In this document: one piece after another, positions 1 to 64,000 of the stretch
Layout: the number at the start of each line of letters is the position of its first letter
Position numbering within the stretch: the stretch's first letter is position 1
Assembly (NCBI RefSeq): GCF_039535095.1
Contig: NZ_BAAAWN010000001.1
Coordinates: 3,968,001-4,032,000, forward strand
DNA: 64,000 bases
DNA from: Arthrobacter ramosus
Lineage (GTDB): Bacteria > Actinomycetota > Actinomycetes > Actinomycetales > Micrococcaceae
Direction of reading: 5' to 3'
Notes under the pieces: generated by a model
The model's database searches: none
What the model was told of the DNA's origin: nothing
What the model saw: the letters and a program-made list of their open reading frames with translations, nothing else
Position numbers and translations under genes: made by a program

Positions 1-906
<906 letters not shown>

Positions 907-997
907 GGGCCTGCTGCGTTCCCGCGGTCAGGACTGGTCGGCGTCGTCCGGGTGGGGATCCCGGGCGGCGCTGGCCCCTTTAACAGTGCTGCCCCTT

Positions 998-2281
998 TTA
1001 AAGGCCATTGGCTGGACCCGCGCCCTGGGACTCAATGCGGAAGAACCGCATGCCGCGGGCGCTGCTGTCGAAACGGAGGCGCAGCTGGCGCGCGCGGATG
1101 ATCCACACGATGCCGACGACGGCGGTGCTGCCGCCCGCGACGGCGGCCACGCCCACAGCCCATCGGGGTCCGGCCACGTTGGATACCCATCCGACGAACG
1201 GTGCACCGATGGGCGTTCCACCCATGAAGATGGCCATGTAGAGTGCCATGACCCTGCCGCGCATGACAGGTTCCGTGGTGGACTGCACGTAGCCGTTGGC
1301 GCTCGTGATCATGGTCAGGGCAAACAGTCCGCAGGGAATCAGGGCCAAGGCAAACATGGCGTAATTCGGCGCCAGGGCAGCCAGTCCGCTCGCGATTCCG
1401 AACCCGCCCGCCGCGGCGAAGATGAGCCGCATCCGCGGCCGGCCGCGCCGGGCTGCAAGCAACGCTCCTGCGACGGAACCGATCGCCATGACTGAGTTGA
1501 GGAGCCCGAATGCTCCCGCGTCCATGCCGAACTCCGTGCCGACCATGGCCGCGATGAAGAGGACGAAGTTCAGGCCGAACGTGCCCATGATGAAAATCGC
1601 AACGAGGACAACCACGATGTCCGGGCGATTGCGGACATAGCGAAGCCCTTCGCGGATGCGGCCCTTGCCCGCGGCGGCCCGGGGTTGGACGCGCAAAGAG
1701 GAAAGGGGAATGGCCCGGATCGCGCCAAGCATTGCGAGGAAGGTCAGGGTATTGATCATGAATACCCAGCCCGGCCCCACTGCCACCGTCAACACGCCGG
1801 CCACGGCGGGACCGATCATGCGGGCAACGTTGAAGGATGCGCTGTTCAATGCAACGGCGTTGGAAAGATAGTCGTCCTTGACCAGCTCCGACACGAACGT
1901 CTGGCGAACCGGGGCGTCAAGTGCCGAGACGACACCAAGCAAGAGCGCGAACACGTAGACATGCCACAACTGCGCTGCACCGCTCAGAACCAGGAGTCCC
2001 AAGCCAGTGCTCAGGACCGCCATGGCCGATTGGGTCATGACCAGGAGGCTGCGCCGGCTGTAGCGGTCGGCAAGCAGTCCGGCCCACGGGGCCAGGAAAA
2101 GCTGCGGACCCAGTTGGAGGGCCAAGGTCACGCCCATCGCGCCGGCATCGTGGTTGCTCAGATGGGCGAAGACCAGCCAGTCCTGGGCCGTCCGTTGCAT
2201 CCACGTGCCGACGTTGGAAATGAGGGCACCAATGAACCAAATGCGGTAGTTAAGGACACCCAGCGATTTGAAGGTGGACAT
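998..2281 (-). CDS. MFS transporter, 12-TM exporter (EntS/DHA3-like)
   Basis: A 427-residue membrane protein with the layout of a 12-helix major facilitator. The N terminus (FKSLGVLNYRIWFIGALISNVGTWMQ) and the loop 2-3 motif WAGLLADRYSRRSLL match the EntS/DHA3 type of drug or siderophore exporter. A cytoplasmic loop rich in Arg and Pro falls in the middle (RVQPRAAAGKGRIREGLRYV). The C-terminal tail is polar. The substrate cannot be read from the sequence. It is convergent with serC and transcribed away from the DUF3027/cold-shock pair, so it is probably a single-gene unit. Confidence 0.85.
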   Translation of the reverse strand: MSTFKSLGVLNYRIWFIGALISNVGTWMQRTAQDWLVFAHLSNHDAGAMGVTLALQLGPQLFLAPWAGLLADRYSRRSLLVMTQSAMAVLSTGLGLLVLSGAAQLWHVYVFALLLGVVSALDAPVRQTFVSELVKDDYLSNAVALNSASFNVARMIGPAVAGVLTVAVGPGWVFMINTLTFLAMLGAIRAIPLSSLRVQPRAAAGKGRIREGLRYVRNRPDIVVVLVAIFIMGTFGLNFVLFIAAMVGTEFGMDAGAFGLLNSVMAIGSVAGALLAARRGRPRMRLIFAAAGGFGIASGLAALAPNYAMFALALIPCGLFALTMITSANGYVQSTTEPVMRGRVMALYMAIFMGGTPIGAPFVGWVSNVAGPRWAVGVAAVAGGSTAVVGIVWIIRARQLRLRFDSSARGMRFFRIESQGAGPANGL

Positions 2282-2325
2282 CAGTTGCCACCTTCAGGGA
2301 ATTCACTCGCCGGGTCCGTCAAGGG

Positions 2326-2901
2326 CTAGTCAGCCTCGATGTCGTCGGCGTCGTCGTTCTCTTGTTCGTCACCGGAGGCGGCGACGTCCTCACCGGAGGG
2401 GCCGCCGTCGTCGTCCTCGTCAACGGGGACGCCAGCCTCCTCCGCCAACTCTTCAGCCTCGGCAGCCTCGTCCTCCGGACGGACGCGCTTTGCCCAAGGC
2501 ACCCATTCAGGCGCGAGGATGGAGTCCTCCGACGGCAGCAGGCCAAGCTCGCTGACCGTGACCACTTTGGAGCGCGAGTTGCGGGTCACGACGGCGTACC
2601 ACTGCCAACCACCGTAGCCGGCCAGCCGCGATTCGAACAGGTGCGTGACCACGCGTTCGCCTTCGGAGCGCGCGGCAATATGCGGTCCGATTTCACCCGG
2701 TTTGGCAATCGTCTCCACCGCATTGCGGGCGACGTCGACAGCGGCCGCCAGGAAAGCGTCGGGCTTGCCGACGCGCCACACAGGAAGGCCGGTGCGGGGT
2801 TTCGCCGTTGCCGGCTTCCGCTCAGCACCGGGACCAGCCGTTGCCGGAGCGGCACCAGTGCCGTTTTCTTCAGGACGGGCTTCAGCGGATTCCGATGTCA
2901 T
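2326..2901 (-). CDS. DUF3027 family protein
   Basis: 191 residues from the ATG at 2901 (MTSESAEARP). A start ten codons upstream would overlap the preceding gene. The N-terminal 45 residues are low-complexity (Glu/Ala/Pro). The core (WRVGKPDAFLAAAVDVARNA, then HLFESRLAGYGGWQWYAVVTR, then SEDSILAPEWVPWAKRVRP) matches the actinobacterial DUF3027 family, whose biochemical role is unknown to me. The C terminus is a very acidic tail (EEDEAAEAEELAEEAG... DDDGG...) ending in EAD. It starts 7 bp after the stop of the cold-shock-domain gene, so the two are very likely co-transcribed and perhaps act in the same RNA- or nucleoid-related process. Confidence 0.78.
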   Translation of the reverse strand: MTSESAEARPEENGTGAAPATAGPGAERKPATAKPRTGLPVWRVGKPDAFLAAAVDVARNAVETIAKPGEIGPHIAARSEGERVVTHLFESRLAGYGGWQWYAVVTRNSRSKVVTVSELGLLPSEDSILAPEWVPWAKRVRPEDEAAEAEELAEEAGVPVDEDDDGGPSGEDVAASGDEQENDDADDIEAD

Positions 2902-2908
2902 GGCAGGT

Positions 2909-3292
2909 TTAGGCTTCCAGCTCGTCGGCAACCTTGCGCAGGGCGGCGGCGATGGCCTTGCCCTTGGCGCCTTCAGGGTACTTACCGGCGGACAACGTGC
3001 CAGAGAGGTTGTCCAGGACAGAGACGAGGTCCTGGACTACCGGAGCGAGCTCGCGGGCGTTCATGCGCTTGGCTTTGGCGATGGACGGCAACTTGTCCAG
3101 CACGCGGAGGCCAAGCGCCTGGGCGCCCCGGCGACCGTCGGCGACGCCGAACTCAACCCGGGTGCCCGCCTTGAGATCCGCTACGCCTTCGGGCAGTGCG
3201 GATTTGGGCAGAAACACTTCCTGGCCGTCCTCTGCTGCGAGGAATCCGAAGCCTTTTTCCTTGTCATACCACTTGACCTTGCCGGTGGGCAC
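2909..3292 (-). CDS. Cold-shock-domain protein with C-terminal extension
   Basis: The likely start is the GTG at 3292, preceded by an AAGAAGG ribosome-binding site about 9 bases upstream, giving 127 residues (VPTGKVKWYDKEKGFGFLAA...). The first ~65 residues are a cold-shock/OB domain with the RNP1-like KGFGFL motif. The second RNP-like strand reads QEVFLP instead of the usual DVFVH. A further ~60-residue helical tail (KRMNARELAPVVQDLVSVLD...LRKVADELEA) is added, so this is not a classic 67-residue CspA. Single-stranded nucleic-acid binding is inferred from the fold. The open frame continues upstream to 4162 only as antisense noise over the neighbouring helicase gene. Confidence 0.85.
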   Translation of the reverse strand: MPTGKVKWYDKEKGFGFLAAEDGQEVFLPKSALPEGVADLKAGTRVEFGVADGRRGAQALGLRVLDKLPSIAKAKRMNARELAPVVQDLVSVLDNLSGTLSAGKYPEGAKGKAIAAALRKVADELEA

Positions 3293-3535
3293 GTAATCAA
3301 CCTTCTTCGTTCTTACTTGCGAGACACAGCCGGCGCGCCACCGCATCCGCAGGATACTGCGGGAATAGGGGTAACTGCCTGGACCGTGTTGGTCTATTGC
3401 TTCAAGGTTATCCTGCCCGGCCACGGATTCGCGCTTTGAGACCCCGCAGGCAGGTCCCGCCGTCTTTTGTCCGCAACCGGACTGCATCCTGGCCTGGAAC
3501 AGGGGATGCGGCCCGGGACTGTTAGCGTTGCTTCC

Positions 3536-3751
3536 ATGATTCCCCACGACTTCCGCCGCCCGCTCACGATCGTTGCCGCAGTCGTCGCAGTCCTTTCCCT
3601 CGCGGCCGTAGCCGCCGTCATGGCCGTCGCTTTCGCCAACGGCGTGGCACCGGTCTGGGTCACCTCCACCGCTCTCTACGGGCTTCCGCTCGCCTTCATT
3701 TTGATGGCCGCGTTGGTGGTTGACTCTGTGTGGGCACGGCGTCGTCAATGA
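3536..3751 (+). CDS. Small two-TM membrane protein
   Basis: 71 residues from the ATG at 3536 (MIPHDFRRPLT). Two hydrophobic segments are clear: about residues 9-34 (IVAAVVAVLSLAAVAAVMAV) and 42-62 (ALYGLPLAFILMAALVVDSV). The protein ends in the positive cluster WARRRQ, which should face the cytoplasm. There is no strong Shine-Dalgarno sequence in front of the ATG, so a short-leader or leaderless transcript is possible. It sits between the divergent cold-shock gene and the helicase-associated gene, whose start lies 49 bp after its stop. No function can be assigned. Confidence 0.7.
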   Translation: MIPHDFRRPLTIVAAVVAVLSLAAVAAVMAVAFANGVAPVWVTSTALYGLPLAFILMAALVVDSVWARRRQ

Positions 3752-3800
3752 GCAGCCGGAAAGCCCGACGGCGGACCCGGCTGGCTGTAACGTTGAACTG

Positions 3801-6263
3801 ATGTCCCTTATTCGCGCGCTCAGCAAGGAACTGGAAGCGCGCAGCGATGATTCGCTGCGGGCCCTGTTTGCCGCGCGGCCGGACCTCATCTCCCCTGTGG
3901 TCCCGGACTTCGCTGCACTCGCGGCGCGGGCAAGTGCCCGGGTCAGCGTGCAGCGCGCCCTGGAACGGCTCAACAAACCGGAGATGCAGGTACTGGAGAC
4001 ACTCCACCTGTGCACCAACACGGACACTGGCCACAGCGTCTCCGCGGCGGGACTGAAGAAGTGCATCAATGGCGCCACCCTTGCCGCTCTCGAGCCGATC
4101 CTGAACAAGCTCCAGGAACTGGCCCTCATCCACCGGGCCGATCCGCCGGCCACGGTGCACAATCCAGGCCGTCAGCGTTTCTACTTGCCGGTGGGCAGCC
4201 TCAAGGACGTCATCGGCATCTACCCGGCCGGTTTGGGCCGCAGCTACACCGAGTTGGTGCGGCTGCAACCGGCCTTCGCCCAGCGGGTGGTGCATCTTGT
4301 TGCCGAACTCCACCAGAGCGGCGCCAATATCCTGGCCGCCACGACGCCCATGGACGCGGCGTTGGCGCTGCAACGTTGGACATCGACACCGGAGAACCTT
4401 CAGCACATCCTGTCCGAGGCACCCGTACGGACGCGTCCCCTTTTGAACAAGTTCGGCAGTTGGGCCATGGGCGCCGTTCCCCAGGCCCAGCGCAAGGCTT
4501 CCGTGCTCCATGAAGGCCGCGACGTCGGTCCCGTGGACTGGCTCTTGGCCCGAGGTTTGCTTGTCCCCTTGGACGCCGGGCACGTTGAGCTCCCGCACAG
4601 CGTCGGTCTGTCCCTGCGCGGCGGCGCGATCGTGGACCACTTCACGTTGAAGCCTCCCGTGCCGGAGCTGGGCCAGACGAGTGCTGCCTTGCGCCGGAAT
4701 GCCGCCATGGGTGCCATCGCCGAAGTACTCCGGCTGGTGGGTGAACTCCTGTACGCGGTCCGCGAGCAGCCGGTGGTTACCCTGCGCAGCGGAGGGGTAG
4801 GTGTGCGTGAACTCAAACGCCTGGCCGACAGCCTCCGCCTGGGGTTGTCCGAGACCGCCCTGGTCCTCGAGCTCAGTGCCTTGTCAGGATTGCTGCGGCT
4901 CGATGTGGACAGTTCCACCTGGGTGCAACCGCCATCGGTGGAATGGCTCACGCTCCCCCGCCAGGATCAGTGGCTCTGGCTGGTCAACGCCTGGCTCGCC
5001 AGCGAGCGCGCTCCTTCCCTCGTGGGACAAACCCTCTCCGGGCCGGCCACCACGGCACCGCGATCCGGCTCTCCGGCAGGTTCCATCAATGCCCTGTCCG
5101 CCGAGGCCCAACGCCCTGACGCCCCGCTGGTCCGCAAACGGATTCTGGAGATCCTCGAAGAGCTCAGCCTCGAGGTACAAGCACCGGACGGCAAGGCTCC
5201 CGTGCTCAACGCCGAAGCCGTCATGGAACGCGCGGAATGGGCCCAGCCCCGGATGTCGCGGCGGTTCAGCTCCCTTGTCCGCGGCATCCTGCACGAAGCC
5301 GAACTCCTGGGGCTCATGGGCTCGGGAGCCTTGACGCAGCTTGGTTCGGCGATCGCCACCGAACAGCCCGAGCTGGCCCTCAGCGTCCTCGGCGAACACC
5401 TCCCGGCCGCGGTCAACCATGTCCTGCTCCAAGCAGACCTGACCGCCGTCGCCCCGGGTTACCTGGCACCTGAACTGAGCGAAAAACTGCTCTTGATTGC
5501 CGACGCCGAAGGCCAGGGTCCGGCCACGATCTTCCGCTTCTCCGGAGATTCGATCCGGCGCGCGTTGGACGCCGGCCAGGACGCGGAGACCATCCTCGCG
5601 TTCCTGCGCACCCACTCCGCCACCGATGTTCCCCAGCCGCTCCGCTACTTGATCAAGGACATCGCCTCGCGGCACGGCCGGCTGCGCGTCGCCAGCAGCC
5701 CCAGTTTCATCCAAAGCGACGACGAGGCCGCCATCGCCGAGCTCGTTCGGGAGCCGGGAGCCGCAAGCCTGGGACTTGTCAGGATCGCCCCCACAGTACT
5801 GACCTCCGCCGCGAGCCCCCGGGAGACCGCGAGAGTGCTGCGCGAGCTGGGACTCTCGCCTGCCGTGCAGGAGGCGGAGACCGCCGTCGTGCGCTATAAA
5901 AGGACGACGGCGGTGGCAGGGGGCGTCCGCCCTGTTTACACGGCTCCCCGCATTGCCCCGCCGGACGACGACGTCGACGCCCAGCTCGCGGTGCTGAGGC
6001 ACCATCGCGCGGTCCACAGCGAAGTGACCGGCGAGGCGGCAACGCAACTGGGACTCGAAACCCTGCAGAGGGCCATCCGGCTGAAGCAAGCGGTCACCAT
6101 GAACGTGGTGGACGGCTTGGGGAATTCCAATACAGAGACCGTTGTTCCGGTATCAGTGTCGGGAGGGCGCGTCAGGGTATTCGACGCCGCCAGGGATACC
6201 GAAAGAGTCTTGTCCATCCATCGCATCATCGATGTGGAGCCCGCGGGCGATCCGCGCAAGTGA
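3801..6263 (+). CDS. Helicase-associated (XPB/Ssl2-type) domain protein
   Basis: 820 residues from the ATG at 3801 (MSLIRALSKELEARSDDSLRALFAARPDLI). It lacks Walker motifs. It matches the long actinobacterial helicase-associated protein that is regularly encoded next to an XPB-type helicase. N-terminal winged-helix-like repeats (LNKPEMQVLETLHLC; GVGVRELKRLADSLRLGLSE) fill the first half. The C-terminal third carries the XPB/Ssl2-like segment (LHADLTAVAPGYLAPEL-type sequence around residue 550, and MNVVDGLGNSNTETVVPVSV near the end). Its stop overlaps the ribosome-binding region of the next gene, 11 bp ahead of that start. A joint DNA-repair or transcription-coupled role with the helicase is inferred from this coupling. 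Confidence 0.82.
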   Translation: MSLIRALSKELEARSDDSLRALFAARPDLISPVVPDFAALAARASARVSVQRALERLNKPEMQVLETLHLCTNTDTGHSVSAAGLKKCINGATLAALEPILNKLQELALIHRADPPATVHNPGRQRFYLPVGSLKDVIGIYPAGLGRSYTELVRLQPAFAQRVVHLVAELHQSGANILAATTPMDAALALQRWTSTPENLQHILSEAPVRTRPLLNKFGSWAMGAVPQAQRKASVLHEGRDVGPVDWLLARGLLVPLDAGHVELPHSVGLSLRGGAIVDHFTLKPPVPELGQTSAALRRNAAMGAIAEVLRLVGELLYAVREQPVVTLRSGGVGVRELKRLADSLRLGLSETALVLELSALSGLLRLDVDSSTWVQPPSVEWLTLPRQDQWLWLVNAWLASERAPSLVGQTLSGPATTAPRSGSPAGSINALSAEAQRPDAPLVRKRILEILEELSLEVQAPDGKAPVLNAEAVMERAEWAQPRMSRRFSSLVRGILHEAELLGLMGSGALTQLGSAIATEQPELALSVLGEHLPAAVNHVLLQADLTAVAPGYLAPELSEKLLLIADAEGQGPATIFRFSGDSIRRALDAGQDAETILAFLRTHSATDVPQPLRYLIKDIASRHGRLRVASSPSFIQSDDEAAIAELVREPGAASLGLVRIAPTVLTSAASPRETARVLRELGLSPAVQEAETAVVRYKRTTAVAGGVRPVYTAPRIAPPDDDVDAQLAVLRHHRAVHSEVTGEAATQLGLETLQRAIRLKQAVTMNVVDGLGNSNTETVVPVSVSGGRVRVFDAARDTERVLSIHRIIDVEPAGDPRK

Positions 6264-6273
6264 GGAAGCAATA

Positions 6274-7917
6274 GTGAGCGACGGTCCGCTGATCGTACAG
6301 AGCGACAAAACCATCCTGCTGGAAGTCGACCACGAGCTCGCTACCGAGGCACGGCATGCGATTGCGGCGTTCGCCGAGCTGGAGCGCGCCCCCGAACACG
6401 TCCACAGCTACCGGCTCACCCCTTTAGGCCTATGGAATGCGCGCGCCGCAGGACTGGACGCCGAAAAAGTCCTCGACACGCTCCTGCGCTACTCCCGTTT
6501 CCCGGTGCCGCACTCTTTGCTGATCGACATCGAAGAGACGATGTCGCGCTACGGCCGCTTGCGCCTCGAAAAGGACCCGCAGCACGGATTGGTCATGCGT
6601 ACCACCGACCACCCCGTACTCGAGGAAGTCATCCGGGCCAAGAAAATCGCACCCTTGCTGGGGCCGAGGATCGACGGCGAAACCGTGGTGGTGCATTCCT
6701 CCCAGCGGGGACAGCTCAAGCAATTGTTGCTCAAGCTCGGATGGCCGGCCGAGGACCTCGCTGGCTACGTGGACGGCACTCCGCACCTGATCGCCCTGAA
6801 CGAGGACGGTTGGCACCTGCGGCCATATCAAAAGCTTGCCACGGAGAACTTCTGGGCGGGCGGCAGCGGCGTCGTCGTCCTGCCCTGCGGTGCGGGCAAG
6901 ACCTTGGTGGGGGCCGCAGCAATGGCTACCAGCTCCACCACCACGCTGATCCTGGTGACCAACACGGTCGCGGCCCGGCAATGGAAGGACGAGCTTCTCA
7001 AGCGGACGTCGCTGACGGAGCAGGAGATCGGCGAGTATTCGGGCGCCGTCAAGGAAGTCCGGCCCGTCACGATCGCCACCTACCAGGTCCTGACCACGAA
7101 ACGCGGAGGCCTTTACCCGCACCTGGAACTCGTGGACGGGCACGACTGGGGACTCATCATCTACGACGAGGTTCATCTCCTGCCGGCTCCGATCTTCCGG
7201 ATGACCGCGGACCTGCAGGCCCGCCGTCGTCTGGGACTCACTGCGACGCTTGTGCGTGAGGATGGTCGCGAGGGTGAGGTCTTCAGTTTGATCGGCCCCA
7301 AGCGCTATGACGCACCGTGGAAAGACATCGAAGCCCAGGGCTATATTGCGCCGGCGGACTGCGTGGAAGTCCGGGTGGACCTGCCCCGGGACGAGCGCGT
7401 GGCCTACGCGATGGCGGAGGATGCGGACAAATACCGGCTCTGCGCGACGTCGGAGACCAAGACCCATTTGGTGGAGCAGCTCGTGGCCTTGCACCAAGGC
7501 GAGCAGCTGCTGGTGATAGGCCAATACATCGACCAGTTGGATGAGATCGGCGAGCGTTTGGACGCTCCCGTGATCAAGGGCGATACCACCGTCAAGGTGC
7601 GGCAGAAGTTGTTCGATGCCTTCCGCGCCGGTGACATCAAGACCCTCGTGGTGTCCAAAGTGGCCAACTTCTCGATCGACCTGCCCGAGGCTTCCGTGGC
7701 GATCCAGGTATCGGGATCGTTCGGTTCCCGCCAGGAAGAGGCTCAACGCTTGGGGCGCTTGCTTCGGCCCAAGCAGGACGGCCGTGCGGCACGCTTCTAC
7801 TCCTTGGTGGCCCGGGACACCCTCGACCAGGACTTTGCTGCCAAACGGCAACGCTTCCTCGCCGAACAGGGCTACGCCTACCGGATCATGGACGCCAAGG
7901 ACGTACCCGCCGGGTAG
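6274..7917 (+). CDS. XPB-type DNA repair helicase (SF2)
   Basis: 547 residues from the GTG at 6274 (VSDGPLIVQSDKTILLEV), with a GAGGAAG ribosome-binding site at 6262-6268 that lies over the previous stop. Domains: an N-terminal XPB damage-recognition-like region, about residues 1-170; a RecA-like helicase core with Walker A PCGAGKT at residues 204-210 and a DEVH box (IIYDEVHLLP) near residue 300; the second RecA domain with motif VI QRLGRLLRPK near residue 490. The family is a 3'-5' ATP-dependent DNA translocase related to eukaryotic XPB and found in many actinobacteria. It forms a two-gene unit with the preceding helicase-associated protein. Confidence 0.92.
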   Translation: MSDGPLIVQSDKTILLEVDHELATEARHAIAAFAELERAPEHVHSYRLTPLGLWNARAAGLDAEKVLDTLLRYSRFPVPHSLLIDIEETMSRYGRLRLEKDPQHGLVMRTTDHPVLEEVIRAKKIAPLLGPRIDGETVVVHSSQRGQLKQLLLKLGWPAEDLAGYVDGTPHLIALNEDGWHLRPYQKLATENFWAGGSGVVVLPCGAGKTLVGAAAMATSSTTTLILVTNTVAARQWKDELLKRTSLTEQEIGEYSGAVKEVRPVTIATYQVLTTKRGGLYPHLELVDGHDWGLIIYDEVHLLPAPIFRMTADLQARRRLGLTATLVREDGREGEVFSLIGPKRYDAPWKDIEAQGYIAPADCVEVRVDLPRDERVAYAMAEDADKYRLCATSETKTHLVEQLVALHQGEQLLVIGQYIDQLDEIGERLDAPVIKGDTTVKVRQKLFDAFRAGDIKTLVVSKVANFSIDLPEASVAIQVSGSFGSRQEEAQRLGRLLRPKQDGRAARFYSLVARDTLDQDFAAKRQRFLAEQGYAYRIMDAKDVPAG

Positions 7918-7950
7918 GGCTAGGCACCTTAGGGGCTAGTCAACTTAGGG

Positions 7951-8172
7951 CTAGGCAACCAGCTGCTGCGCGCGCTCCTGTTGCTGCGCTGCTTGCAGCA
8001 CGACGACGTCGACGACAGCCCAGGAGTCTTCGTCTTTGAGCTGCGCATCGGCGAAGCGTTCAGCGGCGGAGCGGTCGCTGAACGCTTCGAGCTCGATGCG
8101 TCCAGAGAGCGTGTCCAGGTAGCTGACATGGAACTCGATGTTCTGAGGTAGCGGGGCTTGTTTGTTTTCCAT
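7951..8172 (-). CDS. Small hypothetical protein
   Basis: 73 residues (MENKQAPLPQNIEFHVSYLD...QQQERAQQLVA). The first two thirds read as a compact alpha/beta protein with an acidic character (FHVSYLDTLSGRIELEAFSDRSAAERFADAQLKDEDSWAVVDVVVLQAA). The end is Gln-rich. It resembles small uncharacterised actinobacterial proteins, and I recognise no named domain. It is convergent with the helicase gene. The 33-bp gap between the two stops is filled with three imperfect copies of a TAGGGCTAG-type repeat. Confidence 0.6.
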   Translation of the reverse strand: MENKQAPLPQNIEFHVSYLDTLSGRIELEAFSDRSAAERFADAQLKDEDSWAVVDVVVLQAAQQQERAQQLVA

Positions 8173-8262
8173 GGCTCCAGTGTGAAACGGGGCTCCGACA
8201 ATTTAGGACTGTGCACGCGGCGTGTTGGCTTTTGGCCGCCAACGTTGCCTCGGGCCCGCTTG

Positions 8263-9171
8263 TTAGGCCCGGCGCAGCACTTCCGCGGCGGTGCTCCGGA
8301 CCGCCTCAGTCACGGCGTCCAAGATCCGCGACGGCGCCCGCCACCGTTGCCAGTACAAGGGAACGTCCAAGGGCTGCTCAGGCGCGAGTTCCACCAAATA
8401 CCCATCGGCTATGTCCCGGCCGCATTGCGATTCAGGCAGCAGTCCCCACCCGAGACCCAAGCGAATGGCCTCGGCAAACTCCTGGCTGGACGGAACATAG
8501 TGGCGCGGCCCTGCCGGCTCCATCCCACGGCCAGCGCCGCCCAAGAGTTCCAGGAAACGGTGCTGGTATTCATCCTTGCGGTCGAAGTCCACGGCCGGAG
8601 CCGCGCGCAGCGAGGCGACATCGGCGCCGTCGGGAAGCCACCGCGCCCTGAACTCCGGGGTGGTGACGGCACGGTATCGCATGCTCCCCAGAGGCTCCAC
8701 GCGGCAGCCCTGCACCGGCTCGGGAGTCGCGGTCACGGCGGCCATCACCGTTCCGGCGCGCAGCATGGACGTGGAATACTGCTCGTCGTCCCGGTGAAGA
8801 TCAAAGACAGCGTTCAGCGCCGCGGGGACCCTGGTAAGGGCCTTGAGGAACCAGACGGACAAGGAATCCGCGTTGACCACGATCGGAACCGAAACCATCG
8901 GCGACTCGCCGGGCAGGCCCAGTTCTAGTTCGGCGTCAGCCTCCAACTGGGCGAGCTGCCGCGCCAGCCTGAGGACTACGTGTCCCGACTCCGTGGCCTG
9001 GACCGGATTGCTGCGCTGCAGCAATACCCTGCCGGATGCTTGTTCAAGCGCCTTGAGGCGCTGGGAGACCGCCGACGGCGTGATGTTCAGTGATCGGGCA
9101 GCGGCGTCGAGGGTACCTTCCGTGAGCACGGCGGCGAACGTGTGCAGCTGTTCAGAAGAGAATCTGGCCAT
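8263..9171 (-). CDS. LysR-type regulator, ArgP/LysG family
   Basis: 302 residues. The N-terminal winged helix-turn-helix (residues 1-60, LHTFAAVLTEGTLDAAARSLNITPSAVSQRLKALE) is typical of LysR regulators, followed by an effector-binding domain. It is divergent from a LysE-type exporter with a 69-bp shared control region. This is the same arrangement as lysG-lysE in Corynebacterium, where the regulator senses basic amino acids and switches on the exporter. Regulation of the neighbouring exporter in response to lysine or arginine is therefore a well-founded inference rather than something seen directly. Confidence 0.9.
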   Translation of the reverse strand: MARFSSEQLHTFAAVLTEGTLDAAARSLNITPSAVSQRLKALEQASGRVLLQRSNPVQATESGHVVLRLARQLAQLEADAELELGLPGESPMVSVPIVVNADSLSVWFLKALTRVPAALNAVFDLHRDDEQYSTSMLRAGTVMAAVTATPEPVQGCRVEPLGSMRYRAVTTPEFRARWLPDGADVASLRAAPAVDFDRKDEYQHRFLELLGGAGRGMEPAGPRHYVPSSQEFAEAIRLGLGWGLLPESQCGRDIADGYLVELAPEQPLDVPLYWQRWRAPSRILDAVTEAVRSTAAEVLRRA

Positions 9172-9240
9172 AAGACCATCTTACGATACCTAAGAATATT
9201 TAGCTGGACTAATGTTGAAGGTGAAACTTAGCCTCGAAGT
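9172..9240. promoter_or_regulatory. Divergent lysG-lysE control region
   Basis: A 69-bp AT-richer gap between the divergent LysR regulator and LysE exporter. It contains CTAAGAATATTTAG at 9191-9204, an imperfect dyad of the kind bound by LysR proteins, and it must hold both promoters. The assignment is by position and sequence composition only. Confidence 0.5.
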
Positions 9241-9876
9241 ATGAACTCCCCCGACGTCTTCCACGCTGCCGGCTTGGGCCTCGGCACAGGCCTGGCCCTC
9301 ATTGTTGCCATCGGCGCCCAAAATGCTTTCGTCCTCCGGCAAGGAATCCGCGGCGAACATATCGGAGCAATCGTTGCCGTGTGCGCCATCTCGGACGCCG
9401 CACTCATCGCGGCCGGGGTACTCGGCACAGGCGCCCTGCTCACCGCGGCGCCTGCCGCCGTCGTCGTTCTCCGCTATGTCGGTGCGGCATTCCTGGTCAC
9501 GTACGGCGTGATGGCGGCACGGCGGATCCTCAAGCCGCAAGCGCTCGTGTCCGCTGAGCCCGGGCCTTCGGGCGCCGGCCGAAGCGGACTGGCGGCAGCG
9601 CTGGCAACTGTCATGGCCCTGACATGGCTCAACCCCCACGTCTACCTGGATACCGTGTTGCTCCTGGGATCCGTGGCGAACGCGCAAGGGCCCGGGCTGC
9701 AGTGGTGGTTCGGCGCCGGAGCCATGCTGGGCAGTGTTCTATGGTTCTGTTCACTCGGGTTCGGCGCGAAACTGCTGCGCGGCTTCTTTGCGCGCCCGGC
9801 GTCGTGGCGGTTCCTCGACGGCGGGATTGCCGTCACCATGGTGGGACTCGGCGTCGGCCTGGCCCTCGGCAGTTAG
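9241..9876 (+). CDS. LysE/ArgO-type amino-acid exporter
   Basis: 211 residues with about six hydrophobic segments. The family signature is seen at the N terminus (GLGTGLALIVAIGAQNAFVLRQGIRGEH) and in the middle (LTWLNPHVYLDTVLLLGSVA), where the NPHVYLD motif is diagnostic of LysE/ArgO exporters of lysine and arginine. A polar loop with the conserved hinge lies at about residues 100-120. It acts in the cytoplasmic membrane and is probably induced by the divergent LysR regulator when basic amino acids accumulate. Its length is close to the usual 200-235 residues. Confidence 0.92.
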   Translation: MNSPDVFHAAGLGLGTGLALIVAIGAQNAFVLRQGIRGEHIGAIVAVCAISDAALIAAGVLGTGALLTAAPAAVVVLRYVGAAFLVTYGVMAARRILKPQALVSAEPGPSGAGRSGLAAALATVMALTWLNPHVYLDTVLLLGSVANAQGPGLQWWFGAGAMLGSVLWFCSLGFGAKLLRGFFARPASWRFLDGGIAVTMVGLGVGLALGS

Positions 9877-9951
9877 CCCGGGCCCGCAACCACGACACCC
9901 CGATAATTCTCACAACAAGCATCCAGTCAACTCCCAGAAACTGGGAGCATC

Positions 9952-10671
9952 ATGAATGGTATGAAAAAGAACGGCCCCGAAGCCAAGCTCCTCGTCGTCG
10001 ACGACGAACCCAACATCCGTGAGCTGCTCTCCACCTCGCTGCGTTTTGCTGGCTTTGAGGTCGTTGCGGCGTCGAACGGCCGCGAAGCGCTCGCTGCCGC
10101 CGAACTTCACGCCCCGGACCTCGCGGTCCTGGACGTCATGCTCCCCGATATGGATGGGTTCACTGTCACCCGCCGCCTTCGCGCCGCCGGAAAGCATTTC
10201 CCTGTCTTGTTCCTGACCGCCAAGGACGACACGGAAGACAAGGTCACGGGCCTGACCGTGGGCGGCGACGACTACGTCACCAAGCCCTTCAGCCTGGATG
10301 AAGTGGTGGCCCGGATCCGCGCAGTGCTACGCCGCACGCAGCCGATGGAAGACGACGACGCCGTCATCCGCGTGGATGACCTCGAGCTCGACGACGACGC
10401 GCACGAGGTCCGCCGCGGCGGCACCATCATCGAGCTGTCGCCCACCGAGTTCAAGCTGCTGCGCTACCTCATGCTGAACCCCAACCGGGTGCTTTCCAAG
10501 GCGCAGATCCTGGACCACGTCTGGGAATACGACTTCAACGGCGACGCCTCGATCGTGGAGTCCTACATTTCCTACCTCCGGCGCAAAGTGGATATTGACC
10601 CGGATGCCACTGCCTTGATCCAGACCAAGCGCGGCGTCGGTTACGTACTGCGGACGGCCGAGAAGCGCTGA
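9952..10671 (+). CDS. OmpR/PhoB-family response regulator
   Basis: 239 residues. The receiver domain (1-125) has the acidic pair Asp17-Asp18, the phospho-acceptor Asp61 in LAVLDVMLPDMDG and the conserved Lys in DDYVTKPF. The C-terminal winged helix (about 140-235) reads LSPTEFKLLRYLMLNPNRVLSKAQILDHVWEYDF and ends with the RRKVDI...GVGYVLR hallmark. It partners the sensor kinase that starts 2 bp after its stop. The overall sequence is closest to the TrcR/PrrA type of actinobacterial regulators. The signal sensed is unknown. The Met at codon 4 is a possible alternative start. Confidence 0.92.
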   Translation: MNGMKKNGPEAKLLVVDDEPNIRELLSTSLRFAGFEVVAASNGREALAAAELHAPDLAVLDVMLPDMDGFTVTRRLRAAGKHFPVLFLTAKDDTEDKVTGLTVGGDDYVTKPFSLDEVVARIRAVLRRTQPMEDDDAVIRVDDLELDDDAHEVRRGGTIIELSPTEFKLLRYLMLNPNRVLSKAQILDHVWEYDFNGDASIVESYISYLRRKVDIDPDATALIQTKRGVGYVLRTAEKR

Positions 10672-10673
10672 CC

Positions 10674-12155
10674 TTGTTCAACCGTTGGAAGTCGGCCTCC
10701 CTCAGGTCGCAGCTGGTCGCCATCATCATGGGGCTGCTGCTCCTTGCCTTGGCCGCCACGGGCGCCGGGACGCTGACCCTCGTCAAGAGCTACCTCCAAG
10801 GGCAAGTGGATGACAAGCTCAAGGCTGCTGTCCAGATCGCCCAGCAACAGCAATCTTTCGCCAACCTGTCTGAGGCGGGCCCTGCCGTGCCCACGGACTA
10901 TTCCCTGACGCTCTACGTCCAGGGCCAGCCACCCTATCCCTTCGGCGGCAGCAAGACCGACCGGCCGAGCATCGCCACCATCAGCCCGGTTGAAGCCAAG
11001 AACCGCAATTACGCACCCTTCCAGGTGAACGGCACCGCCGGCGGCGATTGGCGTGTGGTGGCGGTCAACGTCGTGGACAACCGGACCGGGCAAAACGCGG
11101 TGGTGATCGTCGGGCTGCCCCTGTCCCCCGTGGACAGAGTCATGGAACACGCTACCCTCGTGGTGGTCGGCGTCGGACTCTTGACCTTGGTGCTCGCGTT
11201 CTTCATCGCCACCTGGACTGTTGCACGTTCCTTCCGTCCCCTCTCCCGCGTTGAAAAGACGGCAGCTGCTATCGCTGCCGGTGATCTCTCACGCCGCGTG
11301 GAGGTCGAAAACCCTGTCACCGAAGTCGGTCGCTTGGGTGCTTCACTCAACGCTATGCTCGCCCACATCGAGGCGTCCTTCGCGGCCCGGGCGGCTTCCG
11401 AGGCCAGGATGCGGCGATTCGCCGCCGATGCCTCCCACGAACTGCGGACCCCCTTGGTCACCATCCGCGGCTTCTCCGAGCTCTACCGCCACGGCGCCCT
11501 TGCCACGCCGGAAGATGTGGGCACCGCGATGGGCAGGATCGAGAGCGAAGCCAAGCGGATGGGATCCATGGTGGAAGACCTGCTCCTGCTTGCCCGCCTG
11601 GACGAACAACGTCCCTTACAGCTCAAGCCGGTCGATCTGCACCTGCTGGCGAACGACGCCGTCGTGGACTCACTCGCAACGTCCGGCGAGCGGAAGATTT
11701 CGCTCACGGGGCTCGACGGCGGAGCGGCGGCGCCTGCCCCGGTCCAGGGTGACGAAGCCAAGCTTCGCCAGGTTCTCGGAAACCTGGTGGGCAACGCCCT
11801 GCGCTACACCCCCGAAGGAACGCCGATTGAGCTCGCAGTCGGGGTGCGGAACACGCCCGGTGGTCCGTTATCCGTTCTTGAGGTCCGGGACCACGGCAGC
11901 GGCATTCCGGCCGAGGAACTGCCCCGGATCTTCGAGCGCTTCTACAGGGCGGACACTTCACGCACGCGGGAGACCGGCGGCAGCGGGCTCGGTCTCGCGA
12001 TCGTTGCGGCAATTGTGGGGTCCCACGGCGGTACCGTCAGGGTCGAAGAGACCGACGGCGGCGGGGCCACCCTGATTGTCAGCCTCCCCTTCCAGGACGA
12101 CGTGTCCGAGGTGCCTGAAGATGCGGGTATTGCCGAGGCGGAGATCTCCGACTAG
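10674..12155 (+). CDS. Sensor histidine kinase
   Basis: 493 residues with a TTG start 2 bp after the response-regulator stop, implying translational coupling. Layout: TM1 near residues 12-37, an extracellular sensor loop of about 125 residues without recognisable motif, TM2 near 160-185, a HAMP linker (FRPLSRVEKTAAAIAAGDLSRRVEV), the HisKA dimerisation helix with phospho-acceptor His255 in ASHELRTPLVT, and a HATPase domain with N box (LGNLVGNALRYTPEGT), DHGSGIP and GGSGLGLAI. The C-terminal tail is acidic. It should phosphorylate the adjacent OmpR-type regulator. Confidence 0.93.
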   Translation: MFNRWKSASLRSQLVAIIMGLLLLALAATGAGTLTLVKSYLQGQVDDKLKAAVQIAQQQQSFANLSEAGPAVPTDYSLTLYVQGQPPYPFGGSKTDRPSIATISPVEAKNRNYAPFQVNGTAGGDWRVVAVNVVDNRTGQNAVVIVGLPLSPVDRVMEHATLVVVGVGLLTLVLAFFIATWTVARSFRPLSRVEKTAAAIAAGDLSRRVEVENPVTEVGRLGASLNAMLAHIEASFAARAASEARMRRFAADASHELRTPLVTIRGFSELYRHGALATPEDVGTAMGRIESEAKRMGSMVEDLLLLARLDEQRPLQLKPVDLHLLANDAVVDSLATSGERKISLTGLDGGAAAPAPVQGDEAKLRQVLGNLVGNALRYTPEGTPIELAVGVRNTPGGPLSVLEVRDHGSGIPAEELPRIFERFYRADTSRTRETGGSGLGLAIVAAIVGSHGGTVRVEETDGGGATLIVSLPFQDDVSEVPEDAGIAEAEISD

Positions 12156-12304
12156 CAGTTTTCTAGGCTGGGCGGTTTGATTTTGCGAGTTGTCCACATA
12201 GGGAGATTCGGCTCTGCCTGCGCCATGTGACGGCTTCTAGGCTCATTGTGTGGACCACAAGCCAGCCGCACCTGCGGACCCCTTCAGTTGAAAGGCAACG
12301 CCCT

Positions 12305-12595
12305 ATGAGCGTTATATCCGTCGATACAGAACTTCTCCAGCTCAAGTCCGCCAGCGTCAAAGCCACTGTGGATCGCATCAGCGCCGACGTCCAAGCGATG
12401 AAACGTGGCCTGGACGAGCTCCAAGCCACCTGGAAGGGATCAGCGGCCAACAATTTCCAGGTCCTCGTCTCGGAGTGGACGTTGACCCAGAGCAAGGTGG
12501 AGGCCTCACTGGCATCCATCAACCTGGCACTGTCCTCCGCCGCGGCAAGCTACCTCCAGACCGAGCAAGGCAACACCCGGCGGTTCAGCTACTAA
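12305..12595 (+). CDS. WXG100 (ESAT-6-like) family protein
   Basis: 96 residues from the ATG at 12305. It has the two-helix hairpin layout of WXG100 proteins, with the turn motif Trp43-Lys44-Gly45 in LQATWKGSAANNF. Proteins of this family are secreted as dimers by type VII (Esx) systems. No EccC, EccB or second WXG gene lies in the window, so this is an orphan copy that would need a secretion system encoded elsewhere. The C terminus (SYLQTEQGNTRRFSY) lacks a clean YxxxD/E export signal in the usual position. A strong terminator follows, marking a single-gene transcript. Confidence 0.85.
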   Translation: MSVISVDTELLQLKSASVKATVDRISADVQAMKRGLDELQATWKGSAANNFQVLVSEWTLTQSKVEASLASINLALSSAAASYLQTEQGNTRRFSY

Positions 12596-12606
12596 GAAAG
12601 GCTGGG

Positions 12607-12656
12607 AGATCCCGGCGGGCCGCTAATCTACCCTCCCGCCGGGATCTAGTTGTTTT
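12607..12656 (+). terminator. Rho-independent terminator of the WXG100 gene
   Basis: A 13-bp perfect stem, AGATCCCGGCGGG (12607-12619) with CCCGCCGGGATCT (12635-12647), a 15-nt loop, and then TAGTTGTTTT as the T-rich run. It is oriented to stop transcription from the WXG100 gene and sits between it and the convergent RNase H gene. Confidence 0.85.
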
Positions 12657-12698
12657 CAAGGGTCCAGTTGCGTCCGGGGTCCGTCTGCTTCTGCGCCG

Positions 12699-13778
12699 TT
12701 ACTTCTCCGGCGTCGACTGGTGGAAGCGCAAACGCCAGCGGCCGTCATCCAGCAACCAGATCGAACTCCGCAATGCCGAGCCGGTTCGCCCATAACTTCT
12801 GTAGCTGAGCAGCATGGTGTTGCTGGAGAGGCGATCTGCGGAAATCATCTCTACCTCCGCGGTTTCGCCTGGATTGCCCTCCAACGCCATCATGAGCTCG
12901 TCGCGGGACCAGACACGTCCGGAGCTGCCAATCTCAGTGAAGTCCGGGTGGAGCAGGATCCCCGTACGCCCAAGGTCTCCCCTGACGTCGGGCCTCAGGA
13001 GCTCCCTCTCAAGAAGAATGACCGTTTCCTCGTCCGAGCGCCCGCCGGCCTGGCCAAGGACCGCTTCTTCGTCGTCACCGGCGAACAACGTGGGCTCGAT
13101 GAACGTCGCCTGCTCCGTGAACACCGCCGGCGCGTTAGGCAAGGACGACCCGCTCAAGAGGTCCTGACCGCCGAACAATGTGAGGTCTTCATCCGGGGCA
13201 TCGGCGTCGTCGTGGTCGTCATCGAAAAGCGAGGGCGCCTCCACAGGCGCTGTGCGGACTGACGGCGTGCGGGCCGATGGCGTTCGGGGCATGGACCGTG
13301 CAGCTTCACCAGCTCCCGGATAGCCCGGTCCGCCAGGAGCGGCTGTTCCCTGCTGGAACGCGGTGGCGACCGCACGGGCGCGATCGTCGGCGGCCTCGTT
13401 GAGGTCGTGGCCGGCGTGGCCTTTGACCCACTCGAACGTGTACTTGCGGCCAACAATGGCCTGGTCGATGTCCTTGAGGAGATCGACGTTCAAGACGGGC
13501 TTTCCGTCCGCTTTGCGCCAGCCCTTGCGCTTCCATCCCGGAATCCACTTGGTGATGCAATTGATGACGTACTGGCTGTCGCAGAGAATCTTCAGCTCTT
13601 CATCGGGAACATGTGCCGTGGACCGGAAGAGGTCGAGCACCGCCATGAGCTCGCCCTGGTTGTTGGTTCCGTGCGGCCACCCGCCGGCCCTCCAGCACGA
13701 GTCGTTCACGTACCAGGCCCAACCGGCAGGCCCGGGATTGCCGAGGGCAGAACCATCGGCGGCAGCAATAATCGTCAT
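12699..13778 (-). CDS. RNase H-like protein fused to a C-terminal NTF2/SnoaL-like domain
   Basis: 359 residues from the ATG at 13778, preceded by AGGATGG; an ATG three codons upstream is possible but has its ribosome-binding site too close. Residues 1-145 are an RNase HI domain with the catalytic set Asp8, Glu43, Asp67 and Asp131. It should cut the RNA strand of RNA-DNA hybrids. A Pro/Ala/Asp-rich linker (about 145-235) follows. The last ~120 residues (ILLERELLRPDVRGDLGRTGILLHPDFTEIG...LRSSIWLLDDGRWRLRFHQSTP) look like a DUF4440/SnoaL-type NTF2 fold. Normal RNase HI is about 150 residues, so the fusion is notable. Confidence 0.85.
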   Translation of the reverse strand: MTIIAAADGSALGNPGPAGWAWYVNDSCWRAGGWPHGTNNQGELMAVLDLFRSTAHVPDEELKILCDSQYVINCITKWIPGWKRKGWRKADGKPVLNVDLLKDIDQAIVGRKYTFEWVKGHAGHDLNEAADDRARAVATAFQQGTAAPGGPGYPGAGEAARSMPRTPSARTPSVRTAPVEAPSLFDDDHDDADAPDEDLTLFGGQDLLSGSSLPNAPAVFTEQATFIEPTLFAGDDEEAVLGQAGGRSDEETVILLERELLRPDVRGDLGRTGILLHPDFTEIGSSGRVWSRDELMMALEGNPGETAEVEMISADRLSSNTMLLSYRSYGRTGSALRSSIWLLDDGRWRLRFHQSTPEK

Positions 13779-13848
13779 GGTTTCCATCCTGCCAGACCAC
13801 CCCGGCACTCCCGGACCGCGAGACCCTGAGCGAGCGTCGTTAAACGGC

Positions 13849-13884
13849 GACGACGGCCCCCACCTGAGGCGGGGACCGTCGTCG
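13849..13884 (-). terminator. Hairpin downstream of groL
   Basis: A near-perfect inverted repeat, GACGACGGCCCC (13849-13860) with GGGGACCGTCGTC (13871-13883), lies between the groL stop and the RNase H gene. On the minus strand it could terminate groL transcription, but only a short TTTAA follows, so intrinsic termination is not certain. Confidence 0.55.
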
Positions 13885-13914
13885 TGCGTGTGGCTAGTGA
13901 GCCGGCGCGGGGGC

Positions 13915-15585
<1,671 letters not shown>

Positions 15586-15721
15586 TCACTGCGGTGCCCG
15601 CGACGGACGATCCTTCACATTCGGCCTCTGTACGCCGCGTGCTCCGGACCTCACCCCAGCAAGGTTTTCTTTGTTCTCCCAGGCACCGCCACTATTTCCC
15701 TACGGCCGGAGCCGCGAAGAA

Positions 15722-15764
15722 TTAGCAGTCAGTGCTTGTGAGTGCTAATCAATAATTAGCACTC
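15722..15764 (-). promoter_or_regulatory. CIRCE-type HrcA operator with three half-sites
   Basis: TTAGCAGTC (15722-15730), nine bases, then GAGTGCTAA (15740-15748) is a CIRCE element with one mismatch to TTAGCACTC-N9-GAGTGCTAA. Immediately after it a further half-site TTAGCACTC (15756-15764) forms a perfect 9-bp dyad with 15740-15748 across 7 bases. HrcA repression of groL is the expected role. The 15544-15840 gap around it holds no gene that I can see. Confidence 0.88.
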
Positions 15765-15840
15765 ACCCGAGGAGAGTGCAAGCAGCAAGGGCCGGAAACT
15801 ACTCGCCACGCCATGGGAATTCGCTACGGGCTCAAGCCAA

Positions 15841-17190
15841 TCACGGAGTCCGCGAGGCGGTCTCCTTGCCGCTCACGCGCGCAGTGTTGTCAGCTCCGTA
15901 GGTGAAGACGATGTAATTGGACGAGGTAACGTCGCCGTTGGCGTCGAACCCGATGGTGCCGGACTCGCCGTCGTAATCCGGGAGCTTGGGCCCCTTCAGC
16001 ACCTCGAGGCAGTCCTTGTATGACGTACAGGACGTGCGTTCTTTCGTTGCCGCATCGCCGGACGCCGGACGCGTCCCGCCGGACACAGTGGTGAGCCAGG
16101 CCGCGATCGAGCCACCGGCGTCGTCGCCCGCCGCTGCGGCCGCAAGCGCCGCGAGGGTGACGGCGTCGTACGTCTCGGCGGCGTACGTCGTGTCCTTGAG
16201 TTTGGGGTCGATGCCAGTCAGATCGGCTTGGAACTCCGCACTCGGGAAGACGCCTGGAAGAATTCCCAGCGCGCCGTCGAGGCCGCCGGCACCGAGCGCT
16301 GTTCCATATTGGCGGATGGCACCGTCACTCAGGATCAGGCTCTTGCCTCTCAGCCCCGCGTTCAGGAGCTCGGCCAGGGCGCCCTGGGCACCATCACGGG
16401 CAACCACGACGACGGCGTCCGGCGTGCCGGACTTGATGCCCGCCGCGGCGGGAGCTGCTTTGCCAGGCGTGAATTCCGCGTTGGACACGGCGTTCATTCC
16501 GAGGCCGCGGGCAGCGTCCATGACCGCTCCGGAGACGCGCGTACCGTAGTCCCCGGCTTCGTGGAGGACGGAAATCCTGTTGGCGCCGGCGTCGTGGGCA
16601 AGCTTCGCCAAAACGCTGCCCTGTGCGGCGTCAGCGGCCGAAGTACGGAAGTAGAAGCCGCCATTCTTGTAGCTGCTCAGCCCCGACGCCGTGTTGGCCG
16701 GCGAGATGAGCGGAATCCGGGCGGGAGACAGCACATCGATGGCGGCGGGAGCATGGCTGGAATCCGTTGGCCCGACAACGACGTCGGCGTGGGCCGAGAG
16801 CAACGCCTTGGCTTGCGCCGCGGTATCGGCAGTGAAGGCCGCCGCGCTGCTGCCTTCGCTGGCCGCCGACGCCGGAAGCAACTCGACAGGGTGGCCTTTG
16901 TATCCGCCTGCGTCGTTGACCTGCTTGACAGCCAACTTGGCCGCCGCCAGCTCGGACTCATTGAGGAATGCGGAGCTACCGGTGTTGTCCAGAATCACGC
17001 CGACGCGCAGGACGCCGTCGCCGCTCGGGGTAACGGAGCTGAGCCTGGCGTTGCCGATGGGGGCGGAACATCCGGCCAGTCCAAGGGCCAAGGCTGCGAA
17101 GCCTGCAAGAAGAGAAACTACCCGGGACCGGCGTCCTCCAAGGGGCTGGGTTCCAAAGGGCTGGGACAGCCCTGTTGCCGAAACACCCAC
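15841..17190 (-). CDS. Branched-chain-amino-acid-type ABC substrate-binding lipoprotein
   Basis: 449 residues from the GTG at 17190. That GTG overlaps the cspA stop codon (TAGTG), so the two genes are translationally coupled. The N terminus has Arg residues, a hydrophobic stretch (VVSLLAGFAALALGLAG) and a lipobox LAGC, so it is a lipoprotein. The rest is a type I periplasmic-binding fold of the LivJ/amide-binding kind (VGVILDNTGSSAFLNESELAAAKLAVKQVNDAGG; VVVGPTDSSHAPAAIDVLS). No permease or ATPase gene lies nearby, so it is an orphan receptor whose ligand is unknown. An upstream in-frame start near 17304 would lie inside cspA and is unlikely. Confidence 0.85.
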   Translation of the reverse strand: MGVSATGLSQPFGTQPLGGRRSRVVSLLAGFAALALGLAGCSAPIGNARLSSVTPSGDGVLRVGVILDNTGSSAFLNESELAAAKLAVKQVNDAGGYKGHPVELLPASAASEGSSAAAFTADTAAQAKALLSAHADVVVGPTDSSHAPAAIDVLSPARIPLISPANTASGLSSYKNGGFYFRTSAADAAQGSVLAKLAHDAGANRISVLHEAGDYGTRVSGAVMDAARGLGMNAVSNAEFTPGKAAPAAAGIKSGTPDAVVVVARDGAQGALAELLNAGLRGKSLILSDGAIRQYGTALGAGGLDGALGILPGVFPSAEFQADLTGIDPKLKDTTYAAETYDAVTLAALAAAAAGDDAGGSIAAWLTTVSGGTRPASGDAATKERTSCTSYKDCLEVLKGPKLPDYDGESGTIGFDANGDVTSSNYIVFTYGADNTARVSGKETASRTP

Positions 17191-17393
17191 TAGATAAGCC
17201 GCACGCTTTCTGCCTGCGGGCCCTTCTGGCCCTCGCCCAGTTCGAAGTCGACCCGTTGTCCTTCTTCGAGCGCACGGAAGCCATCCATCTGGATGGCGGA
17301 CCAATGCACAAAGATTTCGTCACCGGACTCATCCACGGTGATGAATCCGTAGCCCTTTTCGGCATTGAACCATTTGACGGTTCCCAAAGCCAT
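17190..17393 (-). CDS. cspA: Cold-shock protein CspA family
   Basis: 67 residues, exactly the size of a canonical CspA. It contains [15 protein letters not shown] (RNP1) and [10 protein letters not shown] (RNP2 region), ending ESVRLI. It is a single OB-fold RNA chaperone that binds single-stranded RNA and DNA. The start is the ATG at 17393. The ~140 bp upstream may hold the promoter and 5' leader; cold-shock regulation is typical for the family but cannot be proven here. Its stop overlaps the GTG of the downstream binding-protein gene by one base, an uncommon partnership for a csp gene. Confidence 0.93.
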
Positions 17394-17532
17394 GATCCCC
17401 ACACTTTCAACTAGCAGTGGCCGGCTTCCGGGATCTCCGGGCCAGCTCACAACTACTGTAACCACAGTCACGTTGCCGTAGCGCAACCATGGGTGCGGGT
17501 AGCCGCAATGTTATTGAGGCGTAACCGAGTTG

Positions 17533-18153
17533 CTACTTGTAGCCGGGGCCCAGAATGACAACCACGGGCTGCTGGAATTCTGCGCTGTCCACAAGGTTGG
17601 AAATGCCCAGCAATTTTCCGAGGGCTTCGGCATTGCCCTTCTGGGCTGCGCCTTTGTAGAAGACGGACGACGTCTGCTGGGGCATGCCGCCCCAGTTTGC
17701 GACGGTGGACAACGGCCAGCCCCCGCCTTGAACGAGGCCGGCCACGCGGGCAGCCAAGCCACCAGTGGTGGTGCCGTTGTAGACCGCGACTGCCGCCGTC
17801 TTGTCCAATGGCGCCGTGCTGGGGGTTGCTGCAGTGGGTGTCGGGGCGCTGGACGGAGTGTCGCCCGGGCTCGGCTGGCTGGATGCCTGCGCAGAGCTGC
17901 TTGCGGAAGGTGACGCCGCGGCGCTTTGCTTGGAGGCGTCCGCGGTGACGACGGCTTGCGGCGTCGTCGATGAGGTGAAGCCAAGCTTCGGGAGGACGAG
18001 GAACGCAACGAGGCCTACGGCCAGCGCGATGCCGCCCAGGAGCAGCACCGGCCACAGGGCGGGCCGGGAAGCGGACGCGACGAGCCTGTGGACACCTTGG
18101 CGCGATGAGCTCTGCGGGACACGGTCGAATTCATCCCGGGCAAATTTGGTCAT
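17533..18153 (-). CDS. LytR C-terminal-domain membrane protein
   Basis: 206 residues from the ATG at 18153 (MTKFARDEFDRVPQSSSRQG). One TM helix lies at about residues 34-56 (PVLLLGGIALAVGLVAFLVLP). An extracellular Ser/Ala/Pro-rich linker of about 55 residues follows, then a LytR_C-type domain (VAVYNGTTTGGLAARVAGLVQGGGW...SSVFYKGAAQKGNAEALGKLLG). Such proteins are cell-envelope associated, and the domain also occurs at the end of LytR-CpsA-Psr enzymes. The catalytic LCP domain is absent here. It ends 50 bp after the DUF3263 gene in the same direction, so the pair may form an operon. Confidence 0.8.
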   Translation of the reverse strand: MTKFARDEFDRVPQSSSRQGVHRLVASASRPALWPVLLLGGIALAVGLVAFLVLPKLGFTSSTTPQAVVTADASKQSAAASPSASSSAQASSQPSPGDTPSSAPTPTAATPSTAPLDKTAAVAVYNGTTTGGLAARVAGLVQGGGWPLSTVANWGGMPQQTSSVFYKGAAQKGNAEALGKLLGISNLVDSAEFQQPVVVILGPGYK

Positions 18154-18202
18154 GGTGAAGCCTTGTCCTTGCTGCTTGCTTGCTGGGGGATCAGCGTGTG
18201 CT

Positions 18203-18538
18203 CTATGCGTCGGAACCGAGACGGCGCGCTGTGCGGGCCCTCTGACGTGACATACGTAGTCTACGCAATCTCTTGACCAGCATAGGATCGTGCGCCAGTG
18301 CTTCCTCGGTGTCGATGAGGGCATTGAGCAGCTGGTAGTAGTGGGTCGCGGAGAGATCGAAGAGTTCCCTGACGGCCTGTTCCTTGGCCCCGGCGTACTT
18401 CCACCATTGCCTCTCCAGGGCGAGCATCTGCTGTTCACGCTCGCCCAGCGGCGAGTCGCTGCGGAGTCCGCCGGACAGGTCTTCGAGCACCAATCCAGTT
18501 GCTTCGGACGCCATGGGTTCCCGTGCGGGTTCTGCCAC
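18203..18538 (-). CDS. DUF3263 family protein
   Basis: 111 residues from the GTG at 18538, chosen because AAGGAG lies six bases upstream; the open frame itself extends 15 codons further. The core EREQQMLALERQWWKYAGAKEQAVRELFDLSATHYYQLLNALIDTEEALAHDP is the DUF3263 signature seen throughout actinobacteria. It looks like a small DNA-binding, helix-turn-helix-like fold. The C terminus is strongly basic (VKRLRRLRMSRQRARTARRLG). Its role is unknown. It lies just upstream of the LytR_C gene and divergent from the uracil-DNA glycosylase gene. Confidence 0.8.
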   Translation of the reverse strand: MAEPAREPMASEATGLVLEDLSGGLRSDSPLGEREQQMLALERQWWKYAGAKEQAVRELFDLSATHYYQLLNALIDTEEALAHDPMLVKRLRRLRMSRQRARTARRLGSDA

Positions 18539-18674
18539 GACACACTCCTTCGACGCATTGACTGAAAAATGTCCCCCGCCCATGGTAACGGGCGAATAAC
18601 ACCGATGTCATTTGCCCCGCCGACTTCCCCGGCGCCGCTTTCCGCCAGGGCCTTGGGACAGGGACAATGGCTGG

Positions 18675-19442
18675 GTGGCAGGCGAAGAAGCGTTATTTGA
18701 GCTTGAATCCGAGGATCACTCCGCCGGGTTCGAGGCACTCCCGGGAATGGCCTTGGAGGATCTCATGGCACCGGACTGGGCTGCGGCGCTCTCCGGCGTC
18801 GAGGACGAGTTGCGCTCGGTGCTGGCCTTCGTGGCGGCCGAGGCCGGCCGCGGAACCCACGTGCTGCCTGCAGCGTCCAACATCCTTCGTGCCTTCCGGC
18901 AGCCTCTGGCAGACGTCAAGGTGCTGATCCTGGGCCAGGACCCCTACCCAACGCCGGGACACGCCGTCGGGCTCTCTTTCGCGGTTTCCGGGCCAACCCG
19001 GCCCATCCCCCGCAGCCTCGCAAACATCTACCGGGAGATGGAGTCCGATCTGGGGCTACCGCCGCGGGTCCACGGCGATCTTTCGGCCTGGACGGGCCAG
19101 GGAGTACTCCTCCTGAACAGGGTGCTCAGTGTCGCGGCCGGCGCGGCCGGCTCGCACCGGGGCAAAGGCTGGGAGGCCATCACGACGGCGGCGGTCACCG
19201 CCGTCGCCCGCCGCCGCACCACTGCCGGGCAGCGGAGTCCGCTCGTCGCGATCCTGTGGGGCAAGGACGCTGAAGCCGTTCAGCCACTGCTTGAAGGCGC
19301 CCCTGTGATCTCTTCCGCGCACCCCAGCCCGCTCTCCGCGTCGCGGGGTTTCTTCGGCTCGCGCCCGTTCAGCCGGGCCAACGCCCTGCTCCGTATGCAA
19401 GGCGCAGATCCCGTCATCTGGGAGCTTCCACCGCTGCCCTAG
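18675..19442 (+). CDS. ung: Uracil-DNA glycosylase
   Basis: 255 residues from the GTG at 18675; the frame is open from 18612, so the start is uncertain, and an internal ATG ([11 protein letters not shown]) is also possible. Family 1 UDG motifs are intact: the water-activating Asp89 in [28 protein letters not shown] in the middle, and catalytic His216 in [20 protein letters not shown]. It removes uracil from DNA as the first step of base-excision repair in the cytoplasm. Its stop overlaps the iron-box-like sequence in front of the next gene. Confidence 0.93.
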
Positions 19443-19457
19443 CTTAGGCTTGCCTAC
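19439..19457 (+). promoter_or_regulatory. Candidate DtxR/IdeR iron box
   Basis: CTAGCTTAGGCTTGCCTAC matches the DtxR/IdeR consensus TTAGGTTAGGCTAACCTAA at 14 of 19 positions and lies directly before the ATG of the siderophore-interacting protein, which suggests iron repression. The box includes the ung stop codon, so the promoter would lie inside ung. Confidence 0.6.
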
Positions 19458-20297
19458 ATGACATCTTTGCCCGCGACGTCGTCTGCATCCCGCAATGCCC
19501 GCCCCCAAGTGAACCTGACTGTGCTGCGCACGGAACAGCTTTCGCCCCACATGGTGCGCATCATTGCCGGTGGACCCGGTTTTGCGGGTTATGCGAACAA
19601 CGACTTCGTGGACCGGTATGTGAAGATCGTGTTCCCGCAGCCCGGCGTCGACTATGAGCTGCCCCTGGATCTTTGGGCCATCCGCGAGACCATGCCACGC
19701 GAACAGTGGCCCTACACCCGCACCTACACCGTCCGTTGGGTGGACCAAGCTGCGCAGGAACTGGCAATCGACTTTGTGGTCCACGGCGACGAGGGCCTTG
19801 CAGGCCCGTGGGCCCTCGCAGCCCAGCCCGGAGACACGCTTGTTTTCACGGGTCCCGGCGGCGCCTACAACCCGGCGCCCGACGCCGACTGGTACCTTTT
19901 CGCGGGCGACGACGCTGCGCTCCCGGCGATTGCCGCGGCGATCGAATCCCTGCCGGCCGACGCCAAGGGCCTTGCTTACCTCGAAGTCGATAGCGACGCC
20001 GACATCCTTGGCATCACGGCGCCCGACGGCGTGGAGTTGCGCTGGCTTCTTCGCTCCGGGGTCCCGGCAGGATCAAGCTCGATCCTGCTTGATGCCTTGG
20101 GCGAAGCCGAGTGGCTGCCCGGCCGCGTCGACGTGTTTGCGCATGGTGAGCGCGGCTATATGAAGGGGCTGCGGGACATCTTCTTCAAGCAGCGTGGGCT
20201 GGAGCGTTCCCAAGTATCGCTTTCCGGATACTGGGCCCAGGGACGCGTTGAGGACGATTTCCAGGCGGAGAAGAAACTCCCGATCGGACAGATCTAG
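19458..20297 (+). CDS. Siderophore-interacting (ferric-siderophore reductase) flavoprotein
   Basis: 279 residues. It has a ferredoxin-reductase-like N-terminal FAD domain (LSPHMVRIIAGGPGFAGYANNDFVDRYVKI; RTYTVRWVD as the FAD-binding RxYT(x)R motif) and a C-terminal SIP domain (DWYLFAGDDAALPAIAAAIESLP; ERGYMKGLRDIFFKQRGLERSQVSLSGYWAQGR). Members reduce Fe(III) from imported siderophores in the cytoplasm using NAD(P)H. An iron-box-like sequence directly before the ATG supports iron regulation. No siderophore transporter is adjacent. It is convergent with the threonine/serine exporter. Confidence 0.92.
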   Translation: MTSLPATSSASRNARPQVNLTVLRTEQLSPHMVRIIAGGPGFAGYANNDFVDRYVKIVFPQPGVDYELPLDLWAIRETMPREQWPYTRTYTVRWVDQAAQELAIDFVVHGDEGLAGPWALAAQPGDTLVFTGPGGAYNPAPDADWYLFAGDDAALPAIAAAIESLPADAKGLAYLEVDSDADILGITAPDGVELRWLLRSGVPAGSSSILLDALGEAEWLPGRVDVFAHGERGYMKGLRDIFFKQRGLERSQVSLSGYWAQGRVEDDFQAEKKLPIGQI

Positions 20298-20302
20298 GGG
20301 CT

Positions 20303-20352
20303 GTGTCCGCCGGGTGGCCCTCCGGGCGCGGCGGGCTACCGCCGGCGGACAC
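20303..20352. terminator. Bidirectional terminator hairpin
   Basis: A perfect 11-bp dyad, GTGTCCGCCGG (20303-20313) and CCGGCGGACAC (20342-20352), sits between two convergent genes and covers the last codons of the exporter gene. No long T-run follows on either strand. Confidence 0.55.
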
Positions 20353-21814
20353 GGCGGCGCTCGTTGCTGGCCAGGCCCTTGGTCAACGGCCGGGCCAGGT
20401 TGTCGCCCAGCACGATTCCTGCGGCCACGCCCAGCACGATCGCTCCCGCGTTGAGCATGCCGCCCGAACCCAGCAAGACATCCGCTTCCTGCACCGTCAA
20501 CACATACATGGAACGGAATATCTTCAACCCGGGGAGCAGGATGAGGGCTGCCGGAACGGCTACCACCAGTTGCGGGGCCCCGAGCCTGAGTGCCACCATT
20601 CGGGCGAGCAGGCCGATGATCACGGCGGAAATCGCCGGAGAGAGCCGGTCTCCGAAGCCAAGGTTGGAGGCCCCCCACAAGACGAAGTAACCCACCAAGC
20701 CCACTGCCGCCGTCGGGAGCAGTAGTTTCAGCAGGGTCTGTTCAGTGATGCCGATGGCAATCACGGCCACGGCGATCAGGATGGCCTGGCCCCACAATGG
20801 ATACGCCTCGGGGAATGTTTGCGTGACGTCGATCGCGACGCTGCCGATGAGGTCACCCACAACCACCGCGACGGCGATGCCCGCAACGATCGCGCCGAAG
20901 GTCAGGATCGTGGACAGGAAACGTCCCGCCGCAGTCACGGGGAATCCGTTGATGGCGTCTTGCACCGAAGAGACGAGCCGGCCCGTTGGCAAGAGCAAGA
21001 GGATACCTCCCGCCACGACGATCGACGGCGGGATGTCCGCCCCGGCCCAGTGGAGCATGAGCGCGATGAACGTGACCAGGAAGGAGCACGCCGCGGTCAC
21101 GAAGAAGTCAGGCGTGCGCCACTTGCCCAATTGACGGGCCACGAGATTGACAAGCATGTTGGAGACGAATGCCAGAGCGGACGCTCCCAGTCCCCCGCCC
21201 AGTACCCCGACGAAAACAGCGGAGAAGACGCCGAACGCCATGGTGACCATCCACCGCGGGAAGGGCTTGCTGCTCCGGATGATCTCATCCAGCCGCCGCA
21301 CGGCCTCGGCCCTGCCCACCCCGCCGGCCACGATATCCGTGACGAGCTGGTGCACCTGGGCCAAACCTGCGTAGTTGTTGGTCCAGGAACGGACGACCCG
21401 GAGCAGGGTCAGCGGGGTCTGGTCCTTGGGCGCGTAGTTGATCTGGACTGACTGGTTGGTGATGTCCACTTCGATGTTCTTCAACCCGAGTGCCGCCGTG
21501 ACCGCGATGATGCTGGTCTCGACCTCCAGGGCACCGGCTCCGTAACGAAACATGGATTCGGCCATGTGCAGCGCGAAGTCGATGGTCTTGCGGGCCGAAG
21601 CGTCAACACCGCCCACGTGGATGATGGGGTTGGCGTAGGGACTGCCCGCCAGGCGATCGACGATGCTCATCGGGGCGGTGGGAGGATTCTCGCCCTGCAC
21701 GAGCCTGCGAAGCATGCGCTTGGCGTTGACATTCTGGCGCACCTGGGATGGCTTCAGCGGCTGCGTCTTGGGCAAGCCGTCCGTGTTGGGCCTGTTGTCG
21801 GGGCGGTCAGTCAC
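20336..21814 (-). CDS. Threonine/serine exporter family protein (ThrE-like)
   Basis: 492 residues. The N-terminal half is a soluble DUF1212/ThrE domain (GGVDASARKTIDFALHMAESMFRYGAGALEVETSIIAV). The C-terminal half has about ten hydrophobic segments, including GRLVSSVQDAINGFPVTAAGR and the ALRLGAPQLVVAVPAALILLPGLKIFRSMY signature. The Corynebacterium ThrE protein of the same architecture exports threonine and serine using proton motive force. It is transcribed towards the siderophore-interacting protein gene and downstream of the FemAB-type gene, which is read in the same direction but ends 78 bp from its start. Confidence 0.9.
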   Translation of the reverse strand: MTDRPDNRPNTDGLPKTQPLKPSQVRQNVNAKRMLRRLVQGENPPTAPMSIVDRLAGSPYANPIIHVGGVDASARKTIDFALHMAESMFRYGAGALEVETSIIAVTAALGLKNIEVDITNQSVQINYAPKDQTPLTLLRVVRSWTNNYAGLAQVHQLVTDIVAGGVGRAEAVRRLDEIIRSSKPFPRWMVTMAFGVFSAVFVGVLGGGLGASALAFVSNMLVNLVARQLGKWRTPDFFVTAACSFLVTFIALMLHWAGADIPPSIVVAGGILLLLPTGRLVSSVQDAINGFPVTAAGRFLSTILTFGAIVAGIAVAVVVGDLIGSVAIDVTQTFPEAYPLWGQAILIAVAVIAIGITEQTLLKLLLPTAAVGLVGYFVLWGASNLGFGDRLSPAISAVIIGLLARMVALRLGAPQLVVAVPAALILLPGLKIFRSMYVLTVQEADVLLGSGGMLNAGAIVLGVAAGIVLGDNLARPLTKGLASNERRRVRRR

Positions 21815-21892
21815 GCGGGTGTTCCTCCAAAGGGCGTGGTTCCTCCAAATACGGTGCGGTGCACATGCAGCAGGCGGGGTGGCGCTGCGATT

Positions 21893-22966
21893 CTAGTAGA
21901 ACTGCTGGCCCGTGCGGCGGGTGTAGATCTGCCGCGCGATGCGCTCCCCGGCAGCGGTCCACAGCTTGTACTTCAGCGGGCTGATGACTTGGTCATAGCA
22001 GCCGACGAAGTCGGTGACGGTCTTGCTGAAGCTGGTCTTGAACAGGCCAAGTCCGTGGAACGGGTGCGAGGTGTCTTTGAGCCGGTCCGCGGGCGGAGTG
22101 CCGCAGAAATCGTACTCAGTGCAACCCAGTTCCTTGACCTGGTTGATGGCTGTCCACTGGACCAAGTGCGAATCGCCGTACTGCGCGCGCTTCTGCAGCG
22201 ATCCGCCGTCCTTGTAGGTGCCCTTCCGGCCATAGTTGATGACGAAGGCTCCGACGGATGGGACACCGTTTTCGAAGACAAACAAGAGCCTGCCCTGGCC
22301 GCGCTCGATGAAGTTGGTCCAGAACTGGCGGTAGTACCCGAACTCACGGACCCGCACTTGGGACTTCGCCTCGACGGTGTTGGTCATCAGCGCATACATG
22401 GAACGGAAGTTCTCTTCCGTGGGTTCCATGGTGTGCACTTCAACCCCTTCGCGGATGGCCCGGCGAACGGCGTTGCGGCCGCGGGAATGGAGGTTGCGCA
22501 GCAGCTGGTTTTCCTCGGGAGAGATGTCCAACAAGGCTGTGGAGTCGTTCGGCTGCAGGTTGGGGGTCTTGACGACCCCGGTGGCCTCGATCGCGTCCCG
22601 CGCTTCGCCGCTGAGGACGATGTCCGGCTCGATTTTCACGGCGAAAACCCCGAGCTTGTCCCGCTTCACGAATTCCCGGTTGGCCTGGATGATCCCGGGA
22701 ATGTCCTCGACACCGGCAACGTCAGGGCCCTTGATGAGGTACCAGAGCTTGCCGAGCAGTGGAAACGACTTCTCCAGGACCAGGTTGTAGCTGCTGTAGT
22801 CCGCAGTCTCGTACACGAGATGCAAGGGCTTCCAGCCGAAGTGTTGCTTTACGTCGGCAAATGCCTCGGATTGGAGGAGGTTGCCGCCGTTGGGATTGGC
22901 CGTGACGTGTTTGTCCCAGTGTTCGATCTCCTCGGCGGTGGCAAAGCGTGCGGTAAATTCTCGCAA
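21893..22966 (-). CDS. FemAB-type peptidoglycan bridge aminoacyltransferase
   Basis: 357 residues from the TTG at 22966 (first residues LREFTARFATAEEIEHWDKHV), the start suggested by family length and N-terminal pattern; no strong ribosome-binding site is visible, so this start is tentative. The two GNAT-like domains of FemX/lipid II:glycyltransferase enzymes are recognisable (GGNLLQSEAFADVKQHFGWKP; GRGRNAVRRAI-type central segment; DGGSLQKRAQYGDSHLVQWTAINQVKELGCTEYDFCGTPP). Such cytoplasmic enzymes use aminoacyl-tRNA to add bridge amino acids to peptidoglycan precursors. The frame continues open to 23287 without coding character. Confidence 0.85.
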   Translation of the reverse strand: MREFTARFATAEEIEHWDKHVTANPNGGNLLQSEAFADVKQHFGWKPLHLVYETADYSSYNLVLEKSFPLLGKLWYLIKGPDVAGVEDIPGIIQANREFVKRDKLGVFAVKIEPDIVLSGEARDAIEATGVVKTPNLQPNDSTALLDISPEENQLLRNLHSRGRNAVRRAIREGVEVHTMEPTEENFRSMYALMTNTVEAKSQVRVREFGYYRQFWTNFIERGQGRLLFVFENGVPSVGAFVINYGRKGTYKDGGSLQKRAQYGDSHLVQWTAINQVKELGCTEYDFCGTPPADRLKDTSHPFHGLGLFKTSFSKTVTDFVGCYDQVISPLKYKLWTAAGERIARQIYTRRTGQQFY

Positions 22967-23199
22967 GGGGCCGTGTCCAATCAGTTGCTTACTTGAGGCA
23001 GCAGGCGCCGGTGTGCGGCGCAGGCAGGCGTTCAACCTCAAGTCTATCGGCCCCCAGGGGGAGCTACAGCCTGGTCCGTTCCAACGCCTCCACGTGGGGC
23101 CCCTTCGATTTCTCACAGGCGGCGCAAAGGTTCCCCAAAGTCCACAACTATTCCGGCGGCGGAAAGTGGTTATAACAAAAGCCAAACCAGGAGGATCCG

Positions 23200-23364
23200 A
23201 TGATCGTCTACCGCCCCATTCCGCCGCTCTCCACCGGCCGCAGCAACAGCTTTTGGTCGGTATTCGCTGCCATGGCATCCGCGGCATTGCTCGGCCCTGC
23301 CTGGCCGTCCGGTGCCCGCCGCCTCGAACATCAGGAAGCGGGGGTCAGCACTCGACGACGTTGA
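23200..23364 (+). CDS. Candidate small ORF with strong ribosome-binding site
   Basis: 54 codons. AGGAGG lies at 23189-23194, five bases before the ATG at 23200, and TATAAC at 23171-23176 could act as a -10. The product begins [19 protein letters not shown], has one moderately hydrophobic segment ([19 protein letters not shown]) and ends in Arg residues. It overlaps the 3' end of the convergent sdaA by 20 bp. It lies in the 378-bp gap between femX and sdaA, which otherwise shows no gene. There is no family match that I recognise; the case rests on the ribosome-binding site alone. Confidence 0.35.
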
Positions 23365-24775
23365 CGGCGAGGCCGCCCATGGCGGTTTCCTTGTATTTGG
23401 AGGACATGTCCTTGCCGGTCTCGCGCATGGTCACAATGACCTCGTCCAGGGAGACGCGGTGGGTGCCGTCGCCCCAGAGCGCCATCTTCGCGGCGTTGAT
23501 GGCCTTCGCCGCGGCGATCGCGTTGCGTTCGATGCACGGGATCTGCACGAGTCCGCCGATCGGGTCGCACGTCAGGCCCAGGTTGTGTTCCATCGCGATC
23601 TCGGCCGCATTCTCCACCTGTCCCGGGGAGCCGCCCATGACTTCGGCTAAGCCGGCGGCGGCCATCGAGGAAGCGGAGCCGACCTCGCCCTGGCAGCCGA
23701 CTTCGGCGCCGGAGATCGAGGCCTGCTCCTTGTAGAGCACCCCGACGGCGCCCGCGGCGAGCAGGAACTTCACCACGACGTCGTCGCGGTCCTGCTGCGT
23801 GGCCTTGTCCATGCCGGGGGCGAAATGCAGGGCGTAGTACAGCACGGCGGGGATGATCCCGGCGGCACCGTTCGTGGGCGCGGTGACCACACGGCCGCCC
23901 GAGGCGTTTTCCTCATTCACGGCCAGGGCGATCAGGTTCACCCATTCCTGCCAGTACTTCGGGTCCCGGTACTCAGGGTCCTGGTCTTTGGTTTCCTTCA
24001 GGAGCCGCTCGTGCCAGTCGGGGGCCCGACGGCGGACCTTCAGTCCGCCGGGCAGCACGCCTTCGCGCTTGAGGGAGGTTTCAACACAGGCCTCCATGAC
24101 GGAGTAGATGTGCAGCAGGCCTTCGCGGATTTCCTCTTCGGTCCGGGAGGCGCGTTCGTTGATGAACATGATGTCGGAAATGCCGAGCCCCTTGGAGGAG
24201 CAGCGGCCCATGAGTTCGGCGGCGGTGCGGAAGGGCAGCGGGAGTTCCTTCTTGGACTCCTCCAGTTCCTTCTGGGCTGCGTCCTCTTCGCCTTCGCGGA
24301 CGATGAAGCCGCCGCCCACGGAGAAGAACGTGGCCTCGTGCAGCACCTCGCCCTCGGCGTCGGACACAGAGAACTTCATCCCGTTCGTGTGCCGGGGCAG
24401 GACCGTGAGCGGGTGCAGGATCATGTCCGCTTCCCCGTACGGCAACGCCACCCCGGATTCGGGGTCGACTGCCCCGCCAAGGTTCAGGGTCCCGGTTTCG
24501 GCAATCGAGGCGAGCCGTTCCTCCACTTCCTCGGGGAGGATCTCCTCGGGGTGGTAGCCCTCCAGGCCCAAAAGCACCGCGGTCATGGTGCCGTGCCCGC
24601 GGCCCGTAGCGGCCAGGGAACCGTACAGGTCAACGCGCAGGGAGGCCACCCGTTCCAGGGCGCCGGACTCCTCCAGCTCGCTCGCAAAGACCGCAGCAGC
24701 CCGCATCGGCCCCACGGTATGCGAACTCGAAGGACCAATCCCAATAGAGAAAAGATCGAAGACGCCAACAGCCAT
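23345..24775 (-). CDS. sdaA: L-serine ammonia-lyase, iron-sulfur dependent, single-chain
   Basis: 476 residues from the ATG at 24775 ([27 protein letters not shown]), with AAGGAAA upstream. The N-terminal beta domain ([12 protein letters not shown]) and the C-terminal alpha domain are fused, as in the type 2 enzymes. The iron-sulfur ligands are placed in [23 protein letters not shown] and [19 protein letters not shown]. It deaminates serine to pyruvate and ammonia. As the last gene of the gcvP-gcvT-gcvH-glyA-sdaA block it completes the route glycine to serine to pyruvate. The gap to glyA holds a hairpin repeat. Confidence 0.96.
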
Positions 24776-24815
24776 GTCGGTTTCCTTAGTTAGTTGTGGT
24801 CGGGTGGGGAGGGAA

Positions 24816-24900
24816 CCGGACATCCTCTGCATGCTCGGTCGCGAAGACACCCGCTGAGCGGACGTGACGCTCCCTTAGACGCATGCTGCCGGATGCCCGG
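24816..24900 (-). repeat. Hairpin repeat copy A, between glyA and sdaA
   Basis: An 85-bp element. Its ends pair imperfectly (CCTCTGCATGC near the left, GCATGCTGCCGG near the right), and an inner stem-loop is built on ACGTCCGCTCAGCGGGTGT (minus strand). The motif GCATGCGTCTAAGG..GACCGAGCATGC is shared with copies at 26683-26820 and 27035-27131. It lies in the transcribed spacer of the glycine/serine operon. Confidence 0.8.
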
Positions 24901-24922
24901 CCTCCTCCGGGTCCGGAGAACC

Positions 24923-26260
24923 TCAGCTGAGGTTCGCAACGCCCGGGTAGAGCGGGTGCGCGGCGGCGAGTGCCTCCACGCGGTGACGCAGACCGGAGAG
25001 GTCGGCGTCGGCGTCGGCGATCAGTGCCTCGGCGATGATGTCCGCAACTTCACGGAACGCCGCCTCACCGAAACCGCGGGTGGCCAGTGCCGGGGTGCCG
25101 ATCCGCAGGCCGGACGTCACCATCGGCGGGCGCGGGTCGAACGGCACGGCGTTGCGGTTGACGGTGATGTCGATCGCCGCGAGGCGGTCCTCGGCTTCCT
25201 GGCCGTTGAGTTCGCAGTTGCGCAGGTCCACCAGGACCAGGTGGACGTCGGTGCCGCCGGAGATCACGTTGATCCCCTTGGCGGTGACGTCATCCTGAAC
25301 GAGGCGCTCGGCGAGGATCCGTGCGCCGGCGAGGACCCGTTCCTGGCGTTCCTTGAACTCCGGGGACGCGGCGATCTTGAAGGCCACGGCTTTGCCGGCG
25401 ATCACGTGCTCCAACGGACCGCCCTGCTGGCCCGGGAAGACCGCGGAGTTGATCTTCTTGGCGATGTCGGCGTCGTTGGAAAGGATGATGCCGCCGCGCG
25501 GACCGGCGAGGGTCTTGTGCGTCGTCGACGTCGTCACGTGCGCGTGCGGGACCGGCGACGGGTGCAGCCCGGCGGCCACGAGGCCGGCGAAGTGCGCCAT
25601 GTCCACCATGAGGTACGCGCCCACCAGGTCGGCGATCCGGCGGAACTCGGCGAAGTCCAGCTGGCGTGCATAGGCGGACCAGCCGGCCACGATCAGGGCC
25701 GGCTCGTGCTCGAGCGCCAGGCGCTCCACTTCGGCCATATCGATCCGGTGGTCCTCTTCGCGGACCTGGTACGGGACAACGTTGTACAGGCGGCCCGAGA
25801 AGTTGATCCGCATGCCGTGGGTCAAGTGCCCGCCATGGGCCAGGTTCAGGCCCATGATCGTGTCGCCCGGCTTGATCAGGGCGTGCATCACCGAGGCGTT
25901 TGCCTGGGCGCCGGAGTGCGGCTGCACGTTCGCGTACCCGGCACCGAAGAGCGCCTTCACACGGTCGATGGCCAACTGCTCGATGACGTCCACGTGCTCG
26001 CAGCCACCGTAGTAACGCTTGCCTGGGTAACCCTCGGCATACTTGTTCGTCAGGACCGAGCCCTGCGCCTGCATGACGGCCACGGCGGTGTGGTTCTCGG
26101 ACGCGATCATTTCCAGGCCCGAACGCTGGCGGTTCAGCTCATCGTCGATCTTCGCCGCGATCTCCGGATCCAGCTCGGACAACACCGTGTCCAGGCTCGG
26201 CGAAACAACCTGCTCGAACACAATGTTCTCGGTACCTGCGGCCCCGGTCGCGGCGCTCAC
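24923..26260 (-). CDS. glyA: Serine hydroxymethyltransferase
   Basis: 445 residues. It has the PLP-lysine segment ([19 protein letters not shown]) and the family N-terminal block [38 protein letters not shown]. It interconverts glycine plus 5,10-methylene-tetrahydrofolate and serine. Its ATG overlaps the gcvH stop by four bases, so it is translationally coupled to the glycine-cleavage H protein. The methylene-tetrahydrofolate made by glycine cleavage can thus be used at once to make serine, which the downstream sdaA product can deaminate. Confidence 0.97.
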
Positions 26261-26640
26261 AGCTCGCCACCGTTCTTGGAAGCGTACTCTTCAGCGGAAA
26301 GCAGCGGACCGTCGGACTGCGCGGCGACCTTGAAGAGCCAGCCAGCACCGTAGGGATCGTTGTTGATCAGCGCAGGATCGTCGACGACGGCGGAGTTCAC
26401 TTCCGTGACTTCGCCCGTCACCGGGGAGTACAGGTCCGAAACGGACTTGGTGGACTCAACCTCGCCGCAGGTCTCCCCCGCAGTCACGGCGGAACCGACC
26501 TCGGGCAAGTCAACGTACACGATGTCGCCGAGGGCATCGGTGGCCACGGCGGAGATACCGACAGACACAAGATTGCCGGCCTCGCGGGCAACCCACTCGT
26601 GCTCGTCGGAGTACTGGAGTTCAGGTGCAACTTTTGCCAT
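26257..26640 (-). CDS. gcvH: Glycine cleavage system H protein
   Basis: 127 residues. The lipoyl-attachment site is Lys65 in [16 protein letters not shown], as expected for the swinging-arm carrier of the glycine cleavage complex. The protein starts [17 protein letters not shown], matching the conserved H-protein N terminus. It shuttles the aminomethyl group from GcvP to GcvT. It is separated from gcvT by an unusual 533-bp non-coding stretch, yet is coupled to glyA by a 4-bp overlap. Confidence 0.97.
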
Positions 26641-26682
26641 GTTTTTTCCTTTGCGTTGGTCTAAAACAAATTGTGGTCGGGT

Positions 26683-26820
26683 TGGGTGGCGGATGACGGA
26701 ATTCCTCGGCGTGCTCGCTCGTTCCTCCCCACCGTCTCCCTAACCTCGCAAGCTCGGTCAGGGAACCCTGACGGCGGGGCCCCAGCTTAGACGCACGCTG
26801 CCGGAATCCCGTCACCCGCC
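26683..26820 (-). repeat. Hairpin repeat copy B, upstream of gcvH
   Basis: About 138 bp. The two arms pair over ~27 bp: the left arm is GGCGGATGACGGAATTCC followed by TCGGCGTGC, and the right arm reads on the other strand as GGCGGGTGACGGGATTCC followed by GGCAGCGTGC. The inside holds GTCAGGGAACCCTGAC (perfect palindrome, 26757-26772). It shares its ends with copies A and C but has a longer, different centre. Confidence 0.8.
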
Positions 26821-26913
26821 CTCCGCCAGTTCAGTTTTCGGGGCCAACAGTTCCGGAAAAGAACGCTGGCCCTTTCGGGTTTAGTGGGTGCCCCGTGGTT
26901 TCCCCTGGGCCGA

Positions 26914-27006
26914 TTCAGTTTCTGTAGGCCAAGCTGCGGCAGGTGGCCCATCATCCAGCACCTTTGGCTTTCGAAAGCGAGCCAAAGGTGCCGGACTGAA
27001 ACTGAA
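26914..27006. repeat. Nested inverted repeat between gcvT and gcvH
   Basis: An inner perfect 12-bp stem, GCACCTTTGGCT (26958-26969) with AGCCAAAGGTGC (26980-26991), has a palindromic CTTTCGAAAG at its tip. An outer 9-bp stem, TTCAGTTTC (26914-26922) with GAAACTGAA (26998-27006), surrounds it. There is no T-run on the minus strand, so it is not a classical terminator. It lies midway between repeat copies B and C. Confidence 0.7.
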
Positions 27007-27034
27007 CCCGCGGTGAGCCGAGAGCCGCCGCCGG

Positions 27035-27131
27035 CCGGGAGGATCCGGAAGCGTGCGTCTAAGGAAGCGACACGTCCGCTCAGCGGGCGTCTTCGCGACC
27101 GAGCACGCGGAGGATTCTTCCGTCCCGCGGC
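27035..27131 (+). repeat. Hairpin repeat copy C (inverted relative to A and B)
   Basis: About 97 bp. On the plus strand it reads GGATCCGGAAGCGTGCGTCT..., ending GACCGAGCACGCGGAGGAT, and corresponds to copy A read on the minus strand, with an almost identical central stem-loop (ACGTCCGCTCAGCGGGCGT). The base differences in the inner stem are G-U-compatible (GGGTGT in A, GGGCGT here). It lies just after the gcvT stop. Confidence 0.8.
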
Positions 27132-27173
27132 TCCCAGCCACCCCCGGATCCGACGGGCTTAAGGCGAGACGAC

Positions 27174-28307
27174 CTACTTGGCTCGCTTGTAGAAGGGCAG
27201 TGCGACAACTTCGAAGGGCTCGGACTTGCCGCGCAGGTCGACGTCCAGGGCCGTGCCGGGCTCAGCGTGTTCGACGTCGACGTAGGCCAGCGCGACCGGG
27301 TAGCCGAGGGTGGGGCTGGGCTGGCCGGAGGTGACTTCGCCGACCACCACGCCGTCCTTGAGGACCGGGTAGTGGCTGCGGCCGGCGCGGCGGCCCAGGC
27401 CCTTGAGGCCAACCAGCTTACGGCCGCTGGTTGAACCGGCGCCCGCAGCCTTCAGGGACTCCAGGGCAGCACGGCCCACGAAGTCGCTTTCCTTGGCGAG
27501 CGAGACAACCGGGCCCAGCCCTGCCGAGAAGGGGTTGCCTTCGCGGGAGAGCTCGTTACCGTAGAGCGGCATGCCCGCTTCGAGACGCAGGGAGTCACGC
27601 GAGGCCAGGCCGGCGGGGATCAGCTCGCCGTCCTCGGCAACTGCAGCGATTGCTTGCCACAGGGCGGCAGCGGCATCGTTGTCCACGAAGATTTCGAAGC
27701 CGTCCTCGCCCGTGTAACCCGTGCGGGCAAGCAGCAGTTCCGTGGTGCTCCCGGCAAACGTGAAGGGCACCTCGACGGCGGCGTAGTACTTGAGCTCCGT
27801 GACCAGCGAGTGCTGTTCGGACGGGACCAAACGGAGGAGGATTTCTTCCGCTTTGGGGCCCTGGACGGCGATCAGCGAGGTTGCCGCGGAGGCGTCCTCG
27901 ACGACGACGTCGAAGGTGGCAGCGCGCTGTGCCAACGCCTCGGCAACCACGGGAGCGTTGCCGGCGTTCGGAACCACCAGGAACTTGGAATCGCCACGGC
28001 GGTAGGTGATGAGGTCGTCGATGATGCCGCCGTCTTCCTGACAGATCAGCGAGTACTTGGCCTTGCCAATCGACATGGCGGAGATCTTGCCCACCAAGGC
28101 GTAGTCCAGGAAGGCCGCGGCGTCCGGGCCGGTGACCCAGACTTCGCCCATGTGGGACAGGTCGAACAGGCCTGCGGACTGGCGGACTGCGTGGTGCTCG
28201 GCCAGTTCGGAGGAGTACTTCAGGGGCATCTGCCAGCCACCGAAATCGGTGAAGGAAGCGCCGAGCTTCTTGTGCTCTTCGTAGAGCGCAGTGTAGTTCT
28301 CAGTCAT
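27174..28307 (-). CDS. gcvT: Glycine cleavage system T protein (aminomethyltransferase)
   Basis: 377 residues, the usual size. The N-terminal region (LYEEHKKLGASFTDFGGWQMPLKYSSELAEHHAVRQSAGLFDLSHMGEVWVTG) and the folate-site segment (LLLARTGYTGEDGFEIFV) are conserved. It releases ammonia from the aminomethyl-lipoyl H protein and passes the one-carbon unit to tetrahydrofolate. It starts 12 bp after the gcvP stop, so the two are in one operon under the glycine riboswitch. The 3' flank up to gcvH is a repeat-rich non-coding region. Confidence 0.97.
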   Translation of the reverse strand: MTENYTALYEEHKKLGASFTDFGGWQMPLKYSSELAEHHAVRQSAGLFDLSHMGEVWVTGPDAAAFLDYALVGKISAMSIGKAKYSLICQEDGGIIDDLITYRRGDSKFLVVPNAGNAPVVAEALAQRAATFDVVVEDASAATSLIAVQGPKAEEILLRLVPSEQHSLVTELKYYAAVEVPFTFAGSTTELLLARTGYTGEDGFEIFVDNDAAAALWQAIAAVAEDGELIPAGLASRDSLRLEAGMPLYGNELSREGNPFSAGLGPVVSLAKESDFVGRAALESLKAAGAGSTSGRKLVGLKGLGRRAGRSHYPVLKDGVVVGEVTSGQPSPTLGYPVALAYVDVEHAEPGTALDVDLRGKSEPFEVVALPFYKRAK

Positions 28308-28319
28308 TGCGTCAGTCCT

Positions 28320-31172
<2,853 letters not shown>

Positions 31173-31219
31173 GAAGGAACTCCATCAATAAGGCGGCGAA
31201 GGGTACGCCACAGCTAATC

Positions 31220-31423
31220 GGGTTCCTCCCCGCTCTGTATTGGACCTGAGAGTTTCCGCGGAACCGTGCTTGTGGCACTGTTTCGCTTGCACCGTCGGTG
31301 AGCACGCGTCAGCGTGCTGCTTTCCAGAGTTGCCTTGCCGCGGCGGTGCGTGGGCCTGAGAGATTCCTGGGGAGGATTTGCTCCTACGGCGCCTGCATCA
31401 CTTGCCTGCAGGACTCTCCCGCC
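31220..31423 (-). ncRNA. Tandem glycine riboswitch (gcvT RNA motif)
   Basis: On the minus strand two aptamers are recognisable. The first starts GCGGGAGAGTCC (near 31423), contains GCGCCGTAGGAGCAAATC and closes with CAGGAATCTCTCAGGCCCA. The linker includes AACTCTGGAAAGCA. The second contains CACCGACGGTGCAAG and closes with CGGAAACTCTCAGGTCCAAT and a GGGGAGGAACC 3' arm near 31220. These are the conserved features of the two-aptamer glycine riboswitch. It lies 48 bp upstream of the gcvP start and should turn on the glycine-cleavage operon when glycine is high. Confidence 0.95.
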
Positions 31424-31547
31424 GCAGATCAAAGGCTTATTCAGTTATGTGAATCGATCGTGGTTGCCGGTGACGGCTGCCACAACTCTCAATTGTCCTA
31501 TGGACTGCCCGCGACCGCAAATGTGGTCACCGACCCCGCCCGGCTTT

Positions 31548-31613
31548 CCCAACTAGCTCGCACTAGATGTCGTTTTGGAGCCTCTAAACGACAACAACTG
31601 CGAGTTAGTTGGG
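31548..31613. repeat. 66-bp palindromic repeat, intergenic copy
   Basis: It begins CCCAACTAGCTCGCACT and ends GAGTTAGTTGGG, so the tips are inverted repeats, and an inner pair ATGTCGTTT / AAACGACA lies around the centre. It is the same length as, and matches 54 of 66 positions with, the element inside the flhF-like gene at 36778-36843. It lies between the glycine riboswitch and the tetR stop. The rest of the 31173-31619 gap is the riboswitch. Confidence 0.85.
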
Positions 31614-31619
31614 CCCCAC

Positions 31620-32180
31620 TCAGTCACGGAGGCGTTCGACGGCGGCCAGCAGCGCACCGACGTCGGCGCTCCTCGCGCTGGCCTTGACTTCCGTATCACC
31701 GGCGCCGCCCTCAAGCATTGCGTTGAAGTAAAGTCCATCGCCCATATACCGGACCGCTTTGGCCATTTCGGGCCCCACTTCCTCGGCCAGCACATCGAGC
31801 CATTGCTGCTGGATCCCGGCGAAGCGCCTGCGGGTTTCTTCATGCGCCACTTCCGCGAGCCGCGTAGCTGCCACGAACACCCGGTCCAAGGGAGTATCCG
31901 CCCAGAGGGAAGACTTGATGAAGAACGCGGCCGCGCCTTCGGGTGCTGCCTTCATTGCCTCGATATCCAGCGCGGCAAGCCCGTCCATGCGTTCAAGCAA
32001 GGAACCGATCATGGCTTCCTTGTTGGGGAAATGGTAGAGCAAGCCGCCCTTGGAGACGCCTGCACGCTTTGCGACGGCGTCCAGGGTGGCAGCCCGCTCC
32101 CCCACCTCGATCAGCAGGGCTTCAAAGGCATCCAGGACAGCGTCCCGGGCAATAGGTTTTCGCGGCATGGTGTCCATCAT
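31620..32180 (-). CDS. TetR-family transcriptional regulator
   Basis: 186 residues from the ATG at 32180; MPRKPIARD five codons in is an alternative start. The N-terminal helix-turn-helix is clear (DAVLDAFEALLIEVGERAATLDAVAKRAGVSKGGLLYHFPNKEAMIGSLLERM). The C-terminal ligand domain resembles the TetR_C group next to MFS drug exporters. It is divergent from a 14-TM exporter, and the shared 70-bp control region carries a perfect 7-bp dyad at 32224-32239 that is the likely operator for both genes. It acts as a repressor released by a drug-like ligand (inferred). Confidence 0.92.
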   Translation of the reverse strand: MMDTMPRKPIARDAVLDAFEALLIEVGERAATLDAVAKRAGVSKGGLLYHFPNKEAMIGSLLERMDGLAALDIEAMKAAPEGAAAFFIKSSLWADTPLDRVFVAATRLAEVAHEETRRRFAGIQQQWLDVLAEEVGPEMAKAVRYMGDGLYFNAMLEGGAGDTEVKASARSADVGALLAAVERLRD

Positions 32181-32214
32181 CCCTTAGTTCGATGCGGTAA
32201 TTTTATAAGTCAGA

Positions 32215-32250
32215 TTGAAACTATACCGTCCAGACGGTACAGTTATCTTC
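32215..32250 (+). promoter_or_regulatory. Exporter promoter with TetR operator in the spacer
   Basis: TTGAAA (32215-32220) as -35, a 17-bp spacer, and TACAGT (32238-32243) as -10. The spacer contains the dyad TACCGTC-CA-GACGGTA (32224-32239). Transcription would begin about one base before the ATG at 32251, giving a leaderless mRNA. A bound TetR dimer would cover both promoter elements. Confidence 0.75.
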
Positions 32251-33792
32251 ATGTTCACGCCGTCCACAACCCAGCACCCCCGCACCCCTTCGATCCAATC
32301 CGCCCCGTGGCGCGATTGGGCTGCCCTGGCACTCCTGATGTTCCCCGTGCTGCTGGTGGCTGTGGACAATACGGCACTCACATTTGCCCTGCCGCAAATC
32401 GCCCGTTCGTTGGAGGTCGGGGGCGTGCAGCTGCTGTGGGTCGTCGATGCGTACCCGCTGGTTCTCGCAGCCCTGTTGGTGTCCATGGGAAACCTGGGAG
32501 ACCGGATCGGCCGCCGGCGCTTGCTGCTGATCGGCAGCACGGGCTTTGCCGCCGTTTCCGCGGCCACCGCCTTCGCGCCGTCGGCTGAATGGCTCATCGC
32601 TGGACGCGCCAGCATGGGCATCTTCGGCGCCATGCTCATGCCGTCCACGCTGTCCTTGATCCGCAACATCTTCCCGGACCCTAACCGCCGCCGGCTCGCC
32701 GTCGCCGTGTGGGCCGCGGGATTCTCCGGCGGCGCCGCGCTCGGGCCGATCTTCGGTGGCTGGCTCGTGGAGCACTTCTGGTGGGGAGCCGTGTTCCTGG
32801 TTGCAGTGCCGCTGTTGCTGCCCCTGCTCGCCTTCGGCCCGTCCCTCATTCCGGAGTCCAAGGATCGCAACCCGGGCAAACCGGACGTTCCCAGCGTCGT
32901 GCTGTCCATCTTGACGATGGCCCCCGTGGTTTATGGCATCAAGGAGGCCGCCGTGCACGGTTTTGGCCCTGGACCCGCGGCCTTCATGGCGTCCGGCCTG
33001 GCCATGGGAATCGTCTTCGTCCGCAGGCAGCGCTCTTTGGCATCGCCCATGTTGGACGTACGGCTTTTCCGGAACAAGGTGTTCAGCACGGCCATCACGG
33101 CCAACGTCTTGTCCCTGTTCTCCATGACGGGCTTCATCTACTTCTTCGCGCAGCACTTGCAGCTCGTGGAAGGCCAATCCCCCATGCAGGCGGGGATCGC
33201 GATGGTTCCGGCACTGCTGGCCACCATCGTGGCGGGCCTGGTGGTGGTTCCGTTGGTCAAGCGGATCCGCCCGGGCCTGGTGGTGGCATCGGGCTTGGCG
33301 CTGAGCGCAGTGGGATACCTCGTGGCCGCCTTGGGCAACCACAGCCAGGGTCCGGGGTACCTTTTGACGGCACTCCTGCTGCTGGCCATAGGGGTCGGCT
33401 CGGCGGAGACCATCTCCAACGACCTGATCCTCGGCGCGGTTCCCGCCGACAAGGCGGGCGCGGCATCGGCGATCTCCGAAACGGGTTACGAACTCGGATC
33501 ATTGCTGGGCACGGCCGTGCTTGGCTCCATCCTGACAGCGTCTTACCAACACCACTTGTTGCTTCCGGGCGAATTGTCCGGCCACGCAGCCGAACGCTCG
33601 AGGGAGACGCTCGCCGGAGCCGTGGACACCGCGGCCACGCTGCCCCAGCCATTGGGCGACGCCCTGGCCGCCGCCGCGCGAGCCGCGTTCGAATCGGGCG
33701 TCCACATCACGGCAGCGATCGGGCTGGTACTGATGGCGGGAGCGGCAGTCCTTGCCGCCGTCGTGCTCCGCCGCGTGCCGACCGCAAAGTAG
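32251..33792 (+). CDS. MFS transporter, DHA2 family (14 TM)
   Basis: 513 residues from the ATG at 32251; the in-frame TTG at 32215 is really the -35 hexamer. Motifs of 14-helix drug:H+ antiporters are present: VDNTALTFALPQIARSLEVGGVQLLWVVDAYPL in the first loop, GDRIGRRRLLLIG in loop 2-3, and AAGFSGGAALGPIFGGWLVEHFWWGAVFLV for motif C. It most resembles QacA/SmvA-like efflux pumps that export cationic drugs and antiseptics. It is controlled by the divergent TetR regulator. The substrate cannot be told from the sequence. Confidence 0.9.
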   Translation: MFTPSTTQHPRTPSIQSAPWRDWAALALLMFPVLLVAVDNTALTFALPQIARSLEVGGVQLLWVVDAYPLVLAALLVSMGNLGDRIGRRRLLLIGSTGFAAVSAATAFAPSAEWLIAGRASMGIFGAMLMPSTLSLIRNIFPDPNRRRLAVAVWAAGFSGGAALGPIFGGWLVEHFWWGAVFLVAVPLLLPLLAFGPSLIPESKDRNPGKPDVPSVVLSILTMAPVVYGIKEAAVHGFGPGPAAFMASGLAMGIVFVRRQRSLASPMLDVRLFRNKVFSTAITANVLSLFSMTGFIYFFAQHLQLVEGQSPMQAGIAMVPALLATIVAGLVVVPLVKRIRPGLVVASGLALSAVGYLVAALGNHSQGPGYLLTALLLLAIGVGSAETISNDLILGAVPADKAGAASAISETGYELGSLLGTAVLGSILTASYQHHLLLPGELSGHAAERSRETLAGAVDTAATLPQPLGDALAAAARAAFESGVHITAAIGLVLMAGAAVLAAVVLRRVPTAK

Positions 33793-33833
33793 GCCAAGGC
33801 TGCCTTCAACCACAATTGCCCTGCGCGTGGAGT

Positions 33834-34667
33834 CTAGACGGCCCGGTTCAAGGCAGCATCAGGCGAGCTGAAACTACGTGTGATTCCGCCCAAAGTGGCG
33901 GTGGCAAGCGTCGAGAGGTAGTCGTGCCGGCGTCGGGCAGTAATGCGCGATTGGGGCTCGAAGGATTGTTCGGGATCGTCCGCGTAATGGGCGGAAAGTC
34001 CATCGCGCATGAGGCGGATGCCCTCGGCGCGTTGTTGTGAGACCGCAGCGTGCGTGGAACCGAGTTCCTCGGCGAGTTCCTTGACGGTCCGCCCCCCGAA
34101 GTAGATCTCCTCGACGACGTAACGCATCTTTTCCGGCAGGGCGTCGACGGCGGCGCGAAGGTACTTGAGGCGCTCATCGGCGAGGACTGAGTGCTCCGGG
34201 GAGATTGTGTCCGCTGCGACAGTGTCGACGACGACGTCATCCAGTGGCGACAGTGTCCGTGCGGCGTCGGCCAGCGCGGCTTCCACCACGCTGCGTTCGA
34301 CACCCAGGGCTGACGCGGTTTCGGCCACCGAAGGTGTGCGGCCAAGGACGCCGGACAGCGTCTCCTGGACCGACATGGTTTCCTTGATGCGTTTGCGTGC
34401 TGATCGCGTGGCCCAATCACTGGCCCGCATCTCGTCCGCAAAGGCTCCGACGATCCGGCGGCGCGCAAATGCGCCGAAGGGGACTCCGAGGTTCGGATCG
34501 AAGGAATCGGCGGACGTTATCAACGCCACGGACCCTACCGATGCGAAATCGTCGCGCGACAAATGAGAAGCTCTCGCGCAGAGCTCCGACACCAAGTAGC
34601 CAACGAGTGGCAAGTGCTGCAGCACCAGCTCGTTGCGTTCTTCGCGATTCAAAATTAGTCCCCCCAT
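33834..34667 (-). CDS. Flagellar-type sigma factor (sigma-28/FliA-WhiG family)
   Basis: 277 residues. Region 2 (VLQHLPLVGYLVSELCARASHLSRDDFASVGSVALITSADSFDPNLGVPFGAFARRRIVGAFADEMR) has the FliA/WhiG pattern. Region 3 (TPSVAETASALGVERSVVEAAL) and region 4 (ALPEKMRYVVEEIYFGGRTVKELAEELGSTHAAVSQQRAEGIRLMRDGL) follow. A ~35-residue tail is extra. Its position beside flagellar genes supports control of a flagellar regulon. It reads away from the FlgN-like gene across a 175-bp AT-rich gap. A GCCGAcag-type promoter in front of flbD is a possible target. Confidence 0.85.
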   Translation of the reverse strand: MGGLILNREERNELVLQHLPLVGYLVSELCARASHLSRDDFASVGSVALITSADSFDPNLGVPFGAFARRRIVGAFADEMRASDWATRSARKRIKETMSVQETLSGVLGRTPSVAETASALGVERSVVEAALADAARTLSPLDDVVVDTVAADTISPEHSVLADERLKYLRAAVDALPEKMRYVVEEIYFGGRTVKELAEELGSTHAAVSQQRAEGIRLMRDGLSAHYADDPEQSFEPQSRITARRRHDYLSTLATATLGGITRSFSSPDAALNRAV

Positions 34668-34842
34668 GAGACCTGTTTATTGAGTTGCCAAGTCTGATTC
34701 CAGGGGCTTCATGGGCGAGCTGCTGAGACGATGCAACGTGCCGAAGATTACATGGAACAGACATGTATTCAGTGAACATACCATCTGAAAAATAACAATG
34801 CGTGTACGCTCATGAAAAAGATACAAAAGAGGCCTCGGATTC

Positions 34843-35442
34843 ATGTTCGCAGGCCAAACCGGGGAGTGGGGAACCGTGGGGGCGGATGAGCTATCGGCGA
34901 TGCTGTGGCGCGAGCGGAGACAGCTGGAACTGCTGTTGTACCGGCTCGAAACACAGTTGCTGCACGTTCGGGCAGGCAACTGGCCTTGGTTGAAATTCGC
35001 TGCCGCTGACGTGGAAAAGGTCTTGGAAAACCTTCGGTTCGACACCCTTGCCCGGAACATCGAGTCGTCGGCCCTGGCCATCGAATGGCACCTATCGGCC
35101 AACGCCACGCTGCCGATGATCGCTTCGGTGGCCCCGCCCGGAATCTGGCCGGAACTGCTTCAGGAACACCACCGTGAACTCGTCTTGATGCTCAAGCAAG
35201 TCGAAACAACCGCGGCCGCCAACGTCGAGGCTCTCCTGACGGGGCCACAGGCCGGGAACCCGTCGCTTGGCTCCGTGCAACCCGGCGACGATGGGACCCC
35301 AGCAGCGCCGGGAGCGGTCGCCGAGGCCGACACGGCGGATGACGTGATGCTGCTCGCCGAAAACGCCAATATCGAACGGGCCTTGGCCGTAACGAGGGAT
35401 TGCTCGCTGCCGCTCCTCAAGGAGTTCCTGGGCTTGGAGTAG
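34843..35442 (+). CDS. FlgN-like flagellar chaperone
   Basis: 199 residues. The first ~140 form predicted long helices (ADELSAMLWRERRQLELLLYRLETQLLHVRAGNWPWLKFAAADVEKVLENL; LLQEHHRELVLMLKQVETT), the pattern of FlgN-type export chaperones for the hook-associated proteins FlgK and FlgL. A low-complexity linker and a short helical end (LPLLKEFLGLE) follow. In related actinobacteria such a gene is followed by flgK and flgL. Here the next gene is convergent, so its clients are missing from this site. The family assignment rests on helix pattern and context. Confidence 0.6.
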   Translation: MFAGQTGEWGTVGADELSAMLWRERRQLELLLYRLETQLLHVRAGNWPWLKFAAADVEKVLENLRFDTLARNIESSALAIEWHLSANATLPMIASVAPPGIWPELLQEHHRELVLMLKQVETTAAANVEALLTGPQAGNPSLGSVQPGDDGTPAAPGAVAEADTADDVMLLAENANIERALAVTRDCSLPLLKEFLGLE

Positions 35443-35717
35443 CGACGGCTACCGATGGACGACAGTGTGCAAGAGAATAAAGCTGGCTGTCCCGAGTTCG
35501 GGTTTGCATCGTAGGCGTAAACCTCCGAAAAGTTGCACGATTGCCTGTCCAATTTCGCCCACTCAAGTACTTCCAAGAGGCTGCTAGACGAAATATCGAA
35601 AGCCTGCGACTTGTCCCAAGCACCACTGTCGGGGTCGAGCCAGACGTCTATTACTCGGAAAGACGGATCGACACAGATCAAGTTCATGTCCCGCTCGTCA
35701 ATCGTCCGAATCTTCAT
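35443..35717 (-). pseudogene. Truncated ORF of foreign composition
   Basis: The ATG at 35717 opens a frame (MKIRTIDERDMNLICVDPSFRVIDVWLDPD...) that reads like a real protein for about 90 residues (WDKSQAFDISSSSLLEVLEWAKLDRQSCNFSEVYAYDANPNSG). It then runs on as antisense of the FlgN-like gene to 35160, where coding character is lost. GC content is visibly lower than in the neighbours. This looks like the 5' part of a gene cut at a rearrangement junction near 35445-35480. It starts 53 bp after the csrA stop. No family is recognised. Confidence 0.4.
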
Positions 35718-35769
35718 CGCAATCAGTCAGATCGCATTCTTGTAGACAACTTGGATGACTTGCGCGCGC

Positions 35770-36018
35770 CTAATCCGCCTTCGACTTCCGGACAGGCGGA
35801 CGCAGCCCGGCAACGAGCTCCTCGGCTTCGGGGCCGGCCTGGGCAGCAGCGAGATTGGCCGCGGCGATCGCCTCAACCACTTCGCGACGCTGGATGGACA
35901 CCCCGCGGGGCGCCTCGATCCCGATCCGCACGCCGTCGCCGCGGCCTTCCATGACGGTGATGACGATGTCCTCACCAATCATGATCTGTTCGCCCGGCTT
36001 GCGTGTCAGTACCAGCAT
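35770..36018 (-). CDS. csrA: Carbon storage regulator, RNA-binding translational repressor
   Basis: 82 residues. The canonical CsrA/RsmA core is complete: MLVLTRKPGEQIMIGEDIVITVMEGRGDGVRIGIEAPRGVSIQRREV, with the RNA-contacting ends of strands 1 and 5 (LTRK and VSIQRREV). The tail of about 25 residues is longer than in E. coli and Ala-rich. In Bacillus and many Gram-positives, CsrA represses flagellin translation and is antagonised by FliW. The fliW gene is absent from this window, as are the flagellin genes. It ends the long minus-strand flagellar operon and starts 5 bp after the flhF-like stop. Confidence 0.95.
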   Translation of the reverse strand: MLVLTRKPGEQIMIGEDIVITVMEGRGDGVRIGIEAPRGVSIQRREVVEAIAAANLAAAQAGPEAEELVAGLRPPVRKSKAD

Positions 36019-36022
36019 GCTC

Positions 36023-37024
36023 TCAATCTACCTTTCCGAGCACTGCAACGCGGGCGGGCTTGCCGTCCACCCACCCGATGGGAAAACCGAGTCCGTTGAC
36101 GGTCTCGGGACTTCCCGTCTCCGACGCGCCGAAAACAGCGAGGGCGTCGACACGGACACGTTCAGCGGCGAGAGCGGCGGAAAGCGCGCGGACCCACGCT
36201 GCCGTGTCTTCCGCTTTCCGCCCAGCGTCAACAACCAGCCACAATTGGTCTGCGGCGAGGGCTGCGATGTCCGCCGCAGCCGTCACGGTTTCGCCCGGCC
36301 TGCCGAGTCCGTACGCCACCAACACGGTTTGGCCGGTGAGCACCGCTTGGGCGCGCGCCGCCGTCGCGCCTTGACGCCCCGTCACGTGAAGGTGCCCGAA
36401 AGCGGTCAACGCTCCGGCCGTCCGGACGTCGGAACCGCCCTCGGCGATGGACATTTCCAGCGCTGGTCCCAGAGCGTCGTCGGCGAGGCCAAGCAGGATG
36501 ATCAGGTTGCCGCTGCCGGCAAGTGGCGCCGGTACGGGCACAGGAACGGCGTGCCCGACGGCGACGGCTGGCGCCTGGAATTCCTTGCCTAACTGCTCCA
36601 ACATCCCGGCGAAATCCGGGGAGGCGGTTGAAACAGCTGCCGCGGGCCGGTGCAGTTCCATCTCGGCCGCGTCGGCTTGCTCCAGGAGCGCGGCGATAGC
36701 GGGCCCCTGCAACGCATACGCCGCCGCGCCTAGATGCGCCGCCCCGGCAATCTGCGCCTCCCCGCCAAGGTGGGCATCCCAACTAGCTCGCACTTGTTGT
36801 CGTTCTGAGCCGTCAAAACGACAACTACTGTTAGCTAGTTGGGTGGAACCCTCTGCCGGAACCTCGATGGTAGCCTCGTAGCGATTGGCTGCGAAGAGCC
36901 CGGCGATCCCCGGATTGGTGACCTTCTCGGCGGAGACGATCCGCGCCCCGGGACCGTACTGTTGCTCGGCTTTCACCCTGATGGCGTCCAGGGATGCGCC
37001 CTTAAGCTTGTATTGCTTCGGCAT
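36023..37024 (-). CDS. FlhF-like protein lacking the P-loop
   Basis: 333 residues. The N terminus MPKQYKLKGASLDAIRVKAEQQYGPGARIVSAEKVT matches the FlhF/SRP-GTPase N-terminal strand-helix, and its place after flhA is the usual flhF position. The expected Walker A (GPTGVGKTT) is not present: the equivalent segment reads GSGNLIILLGLADDALGP. DQLWLVVDAGRKAEDT and VNGLGFPIGWVDGKP resemble the later GTPase strands. It is probably a nucleotide-free relative. Residues about 61-82 are encoded by an inserted 66-bp palindromic repeat. It overlaps the flhA stop by 23 bp. Confidence 0.65.
   Translation of the reverse strand: MPKQYKLKGASLDAIRVKAEQQYGPGARIVSAEKVTNPGIAGLFAANRYEATIEVPAEGSTQLANSSCRFDGSERQQVRASWDAHLGGEAQIAGAAHLGAAAYALQGPAIAALLEQADAAEMELHRPAAAVSTASPDFAGMLEQLGKEFQAPAVAVGHAVPVPVPAPLAGSGNLIILLGLADDALGPALEMSIAEGGSDVRTAGALTAFGHLHVTGRQGATAARAQAVLTGQTVLVAYGLGRPGETVTAAADIAALAADQLWLVVDAGRKAEDTAAWVRALSAALAAERVRVDALAVFGASETGSPETVNGLGFPIGWVDGKPARVAVLGKVD
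36778..36843 (-). repeat. 66-bp palindromic repeat inserted in frame in the flhF-like gene
   Basis: CCCAACTAGCT at the left and AGCTAGTTGGG at the right are perfect inverted repeats; the inner GTTGTCGTT and AAACGACAAC also pair. The length of 66 is a multiple of three and the reading frame stays open, adding 22 residues (starting TQLANSSCRFDGSERQQV) to the protein. A second copy lies at 31548-31613. Confidence 0.85.
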
Positions 37025-39050
37025 GGCGGACCACCCCCACGGTTTCGATCTGGATGTTCGCGGACGTTACTTCGCGATAGGACAACACGGGAACACCGCC
37101 GTCGGGAGCAGCCACGAGCCGCCGGACTGCGGGCCGCAACGCCGGGGCGCACACCAGGACAGCTTGCCGTCCTGCATTTGCCGCGGCCTCCACCGAAGAC
37201 TGCACAGAGGCCAGGACTGCGTCCAAGCGTGCTTGGCTCATGACGATCTGGGTACCCCCTTCGGCCGGGCGCATGTCTTCGAGCATGGACTGTTCCAGGA
37301 GCGGATCGATCATGATCACATTGAGCACCGAGCCGTCCAGGAACTTGGCTGCGAGCGCGGGGCCGAGGGATTGCCTGGCTGTTTCGACCAAAGCCTCGGG
37401 CTCGGTGGAAACCTTGGCTCGCAGGGCAAGGGCCTCGTAAATGCGGGGAAGATCGTTGATGGGGACCTGCTCTTCGAGGAGTCCCTGCAGCACCCGCTGC
37501 ACTTCGGCCAAGGACATGAGCCCCGGAATGAGTTCCTCGACGGCGGCCGGGCTCTGTTTGCGCACGCCTTCCGTCAGCACCCTGACGTCCTCGCGGGTGA
37601 GGAGCCTTGCGGCGTTGGCCGAGACGATCGACGACAAGTGGGTCACCAGCACGGAAACCCGGTCGATCACGGTTGCCCCGGTCATTTCGGCGCTGTGGTG
37701 CATCTCGGTGGGTATCCACTTTCCGGCCAGCCCGAAGACCGGTTCCACAGTGGAGGTACCGGGCAGGGCGTCAAGATAATCGCCGAGGGCCAGCAACTTG
37801 CCCGACGGCGCGGTGCCGCGTCCGGCTTCCACCCCGGCAATGCGGATGGCATAGGTGGCCGGTGGCAGCTCGACGTTGTCGCGCGTTCGGACGGGCGGAA
37901 TCACGATCCCCAACTCCATGGCGATCTTGTGACGCAAAGAGCGGACACGGGCCAGGAGGTCGTCCGAGGCACCGGAGACCATGTCAACAAGGTCAGGAGC
38001 CAACAAGATCTCGAGGGGGTGGACGCGCATGTCCTGCATGAGCCGCTCGTTGGGGTCTTCTTCGGAGCTCAGGGTGGCTGCTTCCTGGGCGTCCTCCGCT
38101 TCACTCTGCTTCTTCTGCTGCGCCGCCAGGCGCCTCGAACCGAACAGCAGGGCAGCGCCCACCAGCAGGAAGGGCACGATGGGCATGCCGGGGATAAGTG
38201 CCATGGCCACTGCGGCCAGTCCTGCGATGAGCAAGGCGTTGGGCGACTGCATGAGCTGCGAGGAGGCCGTGCGACCCATGTCTTCTTCGGCATTGGACCG
38301 GGTGACGATCATGCCCGTGGAGACGGCCATGAGGAGGGCCGGGATCTGGGTAACGAGCCCGTCGCCCATGGTCAGAAGGCCGTAGGAGTTCAGCGCGTCG
38401 CCGACATTCATGCCGCGCTGCAGCACGCCGATGGCAATGCCGCCCACGAAGTTGATGATGATAATAATGATGCCCGCGATGGCATCGCCCTTGACGAACT
38501 TCGAGGCACCGTCCATGGCGCCGTAGAAGTCGGCCTCGGCGGACACCTCGGCGCGGCGCTTGCGGGCCTGGGCGTCCGTGATGAGGCCGGCGTTGAGGTC
38601 GGCGTCGATGGCCATCTGTTTGCCGGGCATGGCGTCCAGGGTGAACCGTGCCCCCACCTCGGCCACGCGTTCGGCGCCCTTGGTGACCACCACGAACTGG
38701 ATGACCACCAGGATCAGGAACACCACGGCGCCGATGATCATGGACCCGCCCACGGTGACCTTGCCGAAAGCGTCGATCACTTGTCCGGCGAAGCCCTGCC
38801 CCAGGACCAGCCGGGTGGAGGCGACGTTGAGCCCCAGCCGGAACAGCGTAGCCACGAGCAGCAAGGACGGGAAGACGGAGAAGTCCAGGGGCTTCTTGAC
38901 AAACATGCTGGTGAGCAGGATCAACAGGGCCAGCAGGATATTGCAGACGATCAGGAAGTCCAGCAGCGGCGCCGGAACGGGAACCACCAGCAGCAGCACG
39001 ATGCCCACGATTCCCACCGGCACGGTGAGCCTGGCGAATCTGTTGTTCAT
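37002..39050 (-). CDS. flhA: Flagellar export gate protein FlhA
   Basis: 682 residues. About eight TM helices fill the first half, with the family block VTKGAERVAEVGARFTLDAMPGKQMAIDADLNAGLI. The cytoplasmic C-terminal domain (about 340-682), which docks chaperones and the ATPase, follows. It is the main gate component of the flagellar type III secretion system. A 79-bp gap separates it from flhB and carries a 22-codon open frame (MSRGPNPRTAPSKHPTPDRTQQ) whose stop overlaps the flhA start, perhaps a coupling ORF. The gene is intact, so export-gate function is not obviously lost. Confidence 0.97.
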   Translation of the reverse strand: MNNRFARLTVPVGIVGIVLLLVVPVPAPLLDFLIVCNILLALLILLTSMFVKKPLDFSVFPSLLLVATLFRLGLNVASTRLVLGQGFAGQVIDAFGKVTVGGSMIIGAVVFLILVVIQFVVVTKGAERVAEVGARFTLDAMPGKQMAIDADLNAGLITDAQARKRRAEVSAEADFYGAMDGASKFVKGDAIAGIIIIIINFVGGIAIGVLQRGMNVGDALNSYGLLTMGDGLVTQIPALLMAVSTGMIVTRSNAEEDMGRTASSQLMQSPNALLIAGLAAVAMALIPGMPIVPFLLVGAALLFGSRRLAAQQKKQSEAEDAQEAATLSSEEDPNERLMQDMRVHPLEILLAPDLVDMVSGASDDLLARVRSLRHKIAMELGIVIPPVRTRDNVELPPATYAIRIAGVEAGRGTAPSGKLLALGDYLDALPGTSTVEPVFGLAGKWIPTEMHHSAEMTGATVIDRVSVLVTHLSSIVSANAARLLTREDVRVLTEGVRKQSPAAVEELIPGLMSLAEVQRVLQGLLEEQVPINDLPRIYEALALRAKVSTEPEALVETARQSLGPALAAKFLDGSVLNVIMIDPLLEQSMLEDMRPAEGGTQIVMSQARLDAVLASVQSSVEAAANAGRQAVLVCAPALRPAVRRLVAAPDGGVPVLSYREVTSANIQIETVGVVRHAEAIQA

Positions 39051-39129
39051 TGCTGTGTCCTGTCCGGGGTGGGGTGCTTGCTGGGTGCGGTTCGGGGGTT
39101 AGGGCCCCGGCTCATGCGTGAACGCCCTC

Positions 39130-40233
39130 TCATGCGTGGGCTCCGGCCATGGTTCCTGCCACGCCCGGCAATCGATGCATTCCGCGTGCCGCTCCCCTGG
39201 CCTTGAGCGACATGACGAACGCCAGGACTCCCGCCACGGCCCGGTACAGCTCCACGGGGATTTCCTGGCCCAGCTCGCAGGCCGAGTGCAGTGCCCTCGC
39301 CAGCGGGATGTCCTGGACCATCGGGACCGATTTCGCCTCCGCCTCTTCCCTGATACGGGCAGCGATCACCCCCGCTCCCTTGGCCACCACGCGCGGTGCC
39401 GCTTTGCCGGCGTCGTACTTCAGCGCTACGGCGACGTGCGTCGGGTTGACGATCACGACGTCGGCGTCCGCGATCGCGCCGATCATGCGGTTCCGGCTCA
39501 TGCTCAATTGGCGCGAGCGCCGCTGGGACTTGATGAGGGGATCGCCGTCGCTGTTCTTGTTTTCGTCCTTGATTTCCTTCTTGGACATGCGCGTCTTCTT
39601 GCGGTTGCGGCGCATGACCACGAAGATGTCCGCTGCGGCCAGGACCAGGCCCGCCAGCACGGCGAACTGGATCAACGAACCGATGCCCCCGGCCGCTGCC
39701 GACAGGATGCCGGACACCGGCAGTCCCCCTGCGGTAAGCAGCACCGGGATGAGCCCCTGCACTACGGCGTAGAGGACAAGCCCGACGACGGCGGTCTTCA
39801 GGAGCGCTTTCAGGCCGCCCCACAGTGCCTGGCCACCGAAGATCCGCTTGAGGCCGCCGACAAGGTTGAAGTGTTCAAACTCAGCGCGGAACTTCTTGAA
39901 GTGGATGCCGCCCTGCAACGCGGATCCGGCCAGCACTACCACCATGACCACCACGAACAACGGCCCCAGCACCTGGGCCAAGGAACCGAACCCGGCTTCG
40001 AGCGCTGCCACGGCTTTGGCAGGCTCGGGGTTCGCGATGACTCCGCGGACGGTGAAGAGTTGGTCAGCCGCGGCGTTGGAGGCACGCTCGATGGTGGACG
40101 GGATCATGGCTGCCGCGGACCCGACGGCGAGCCAGGAGGTGAGGTCCTGCGAGCGGGAAAGCTGCCCCTTGGACCGGACTTCCCGCATCCGTTTGTCAGT
40201 GGCTTGCTCGGTTTTCTCCTGTGAATCCGACAT
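39130..40233 (-). CDS. flhB: Flagellar export switch protein FlhB
   Basis: 367 residues with four TM helices in the first 220 and the cytoplasmic autocleavage site NPTH in VVIVNPTHVAVALKYD (about residue 265). FlhB switches export from hook to filament substrates after self-cleavage between Asn and Pro. The N-terminal basic stretch (TEQATDKRMREVRSKGQLSRSQDLTSWL) is typical. The gene overlaps the fliR stop by one base. The motif is intact even though the hook and filament substrates are not encoded in this window. Confidence 0.96.
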   Translation of the reverse strand: MSDSQEKTEQATDKRMREVRSKGQLSRSQDLTSWLAVGSAAAMIPSTIERASNAAADQLFTVRGVIANPEPAKAVAALEAGFGSLAQVLGPLFVVVMVVVLAGSALQGGIHFKKFRAEFEHFNLVGGLKRIFGGQALWGGLKALLKTAVVGLVLYAVVQGLIPVLLTAGGLPVSGILSAAAGGIGSLIQFAVLAGLVLAAADIFVVMRRNRKKTRMSKKEIKDENKNSDGDPLIKSQRRSRQLSMSRNRMIGAIADADVVIVNPTHVAVALKYDAGKAAPRVVAKGAGVIAARIREEAEAKSVPMVQDIPLARALHSACELGQEIPVELYRAVAGVLAFVMSLKARGAARGMHRLPGVAGTMAGAHA

Positions 40234-40991
40234 CAGCCCACCCCCATCAATGTGTTCGCCGCTTGCTCGGCGAGCATGGCAACGAGCCGCGGCAGTGCCA
40301 GGAACAGGAACCCTGCGAGCCCCAAGGTGATGAAGACCTTGAGCGGGAACCCCAGGGCGAAGGCGTTCAGGGCGGGCGCTACGCGGGTGAGGAGCCCCAA
40401 GCCGATGTCGGCGAGTACCAGCACCACCAGGAGCGGTCCGGCGATTTGCACCGCGGAAAGGAACATCCCGGTGACAGCCGAAATCATCGCGTGTACAGGC
40501 TGTGCCATGTCCAGTCCCCCGGCCAGCGGCAAGGCCGTGAAACTACCGGTCAAGCCGCCGATCACGAGCTGGTAGCCGTCGGAGGCGAAAAGGAGTGCCA
40601 GGGCGGCCATCTGCATCAGCCGGGTGAATTGGGCACCGTTGATCATCATCTGGGGATCGAAGCCCTGGGCCATCTGGAACCCGCTGAAGAGGTCTATCAG
40701 GCTGCCAGCCGATTGGATGGCCGCGAAGACGAGCAGGACGAGGAAGCCAAGGACCAGGCCGGTCACGAGCTCGAGAACGACGGCCGTGATGAAGCCAGCG
40801 GTGTCCTTGGAGGTGTAGCCGACCGAAAGACGTTGGGAAACGGCCAGCCCCAAACCGATGCCGAGCATCGCTTTGATGCGCAGCGGAATTGCCTGGTGCG
40901 AGAAGGGCGGGGCCACCACCAAGAAGGCCGTCATCCGGACGGAGGCCAACAACAGGACCTCAAGCCAGGACTGGTTGAAGGGGAGCTCCAC
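40233..40991 (-). CDS. fliR: Flagellar export protein FliR
   Basis: 252 residues with about six hydrophobic segments. Family-specific stretches are visible: RMTAFLVVAPPFSHQAIPLRIKAMLGIGLGLAVS near the N terminus, and AGPLLVVLVLADIGLGLLTRVAPALNAFALGFPLKVFITLGLAG towards the end (conserved ALNxFxLGFPLK). It forms the export core with FliP and FliQ. It lies between fliQ (1-bp gap) and flhB (1-bp overlap), the standard order fliO-P-Q-R-flhB-flhA. Confidence 0.96.
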   Translation of the reverse strand: MELPFNQSWLEVLLLASVRMTAFLVVAPPFSHQAIPLRIKAMLGIGLGLAVSQRLSVGYTSKDTAGFITAVVLELVTGLVLGFLVLLVFAAIQSAGSLIDLFSGFQMAQGFDPQMMINGAQFTRLMQMAALALLFASDGYQLVIGGLTGSFTALPLAGGLDMAQPVHAMISAVTGMFLSAVQIAGPLLVVLVLADIGLGLLTRVAPALNAFALGFPLKVFITLGLAGFLFLALPRLVAMLAEQAANTLMGVG

Positions 40992-40992
40992 T

Positions 40993-41268
40993 TCACGCTC
41001 CGCCGATCAGCCCGGGTATCCGGGCAAAGAGCTCATTGGTGAAGGAGACAGCCTCGGTGATCATCCAGTGTCCGCACACCACCAAGGCCACGGCCACGGC
41101 GACTGCCTTGGGCACGAAGGAGAGGGTGGCTTCCTGAAGCTGGGTGATGGACTGCAGGAGGGAAATGGCGAGTCCCACCACCAGCGCGGTCACCAAGGCG
41201 GGCGCGGCAAGCTTGGCCGCGAGGATCAGGGCCTGGAGGCAAATGTCCAGGACTGCGTTGGTATCCAT
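40993..41268 (-). CDS. fliQ: Flagellar export protein FliQ
   Basis: 91 residues, the expected size, with two TM helices (ALILAAKLAAPALVTALVVGLAISLLQSITQLQEATLSFVPKAVAVAVALVVCGHWM). The ISLLQSITQLQEATLSFVPK connection is the FliQ signature. It packs four-fold around FliP/FliR in the export gate. The start overlaps the fliP stop by one base, and the stop is one base from the fliR start. Confidence 0.96.
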   Translation of the reverse strand: MDTNAVLDICLQALILAAKLAAPALVTALVVGLAISLLQSITQLQEATLSFVPKAVAVAVALVVCGHWMITEAVSFTNELFARIPGLIGGA

Positions 41269-42086
41269 CAGCCGCTCGAATAACTCTGGATCAGGGCGGT
41301 GATCACGAGTCCCCAGCCGTCCACCAGGATGAACAGCAGGATCTTGAAGGGCAGCGAGATCATCACGGGCGGAAGCATCATCATGCCCATGGACATCAGC
41401 GCCGCCGAGACCACCAGGTCGATCACCAGGAACGGGATGAAAATGACGAAACCGATGATGAACGCTGCCCGGAGCTCGGAGATCATGAACGCCGGGATAA
41501 GGGTCTGCAACGGGACCGATTGCGGGTTGGCCGGGTTATCCAGTTTGGCTGCCCGGGTCATGAGGGCAATGTCTTCTTGCCGGGTGTGGGCCACCATGAA
41601 GTGCTGGAGCGGCGCGGATCCGGCCGAAACGGCTCCGTTGAAGTCCAGCGTGCCATTCAGGTAGGGCTGGATCCCGACGTTGTTGATCTCCGAAATCACG
41701 GGCCACATCACGAACAGGGACAGGAAGAGCGCCAGCCCGGCCAGCACCTGGTTGGGCGGGATGGACGGGAGGGACAAGGCGTTGCGGGTCATGGCGAGCA
41801 CCACGAAGATCTTGGTGAACGAGGTCATCATGAGCAGCAGGGCAGGAGCCACGGAGAGCAGCGTGATCCCGATCAGGGTCACCACTGCGGTGGACGGCTT
41901 TCCGTCCAGCCCATTGATATTGATGCTGACGTTGCCGTTGGACGGTTGGGCCGGTGCGGTGGGAACTGCGGGCGCGGTGGGTGGCGTCGGGCTGACCGGT
42001 GCCGCATGCCCGGTGGACATGCCCAGCCACAGGAACAGTGCCGTCAGCAACAGGACACAGAGCACCGCGGGAAGCATCCTGCTCAC
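41268..42086 (-). CDS. fliP: Flagellar export protein FliP
   Basis: 272 residues from the GTG at 42086 (VSRMLPAVLCVLLLTALFLWLG). The TTG at 42095 and the ATG at 42077 are alternatives. The frame remains open to 42530 but there it is antisense/overlap to fliO. A signal-peptide-like N terminus ends near GHAAPV. A Pro/Thr/Ala linker follows, then the four-helix FliP domain with SFTKIFVVLAMTRNALSLPSIPPNQVLAGLALFLSLFVMWPV. FliP forms the pentameric core of the export gate. It lies between fliO and fliQ. Confidence 0.95.
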   Translation of the reverse strand: MSRMLPAVLCVLLLTALFLWLGMSTGHAAPVSPTPPTAPAVPTAPAQPSNGNVSININGLDGKPSTAVVTLIGITLLSVAPALLLMMTSFTKIFVVLAMTRNALSLPSIPPNQVLAGLALFLSLFVMWPVISEINNVGIQPYLNGTLDFNGAVSAGSAPLQHFMVAHTRQEDIALMTRAAKLDNPANPQSVPLQTLIPAFMISELRAAFIIGFVIFIPFLVIDLVVSAALMSMGMMMLPPVMISLPFKILLFILVDGWGLVITALIQSYSSG

Positions 42087-42139
42087 TGCAAGCAATATCC
42101 TGCCGGTGCGGCGGGCATCGGCAGGCCCAAGGGTCAGGA

Positions 42140-42592
42140 TCAATTCCGGCGTCCCCTGATGGCCGCGGCGGCCTGCCGCCAGGTGGAACCGGCAAGGATG
42201 GAGCCGTGCATTGGCTGTGCTTTGTCCAGCTCGCTGCGGCGGTGGATCTCGCTGCGGCGCGTGAGTCCACTGCCACCGGCGTCGCGGAAGATGTCGGCGA
42301 AGCTCTCGGGTGCGGGAGGGCTCTCCGGAATTTCCACGGGGACGTCGCCGCTGTGCAGGACGTTGATGGCGTGCTCGGTGACACCCAAAAGGAAGCGCCT
42401 GTCGCCGGCGTCGACCACCACCACGGAGGCCTTTTGGCCGACAGTCTGCCGGCTGACCACCGTCAAGGTGGTGTTGGCCCGGCGTCGGCCCTTGGTCTTT
42501 CCTTTGAGAAGGCGGCGCTGCAGGACCCATATGAGCCCCAGTACCGCACCCAGGGCCACGAGCACGCGCAGCCCGAGGATGAGCGAATCCAT
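42140..42592 (-). CDS. fliO: Flagellar assembly protein FliO
   Basis: 150 residues. One N-terminal TM helix (MDSLILGLRVLVALGAVLGLIWVLQRRL) is followed by the cytoplasmic FliO domain (LTVVSRQTVGQKASVVVVDAGDRRFLLGVTEHAINVLHSG). The C-terminal 60 residues are polar and less conserved. FliO assists assembly of the FliP ring. It abuts fliN (stop of fliN at 42593) and precedes fliP. Length and order are normal for an actinobacterial flagellar operon. Confidence 0.92.
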   Translation of the reverse strand: MDSLILGLRVLVALGAVLGLIWVLQRRLLKGKTKGRRRANTTLTVVSRQTVGQKASVVVVDAGDRRFLLGVTEHAINVLHSGDVPVEIPESPPAPESFADIFRDAGGSGLTRRSEIHRRSELDKAQPMHGSILAGSTWRQAAAAIRGRRN

Positions 42593-43324
42593 CTAGTAGA
42601 TTCCCTCGGCGACGTCCAGGATGCGGGTGATGCGCACCGCGTAGTCCTGGTCCACGACGACGACTTCACCGTGCGCAATCAGCCGTCCGTTGAGGAGGAC
42701 ATCCGCGGGTGCACCGGCCGAGCGGTCCAGTTCGATCACTTTGCCCGGTTCCAGGGCGAGGGCGTCGCGCACGGACATACGGGTGCGGCCGATTTCCACG
42801 GTGAGGGCCATTTCGACGTTGCTGATCAGTCCGAGGCGGGCCGAAACCGCACCGGACTGGGCGTTCCGTGCGGCGGCGGTGTCCCGCACGGTCCCGTGCT
42901 CGCGGACCCGGACGGCGAACCAGCCGAACGCCTGCCCGCCGTCGGACAAGGGAGACTGGCGCAGTTCAAAAACAGCGGTTTCGGAGTCGGACAGCAGCCC
43001 GGCGGCGTCTTCTTCGCGCAACTCCCCCAGCACGCCGGCGTCGAACGCGTCGGCTGCGTGTTCCATCGCCGGACGCAAGATGTCGACGGCGGAGACGACG
43101 CCGCTCAAGCCGCCGCCGGCAGCGGCCAGGAAGGAACGGTCCGTGAGGAGGAGTGCGAAGTCCGCGGTCACGGCACCCACGAAAGTGGCCGTGATCGCCA
43201 GGGGTGCATATGGCGCAGCGGCCTGGGGCGGGACGATGCCGGTGACCTGAAGCGTGGCAGGAGTCGGCAACTGCATCGCCAAACGCTCGGCCGCGGACTC
43301 GTGCAGGGTCAGGGTGATGCTCAT
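42593..43324 (-). CDS. fliN: Flagellar motor switch protein FliN (FliY-like)
   Basis: 243 residues. The last ~80 residues are a SpoA (C-ring) domain (LGLISNVEMALTVEIGRTRMSVRDALALEPGKVIELDRSAGAPADVLLNGRLIAHGEVVVVDQDYAVRITRI). The first ~150 (DFALLLTDRSFLAAAGGG...) look like a CheC-type domain as in Bacillus FliY, but without a clear phosphatase motif. It forms the lower C-ring with FliM. Its start overlaps the fliM stop by four bases. Confidence 0.93.
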   Translation of the reverse strand: MSITLTLHESAAERLAMQLPTPATLQVTGIVPPQAAAPYAPLAITATFVGAVTADFALLLTDRSFLAAAGGGLSGVVSAVDILRPAMEHAADAFDAGVLGELREEDAAGLLSDSETAVFELRQSPLSDGGQAFGWFAVRVREHGTVRDTAAARNAQSGAVSARLGLISNVEMALTVEIGRTRMSVRDALALEPGKVIELDRSAGAPADVLLNGRLIAHGEVVVVDQDYAVRITRILDVAEGIY

Positions 43325-44235
43325 CGCTGGTTCTCCTCGATTGTTACGATGACGGCGGCTGCACGGGAGCCGTTGCGGGCCGGTGCTGCGGTGGCCAGGC
43401 GGGTGCCGTTGATGGCGACGTCGAACGGCCGGTTCTCCAGATGCGGCAGCGGAATGACGTCCCCGACGGCGAGGCCCAGGATCTGCACCGGCGTCACCGG
43501 AGTGGGGCTCAACTGGATGGCTACGTCTACCGGCACCTGGGTGACCTGGGCGCGGACCAGCGCCTCGGCGTCGCGACTGTGGACAGTGGGATTCACGTCG
43601 CCGAGCCCGGAAAGGAGGACGTCTGCGGGCATCGCGAGACTGGCTGCGGCAAGGCTTTCGCCCACCTTCACGGTGAATGAAGCCACGATCATGAGCTCCG
43701 CCGGAGCAGCGGCTTGGGCGAACTGGGAGTTGTACTGGATGACGTCCATGCGCACCGGGGTGGTCAGCAGGGCGCCAAGCGAATAGCTCAGGTCCTCCAG
43801 TCCGTCTTCCACCATGCGGCTGATGAGCGCCTGCTCGATCTGGGTGAACTTCCGGTCCGGGACCGCCGTCTCACTGGCGCCACCCAACATGCGGGTGACC
43901 CAGGACAATGCCGCCGTAGCAGGAAACTGCATGACCAGCCGCGACTCGCTGCCCTCAATGCGGCAGAGCACCATCGAGGTGACCGAAGGGAGGGACGCGG
44001 CGTATTCGTCGTAGCTCTGCATGATGAGCTGTTCCAGGGTCGCGGTGGATTTCACGCGGACCTTGGCCGTGAGCTGTGTTCCCCATTGGCGGGCGAACGT
44101 CTCGAAGGCGACTTCCAGGACGCGGCTGTGCTGGCGCGGCAAAGTGGTGGGCCTCCGGAAGTCATAGACGTCCACGGTGCGCTGCCGTCCCGCCGATTGA
44201 TCTTCCTGTTCGCTCACGGTTGCCACTATCGGCAA
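43321..44235 (-). CDS. fliM: Flagellar motor switch protein FliM
   Basis: 304 residues. The middle domain (LEVAFETFARQWGTQLTAKVRVKSTATLEQLIMQSYDEYAASLPSVTSMVLCRIEG) and the C-terminal SpoA domain (IQLSPTPVTPVQILGLAVGDVIPLPHLENRPFDVAINGTRLATAAPARNGSRAAAVI) are intact. The N-terminal CheY-binding EIDALL-type motif is not obvious in the first 40 residues. FliM links FliG to FliN in the rotor; fliG is not in the window. The gene begins the fliM-to-csrA operon, and upstream of it the flagellar order is broken by unrelated genes. Confidence 0.94.
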   Translation of the reverse strand: MPIVATVSEQEDQSAGRQRTVDVYDFRRPTTLPRQHSRVLEVAFETFARQWGTQLTAKVRVKSTATLEQLIMQSYDEYAASLPSVTSMVLCRIEGSESRLVMQFPATAALSWVTRMLGGASETAVPDRKFTQIEQALISRMVEDGLEDLSYSLGALLTTPVRMDVIQYNSQFAQAAAPAELMIVASFTVKVGESLAAASLAMPADVLLSGLGDVNPTVHSRDAEALVRAQVTQVPVDVAIQLSPTPVTPVQILGLAVGDVIPLPHLENRPFDVAINGTRLATAAPARNGSRAAAVIVTIEENQR

Positions 44236-44366
44236 GGAAAGTGTGAGCGTAAGGGACTAATTATCGGAGCCTTTCCGCGTGACTGGATGTCGGATAGGCT
44301 GGGCGTGTTGCCCCGGACCCTGGCAGCGCCCTTGTCGGCGCACGCTTCAGGAGGACATCACAAATC

Positions 44367-44672
44367 ATGCCAGGCGCCCCCAGCACACGCACCTCTCACG
44401 CCAGGCACCCCTCTGCCCCACCAGACTCCGAAATTTGGCGGGATTATCCGTTGGCGGAGATCGAGGAGCTCATCTCGGAGCTGAAAATAAAGGTGGCGCG
44501 CTTTACGTTCTTCCGGTCGATCCAATTCGGCGATGAGGCTTCGGAACCCGGAAACGGGGCTGCGTTTGAATCGATGATTGACGCCCTCGAGGATATTTCG
44601 GCGGCGGCGCTGGGCATCGAATTAGCGTCCAACCAGGAATTTCTCCGGATTCGCTCGGTCACGAGACCATAG
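44367..44672 (+). CDS. Small hypothetical protein
   Basis: 101 residues from the ATG at 44367. AGGAGG lies 12-13 bases upstream, a slightly long but plausible spacing. The first 20 residues are Pro/Ser/Arg-rich. The rest (LAEIEELISELKIKVARFTFFRSIQFGDEASEPGNGAAFESMIDALEDISAAALGIELA) is acidic and helical with no motif that I recognise. It is divergent from fliM and convergent with the first GAF-ANTAR gene. It marks one edge of the insertion in the flagellar operon. Confidence 0.55.
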   Translation: MPGAPSTRTSHARHPSAPPDSEIWRDYPLAEIEELISELKIKVARFTFFRSIQFGDEASEPGNGAAFESMIDALEDISAAALGIELASNQEFLRIRSVTRP

Positions 44673-44693
44673 CCCGGCGGACGGCTTTGGCGC

Positions 44694-45407
44694 CTAGAGA
44701 GTCAGGGTCCGGTCGATGACGCGCGCCGCCGTGTCATGCAGATTCTGGTTGTTGGCGCGTGCAAATGAGCGTAAGCGGCCGAATGCCTCTTCCATGTCCA
44801 CTCCGGCAGTGTAGGCAATGACCCCTTTGGCCTGTTCGATGAGGACCCGGCTGTTCAGGGCGCGCTGCAGCTGTTCGTTGACCACCGCCGATTCGCGGAT
44901 GGTGCGTTCCTGCAGGATGCCGATGGTCGCGACGTCTGCCAGCGCTTGGCCGATGGCAACGTCCTCCGGCGTCAAGGCGCCGGAATGTTCGCCGAAAAGA
45001 CCCATGGCTCCGATGGTTCTGCCTTGGACGCGCATCGGTACTGCGTGGACAGAACGGAATCCCTGTGACAGGGCGGCCTCCCGGAATTCCGGCCATTGGC
45101 CGCTCAAGGAGCGTATGTCCTCCACGACCACCGGCGTTCCTGTCCGGTAGCACTCAACACAAGGACCGGAGCCCGCCTGCAGCTGAAGAATTTCAACAAG
45201 CTGGCTTCGCTCGCTGGTGGAGGCCAGAACCTGCAGCTCGCCGTGCGGATCAGCAAGCAGCAACCCGGCAGCGGCGGCATCGAGCAGATCCACGGATGCC
45301 TCGACAAGCGCATGGAGCAAGTCCAGCACGTCATAGTCGGCAACCAACGTGTTCGTGATCTTTACGAAGGCCGCACTGACGCGCTCGGCACGGCTTATCG
45401 TCACCAT
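44694..45407 (-). CDS. GAF-ANTAR domain regulator
   Basis: 237 residues. The N-terminal GAF sensor domain (about 20-165: VEASVDLLDAAAAGLLLADPHGELQVLASTSERSQLVEILQLQAGSGPCVECYRTG...) includes the CVEC and VHAVPMRV features of this class. The C-terminal ANTAR domain (about 175-235: LQRALNSRVLIEQAKGVIAYTAGVDMEEAFGRLRSFARANN) binds terminator-type RNA hairpins and prevents termination. It pairs with a second ANTAR protein encoded 9 bp upstream. Targets are unknown. Confidence 0.9.
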   Translation of the reverse strand: MVTISRAERVSAAFVKITNTLVADYDVLDLLHALVEASVDLLDAAAAGLLLADPHGELQVLASTSERSQLVEILQLQAGSGPCVECYRTGTPVVVEDIRSLSGQWPEFREAALSQGFRSVHAVPMRVQGRTIGAMGLFGEHSGALTPEDVAIGQALADVATIGILQERTIRESAVVNEQLQRALNSRVLIEQAKGVIAYTAGVDMEEAFGRLRSFARANNQNLHDTAARVIDRTLTL

Positions 45408-45416
45408 GTCGCCATA

Positions 45417-46169
45417 TTACTGCAGACCACGACTGCCATGGGTGTCATTCCCCGGAGCAAAACTCAGGCTTCCCCGTAGCACTGCCTCGGCCGTTTCGCG
45501 CAAGGACAGCGCATGCGCGAACGCGTGGGCACGCATCAATAAAAGTGCGTCCGCGGCGGAACTCCCTGATTGTGCCAGGACCATTCCCGTGGCCTGGTGG
45601 ATTTCCCGCCGGGACATCAACGCGGCTTCCACGGCGGGGTCCGTGTCGGGCGAGTTCACCGACAGAACCCGTCGCAATAAGTGCCACGCCGTCTGGCCGG
45701 CGAGGACCGATGCTGTCGAGTAATCGGCGTAGCTCAGGCTCCCCGGTTTCGTATGGTAGAGCTCTACAACCCCGAGATCCAAAGCGCCCAGGGTCAGCGG
45801 GAACGCAAACAGCGCCGCAGCTTCGGTCTCCAGGACTGCTTTGCTAAAAACCGGCCACGAGTACGGGTGGGAATATCGCACGTCGGGGACCAGAACCGGG
45901 AGCTTGGTATGCAAGGCTTCCCATCTTGGACCTTCCCCCAAATCAAACTGCAGCTCATCTAGCCTGGCCGCCAGCGGATCGCTCGCGCACACGAGGGTCT
46001 CCGACGCGGCCCCGCCGAACATGGACACGGCAGCCCCGCTCACGGGTAGCTGGGTCAGAAACGGTGTACACAGATCAGCGTCACCAAGAGCTCCCCCTGC
46101 AACGCCGGGGTCAACCATGGAAGGTGCCTTGGCGGGGCGCGGAGAACTCCAGGGCGGCGTGTGCAGCAT
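45417..46169 (-). CDS. GAF-ANTAR domain regulator, second copy
   Basis: 250 residues. The first ~190 look like a GAF-type sensor (LPVSGAAVSMFGGAASETLVCASDPLAARLDELQFDLGEGPRWEALHTKLPVLVPDV; FAFPLTLGALDLGVVELY). The last 55 are an ANTAR helix bundle (ALMSRREIHQATGMVLAQSGSSAADALLLMRAHAFAHALSLRETAEAVL). Domain order matches the neighbour, but sequence identity is modest, so it is an old tandem duplicate rather than a fresh one. Antitermination by RNA binding is the family role. Confidence 0.87.
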   Translation of the reverse strand: MLHTPPWSSPRPAKAPSMVDPGVAGGALGDADLCTPFLTQLPVSGAAVSMFGGAASETLVCASDPLAARLDELQFDLGEGPRWEALHTKLPVLVPDVRYSHPYSWPVFSKAVLETEAAALFAFPLTLGALDLGVVELYHTKPGSLSYADYSTASVLAGQTAWHLLRRVLSVNSPDTDPAVEAALMSRREIHQATGMVLAQSGSSAADALLLMRAHAFAHALSLRETAEAVLRGSLSFAPGNDTHGSRGLQ

Positions 46170-46290
46170 CCATGGTGAGCCTCAGATCCCCGAATCTTCC
46201 TTTGCGGCAGAATCCGGCTGCACGCGGAACCAGAACAGCTGGTCTTCACCGCTAAGAATAGACCCAACATGCCCGGGCATGCAGGTCAAG

Positions 46291-46701
46291 CTACGCGGCC
46301 GGAGCCTGCGAAATCCTCACCATGTTGCCCGAAGGATCGCGGAAGGCGCAGTCGCGGGGACCCCACGGCTGGTCGATCGGCTCCTGCATGACCTCCGCGC
46401 CGGAAGCCCTGACCTTCTCGAAGAGCGTGTCGACGTCGTCGGAGCGGAAGACGATCGGCCCCAGGACGCCCTTGGTGAGCAGCTCCTGGAGGGAGTCGCC
46501 GTCGGCCTTGGACCGGCCCGCGTGCGGCTCGGAAAGCACGATTTCAACACCCGGCTGGTCCGCGCTGCCGAGCGTCACCCAACGGAATCCGCCCTGCGCG
46601 ACGTCGTTGAGCACCTCAAGGCCGAGGGCGTCCCGGTAGAAAGTGAGTGCTTCGTCGGGATCGTTGACAGTGATGTGTGAGTACTGCAGTGAAATAGTCA
46701 T
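46291..46701 (-). CDS. VOC (glyoxalase/bleomycin-resistance) family protein
   Basis: 136 residues of two beta-alpha-beta-beta-beta modules (LQYSHITVNDPDEALTFYRDALGLEVLNDVAQGGFRWVTLG; FEKVRASGAEVMQEPIDQPWGPRDCAFRDPSGNMVRI). The metal-site His and Glu positions are occupied in the usual places (SHITVN, RFRDPSGN-type). In actinobacteria this protein is often encoded directly next to a short AraC regulator like the one at 48158; here modA and a broken regulator lie between the two. The substrate is unknown. Confidence 0.88.
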   Translation of the reverse strand: MTISLQYSHITVNDPDEALTFYRDALGLEVLNDVAQGGFRWVTLGSADQPGVEIVLSEPHAGRSKADGDSLQELLTKGVLGPIVFRSDDVDTLFEKVRASGAEVMQEPIDQPWGPRDCAFRDPSGNMVRISQAPAA

Positions 46702-46767
46702 GGCAACGACGTTAGTCGGGAGCGTTGACGAGCGCTTCTCGAATCCTGCTCGCTTCTTTCCAGGGGG

Positions 46768-47580
46768 CTACGGCGTTCCGAAGCCGGCGTCGCCGAGAAC
46801 CTTCTTGCCTTCGCTTCCTGTCACCAGCGCGATGAAAGCCGCGGCCAGGTCCTTGTTCTTGCTGGTGCCGACGGTGCCGATCGGGTATGTGTTGACGGCC
46901 TTGTCGGACTCGGGGAAGGTGATGCCCTTGACCTTGTCCCCGGCGCCCTTGACGTCGGTGACGTAGACGAGTCCGGCGTCGGCCTCCCCGGAGGCGACCT
47001 TGCCCAGGACGTCAGTCACGGAAGACTCTTCGCTGACGGGCTTCAGGGTTGTGCCGGTGGCCTTCTCGATGGTTTGGGCTGCGGAGCCGCAGGGTACTTG
47101 GCTGGCGCAGACAACCACCTTGACCCCCGGCTTGGCCAGGTCCGCGAAGGAACTGATCGACGCCGGGTTGGACGGCGGGACGGCAATGGTCAGGACGTTG
47201 GTGGCGAAGTTCTTGGCCGTTCCGTCCAGCAGCTTGGCGTCGGAGAGCTTGGCCATGTTCTTCGTGTCTGCCGAGGCAAAAACGTCCGCCGGAGCGCCCT
47301 GGGTGATCTGCGTGACGAGGTCTGAAGACCCGGCGAAGCTCAGGGCTACTTTGGTGCCCGGGTTCGCAGACTCGAATTCGCCGGCCAGCTTGGTGAACGT
47401 TGCCTTCAGCGAGGCAGCCGCGTAAACCGTCACCGTACCGGAGAGCTTTGGCGTTGCGCTGGCGCTGGCGGATCCGCTGCTTACCGTGCTGGCGGGACTG
47501 CCTGAACCGCAGCCGGCCAGGCTGGCCGCGAGCGCGCCGGCAACCAGCAGCGCGGCGAAAGGCTTGCGGGTGATCCTCAT
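46768..47580 (-). CDS. modA: Molybdate ABC transporter substrate-binding lipoprotein
   Basis: 270 residues. A signal peptide ends in lipobox SLAGCGSG. The type II binding fold follows: LSGTVTVYAAASLKATFTKLAGEFESANPGTKVALSFAGSSDLVTQITQGAPADVFASAD is the ModA signature that places Ser and Ala residues around molybdate. No modB or modC lies downstream; a VOC gene follows instead, so uptake would need components from elsewhere. Its ATG overlaps the stop (TGA) of the reconstructed upstream regulator gene. Confidence 0.93.
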   Translation of the reverse strand: MRITRKPFAALLVAGALAASLAGCGSGSPASTVSSGSASASATPKLSGTVTVYAAASLKATFTKLAGEFESANPGTKVALSFAGSSDLVTQITQGAPADVFASADTKNMAKLSDAKLLDGTAKNFATNVLTIAVPPSNPASISSFADLAKPGVKVVVCASQVPCGSAAQTIEKATGTTLKPVSEESSVTDVLGKVASGEADAGLVYVTDVKGAGDKVKGITFPESDKAVNTYPIGTVGTSKNKDLAAAFIALVTGSEGKKVLGDAGFGTP

Positions 47581-47986
47581 ATGATGCTCTTTCCTTGGGG
47601 TGTTTCGATGATGACGGTGGTCGCCTTGACCACGGCTGTGGCGACCGAGCCGAGTTCGAGCCCGAGCTCCCGGACCGCCCGCTGCTCATGAGGGAGACGA
47701 CACGGAAGGGACCGCATTGGAGTTCCACCTGTGCCATGACCTTGTCGGCCGTGATGCCGGTGACCAGGCCGACGAAGCGGTTGCGTGCCGAACGGCCCAC
47801 CCGGGTGGGATCCTCGGGCAGTTGGGCCTGGTCCCTCGCGACGTGGGCAAGTTCCAGCCCATCCACGGCCAGCCGCCCGGAATCATCCTTGACGGGGGTC
47901 AGGATGCCGTTCTCGGTCCAGCGCCGGACGGTGTCGTCACTGACGCCCAGGAACCGAGCTGCTTCAGATACTCGAATATTTGGCAT
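47577..47986 (-). pseudogene. MerR/TOBE (molybdate-binding) regulator with frameshift
   Basis: The ATG at 47986 opens MPNIRVSEAARFLGVSDDTVRRWTENGILTPVKDDSGRLAV, a MerR-like helix-turn-helix, followed by a TOBE domain (RNRFVGLVTGITADKVMAQVELQCGPFRVVSLMSS). The frame then goes wrong near 47678-47683. In the next frame the expected end follows at once (AVRELGLELGSVATAVVKATTVIIETPQ) and closes with TGA at 47577-47579, overlapping the modA ATG. One missing base (a Glu codon reduced to two bases) explains this. It is a real mutation or a sequencing error. Confidence 0.8.
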
Positions 47987-48157
47987 GGCTTCAGAATAAT
48001 CCTCAAATGCGGTTGTGACGGCATGTATCTTCCGCAAATCAAATGTGGCCGACATTTCCGGTGGTCCCGGCTAGTAGACGTCCCGGACGCAGCAGAGGTC
48101 CCACCCCATCGGGGGCGGAACCTCTGGCGTATGTTGGCCTGCTACGGCTTCAGCTGG

Positions 48158-48598
48158 TCAGTCGGCGGCGACCGCAAGCGCTTCCCGGCGCTTGTTCGCT
48201 TCGTTCCGGCTGGGCCGCGTGCGGATCTTCGCCACGCACGCAGGCATGGCTGCCACGGCCAGGTGTTCGCGGGCGCGGTACGTGCTGGGCGGCACCCCGA
48301 CTAGTTCAGTGAAACGCGAGCTGAAGGAGCCAAGCGACGTACAACCGACTTCCATGCACGCGTCGGTCACGCTCATTCCGCCGCGCAGGAGCGCCATCGC
48401 CCGCTCGATGCGGCGGGTCATGAGGTAGTTGTAAGGGGTCTCGCCATAAGCGGCCCGGAACTGCCGCGAGAAGTGCGCCGGTGACATGAACGCATGGCTG
48501 GCCATGGTCGGCACGTCGAGCGGCTTGGCGTACTCGCGGTCGATCAGGTCGCGGGCCTTGCGCAAGTACGTGAGCCTGGCGATGTCTTCCGGGGTCAT
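48158..48598 (-). CDS. AraC-family transcriptional regulator (short)
   Basis: 146 residues from the ATG at 48598 (MTPEDIARLTYLRKARDLIDREYAKPLDVPTMASHAFMSP); a start at 48634 is possible. It consists almost only of the two helix-turn-helix motifs of the AraC domain (MASHAFMSPAHFSRQFRAAYGETPYNYLMTRRIERAMALL; VTDACMEVGCTSLGSFSSRFTELVGVPPSTYR) with no sensor domain. It ends in a basic tail. Its usual partner in related genomes is a VOC protein such as the one at 46291. It marks the other edge of the insertion, 82 bp from motB. Confidence 0.9.
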   Translation of the reverse strand: MTPEDIARLTYLRKARDLIDREYAKPLDVPTMASHAFMSPAHFSRQFRAAYGETPYNYLMTRRIERAMALLRGGMSVTDACMEVGCTSLGSFSSRFTELVGVPPSTYRAREHLAVAAMPACVAKIRTRPSRNEANKRREALAVAAD

Positions 48599-48679
48599 GC
48601 CACGAGCGTACCTCGGCGCGCTGGTCATTTCCACGGATCCCGACGCCGTCCGGTCGCCTGCCGCGACAAGCGCGCCGCC

Positions 48680-49477
48680 CTATTGGCCGCCGGCCCTCGC
48701 CTTGAGTGCCTCGGGGATGAGGGCGCGGACTACTTCGGGTTTATCCGAGAGGACGACGACGTCGACCCTGCGGTTGAGCTCCATCAGCGCCTCGGTGGAA
48801 TCATCGTTGACCTGCCTGGCGGATCCGAACGCGACGGCGCCGATGTGCCCTGCCGAAATGCCCCCATGGTCGACGAGGTACCTCAGGACGTTGACGGAGC
48901 GCGCCGAAGAGAGCTCCCACGTGGAGGGGTACGAGGTGACGCCGTTGGCGGCATGGCCTTCGACCATGACCTCAAGGGCCGCCTTGGCCATGGGAGGTGC
49001 AATCATGCCAAGAACCTCGCTCGCGCGGGGCGTGAGTTCCGGCCGGTCGGGTTCGAAGAAGGTCTGCGATCCTACGAGTTTCACCGTGAGTCCGCGTTCG
49101 CTGATCTGGAACTGCACATTGGCACCCAGCCCCGCGGCGTCGAGCTTGGACTTCATCTCGTCGCGCAAGGCGGTGAGCCGGTCCGCTTCCTTGAGGGCCA
49201 GGTCCAGGTTGGAGAATCCCTGGGCGTCGGCGCTTGTGTATTCCGGCGGAACGACGGTCCCGGTGGCGGTGTCCACCTTCTGGCTGGCCACCGTGCCGAA
49301 ACCCGTGGCCAGCGAATTGCGGAGCTTGTCGAATTTGGCCTGGTCCACGGTGGACATTGCGAAGAGCACGATGAACATGCACATGAGCACCGTAACCATG
49401 TCCATGTAGGAAGCCATCCAGCGTTCGTCGACGTGTTCTTCCGCCGGAGGAGAACCGCGGCGGCGCCGGGACCTCAT
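48680..49477 (-). CDS. motB: Flagellar stator protein MotB
   Basis: 265 residues. One N-terminal TM helix holds the proton-carrying Asp26 (WMASYMDMVTVLMCMFIVLFAMS), followed by a periplasmic linker. The C-terminal OmpA-like peptidoglycan-binding domain (about 120-245) reads VEGHAANGVTSYPSTWELSSARSVNVLRYLVDHGGI and LNRRVDVVVL. It couples the stator to the wall. Its start overlaps the motA stop by four bases. In related operons fliL and fliM follow directly; here they do not. Confidence 0.95.
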   Translation of the reverse strand: MRSRRRRGSPPAEEHVDERWMASYMDMVTVLMCMFIVLFAMSTVDQAKFDKLRNSLATGFGTVASQKVDTATGTVVPPEYTSADAQGFSNLDLALKEADRLTALRDEMKSKLDAAGLGANVQFQISERGLTVKLVGSQTFFEPDRPELTPRASEVLGMIAPPMAKAALEVMVEGHAANGVTSYPSTWELSSARSVNVLRYLVDHGGISAGHIGAVAFGSARQVNDDSTEALMELNRRVDVVVLSDKPEVVRALIPEALKARAGGQ

Positions 49478-50301
49478 GCCGCCTTGGACGAAGCGAATTT
49501 GCCGGGGCGGGCTTCGTCGTCGTCGCTTTTCTTTGCGGATTTCGCTTTGCCGAGCCTGTCTGCGGGAACCATGGCACGGAGCCGTTCGGCGAGCAGGAGA
49601 GGCTGGGTCCCGTTTTGCACCGCCAGGATGCCCTCCATCAGGAGGGTCATCCGCTCGATTTCGAGCTCGGACAGTCGTTTGAGCCGCGAGGCGAACGGCA
49701 ACCAGATGAAGTTCGCGGACAACAAACCCCAGAGGGTAGCCACGAAAGCGGAGGCGATCATTGGTCCCAGATGATCCGGGGAGGAGAGGTTTTCAAGGAC
49801 GTGGGTCAGGGATACCACCGTGCCGATAATGCCGATGGTTGGTGCGTAACCGCCCAAGCTGGCGAAGAATTTGGCAGAGACGTGGTCGCTGCGCATTTTG
49901 GAATCGATCTCGTCTTCCATGAGGATGCGCAGCTCTTCAGCATCCGTACCGTCGGCGATGTTCTGGAGTGCCCGGGCCAGAAAGGGATCTTTCTCGTCCA
50001 CAGCCGCTTCTTCAAGCGATAGAAGACCCTCGCTCCGGGCTTTCTCGGCAAAGCCGATCAGCTGGTCGATACTGTCCTGCGGCTTGTCCGTCTTTCCCTT
50101 GAACGCTTTGGGGAGGTCCTTGAACGCCCGCACGGTGTCCCGGAAGGTATTCCCGGCCAGACCTACGGCCAGGGTGGCACCGAAAACCAGGACCATGGGC
50201 GCGGGAAGCAGGAGGGCCATGAGGTTGGCGTCTTCGAGGGTCACCATGGCGACCACCGAGCCGAAGGCCAGGAACAGGCCGATTATTGTTGAGGGATCCA
50301 T
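49474..50301 (-). CDS. motA: Flagellar stator protein MotA
   Basis: 275 residues. There are four TM segments (FLAFGSVVAMVTLEDANLMALLLPAPMVLVFGATLAVGLAG; FASLGGYAPTIGIIGTVVSLTHVLENL; GPMIASAFVATLWGLLSANFIWLPFASRLKRL). The large cytoplasmic loop has Arg/Glu residues that contact FliG, including a KARSEGLLSLEEAA segment. It forms the proton channel with MotB. It starts 3 bp after the flbD stop and overlaps motB by four bases. Confidence 0.95.
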   Translation of the reverse strand: MDPSTIIGLFLAFGSVVAMVTLEDANLMALLLPAPMVLVFGATLAVGLAGNTFRDTVRAFKDLPKAFKGKTDKPQDSIDQLIGFAEKARSEGLLSLEEAAVDEKDPFLARALQNIADGTDAEELRILMEDEIDSKMRSDHVSAKFFASLGGYAPTIGIIGTVVSLTHVLENLSSPDHLGPMIASAFVATLWGLLSANFIWLPFASRLKRLSELEIERMTLLMEGILAVQNGTQPLLLAERLRAMVPADRLGKAKSAKKSDDDEARPGKFASSKAA

Positions 50302-50304
50302 GGC

Positions 50305-50559
50305 TTACCTTCCGTCCGGGTCCGGTGTGCGCACGAGGCTCAAGGGATAGCCCGTCACGGTGGGGAGATCCTGTGCCCGCCGAAGAATATAGGCCCGGTA
50401 ATTCGCAATCAGTTCCACTACCTCCGCGAGGCCTTCCCGCACAACGTACGTAGCGCCGTCGAGCGTCACCAGGTGGGTGTCCGGGCTCTCGTGGATCCGT
50501 TCAATAATGTCCGGATTCACGGCAAAGCGGGTGCCGTTCAGGCGGGTGACAACGATCAT
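50305..50559 (-). CDS. flbD: FlbD family flagellar protein
   Basis: 84 residues. The Gram-positive FlbD signature is complete: MIVVTRLNGTRFAVNPDIIERIHESPDTHLVTLDGATYVVREGLAEVVELI. The C-terminal 25 residues are a basic/proline tail. The family is always in flagellar operons, normally just after flgE and before motA. Here nothing flagellar precedes it. It is unrelated to the Caulobacter transcription factor of the same name. Its function is unknown. A sigma-28-like promoter sits 56-82 bp upstream of its start. Confidence 0.92.
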   Translation of the reverse strand: MIVVTRLNGTRFAVNPDIIERIHESPDTHLVTLDGATYVVREGLAEVVELIANYRAYILRRAQDLPTVTGYPLSLVRTPDPDGR

Positions 50560-50614
50560 GGGCCGTTTCTGCTTTAGCTAGGGAGGCGCTTGTAGGAGGG
50601 CGGTTCAGTTCCTA

Positions 50615-50641
50615 CTGTCGGCCAGCGGCACGCTTGCGTTA
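50615..50641 (-). promoter_or_regulatory. Candidate sigma-28 (FliA-type) promoter of flbD-motA-motB
   Basis: On the minus strand TAACGCAA, 11 bases, then GCCGACAG matches the FliA form TAAAGTTT-N11-GCCGATAA at 4 of 8 and 6 of 8 positions with exact spacing. It would make flbD the first gene of its transcript, consistent with the absence of flagellar genes upstream. Confidence 0.5.
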
Positions 50642-50700
50642 GCTTGCAGCCGATCTGCGTCTCTCCAGCTACCCCATCAGCCCGGGTCCATCGACCGCGG

Positions 50701-51816
50701 TCAGGACTTGCGGACCAAGCGGGAAAGCGCCATGGGAAGCGTCAAAACCGCGACGGCGGGGACCACCAACCAGCTTCCCGCGACTCCCGCGGAGCTCAGC
50801 GCCGCGGTGACCGCGAAGGACGCGGCTACGGCAAGGGCCACCCTCCAGTCGTCGCCAATGATGAAGTCGTACCAGAACAAGCCGAACCGCTTCAGCGACT
50901 CCACCACCGAGGTCTTGCGTGGCCCTTCAGGAGGGGTCGCCCCGGCGGTCACGGTGCGGGTCCGCGCTGCGGCGGTTTCCGGATCAGCTGATTCCAAGGA
51001 TGCTCCCGCCGGAGAACCGCCGTCGGGGATGGCACCGCTGAAGCCCGGGTCGGAATGGCCTGGCGCGGACACCGCGGCGGGCGTTGCTTTGGACGGGCGG
51101 CGGCGAAGCACAAGCACGATCGCCAGCGCGATGACAGCCAAGGCCGGGATGATGACCAGGAGGGAAAGATCAGCCACGGGCCACACGGCGCCTGCACCCT
51201 CGGCGCCCCAAAAGATGCCGAAGCCCGTCAGCATGATGCCGACGATGAACTTCATGGTGTTCTCCGGCACGCGGGAAAGGGGTCCGCGCACGATGATCGC
51301 CGCCACGGCCACCAGGACAACTGCCGCTGCGGCGGTCCACGCGGCCAGTCCGAGTTGACCTTGGATGTTGCCGAAGGTGACCACGATGAACGCAACTTCC
51401 AGTCCTTCGAGCAGGACGCCTTTGAAGGAGAGGGTGAAGGCGTACCAATCGCTCACTCCGAAGCGGGACCCACCGGACGCGGACTCTGCCGCGGCAAGTT
51501 CCCGACGATAGATCTCGTCCTCGTCGTGGAGGGCCTTGTGACCACTGGCGCGAAGGATGGCCTTGCGCATCCACTGGAGGCCGAAGACAAGGAGGAGCCC
51601 TCCGACGAAAATGCGCAGGACGTCCAAGGGAATCAGGGCGATCGCGGGCCCGAAGACGATGACGACGGCGGCCAGGACAACCAGGCCGGCGCCGACGCCG
51701 GAAAGGGCTGAACGCCAGTCACGGGCCGTGCCTGCCGCCAGGACGATGGTGGCAGCTTCCACTGCTTCGACCAAACAGGCAAGGAAGACGGACAGCAGCA
51801 ACGCAGTGGTATTCAA
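50701..51816 (-). CDS. COG4280-type integral membrane protein
   Basis: 371 residues with about nine hydrophobic segments. The N terminus (ALLLSVFLACLVEAVEAATIVLAAGTARDWRSALSGVGAGL) has a Glu-containing first helix and the layout of the FTR1/COG4280 transporter-like family. A second Glu-rich helix (FKGVLLEGLEVAFIVVTFGN) resembles the REGLE-type motif of iron permeases and may bind a cation. A long cytoplasmic linker (Ala/Pro/Ser) separates off two C-terminal helices. It lies next to metal-linked genes, but that is not proof. The substrate is unknown. Confidence 0.65.
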   Translation of the reverse strand: MNTTALLLSVFLACLVEAVEAATIVLAAGTARDWRSALSGVGAGLVVLAAVVIVFGPAIALIPLDVLRIFVGGLLLVFGLQWMRKAILRASGHKALHDEDEIYRRELAAAESASGGSRFGVSDWYAFTLSFKGVLLEGLEVAFIVVTFGNIQGQLGLAAWTAAAAVVLVAVAAIIVRGPLSRVPENTMKFIVGIMLTGFGIFWGAEGAGAVWPVADLSLLVIIPALAVIALAIVLVLRRRPSKATPAAVSAPGHSDPGFSGAIPDGGSPAGASLESADPETAAARTRTVTAGATPPEGPRKTSVVESLKRFGLFWYDFIIGDDWRVALAVAASFAVTAALSSAGVAGSWLVVPAVAVLTLPMALSRLVRKS

Positions 51817-52011
51817 GGGTGTCGCTCTCTTTCGAAGTTGTAACCGCTGTTAGATCATCAACCTAATGATCGTGACCTTAGGCTCATAACAGATTCTACT
51901 GTTCTGGTGTATGAAAAGTTAAGGGCTGTCAACACCCCGCCCCTGACGCCTTTGGAAAGCCAGACGGGAGCCACAGAGTGGTGGCGGGGCGGCGGCGGAT
52001 AGAATCCGAAC

Positions 52012-52584
52012 ATGCGCCTTGCCGAATCGACCGATACTCCGGACGCGGGAGAGGCAGCCGAATGGCTGATCCTCGTCTATCGCGTCCCCTCCGAGCCCAC
52101 CCGGTTGCGGGCAGCGGTCTGGCGGCGGCTCAAAGGATTGGGCGCCGTCTATCTGCAAAACTCGATCGCAGCGCTCCCGAAGTCACCGGCAGCGGAACGG
52201 GCACTCCAGAAACTGCGCCACGAAATCCTTGACATGCCCGGAACGGCAATCCTGATGTCTTCCACCGTCATCGCAGGCGACTCCCACATCCTGAACCTCT
52301 ACCAATCGGCCCGCACCGATGAATACGACGAGATCGTTGACCGTTGCAAGGATTTTCTCGCCGGGATCGAGAAGGAATACCAGGCCAACCACTTCACGTA
52401 TGCCGAGCTCGAGGAAAACGAGGTCGACTACACAAAGCTCGTCAACTGGCTCGCCAAGATCCGGGCGCGTGACACCTTCCAGGCACCTGGTTCCACTGAG
52501 GCGGATGCCGCCCTGGCCCAATGCGCACAGGCCTTGGAGGACTACGCAAGCAGGGTCTACTCAGAAGAATCCGAGGCGCACTGA
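52012..52584 (+). CDS. ChrB N-terminal-domain protein
   Basis: 190 residues. The pattern WLILVYRVPSEPTRLRAAVWRRLKGLGAVYLQNSIAALPKSPAAERALQKLRHEI matches the N-terminal domain of the chromate-resistance protein ChrB, and the middle segment (YDEIVDRCKDFLAGIEKEYQANHFTYAELEENEVDYTKLVNWLAKIRARDTF) fits as well. The C-terminal enzyme-like half of full ChrB is absent, and no chrA transporter lies nearby. A role in chromate response is therefore doubtful; a free-standing sensor or DNA-binding relative is as likely. Confidence 0.75.
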   Translation: MRLAESTDTPDAGEAAEWLILVYRVPSEPTRLRAAVWRRLKGLGAVYLQNSIAALPKSPAAERALQKLRHEILDMPGTAILMSSTVIAGDSHILNLYQSARTDEYDEIVDRCKDFLAGIEKEYQANHFTYAELEENEVDYTKLVNWLAKIRARDTFQAPGSTEADAALAQCAQALEDYASRVYSEESEAH

Positions 52585-52673
52585 GCGGCACGTCCACTGC
52601 CCGCGTATTAGGTCATGTAAATCTTGCGTAATACATGTGATTCCGGTCACGATGGGGCATTCTGGATGGAAAT

Positions 52674-52692
52674 TTAGGTATGGCTAACCTAA
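52674..52692 (+). promoter_or_regulatory. DtxR/IdeR iron box upstream of the ferric-iron transporter
   Basis: TTAGGTATGGCTAACCTAA matches TTAGGTTAGGCTAACCTAA at 17 of 19 positions. It lies 71 bp upstream of the start of the iron-binding-protein gene, where an iron-loaded repressor would block transcription of the three-gene operon. Confidence 0.85.
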
Positions 52693-52762
52693 AGTTTCAA
52701 GCTGTGAGCCCGCAGTTCCTTCCCCCGGGCTCCCTTGGATTTGCTCGCAGAAAGAAGCCCTC

Positions 52763-53818
52763 ATGAAGATTCGCGCAAATGCGCTGACCGCCATCGCACT
52801 CGCCGCCACTGCAGCCCTCAGCTTGGCCGCTTGCGGCAACGGCACCGCCTCCTCCGCAGCCACCGACACTGCTACTTCCACTAAAGTGGCCGGCGAAATC
52901 ACCGTCTACAACGCCCAGCACGACACCCTGACCAAGGAATGGGTAGACGCGTTCACGAAGCAGACCGGCGTCAAGGTCACGGTCCGCCAAGGTTCCGACA
53001 CCGAGCTCTCCAACCAGATCGTCCAGGAAGGCGCGGCATCTCCGGCCGACGTCTTCCTCACGGAGAACTCCCCCGCCATGGCCCAGGTTGAGAACGCCGG
53101 CCTCTTTGCCGACATCGACAAGGCCACCGTGGACCAGGTCCCGGCCGAGTACCGTCCGTCCACCAACAAGTGGACAGGCATTGCTGCCCGCTCCACCGTC
53201 CTGGTGTACGACAAGACCAAGATCAGCGACGACAAGCTGCCCAAGTCAATGCTGGATCTGGCCAAGCCGGAGTGGAAGGGCCGGTGGGCCGCTTCGCCGT
53301 CGGGCGCTGACTTCCAGGCCATCGTTGCGGCCCTCCTCGAACAAAAGGGGGAGGCCGCCACCACGGAGTGGCTCAAAGGCATGAAGGACAACTTCAAGGC
53401 ATACAAGGGCAACAGCACTGCGATGAAGGCAGTCAACGCCGGCGAAGTCGACGCCGCGTTGATCTACCACTATTACTACTACGGCGACCAGGCCAAGACC
53501 GGCGAGAACTCCAACAAGGTCACCCCGTACTTCTTCAAGAGCCAGGACCCGGGCGCCTTCCTGTCCGTCTCCGGCGGCGGCGTGCTGAAATCCTCCAAGA
53601 ACTCCGCAGCTGCCCAGGCCTTCATCAAGTTCATCACCGGCAAGCAGGGCCAGGAAGTCCTCAAGAACGGCACTTCCTACGAATACGCGATCGCTTCCAA
53701 CGTGGACTCGAACGCTAAACTCGTTCCCATCAAGGATCTGCAAGCTCCCGCCGTGGATCCGGCCAAATTGAACTCCGCAAAGGTCACCGACCTGATGACC
53801 AAGGCAGGACTGCTGTAA
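52763..53818 (+). CDS. Ferric-iron ABC transporter substrate-binding lipoprotein
   Basis: 351 residues. The lipoprotein signal ends in LSLAACGNG. The mature protein has the FbpA/SfuA-type fold: VAGEITVYNAQHDTLTKEWVDAFTKQTGVKVTVRQGSDTELSNQIVQEGAASPADVFLTENSPAM, and the twin-Tyr iron site region AALIYHYYYYGDQAKTGENS. It captures Fe(III) outside the membrane and delivers it to the fused permease encoded next. The strong iron box upstream supports the assignment. It begins an operon of three genes. Confidence 0.93.
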   Translation: MKIRANALTAIALAATAALSLAACGNGTASSAATDTATSTKVAGEITVYNAQHDTLTKEWVDAFTKQTGVKVTVRQGSDTELSNQIVQEGAASPADVFLTENSPAMAQVENAGLFADIDKATVDQVPAEYRPSTNKWTGIAARSTVLVYDKTKISDDKLPKSMLDLAKPEWKGRWAASPSGADFQAIVAALLEQKGEAATTEWLKGMKDNFKAYKGNSTAMKAVNAGEVDAALIYHYYYYGDQAKTGENSNKVTPYFFKSQDPGAFLSVSGGGVLKSSKNSAAAQAFIKFITGKQGQEVLKNGTSYEYAIASNVDSNAKLVPIKDLQAPAVDPAKLNSAKVTDLMTKAGLL

Positions 53819-53822
53819 TTCT

Positions 53823-55433
53823 GTGACCACTGATCTATCGGCCCGCATCTCCCCGGAAATTCCCGGGGCTTCGGCGAGCACGACGACGGCGGGCAGGGGC
53901 AAGCGCCCCCGCCCGCCTTTCGGCGTTTCCGCAATATCCCTCCTGGCCGTGCTGATCGCACTGTTTTCGCTCATCCCGCTGGGGTACGTCGCTTACATGA
54001 CGGCCGCGACGGGGTGGGACACCGCCGTCGCGCTCATCTTCCGGCCGCGCGTTGGCGAGCTGCTCCTCAACACCGTCATGCTGGTGGTCTTTACGGTGCC
54101 CATATGCCTGGTGTTGGGAGTCGGTGGCGCGTGGCTCGTGGAGCGGACCAGACTTCGGGGACATCGCTGGTGGGCCGTGGCCCTGGCAGCCCCACTGGCC
54201 ATCCCGGCGTTCGTCAACAGCTATGCGTGGGTGACCGCAGTCCCCTCGCTGGAGGGCATCTGGTCCGGCGTACTCATCGCAACGCTGTCCTATTTCCCCC
54301 TTGTCTACATTCCCGCGGCGGCGACGCTTGGGCGCCTCGACCCCGCGATTGAGCAGTCCGCAGCCTCCCTTGGCTTGGGACCGTGGGCCATCTTCTTCCG
54401 GGTTGTCCTGCCTCAACTACGGATCGCCATGACTGGTGGCGCGCTCCTGGTGTCGCTGCACCTGCTGGCCGAATACGGCGCGTTCGCGATGATCCGCTTC
54501 GACACGTTCACCACCGCGATCATGACCCAGTTCCAATCCACGTTCAACGGCACCGCCGGGAACATGTTGGCGAGCGTCCTGGTGTTCTTCTGCCTCATCC
54601 TGCTCCTGGCCGAAGTCAGGAGCCGCGGTAACGCACGCTACGCCCGCATCGGTTCCGGCGCCCAGGCCAAGCCAACCAGGCTTCCTCTGCACCACTACCA
54701 GATTCCGTCACAGCTCGCCCTGCTTGCCCTCACCGTTTTGGCCTTCGGATTGCCGATCTTTTTTGTCCTGCGCTGGGTGCTGGCCGGTGGCGCCCGCGTC
54801 TGGTCAGCCGACGAATTCCTTCCGGCACTGCTCCAGACCCTCGCTTACGGCACCGCGGGCGCCGCGGCGACAATCGTCGTCGGCTTCCCCATGGCCTATC
54901 TGGCCGTGCGGCACCCGAGCTGGTTCAGCAAGATGCTGGAACTCTCCAATTACGTCACCAGTTCCCTGCCCGGCATCGTGGTGGGCCTCGCCTTTGTGAC
55001 CGTGAGCATCCGCATGGTTCCGGGCGTGTACCAGACGTCCGGGGTCCTGATTGCTGCCTATGTGCTGCTGTTCCTGCCGCGGGCCCTGGTCAACATCCGT
55101 TCCGGACTGGCCCAGGCCCCCAAGGAACTCGACGAGGCTGCGCAATCGCTCGGCAAGGCCCCGCTGGTGTCCTTCTTGAAAGTGACGCTGCGCCTTACAG
55201 CTCCGGCCGCCGCCGGCGGGGCTGCGCTGGTGTTCCTCGCCATCGTCAACGAACTGACGGCAACACTGCTGCTATCCCCCAACGGCACGCACACCCTGGC
55301 CACCGAGTTTTGGAGCAAGAGCAGCGAGATCGATTATTCGGGCGCGGCACCCTACGCCTTGCTCATGATCCTGTTGTCTGCCCCCATGACGTACTTGCTT
55401 TTCCAACAGTCCAAGAAAGTAGCCGGACAGTGA
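53823..55433 (+). CDS. Ferric-iron ABC transporter fused permease
   Basis: 536 residues with a GTG start 4 bp after the binding-protein stop. There are about 12 TM helices in two homologous halves, each with an EAA-type loop (FPLVYIPAAATLGRLDPAIEQSAASLGLGPWAIFFRVVLPQLRIAM and LPRALVNIRSGLAQAPKELDEAAQSLGKAPLVSFLKVTLRLTAP). This double-domain arrangement is typical of FbpB/SfuB/ThiP permeases. It passes Fe(III) through the membrane with the ATPase encoded next. Its stop overlaps the next start. Confidence 0.93.
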   Translation: MTTDLSARISPEIPGASASTTTAGRGKRPRPPFGVSAISLLAVLIALFSLIPLGYVAYMTAATGWDTAVALIFRPRVGELLLNTVMLVVFTVPICLVLGVGGAWLVERTRLRGHRWWAVALAAPLAIPAFVNSYAWVTAVPSLEGIWSGVLIATLSYFPLVYIPAAATLGRLDPAIEQSAASLGLGPWAIFFRVVLPQLRIAMTGGALLVSLHLLAEYGAFAMIRFDTFTTAIMTQFQSTFNGTAGNMLASVLVFFCLILLLAEVRSRGNARYARIGSGAQAKPTRLPLHHYQIPSQLALLALTVLAFGLPIFFVLRWVLAGGARVWSADEFLPALLQTLAYGTAGAAATIVVGFPMAYLAVRHPSWFSKMLELSNYVTSSLPGIVVGLAFVTVSIRMVPGVYQTSGVLIAAYVLLFLPRALVNIRSGLAQAPKELDEAAQSLGKAPLVSFLKVTLRLTAPAAAGGAALVFLAIVNELTATLLLSPNGTHTLATEFWSKSSEIDYSGAAPYALLMILLSAPMTYLLFQQSKKVAGQ

Positions 55434-56596
55434 CCGAACAATCCCCCTCAAGGCTTCCGTCACCCCGCATAGCGGCTTCGGTGGCTCCCACCACCAACAC
55501 ACATCTGGACATCGCCGAGGTCACCAAGAACTTCGGCTCGCAGGCCGTGCTGAAGGGCGTGAACCTCTCCGTGGCCAAGGGTGGAACCACCGCCATCGTC
55601 GGGCCTTCCGGTTCCGGCAAGACCACCCTGTTGCGCTTGATCGCCGGCTTTGAACACCCGGACACCGGTTCGATCAGCCTGAGCGGAAACAAGGTAGCCG
55701 GGAACGGGATCTGGGTACCCGCCCACAAGCGGCATGTTGGCTATGTTGCCCAGGACGGCGCGCTCTTCCCGCACCTTACGGTGGGGCAAAACATCGCGTT
55801 CGGGCTGGACAAGTCAGCGCTCGACGGCGGCCGGCGCGCCGTGAAGACGCGCGTCCAGGAGTTGCTCGACATGGTTTCCCTCGATGCAGACATGGCAAAG
55901 AGGCGGCCCCACCAACTCTCGGGAGGCCAGCAGCAACGGGTGGCACTCGCCCGGGCCCTGGCCCGCGAACCGCAACTCATGCTGCTCGACGAACCGTTCT
56001 CCGCGCTCGACGCAGGCCTCCGCGTGGCCACCCGGCGCGCCGTAGCGAAGGTCCTGAACGAAGCCGGGGTCACCACCATTTTGGTGACGCACGATCAAGC
56101 CGAGGCCCTGTCCTTCGCGGATCAAGTGGCGATCATGCGCGGCGGCAAGCTGGCGCAGATCGGCAACCCGTTCGTTGTGTACACGCGCCCCGCAGACCGG
56201 GCAACGGCCGAATTCCTCGGCGATGCCGTCATCCTGGACGCGTGGATGGAAGGCTCCCTGGCCACGTGTTCCTTGGGAGGCATACCCGTACGCCGTCCCC
56301 CGGCACAGGGCCTCGTACAGTTGATGCTCCGCCCGGAACAGATCCGGATTGCGCCCGATGGTCCCATCCGCGGCGTCGTGGTTGATACCGACTACTTCGG
56401 CCCGGAGACCACGGTGCGCATCAAGCTCGCTCCGCGCGTTGCGGCGGCCGGCGCATCCTTGGTCTACCCGGGAGGTGGCGAAATCATCACCATCCGGCAC
56501 TGGAACGCTTCCATCACCAAGCCCGGCACGGAACTGTGCCTCCGCGTGGTGGGCGAAGGCGTGGCGTTCCCTGTGGAGGATTTGGCTGGCACCTGA
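55430..56596 (+). CDS. Ferric-iron ABC transporter ATP-binding protein
   Basis: 388 residues with a GTG start at 55430 that overlaps the permease stop (GTGA). Motifs: Walker A GPSGSGKTTLLR, Q-loop GYVAQDGALFPHLTVGQNIAFG, signature LSGGQQQRVALARALA, Walker B LMLLDEPFSALD and switch His in LVTHDQAEAL. A C-terminal TOBE-type regulatory domain (VQLMLRPEQIRIAPDGPI...) is as in FbpC. It powers the iron transporter. It is the last gene of the operon, with an insertion sequence 13 bp after its stop. Confidence 0.94.
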   Translation: MTEQSPSRLPSPRIAASVAPTTNTHLDIAEVTKNFGSQAVLKGVNLSVAKGGTTAIVGPSGSGKTTLLRLIAGFEHPDTGSISLSGNKVAGNGIWVPAHKRHVGYVAQDGALFPHLTVGQNIAFGLDKSALDGGRRAVKTRVQELLDMVSLDADMAKRRPHQLSGGQQQRVALARALAREPQLMLLDEPFSALDAGLRVATRRAVAKVLNEAGVTTILVTHDQAEALSFADQVAIMRGGKLAQIGNPFVVYTRPADRATAEFLGDAVILDAWMEGSLATCSLGGIPVRRPPAQGLVQLMLRPEQIRIAPDGPIRGVVVDTDYFGPETTVRIKLAPRVAAAGASLVYPGGGEIITIRHWNASITKPGTELCLRVVGEGVAFPVEDLAGT

Positions 56597-56609
56597 TGCC
56601 GGCCCGCCT

Positions 56610-57945
56610 GTTGCCTCATTGAAGAGCCTCCGGGATGCCTAGTGGTTCCAGGCGCGGTTGACGGGTTTGAGGGGTGCTGGTTTCTTGGCTAAGGCCAGTG
56701 TTTCCAGCTGCCCGGTGAGCGCCAGGATCTGGCGTGAGAGGGCTCCGGGCTTGATGCGTTTGAAGGCGGCGTTCATCTGGATGACCGGGCGTTTGTGCAT
56801 CCGTTCATGCCGGATCGCGCGTTGGTGGGGTGTGGCGGGGGCGTCGTGTTTCTTGGTGACTTTCGCGCCGTGCCGCTGCTTGGAGAGTAGCTTCTGCTGG
56901 GGCAGCAGGTAGTTGGTGAAGACACGGTCCAGCTCCCAGATCTCGTTGAGTTTGGCCAGTTCCGCGGCGGTGTCGTAGCGCAGGTAGCCGACCAGTTCCC
57001 GGACCCTGGCCCAGTTCTTCTGCTCCACGTGGGCTCCGTCGTTTTTGTTGCCGGGCCGGGAGCGGGTGAAGGTGATCTCGTGCGCGTGGCAGTAGGCCAG
57101 CAGGTAGTCGTTGATGAACTCGGACCCGTTGTCTGAGTCGATCCCCAGGATCGGGAACGGGAACCGGCCCAGCGCGTACTGCAGGGCTGCGAACACCCAT
57201 TTCTGGGCCTTGTTCGGAACCGACCGGTTTACCGTCCATCCCGTCGCGATATCCGTCACGGTCAAGGTGAAGCAGAACTGTCCGGACGCCACACCGCCTT
57301 CATGCCCGACCAGGTCGATTTCAACGAACCCAGGCACGGCATCGTCCCACTCCGCCCAGGTCCTCACCGGGATCTGGGATTTCAACAGCGATCCGGGCTT
57401 GGTATGGGACCGTCCCCGGGGGAAAAGTTTCGCCCGTTCGCCGGCGAGTTTCCGGTCGATGGTCGCTGCGCTCATCCGCATCAGCAGTCCGGCCTGTTCA
57501 TCGGTCAGCTCCAGCTCCCGGTCCCGGCGCAGCAGCGGCACCAGGACAGCCAGCATCGGGGCCAGCAGCCTGCCGGCAGGGGCGCGCAGCACGGCCCAGC
57601 ACTTGATGAGGGCCGGCAGCAGATCAGGCCCGTACACCGGGGTCCTGCCCGGGCGTGGTCTGACGATCTTCAACACCAGGGCGTCCCGCAACGCCGCCCG
57701 GGCGTAGTCGCGGTGCCACCCGGTCAGCTCGACCAGTTCGTCCAGAATCCGGGACTTCCCGGCACGATCAGCACCCTTATAGGCGAGGGCCTTCTTCTTC
57801 GTCACAGCTTGCCGCTGGGCCATCGTTAGCTCCATGAAAACGGGCATAGCCCCCAACCGCCGCCACACCTGCGAACCACGCCGCTACGCGGAGGTTTTCA
57901 AATGAGGCAACGTATCCGGCTACGCGAGGTTTTCAATGAGTCAAC
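56610..57945 (-). mobile_element. Insertion sequence with integrase-core transposase
   Basis: Inverted repeats flank the transposase gene: GTTGCCTCATTGAAGAGCCTCC at 56610-56631, and at 57890-57911 the complement of GTTGCCTCATTTGAAAACCTCC. A second terminal-repeat copy (GTTGACTCATTGAAAACCTCGC on the minus strand) lies at 57924-57945, so the right end is duplicated in tandem. I see no convincing target-site duplication. The element landed just after the iron-transport operon. Confidence 0.85.
56639..57868 (-). CDS. Transposase, DDE integrase-core type
   Basis: 409 residues, with Met/Leu-rich alternative starts in the first 16 (MPVFMELTMAQRQAV). The N-terminal helix-turn-helix region is followed by a linker and the rve catalytic core. 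The DDE residues are visible in GFVEIDLVGHEGG, PILGIDSDNGSEFIN and NDGAHVEQKNWARVRELVGYLRY. The C-terminal part is basic. The open frame is complete, so the element may still be active. It resembles IS481/integrase-core transposases of actinobacteria. Confidence 0.93.
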   Translation of the reverse strand: MWRRLGAMPVFMELTMAQRQAVTKKKALAYKGADRAGKSRILDELVELTGWHRDYARAALRDALVLKIVRPRPGRTPVYGPDLLPALIKCWAVLRAPAGRLLAPMLAVLVPLLRRDRELELTDEQAGLLMRMSAATIDRKLAGERAKLFPRGRSHTKPGSLLKSQIPVRTWAEWDDAVPGFVEIDLVGHEGGVASGQFCFTLTVTDIATGWTVNRSVPNKAQKWVFAALQYALGRFPFPILGIDSDNGSEFINDYLLAYCHAHEITFTRSRPGNKNDGAHVEQKNWARVRELVGYLRYDTAAELAKLNEIWELDRVFTNYLLPQQKLLSKQRHGAKVTKKHDAPATPHQRAIRHERMHKRPVIQMNAAFKRIKPGALSRQILALTGQLETLALAKKPAPLKPVNRAWNH

Positions 57946-58020
57946 GCGGCCCGTTGCACACTGCGTCGCGGGCGTGCTAGCGTTGCGGCGATCGTGATCT
58001 ATCAGCAGGAGGTGAGTCCC

Positions 58021-58080
58021 ATGAACGCAGTATCCGCAATGGGTGCTCCCCTGCAGTCCACGATCGCGCGACTGACTTAG
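58021..58080 (+). CDS. 19-codon leader ORF before the patatin gene
   Basis: ATG to TAG, encoding MNAVSAMGAPLQSTIARLT. AGGAGG at 58007-58012 lies eight bases before the ATG, a better ribosome-binding site than that of most annotated genes here. It ends 46 bp before the patatin-like gene and is probably on the same transcript. The peptide has no run of a single amino acid that would suggest classical attenuation. Confidence 0.45.
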   Translation: MNAVSAMGAPLQSTIARLT

Positions 58081-58126
58081 TCGCCACCGGGAGCGCCAAA
58101 CAGGCAATTCGCGAAAGGCGACTCCC

Positions 58127-59041
58127 ATGAGCACAACACCTTCTTCATCTTTACACTCCCGCGAGCGAGCGTTGGTCCTCGGCGGCGGCGGATCGACAGG
58201 CAATGCCTGGCTGATCGGCGTCATCTCCGGCCTCTTCGAAGCCGGGCTGGACGTGACCGACACCGATGTGACCGTCGGCACGTCGGCCGGATCGACGGCC
58301 GCAGCCCAGATTGCTGGCGCAACCCCGACTGAACTGCTTGCTGCCATCCTTGACGCTGTTCCACAGCAACGGTCCGCTCCAGTCGGGTCCGGACCGGGAC
58401 GCGCACCGGCCAGGCCAGTAGTGAACCACCTGGAGCGGATCAACAAGATCATCGCCGATGCCCAGGACGTGGCTGACATGCGCCGGCGACTGGGCGCGGC
58501 AGCGCTCGAGATGGATGCGGCGTCGGATGGCTCCTGGTCAACACAATGGCGCACCACCGTCGCCGCGCGGCTACCCAGCCAGCACTGGCCGGAACGGACG
58601 GTGCTCATCACGGCGGTCGATGCCCGTTCCGGTGAACCCGTCGCGTTCGACCGCGACTGCGGAGTCGGCCTGGCGGACGCCGTGGCCGCCAGCTGTTCCA
58701 GTGGTATGCCTTACAGGATCGGAGACAACCGATACATCGACGGCGGTTACCGATCCAACGCCGAGAATGCCGATCTGGCAGCCGGATACGAGCGGGTCCT
58801 GGTGCTCTCGCCCTTCGGCGGCAGGTCATTGCAACCGCTGGATTGGGGCACGCATCTCGAAACGCAGGTCGACGAACTCCGCGCACACGGCAGCAGAGTC
58901 GAAACGATCTTCCCGGACAGCAACTCCGAGCACATGTTCGGCGCCAATGCCATGGATCTGTCGCTGCGTCCACCCGCGGCCCAGGCGGGTTACGAGCAAG
59001 GCATAGCCCTTGCCGGGCAGCTCGCCGAGTTCTGGAGCTGA
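58127..59041 (+). CDS. Patatin-like phospholipase family protein
   Basis: 304 residues. The Gly-rich oxyanion loop (LVLGGGGSTGNAWLIG), the nucleophile elbow G-T-S-A-G with Ser53, and the Asp205 of the DGG dyad (YIDGGYRSNAENADLA) are all present, so a lipid acyl-hydrolase is expected. There is no signal peptide, so it is cytoplasmic or membrane-associated. It starts 46 bp after a short leader ORF and ends before a hairpin at 59101. It lies just outside the insertion sequence. Confidence 0.92.
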   Translation: MSTTPSSSLHSRERALVLGGGGSTGNAWLIGVISGLFEAGLDVTDTDVTVGTSAGSTAAAQIAGATPTELLAAILDAVPQQRSAPVGSGPGRAPARPVVNHLERINKIIADAQDVADMRRRLGAAALEMDAASDGSWSTQWRTTVAARLPSQHWPERTVLITAVDARSGEPVAFDRDCGVGLADAVAASCSSGMPYRIGDNRYIDGGYRSNAENADLAAGYERVLVLSPFGGRSLQPLDWGTHLETQVDELRAHGSRVETIFPDSNSEHMFGANAMDLSLRPPAAQAGYEQGIALAGQLAEFWS

Positions 59042-59100
59042 GTGGATCGAACCCTACTGACGCTGTAGGCGTGACGACAACCGTTCATGCCTAGGAGGCC

Positions 59101-59129
59101 GACCGAGGCGGTCAACCGCCGCCTCGGTC
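59101..59129 (+). terminator. Hairpin after the patatin gene
   Basis: A perfect 11-bp stem, GACCGAGGCGG and CCGCCTCGGTC, with a 7-base loop, lies 60 bp after the patatin stop. There is no T-run, so it is terminator-like but unproven. Confidence 0.5.
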
Positions 59130-59181
59130 ACCTTCGCAGCTCAGTCCCCGGCTACATCCTCGATCATAAGAATCGCATTAA

Positions 59182-59354
59182 TGTCAAGATTTTTTGATCC
59201 TATTGAGTGATGGATACCTGAAATTGAGTGGTCAAAAGTCATAAATTTAGTGGCGAAAAACAATTCCCTCGACCTGTTTCATAAAACTCTTGCCTCATTG
59301 CCTCATATGCATAATTTGATCGTGAAGCACCTGCCTCTCTCTGAAAGGTGATCC
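59182..59354 (+). other. AT-rich stretch with IS-end-like direct repeats
   Basis: Three direct repeats, ATTGAGTG (59202), ATTGAGTG (59223) and ATTTAGTG (59245), are spaced 21-22 bp, about two helical turns, after a TGTCAAGATTTTTTGATCC block. TTGCCTCATTG at 59290-59300 repeats the tip of the nearby IS. It may be a leftover IS end or an operator array. No gene is seen in 59130-59354. Confidence 0.45.
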
Positions 59355-59447
59355 ATGTCAAACAGATCTAAGCTAGGTTCAATCGGAAGTCTTCTACTTG
59401 TCGCGCTTGTCGCCAGTGGGGTCGTGGATCAAGGAAGCGTGTTTTGA
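59355..59447 (+). CDS. Small membrane ORF 1 (30 residues)
   Basis: The ATG at 59355 is preceded by AAAGGTGA. The product starts MSNRSKLGSIGSLLLVALVAS and has one short hydrophobic segment, then VVDQGSVF. Its TGA overlaps the TTG of the next small ORF. Base composition is AT-richer than the surroundings, suggesting recent acquisition. Confidence 0.45.
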   Translation: MSNRSKLGSIGSLLLVALVASGVVDQGSVF

Positions 59448-59623
59448 CTCCTAAAGATACTCGCGACATTCCTATTTCCCTGCTTCTATTTGCGCTGGTA
59501 GCGGTTCTGCTATTCATAAAGGCCGCCGGGAGTATGCAACTATGGTGGGCAATACTTGTGGGTATCGCCCTTGTTGGAACCGGCATCGGAGCGTTCGCTG
59601 ATTTCCAGCGTCGCAAGAACTAG
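59444..59623 (+). CDS. Small membrane ORF 2 (59 residues)
   Basis: The TTG start at 59444 overlaps the stop of ORF 1 (TTTTGA), with AAGGAAG five bases upstream. Two TM helices are clear: about residues 8-24 (ISLLLFALVAVLLFIKA) and 33-50 (WWAILVGIALVGTGIGAF). The product ends in the basic tail DFQRRKN. The overlapping arrangement suggests translational coupling of a two-peptide unit. No family is recognised. Confidence 0.55.
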   Translation: MTPKDTRDIPISLLLFALVAVLLFIKAAGSMQLWWAILVGIALVGTGIGAFADFQRRKN

Positions 59624-59687
59624 CTTTCAAGGTTTCAGATTAGAACGCCCGGGGTTGCTGACTCCGGGACAGGCATAGCCTTATGGC

Positions 59688-60260
59688 ATGACCGCAAGCT
59701 ACAGATACGACGTGGAGATCCTGCATCTTCTCGTGTCATCCGGCCACGCCTACTTCGGTCGTGCACGCGATGGTGCCGCCGAGGTGCCCACCACGGATGC
59801 CGAGCAGGTCGACGTCGTAAGCGGCAACGGCATCGTCGGTGACCGGTTCTTCGGCAAGGCCGCGCACATGGATGCCGCAGTCACCTTGATAGCCATCGAG
59901 TCTCTCGAAGCGATGGCTGCTGAGTTGGGCGTCGCACCCTTTGACCCGCTCCTCACGCGCCGCAACGTAGTCCTGAGAGGAGCCCACCTGGCTCCCCTGT
60001 TGGGCGGGGAGTTCGCATTGGAATCCGGCGGCGGCCTTGTACGGTTCCGGGGCGGACGGCCTGCCCACCCCTGCGCTTGGATGGACCAAGTCCTGGCTCC
60101 GGGCGCGCACGCCGCCATGCGAGGCCGGGGCGGCGTGCGCTGCCAACCGCTTTCGGATGGCATTCTGCATCGTGGCCCAGCTGTGCTAATTAGCCCCGTA
60201 CCGCTTGACCCCGACAAGGCCGGCCAGGCCACGCTGCTCCGGGCTTCACGGCTTCCGTAG
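59688..60260 (+). CDS. MOSC domain protein
   Basis: 190 residues. The MOSC beta-barrel pattern is present (VDVVSGNGIVGDRFFGKAAHMDAAVTLIAIESLEAM; RNVVLRGAHLAPLLGGEFAL) with the conserved Cys in HPCAWMDQVLAPGA, the position that binds the molybdenum-cofactor sulfur in family members. It is a stand-alone domain, as in YiiM-like proteins that handle N-hydroxylated substrates. It is convergent with the MFS gene, whose stop lies 2 bp away. Confidence 0.88.
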   Translation: MTASYRYDVEILHLLVSSGHAYFGRARDGAAEVPTTDAEQVDVVSGNGIVGDRFFGKAAHMDAAVTLIAIESLEAMAAELGVAPFDPLLTRRNVVLRGAHLAPLLGGEFALESGGGLVRFRGGRPAHPCAWMDQVLAPGAHAAMRGRGGVRCQPLSDGILHRGPAVLISPVPLDPDKAGQATLLRASRLP

Positions 60261-60261
60261 G

Positions 60262-61536
60262 TCAATTCCTACGGGGTTCCGCGTCGGATGTGGCGATCGA
60301 GGAGCTGGCCTGATCGGCCGAAGAGCCCTGCCGACGACTCGCCACCAGGAACGGCACTGCGATCAGCTCGATGACGCCGCTGATCGCCAATGAGGTGGAA
60401 TAGCCGTACACATCCGCCGCCCGGCCGAGCAGCGGCTGCACCACCACTCCGCCGCTCGAGGCCATGAGCGAGTCGAAGCTAAGCACTGTTGCCCGCTGCT
60501 TCGAGGGGATCATGTCGTTCACGTAGGCCTGCCGTACCGGTGTGGCCGCCGAGTCGACCATGGCCCAGAACGTCAACAAGGCAAGGGCCACCCAGAAAAC
60601 ACCCGTGAACCCGAGCACCACTAGAATCGATGCGCTCACCACTCCACTCAGAATCAACACCGAAGTGCGTTTGCGAACGAGGCGCCGGATACGCGGTGCA
60701 AGCCACCCGCCCAACACCTGCGCTCCGGCCACGATGGCCGCCGCCAGCCCGGCCACGGAGTACGCGCGCCGGTCACCGAAGAGCTGAAGCAGGTACGGCT
60801 GCAGGGCATAGAACACATAGATCCCGACGCCGGCGCTGAACGGCGCTGCCAGCATCACGTACCTTACGGGCGGATTTTTCAAACCGTTCTCGATCGAGGC
60901 GTCGAGTACGGCGCGGGTCGCTTTGAGGGGATGGGCAGAGCGTTCGGGGGTGAACCCGACGTCGCGCATGAGCAAGAAGGCCACGACGAACATGGCGAGG
61001 AGCACGCCCACGCGAATCAGGAACGGCACGCCCAGGTTGGTGGCCTGCGCGATCACCCCGCCAGCCACTGAGCCCGCAAGCATGGCGGCACCCGACACCA
61101 TCTGTCCGCGACCGAGCACCGTCTCCAAGCCGCCCTCATATCCGGTGAAGCGCAACGCGTCGACGAGCCAGGCCTCCACCGCACCCGAGAAGAAAGTGAA
61201 GCCCAGACCGAGCAATACCGATACCACGGCCCACCACCAGAACGGGGCGGAAAGCTGCCAGAGCAGAAAGTAGAGATAGGTGGATCCGGCCAGTGTCACA
61301 GTGCCAAGAAGGAACGAAACGCGGCGTCCCCAACCATCGGCCACCACTCCAGTGGGCACTTCGAAGACGACCATCCCGGCCGTGAAGAAAGCGTTCGCCG
61401 CAAAGGCCTCGAGGTTGCTGAGTCCCGCATCCAGCAGGAAGAGGGTATTGATCCCCCAAATGAACGAAGCCGCAAGGGTATTGCCAAGGGTCAACGTGAG
61501 AAAGATGCTCTGAATCTTTCTGGCGGCGGGGTTCAT
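60262..61536 (-). CDS. MFS transporter
   Basis: 424 residues from the ATG at 61536 (MNPAARKIQSIFL); a GTG 12 codons upstream is possible. Twelve hydrophobic segments are seen, with ANAFFTAGMVVFEVPTGVVADGWGRRVSFLLG carrying the loop 2-3 MFS motif and LTFWAMVDSAATPVRQAYVNDMIPSKQRATVLSFDSL the matching motif in the second half. This type is usually annotated as a multidrug or unknown-substrate exporter. It is divergent from the DUF222 gene. Confidence 0.87.
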   Translation of the reverse strand: MNPAARKIQSIFLTLTLGNTLAASFIWGINTLFLLDAGLSNLEAFAANAFFTAGMVVFEVPTGVVADGWGRRVSFLLGTVTLAGSTYLYFLLWQLSAPFWWWAVVSVLLGLGFTFFSGAVEAWLVDALRFTGYEGGLETVLGRGQMVSGAAMLAGSVAGGVIAQATNLGVPFLIRVGVLLAMFVVAFLLMRDVGFTPERSAHPLKATRAVLDASIENGLKNPPVRYVMLAAPFSAGVGIYVFYALQPYLLQLFGDRRAYSVAGLAAAIVAGAQVLGGWLAPRIRRLVRKRTSVLILSGVVSASILVVLGFTGVFWVALALLTFWAMVDSAATPVRQAYVNDMIPSKQRATVLSFDSLMASSGGVVVQPLLGRAADVYGYSTSLAISGVIELIAVPFLVASRRQGSSADQASSSIATSDAEPRRN

Positions 61537-61713
61537 CAAGGTGCTGTCCCCGCCAGGACGAGGGGGAACCACGAGGCCATTCTCGTCTGCTTCGGCTATC
61601 CCCGCCAGACCCGGGCGGGACTGGAACTCAGGAAGTCCTGACGATCATTCGATCGTTTCGCTGGATTGGTTGCCCCGCCTAAAAATGTCAGACCCCTCTG
61701 GAATGCTTTGGTT

Positions 61714-63165
61714 ATGGCCGGGAACCGGGGAACACAGCTGATCGGATCAAGCGCGCCGTCCGGCGGCGCGGTTCCGGATGCTCCGGTGTTAGGTACCTGG
61801 GTGCGGGATCTGATCGATGCCGTTGCCTCGTTCCGGCCCGACGCCGCCGGCACCGAACCTGGCGACCGCGCCGAGTTGATAAACCAGTTGCGCGGCCTTG
61901 AGGATCTGAAGTCCGCGGCCGCGGCCGCGCAGGCGAGGATCACGGTCGCATTCGATGCCGCCCAGCGCAGCGCCGAGAAGGATCTGGGCGTCCCGGCCGA
62001 GGAACGGGGACGCGGCGTCGGAGCCCAGATTGCTTTGGCCAGGCGGGAATCCCCCGCCCGCGGATCCCGGCTCCACGGACTCGCCAAAGCCCTCGTGGCC
62101 GAAATGCCGCACACCCTCGCCGCCCTGGGCACCGGGCAGCTGAACGAGTGGAGGGCGACCCTGCTCGTGAAGGAAACGGCCTGCCTGAGTGCCGAGGACC
62201 GGTGCGCCGTGGATGAGGAACTGGCCGCCGACACGGGAGTCTTCGACGGCGCCGGCGACCGGGCGATCATCGCCGCGGCCCGGACCGCGGCCTACCGGCG
62301 GGACCCGCGCTCCGTCACCCAGCGTGCCAGCCACGCGGCGGCCGAACGGCACGTCAGCCTCCGCCCGGCCCCGGACACGATGACCTACCTGACCGCCCTG
62401 CTGCCGGTCGCCCAAGGGGTGGCCGTGCACGCGGCCCTGTCCCGGCACGCCGACACCCTCCGCGCCGGAGGGGAGACCCGGTCCCGGGGGCAGATCATGG
62501 CAGACGCCCTGGTCGAACGCATCACCGGCACCCCCGCCGGGATCAGCGGGGTGGAGGTCCAGCTCGTCATGACCGACCGGACCCTCTTCCAGGGCGATGC
62601 CGAACCGGCACGCCTGCCCGGCTACGGCATCGTCCCCGCGGCCTGGGCCAGGACACTGCTCACCGGCGACCCTGAGGGCGGTCAAGAACTCAAAGTCTGG
62701 CTCCGGCGCCTCTTTACCGCCCCCGGAACCGGGGACCTTGTCGCCGCCGATTCGAGGGCGCGGCTTTTCCCGGCAGGCATGCGGCGATTCATCCAGGCCC
62801 GCGACGACACCTGCCGCACCCCCTACTGCGACGCACCGATCCGGCACTTCGATCATGTCGTCCCGTGGCACGACGGCGGCCCCACCAGCCTCAGTAACGG
62901 GGCGGGCCTGTGCGAAGCCTGCAACCACACCAAAGAACTCACCGGCTGGAGAGCAAGAACCAGCTCCGGGACACGGCACGTCCTCGAAATCCGCACCCCC
63001 ACCGGACATACCTACCGATCCACAGCCCCGCCCCTGCCCGGTACCGGGATACAAGGCACAGGCCCACCCGATACCGCCCCGCATTCCAGACGCCACCGCC
63101 GCAAGCTACGACACCACGCCAAAGCACTGAGGTACGCCCACGCCACCGAACTCCAAGCCGCCTGA
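61714..63165 (+). CDS. DUF222 / HNH endonuclease (13E12-type) protein
   Basis: 483 residues from the ATG at 61714; the frame is open from a TTG at 61666. The N-terminal 300 residues are the DUF222 helical domain ([55 protein letters not shown]). The C-terminal HNH nuclease ([50 protein letters not shown]) has both zinc Cys pairs and the HxxP catalytic His. Such genes occur in many copies in Arthrobacter genomes and behave like selfish or repetitive families. The tail is basic. Confidence 0.9.
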
Positions 63166-63170
63166 GAAAG

Positions 63171-64000
63171 CTATGCCGAGCCTGGCGCCGTTTCATTCGG
63201 AACCGTGTCTTTCGGGGCAAGTGGCAGCGTGATCTTCATGATCGTTCCCCGCGGACCACTGCGCTCAACCTCCACGGTGCCGCGGGCCCCGGTGATGATT
63301 TCACGGACCAACGCCAAGCCGATTCCGAAGCTGCGCTGGCCCGGTGCGCCTTCGGGGCTGTGTGTCCTCACGAAGCGGTCAAAGATCCGTGTCTGGTCCA
63401 CTCCCTTGATCCCTGCCCCGGAATCCGAGACGGTGACCACCGCGCGGTTGCCGAGCACCGCCGTCGTGATCCCGACGTGGCCGCCAGCGGGAGTGTGCGC
63501 CAGCGCATTGTCGGCCAGGGCAAGGAGGGCCCGGCGGAAGCCATTGCTGTCAATGAGGGCGAAGGGGCGGTCCTTTTCCGTCAGGGTGACGCGGACGTTC
63601 TTCTCCGCCGCGAGCTGTTGCAAGCTCTCGACGACGGCGCCCGCCAACTTGGCGAGATCGCTCGGCTCTGCGGCGGCATCCGGAGGCGAGCCGGTGGCTG
63701 CCACAAGCAATTCGTTGACGATGCCGGTGAGGGTCGCAGTGTCATTGCGGATGCGGGCGAGTGCTTCCCCGGTCCTTGAGTCCGCGGGGGCATCGCGCTG
63801 GGCCAGTTGGACCCGTGCATCCAGGATGGCCAGGGGTGTGCGCAATTCGTGGCTGGCGTCCTGGACGAACCGTCGCTGCAATGCCAGCGCTTCCCCCAGG
63901 GGCCTGATGGCACTCCGCGCGCTGAGCCAGCCGATGGCACCGGCAAGGAGGATCCCCGCAATGCCGGCAACGATCATCGCTTTCAGGAGGTCTTTTGTGT
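63171..64000 (-). CDS. Sensor histidine kinase, C-terminal part (start outside window)
   Basis: The frame is open through base 64000, so the N terminus lies beyond the window; the Met at 63977 is internal. Visible are a TM helix (MIVAGIAGILLAGAIGWLSA), the HisKA motif QDASHELRTPLAILDARVQLAQ with its phospho-acceptor His, the N box (LLALADNALAHTPAGG), DSGAGIKG and FGIGLALVREI. It is a membrane-bound kinase of the two-component type. The partner regulator should lie upstream, outside the window. Confidence 0.92.
   Translation of the reverse strand, partial: TKDLLKAMIVAGIAGILLAGAIGWLSARSAIRPLGEALALQRRFVQDASHELRTPLAILDARVQLAQRDAPADSRTGEALARIRNDTATLTGIVNELLVAATGSPPDAAAEPSDLAKLAGAVVESLQQLAAEKNVRVTLTEKDRPFALIDSNGFRRALLALADNALAHTPAGGHVGITTAVLGNRAVVTVSDSGAGIKGVDQTRIFDRFVRTHSPEGAPGQRSFGIGLALVREIITGARGTVEVERSGPRGTIMKITLPLAPKDTVPNETAPGSA

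Follow-up and report, generated by a model that had tools for sequence, protein, structure and literature searches.

A family of dispersed 66-bp palindromes in Arthrobacter, placed mostly behind stop codons

Dispersed palindromes are common in bacteria, and why they stay in genomes is an old question. It is raised again by a locus of Arthrobacter ramosus, within an analysed stretch of 64,000 nucleotides (the window), where the initial annotation noticed a 66-bp palindromic repeat lying in frame in a protein-coding gene, together with an intergenic twin, and likened this behaviour to that of the Rickettsia palindromic elements (RPEs). What kind of element is this, and is the inside of a gene its usual place? 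The features concerned are the following.

36778..36843, minus strand: 66-bp palindromic element, in frame in an flhF-like ORF, 22 residues
31548..31613, no strand assigned: intergenic 66-bp palindromic element, 6 bp 3' of the stop codon of a TetR-type gene
36778..36784, plus strand: left outer arm end CCCAACT, pairing with AGTTGGG at 36837-36843, near-invariant family-wide
36798..36804, plus strand: inner conserved block TGTCGTT (type A core), with its mirror AACGACA at 36817-36823
36023..37024, minus strand: host ORF, flhF-like by position, flanked by flhA and csrA
31620..32180, minus strand: TetR-type regulator gene, its 3' end towards the intergenic element
37002..39050, minus strand: flhA (PF00771; TIGR01398 score slightly below the cut-off)
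35770..36018, minus strand: csrA (PF02599)

The two 66-mers agree at 54 of 66 positions without gaps, and their differences do avoid the paired bases, all 12 lying outside the positions that form Watson-Crick pairs in both window copies. The copy at 36778 has the inverted-repeat ends and the inner TGTCGTT/AACGACA stem ascribed to it, and it is read in frame within the ORF on the minus strand, where it encodes the 22 residues QLANSSCRFDGSERQQVRASWD. Two labels of the initial annotation need a nuance: the twin is intergenic, yet only 6 bp from the stop codon of the TetR-type gene, and the name flhF is based on the position of the ORF between flhA and csrA, no Pfam or NCBIfam model having matched the ORF itself at E 0.001. 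The suggested folding check was likewise divided, both copies being very stable on both strands (z -6.9 to -9.3 against dinucleotide shuffles, with 0 of 200 shuffles as stable), but with no compensatory double change between them. Among the seven relatives whose loci reach the site of the twin, it is occupied in four (L081, L082, L083, L087) and empty in three (L084, L085, L086).

Chance similarity of the two sites is ruled out by the many copies in the same genome, set against none in a reversed control. In the genome containing the window (G000; 5.25 Mb, single contig), a strict pattern that permitted 42-67 bp found 20 forward and 21 reverse matches, with a length of 66 bp among the matches listed, and half-arms at up to 2 mismatches found 90 forward and 87 reverse matches; the control gave 0 in both searches. 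The half-arm counts point to about 90 copies, so that the genome-wide search proposed for the 66-mer uncovered a sizeable family. Its elements are dispersed extragenic inverted doublets with terminal inverted repeats, and their length is nearly fixed: all 139 non-redundant copies with flanks, drawn from several genomes, measure 66 bp, although the outer-arm pattern permitted 60-74 bp. The exceptions among the matches listed in a family-wide draw are of 73 and 67 bp in G300 and of 67 bp in G031. In 37 aligned copies the near-invariant positions are 1-7, 10-11, 13-15, 17 and 21-27 with their mirror, the rest being variable. According to the inner sequence we distinguish type A (TGTCGTT), type B (TAGTGGTTGTT), type C (GTTAACGTCGTC) and type D (GCAGGGGCCGTT), a sorting of our own alongside which G031, G300 and G032 also carry mixed or intermediate variants; among the matches listed, the core type goes with the genome. 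Eight copies read in G099 are near-perfect palindromes, matching at 28-32 of 33 arm positions. As to their distribution along G000, the 2.5 Mb between 0.74 and 3.24 Mb hold 8 zero-mismatch places among the matches listed, which reach 4.63 Mb, and a 7.28-kb segmental duplication of 99.9% identity (20-27 kb and 5238-5245 kb; L262:1-7278 and L263:953-8224) includes a truncated element, of which 57 bp matched.

The family appears to be confined to the genus. Extending the search to the Micrococcaceae, as had been suggested, the outer-arm-only pattern (60-74 bp permitted) was found in 44 of the 121 genus genomes, with 66 bp among the matches listed, and in none of 227 family genomes from 31 other genera; the half-arm pattern matched one place in one of these 227. 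In the family-wide draw, 9 of 245 genomes matched, all from the 18 of the own genus. The type-A pattern occurs in 27 of the 121 genus genomes, at 0 to 84 forward matches per genome, and the idea of zero-copy genomes had to be given up for several of those without a type-A match, which carry other core types instead. The eight close matches of an flhF scan are all Arthrobacter species. Among mobile replicons, the type-A 66-mer was unmatched in 50,697 phage records, the outer arms had no exact match in viral contigs, and 72,556 plasmid records gave 1 match, on a 1.35-Mb Arthrobacter replicon. A literature search, with subscription journals and supplements outside its scope, returned no paper on these repeats, and the exact 15-base arms were absent from the full texts searched within the same limits; Arthrobacter livingstonensis does appear in a table of REP counts, in PMC12306157.

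The usual place of the elements is directly behind genes. Among the 139 copies with flanks, whose genes were called by a home-made codon-score finder, 80 lie between tandem, 41 between convergent and 7 between divergent genes, 9 lie in genes (two genes) and 2 are unclear; these counts are corrected for three flhF copies (L082, L087, L088) that the finder had filed as tandem. Thus 130 of the 139 are extragenic, and of the 123 extragenic copies facing a stop codon 113 start within -20 to +25 bp of it (median 10), cross-genome counts that are not independent, many copies in different genomes being orthologous. In G000 alone, where 41 of about 90 copies were examined, the same holds for 35 of 37 stop-facing copies. 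Long tandem gaps show the preference most clearly: in all 36 that exceed 100 bp the element is closer to the upstream stop, and in 31 it lies no more than 25 bp from it, against an expectation of 7.8% of the insertion points in the window's tandem gaps of that size. Types B, C and D, of which there are few copies, fall within -20 to +25 bp of a stop in 3 of 4, 5 of 6 and 5 of 5 cases, respectively. Nineteen copies start at exactly -9, where the stop codon is the element's own (CCC-AAC-TRR); over both arms of the 139 copies, the codon at the TRR position is TGA in 115, TAG in 83, TAA in 33 and TGG in 43. In the complete relative G012, whose contig presumably starts with dnaA-like and dnaN-like frames, judging by their residues, the interval from the dnaN-like to a gnd-like reading frame contains an element (L229, near 3064).

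The in-gene copies all belong to two sites, in the flhF-like and in an isochorismate-synthase-like gene (PF00425). An alignment of flhF-like orthologues, the comparison envisaged at the outset, places the element at the same position in 7 of 9; those without it, in AZCC_0090 and A. bambusae DS999, have a linker that differs at that place. In Arthrobacter sp. Hiyo8 (L087) the reading frame of the flhF-like ORF is lost downstream of the element. The isochorismate-synthase-like gene carries an in-frame element in 6 of 7 genomes, G000 among them, and has 17 nt of other sequence at that point in DS999. The element is read in frame 3 in the former gene and in frame 2 in the latter, so that the two sites share no encoded peptide, and all six isochorismate-synthase-like copies have TTTAG for TTTTG, by which a stop is avoided in frame 2. 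The initial annotation was therefore right that a dispersed palindromic family exists and can occupy genes in frame; its parallel with RPEs extends to the in-frame siting in two genes, but not to insertion in genes as a rule. The flhF copy would be one of few inserts that a protein linker has accommodated, since 66 bp make 22 codons and one frame is open.

Many sites are shared between species. When 22 sites of G000 were compared with seven named relatives, many were occupied at the same place among the matches listed. G079 (gcvP identity 89%) has an element at 11 of the 22, six with both flanks matched (L004, L005, L007, L009, L010, L011) and five with one (L006, L008, L012, L018, L019); L015, a derived duplicate, was left out of this count. 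Orthologous copies (18 pairs, 10 sites) disagree at 13 of 720 invariant (1.8%) and 98 of 468 variable positions (20.9%), and their flanks at 146 of 2798 (5.2%), a figure that is no clean neutral rate because the flanks are partly coding. The comparison leaves out L137 and L139, decayed or truncated copies among the 20 orthologous ones retrieved. Paralogues within G000 differ at 2.4% of invariant and 34.8% of variable positions, so that orthologues are more alike than paralogues at the variable positions. Taken together, the shared sites and these rates indicate that the sites are old, that the core is held and that the rest drifts.

Loss is documented as well. A. bambusae DS999 (G358, taken as the same genome as G051, since contigs and coordinates agree; gcvP 91% identical) has no type-A and one outer-arm match. 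Its former sites hold relics, namely arm pieces, truncated copies and one full-length copy in which 7 of 40 invariant positions are changed, while the remaining ones hold nothing recognisable. DS999 once had elements and then lost them. Its near relatives keep dozens, which makes it a natural knockout. Two relatives, including the closest by the flhF region, lack the element at the L009 site; four others keep it.

Cores also differ between genomes at the same site. At two sites G101 has type C and G000 type A, and at two adjacent sites that flank a small gene G109 has type A and G085 type D, the elements of G085 being complete at both sites and the second copy of G109 retaining one recognisable arm. 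Such differences reflect either a joint re-tuning across the lineage or a refilling of the same sites. At the L009 site the element starts 5-8 nt 3' of the stop in G000, G001, G079, G099, G101, G107 and G110, a constancy that favours joint re-tuning without proving it. The small gene is flanked by two elements in two species (L216, L217), and its product in G085 weakly matches the endonuclease-like PF18741, below the cut-off. Half-arms 1.1 kb apart in G109 were considered as the ends of an autonomous element and rejected, the first belonging to a complete element and the second to the one-armed copy.

To see whether the two arms of a copy agree more than the common motif would make them, arms were re-paired at random within a genome 2000 times, on a subset of copies taken from the matches listed and from alignment A1, and the matches at positions 16-21 compared. 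Observed matching exceeded the re-paired mean in G031 (72 of 90 against 50.8; 0 of 2000 as high), G079 (154 of 198 against 137.4; 1 of 2000), G065 (82 of 102 against 70.4; 4 of 2000) and G115 (89 of 96 against 83.8; 6 of 2000); it was weak in G000 (164 of 222 against 155.3; 92 of 2000), and G111 showed no excess (38 of 42 against 36.8; 597 of 2000). In four of the six genomes tested, then, the inner stems covary within individual copies. A deficit in A1 at positions 8, 9 and 12 may be due to the asymmetric pattern from which most of A1 derives, and the centre (28-33) shows no pairing excess except in G115.

What, then, keeps the elements at gene ends? Covarying inner stems, very stable folds and a position just past stop codons or where genes converge would also suit an RNA hairpin at the mRNA 3' end, acting as a two-directional terminator or stabiliser. 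We regard this as rather unlikely, for the outer stem and the core are nearly invariant in sequence instead of being free to covary, tandem copies have no T-tract on their 3' side (T 10-16% at +2 to +15), neither window copy was listed in a terminator scan, and Rfam gave no match (best E 0.94). In tandem copies read on the sense strand, G-U is no commoner than A-C (71 against 76 mismatches, p 0.74, few events and a weak test), so that nothing there points to RNA. A MITE-like, non-autonomous palindromic transposon, moved in trans by some transposase and left with no host function, either surviving beside stops because it does harm elsewhere or targeting gene ends, is a doubtful explanation, although a good deal speaks for it: the terminal inverted repeats, the patchy copy number between genomes, the near-perfect copies of G099, the existence of in-gene copies, and the lineage-specific cores that changing transposases would lead one to expect. 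Against it stand the position hard by the stop in most long tandem gaps, with no spread along the gap, and the invariant positions kept at orthologous sites, which an old insert devoid of function should not show. Moreover, visual inspection revealed no target duplication beside 40 copies, nor in 20 relatives spanning the junctions, which show partial deletions or loss and no clean insertion site, and the 30 largest clusters of neighbour proteins (373 proteins, inspected without a family-library scan) contain no recognised transposase; these clusters are mostly orthologous loci, the largest consisting of paralogues. No far-apart pair of element ends, as of a parent transposon, was seen in the loci inspected.

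Two more specialised readings fare less well. The elements could be attC-like sites of a non-integron tyrosine recombinase that could carry a gene along with the element at its 3' end, which we consider very unlikely. attC sites, too, lie behind ORFs, and the ends of the 66-bp elements tend to read RYYYAAC and GTTRRRY, base -1 of each arm being a purine in 69%. G000 offers a single case of a duplicated ORF with its element: 1577 bp of mmsA (TIGR01722), 98.7% identical, at 2.380 and 3.911 Mb (L257:1280-2856 and L258:1295-2871), begin directly upstream of the start codon and stop 2 bp past the downstream element, and synteny with G079 shows one copy to be in its original location. This pair might alternatively reflect gene conversion among older paralogues, and its breakpoint lies outside, not inside, the core box. 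Further, the copies are seen dispersed and not in arrays, and of the four DNA-folded copies those of the G031 and G115 types are unbroken stems without extrahelical bases, that of the G111 type having one mismatch and the window copy internal loops. Membership of an integron is ruled out by the integrase model (TIGR02249), which stayed below the cut-off in all 121 genomes. Least probable of all, and scarcely credible, is an RPE-like selfish palindrome specialised for in-frame insertion into genes. Its length divisible by 3, the open frame in 147 of 278 strand readings (one of three frames) and the two genes with an in-frame element accord with it, but the family is overwhelmingly extragenic, with 9 of 139 copies in genes and these at two sites only, and the frames differ between the two host genes.

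The reading we favour, tentatively and at somewhat less than even confidence, is that these are genus-restricted DNA palindromes, formerly spreading units and now mostly inherited in place under selection, which serve as gene-end sites of a protein acting in trans. Such a partner is proposed mainly because DS999 had and lost its elements and because sites are shared, even if drift alone, with no partner gone, could account for what happened in DS999. The mirror-symmetric invariant blocks, the fixed spacing, the copy-wise palindromy, the absence of strand preference and the lineage-wise inner change fit a DNA-binding partner, and the location of the elements, behind stops or where genes converge, suits a gene-end function in both directions. 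The presumed trans-encoded protein would recognise the palindrome as DNA, either as duplex or as extruded hairpin; its specificity may drift between lineages, pulling the copies of a genome along; and the bound element might act in both directions as a transcription roadblock, an insulator or a topology site. Searches for Y1/RAYT in 22 genomes, for the integron integrase in 121 and through the 30 largest neighbour clusters identified no binding protein or recombinase. The bolder form of this proposal, that a protein of evolving specificity reads the 66-bp palindrome behind dozens of genes and that lineages re-tune their copies jointly, making it a two-way roadblock or insulator or a gene-carrying recombination site, we hold to be unlikely, without being far-fetched. 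Should the DNA-level reading of gene ends be true, bacteria would have an added way of ending or insulating genes, a palindrome-based two-way roadblock or insulator unlike intrinsic or Rho termination. With orthologous and decayed copies, several inner types and a fixed length, the persistence of dispersed palindromes becomes testable in this family.

Among known systems, the REP/BIME and REPIN families come close, being short dispersed extragenic palindromes and inverted doublets. REP elements are also positioned behind genes, like the 66-bp elements. REPINs form populations with conserved parts inside a genome (PMC3116915), which is seen in the 66-bp family too, and REPs are described in PMC3733652 as 20-40 bp long with stems of 5-13 bp. 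Here, in contrast, there is one 66-bp palindrome with arms of about 31 nt and a nearly fixed length, and a RAYT-driven REPIN is ruled out, as the Y1_Tnp/RAYT domain (PF01797) was found in none of the 22 genus genomes searched, of which nine are rich in elements, but in 5 of 14 control genomes. The likeness to RPEs, which are palindromic, dispersed and partly in frame in genes, is limited by their size of about 150 bp, their presence in ORFs in nearly half of the cases and their conserved peptide (review PMC10969869), set against 66 bp, a small in-gene minority and no shared peptide in Arthrobacter. attC sites resemble the elements in their RYYYAAC...GTTRRRY boxes and in being palindromes of 57-141 bp (PMC3053210), a range that includes 66 bp, and differ in that the latter are single, dispersed and near-symmetric. 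MITEs such as Correia/NEMIS and ERIC have terminal inverted repeats, as here, occur in tens to more than 100 copies, mostly intergenic, and in some cases affect transcripts at 3' ends (PMC10969869); the 66-bp elements are without an internal non-repeat region, and neither a target duplication nor a parent transposon was found in the loci inspected. The family is thus best filed with the dispersed palindromic repeats of the REP/MITE kind, from which it is set apart by its fixed length and its gene-end address.
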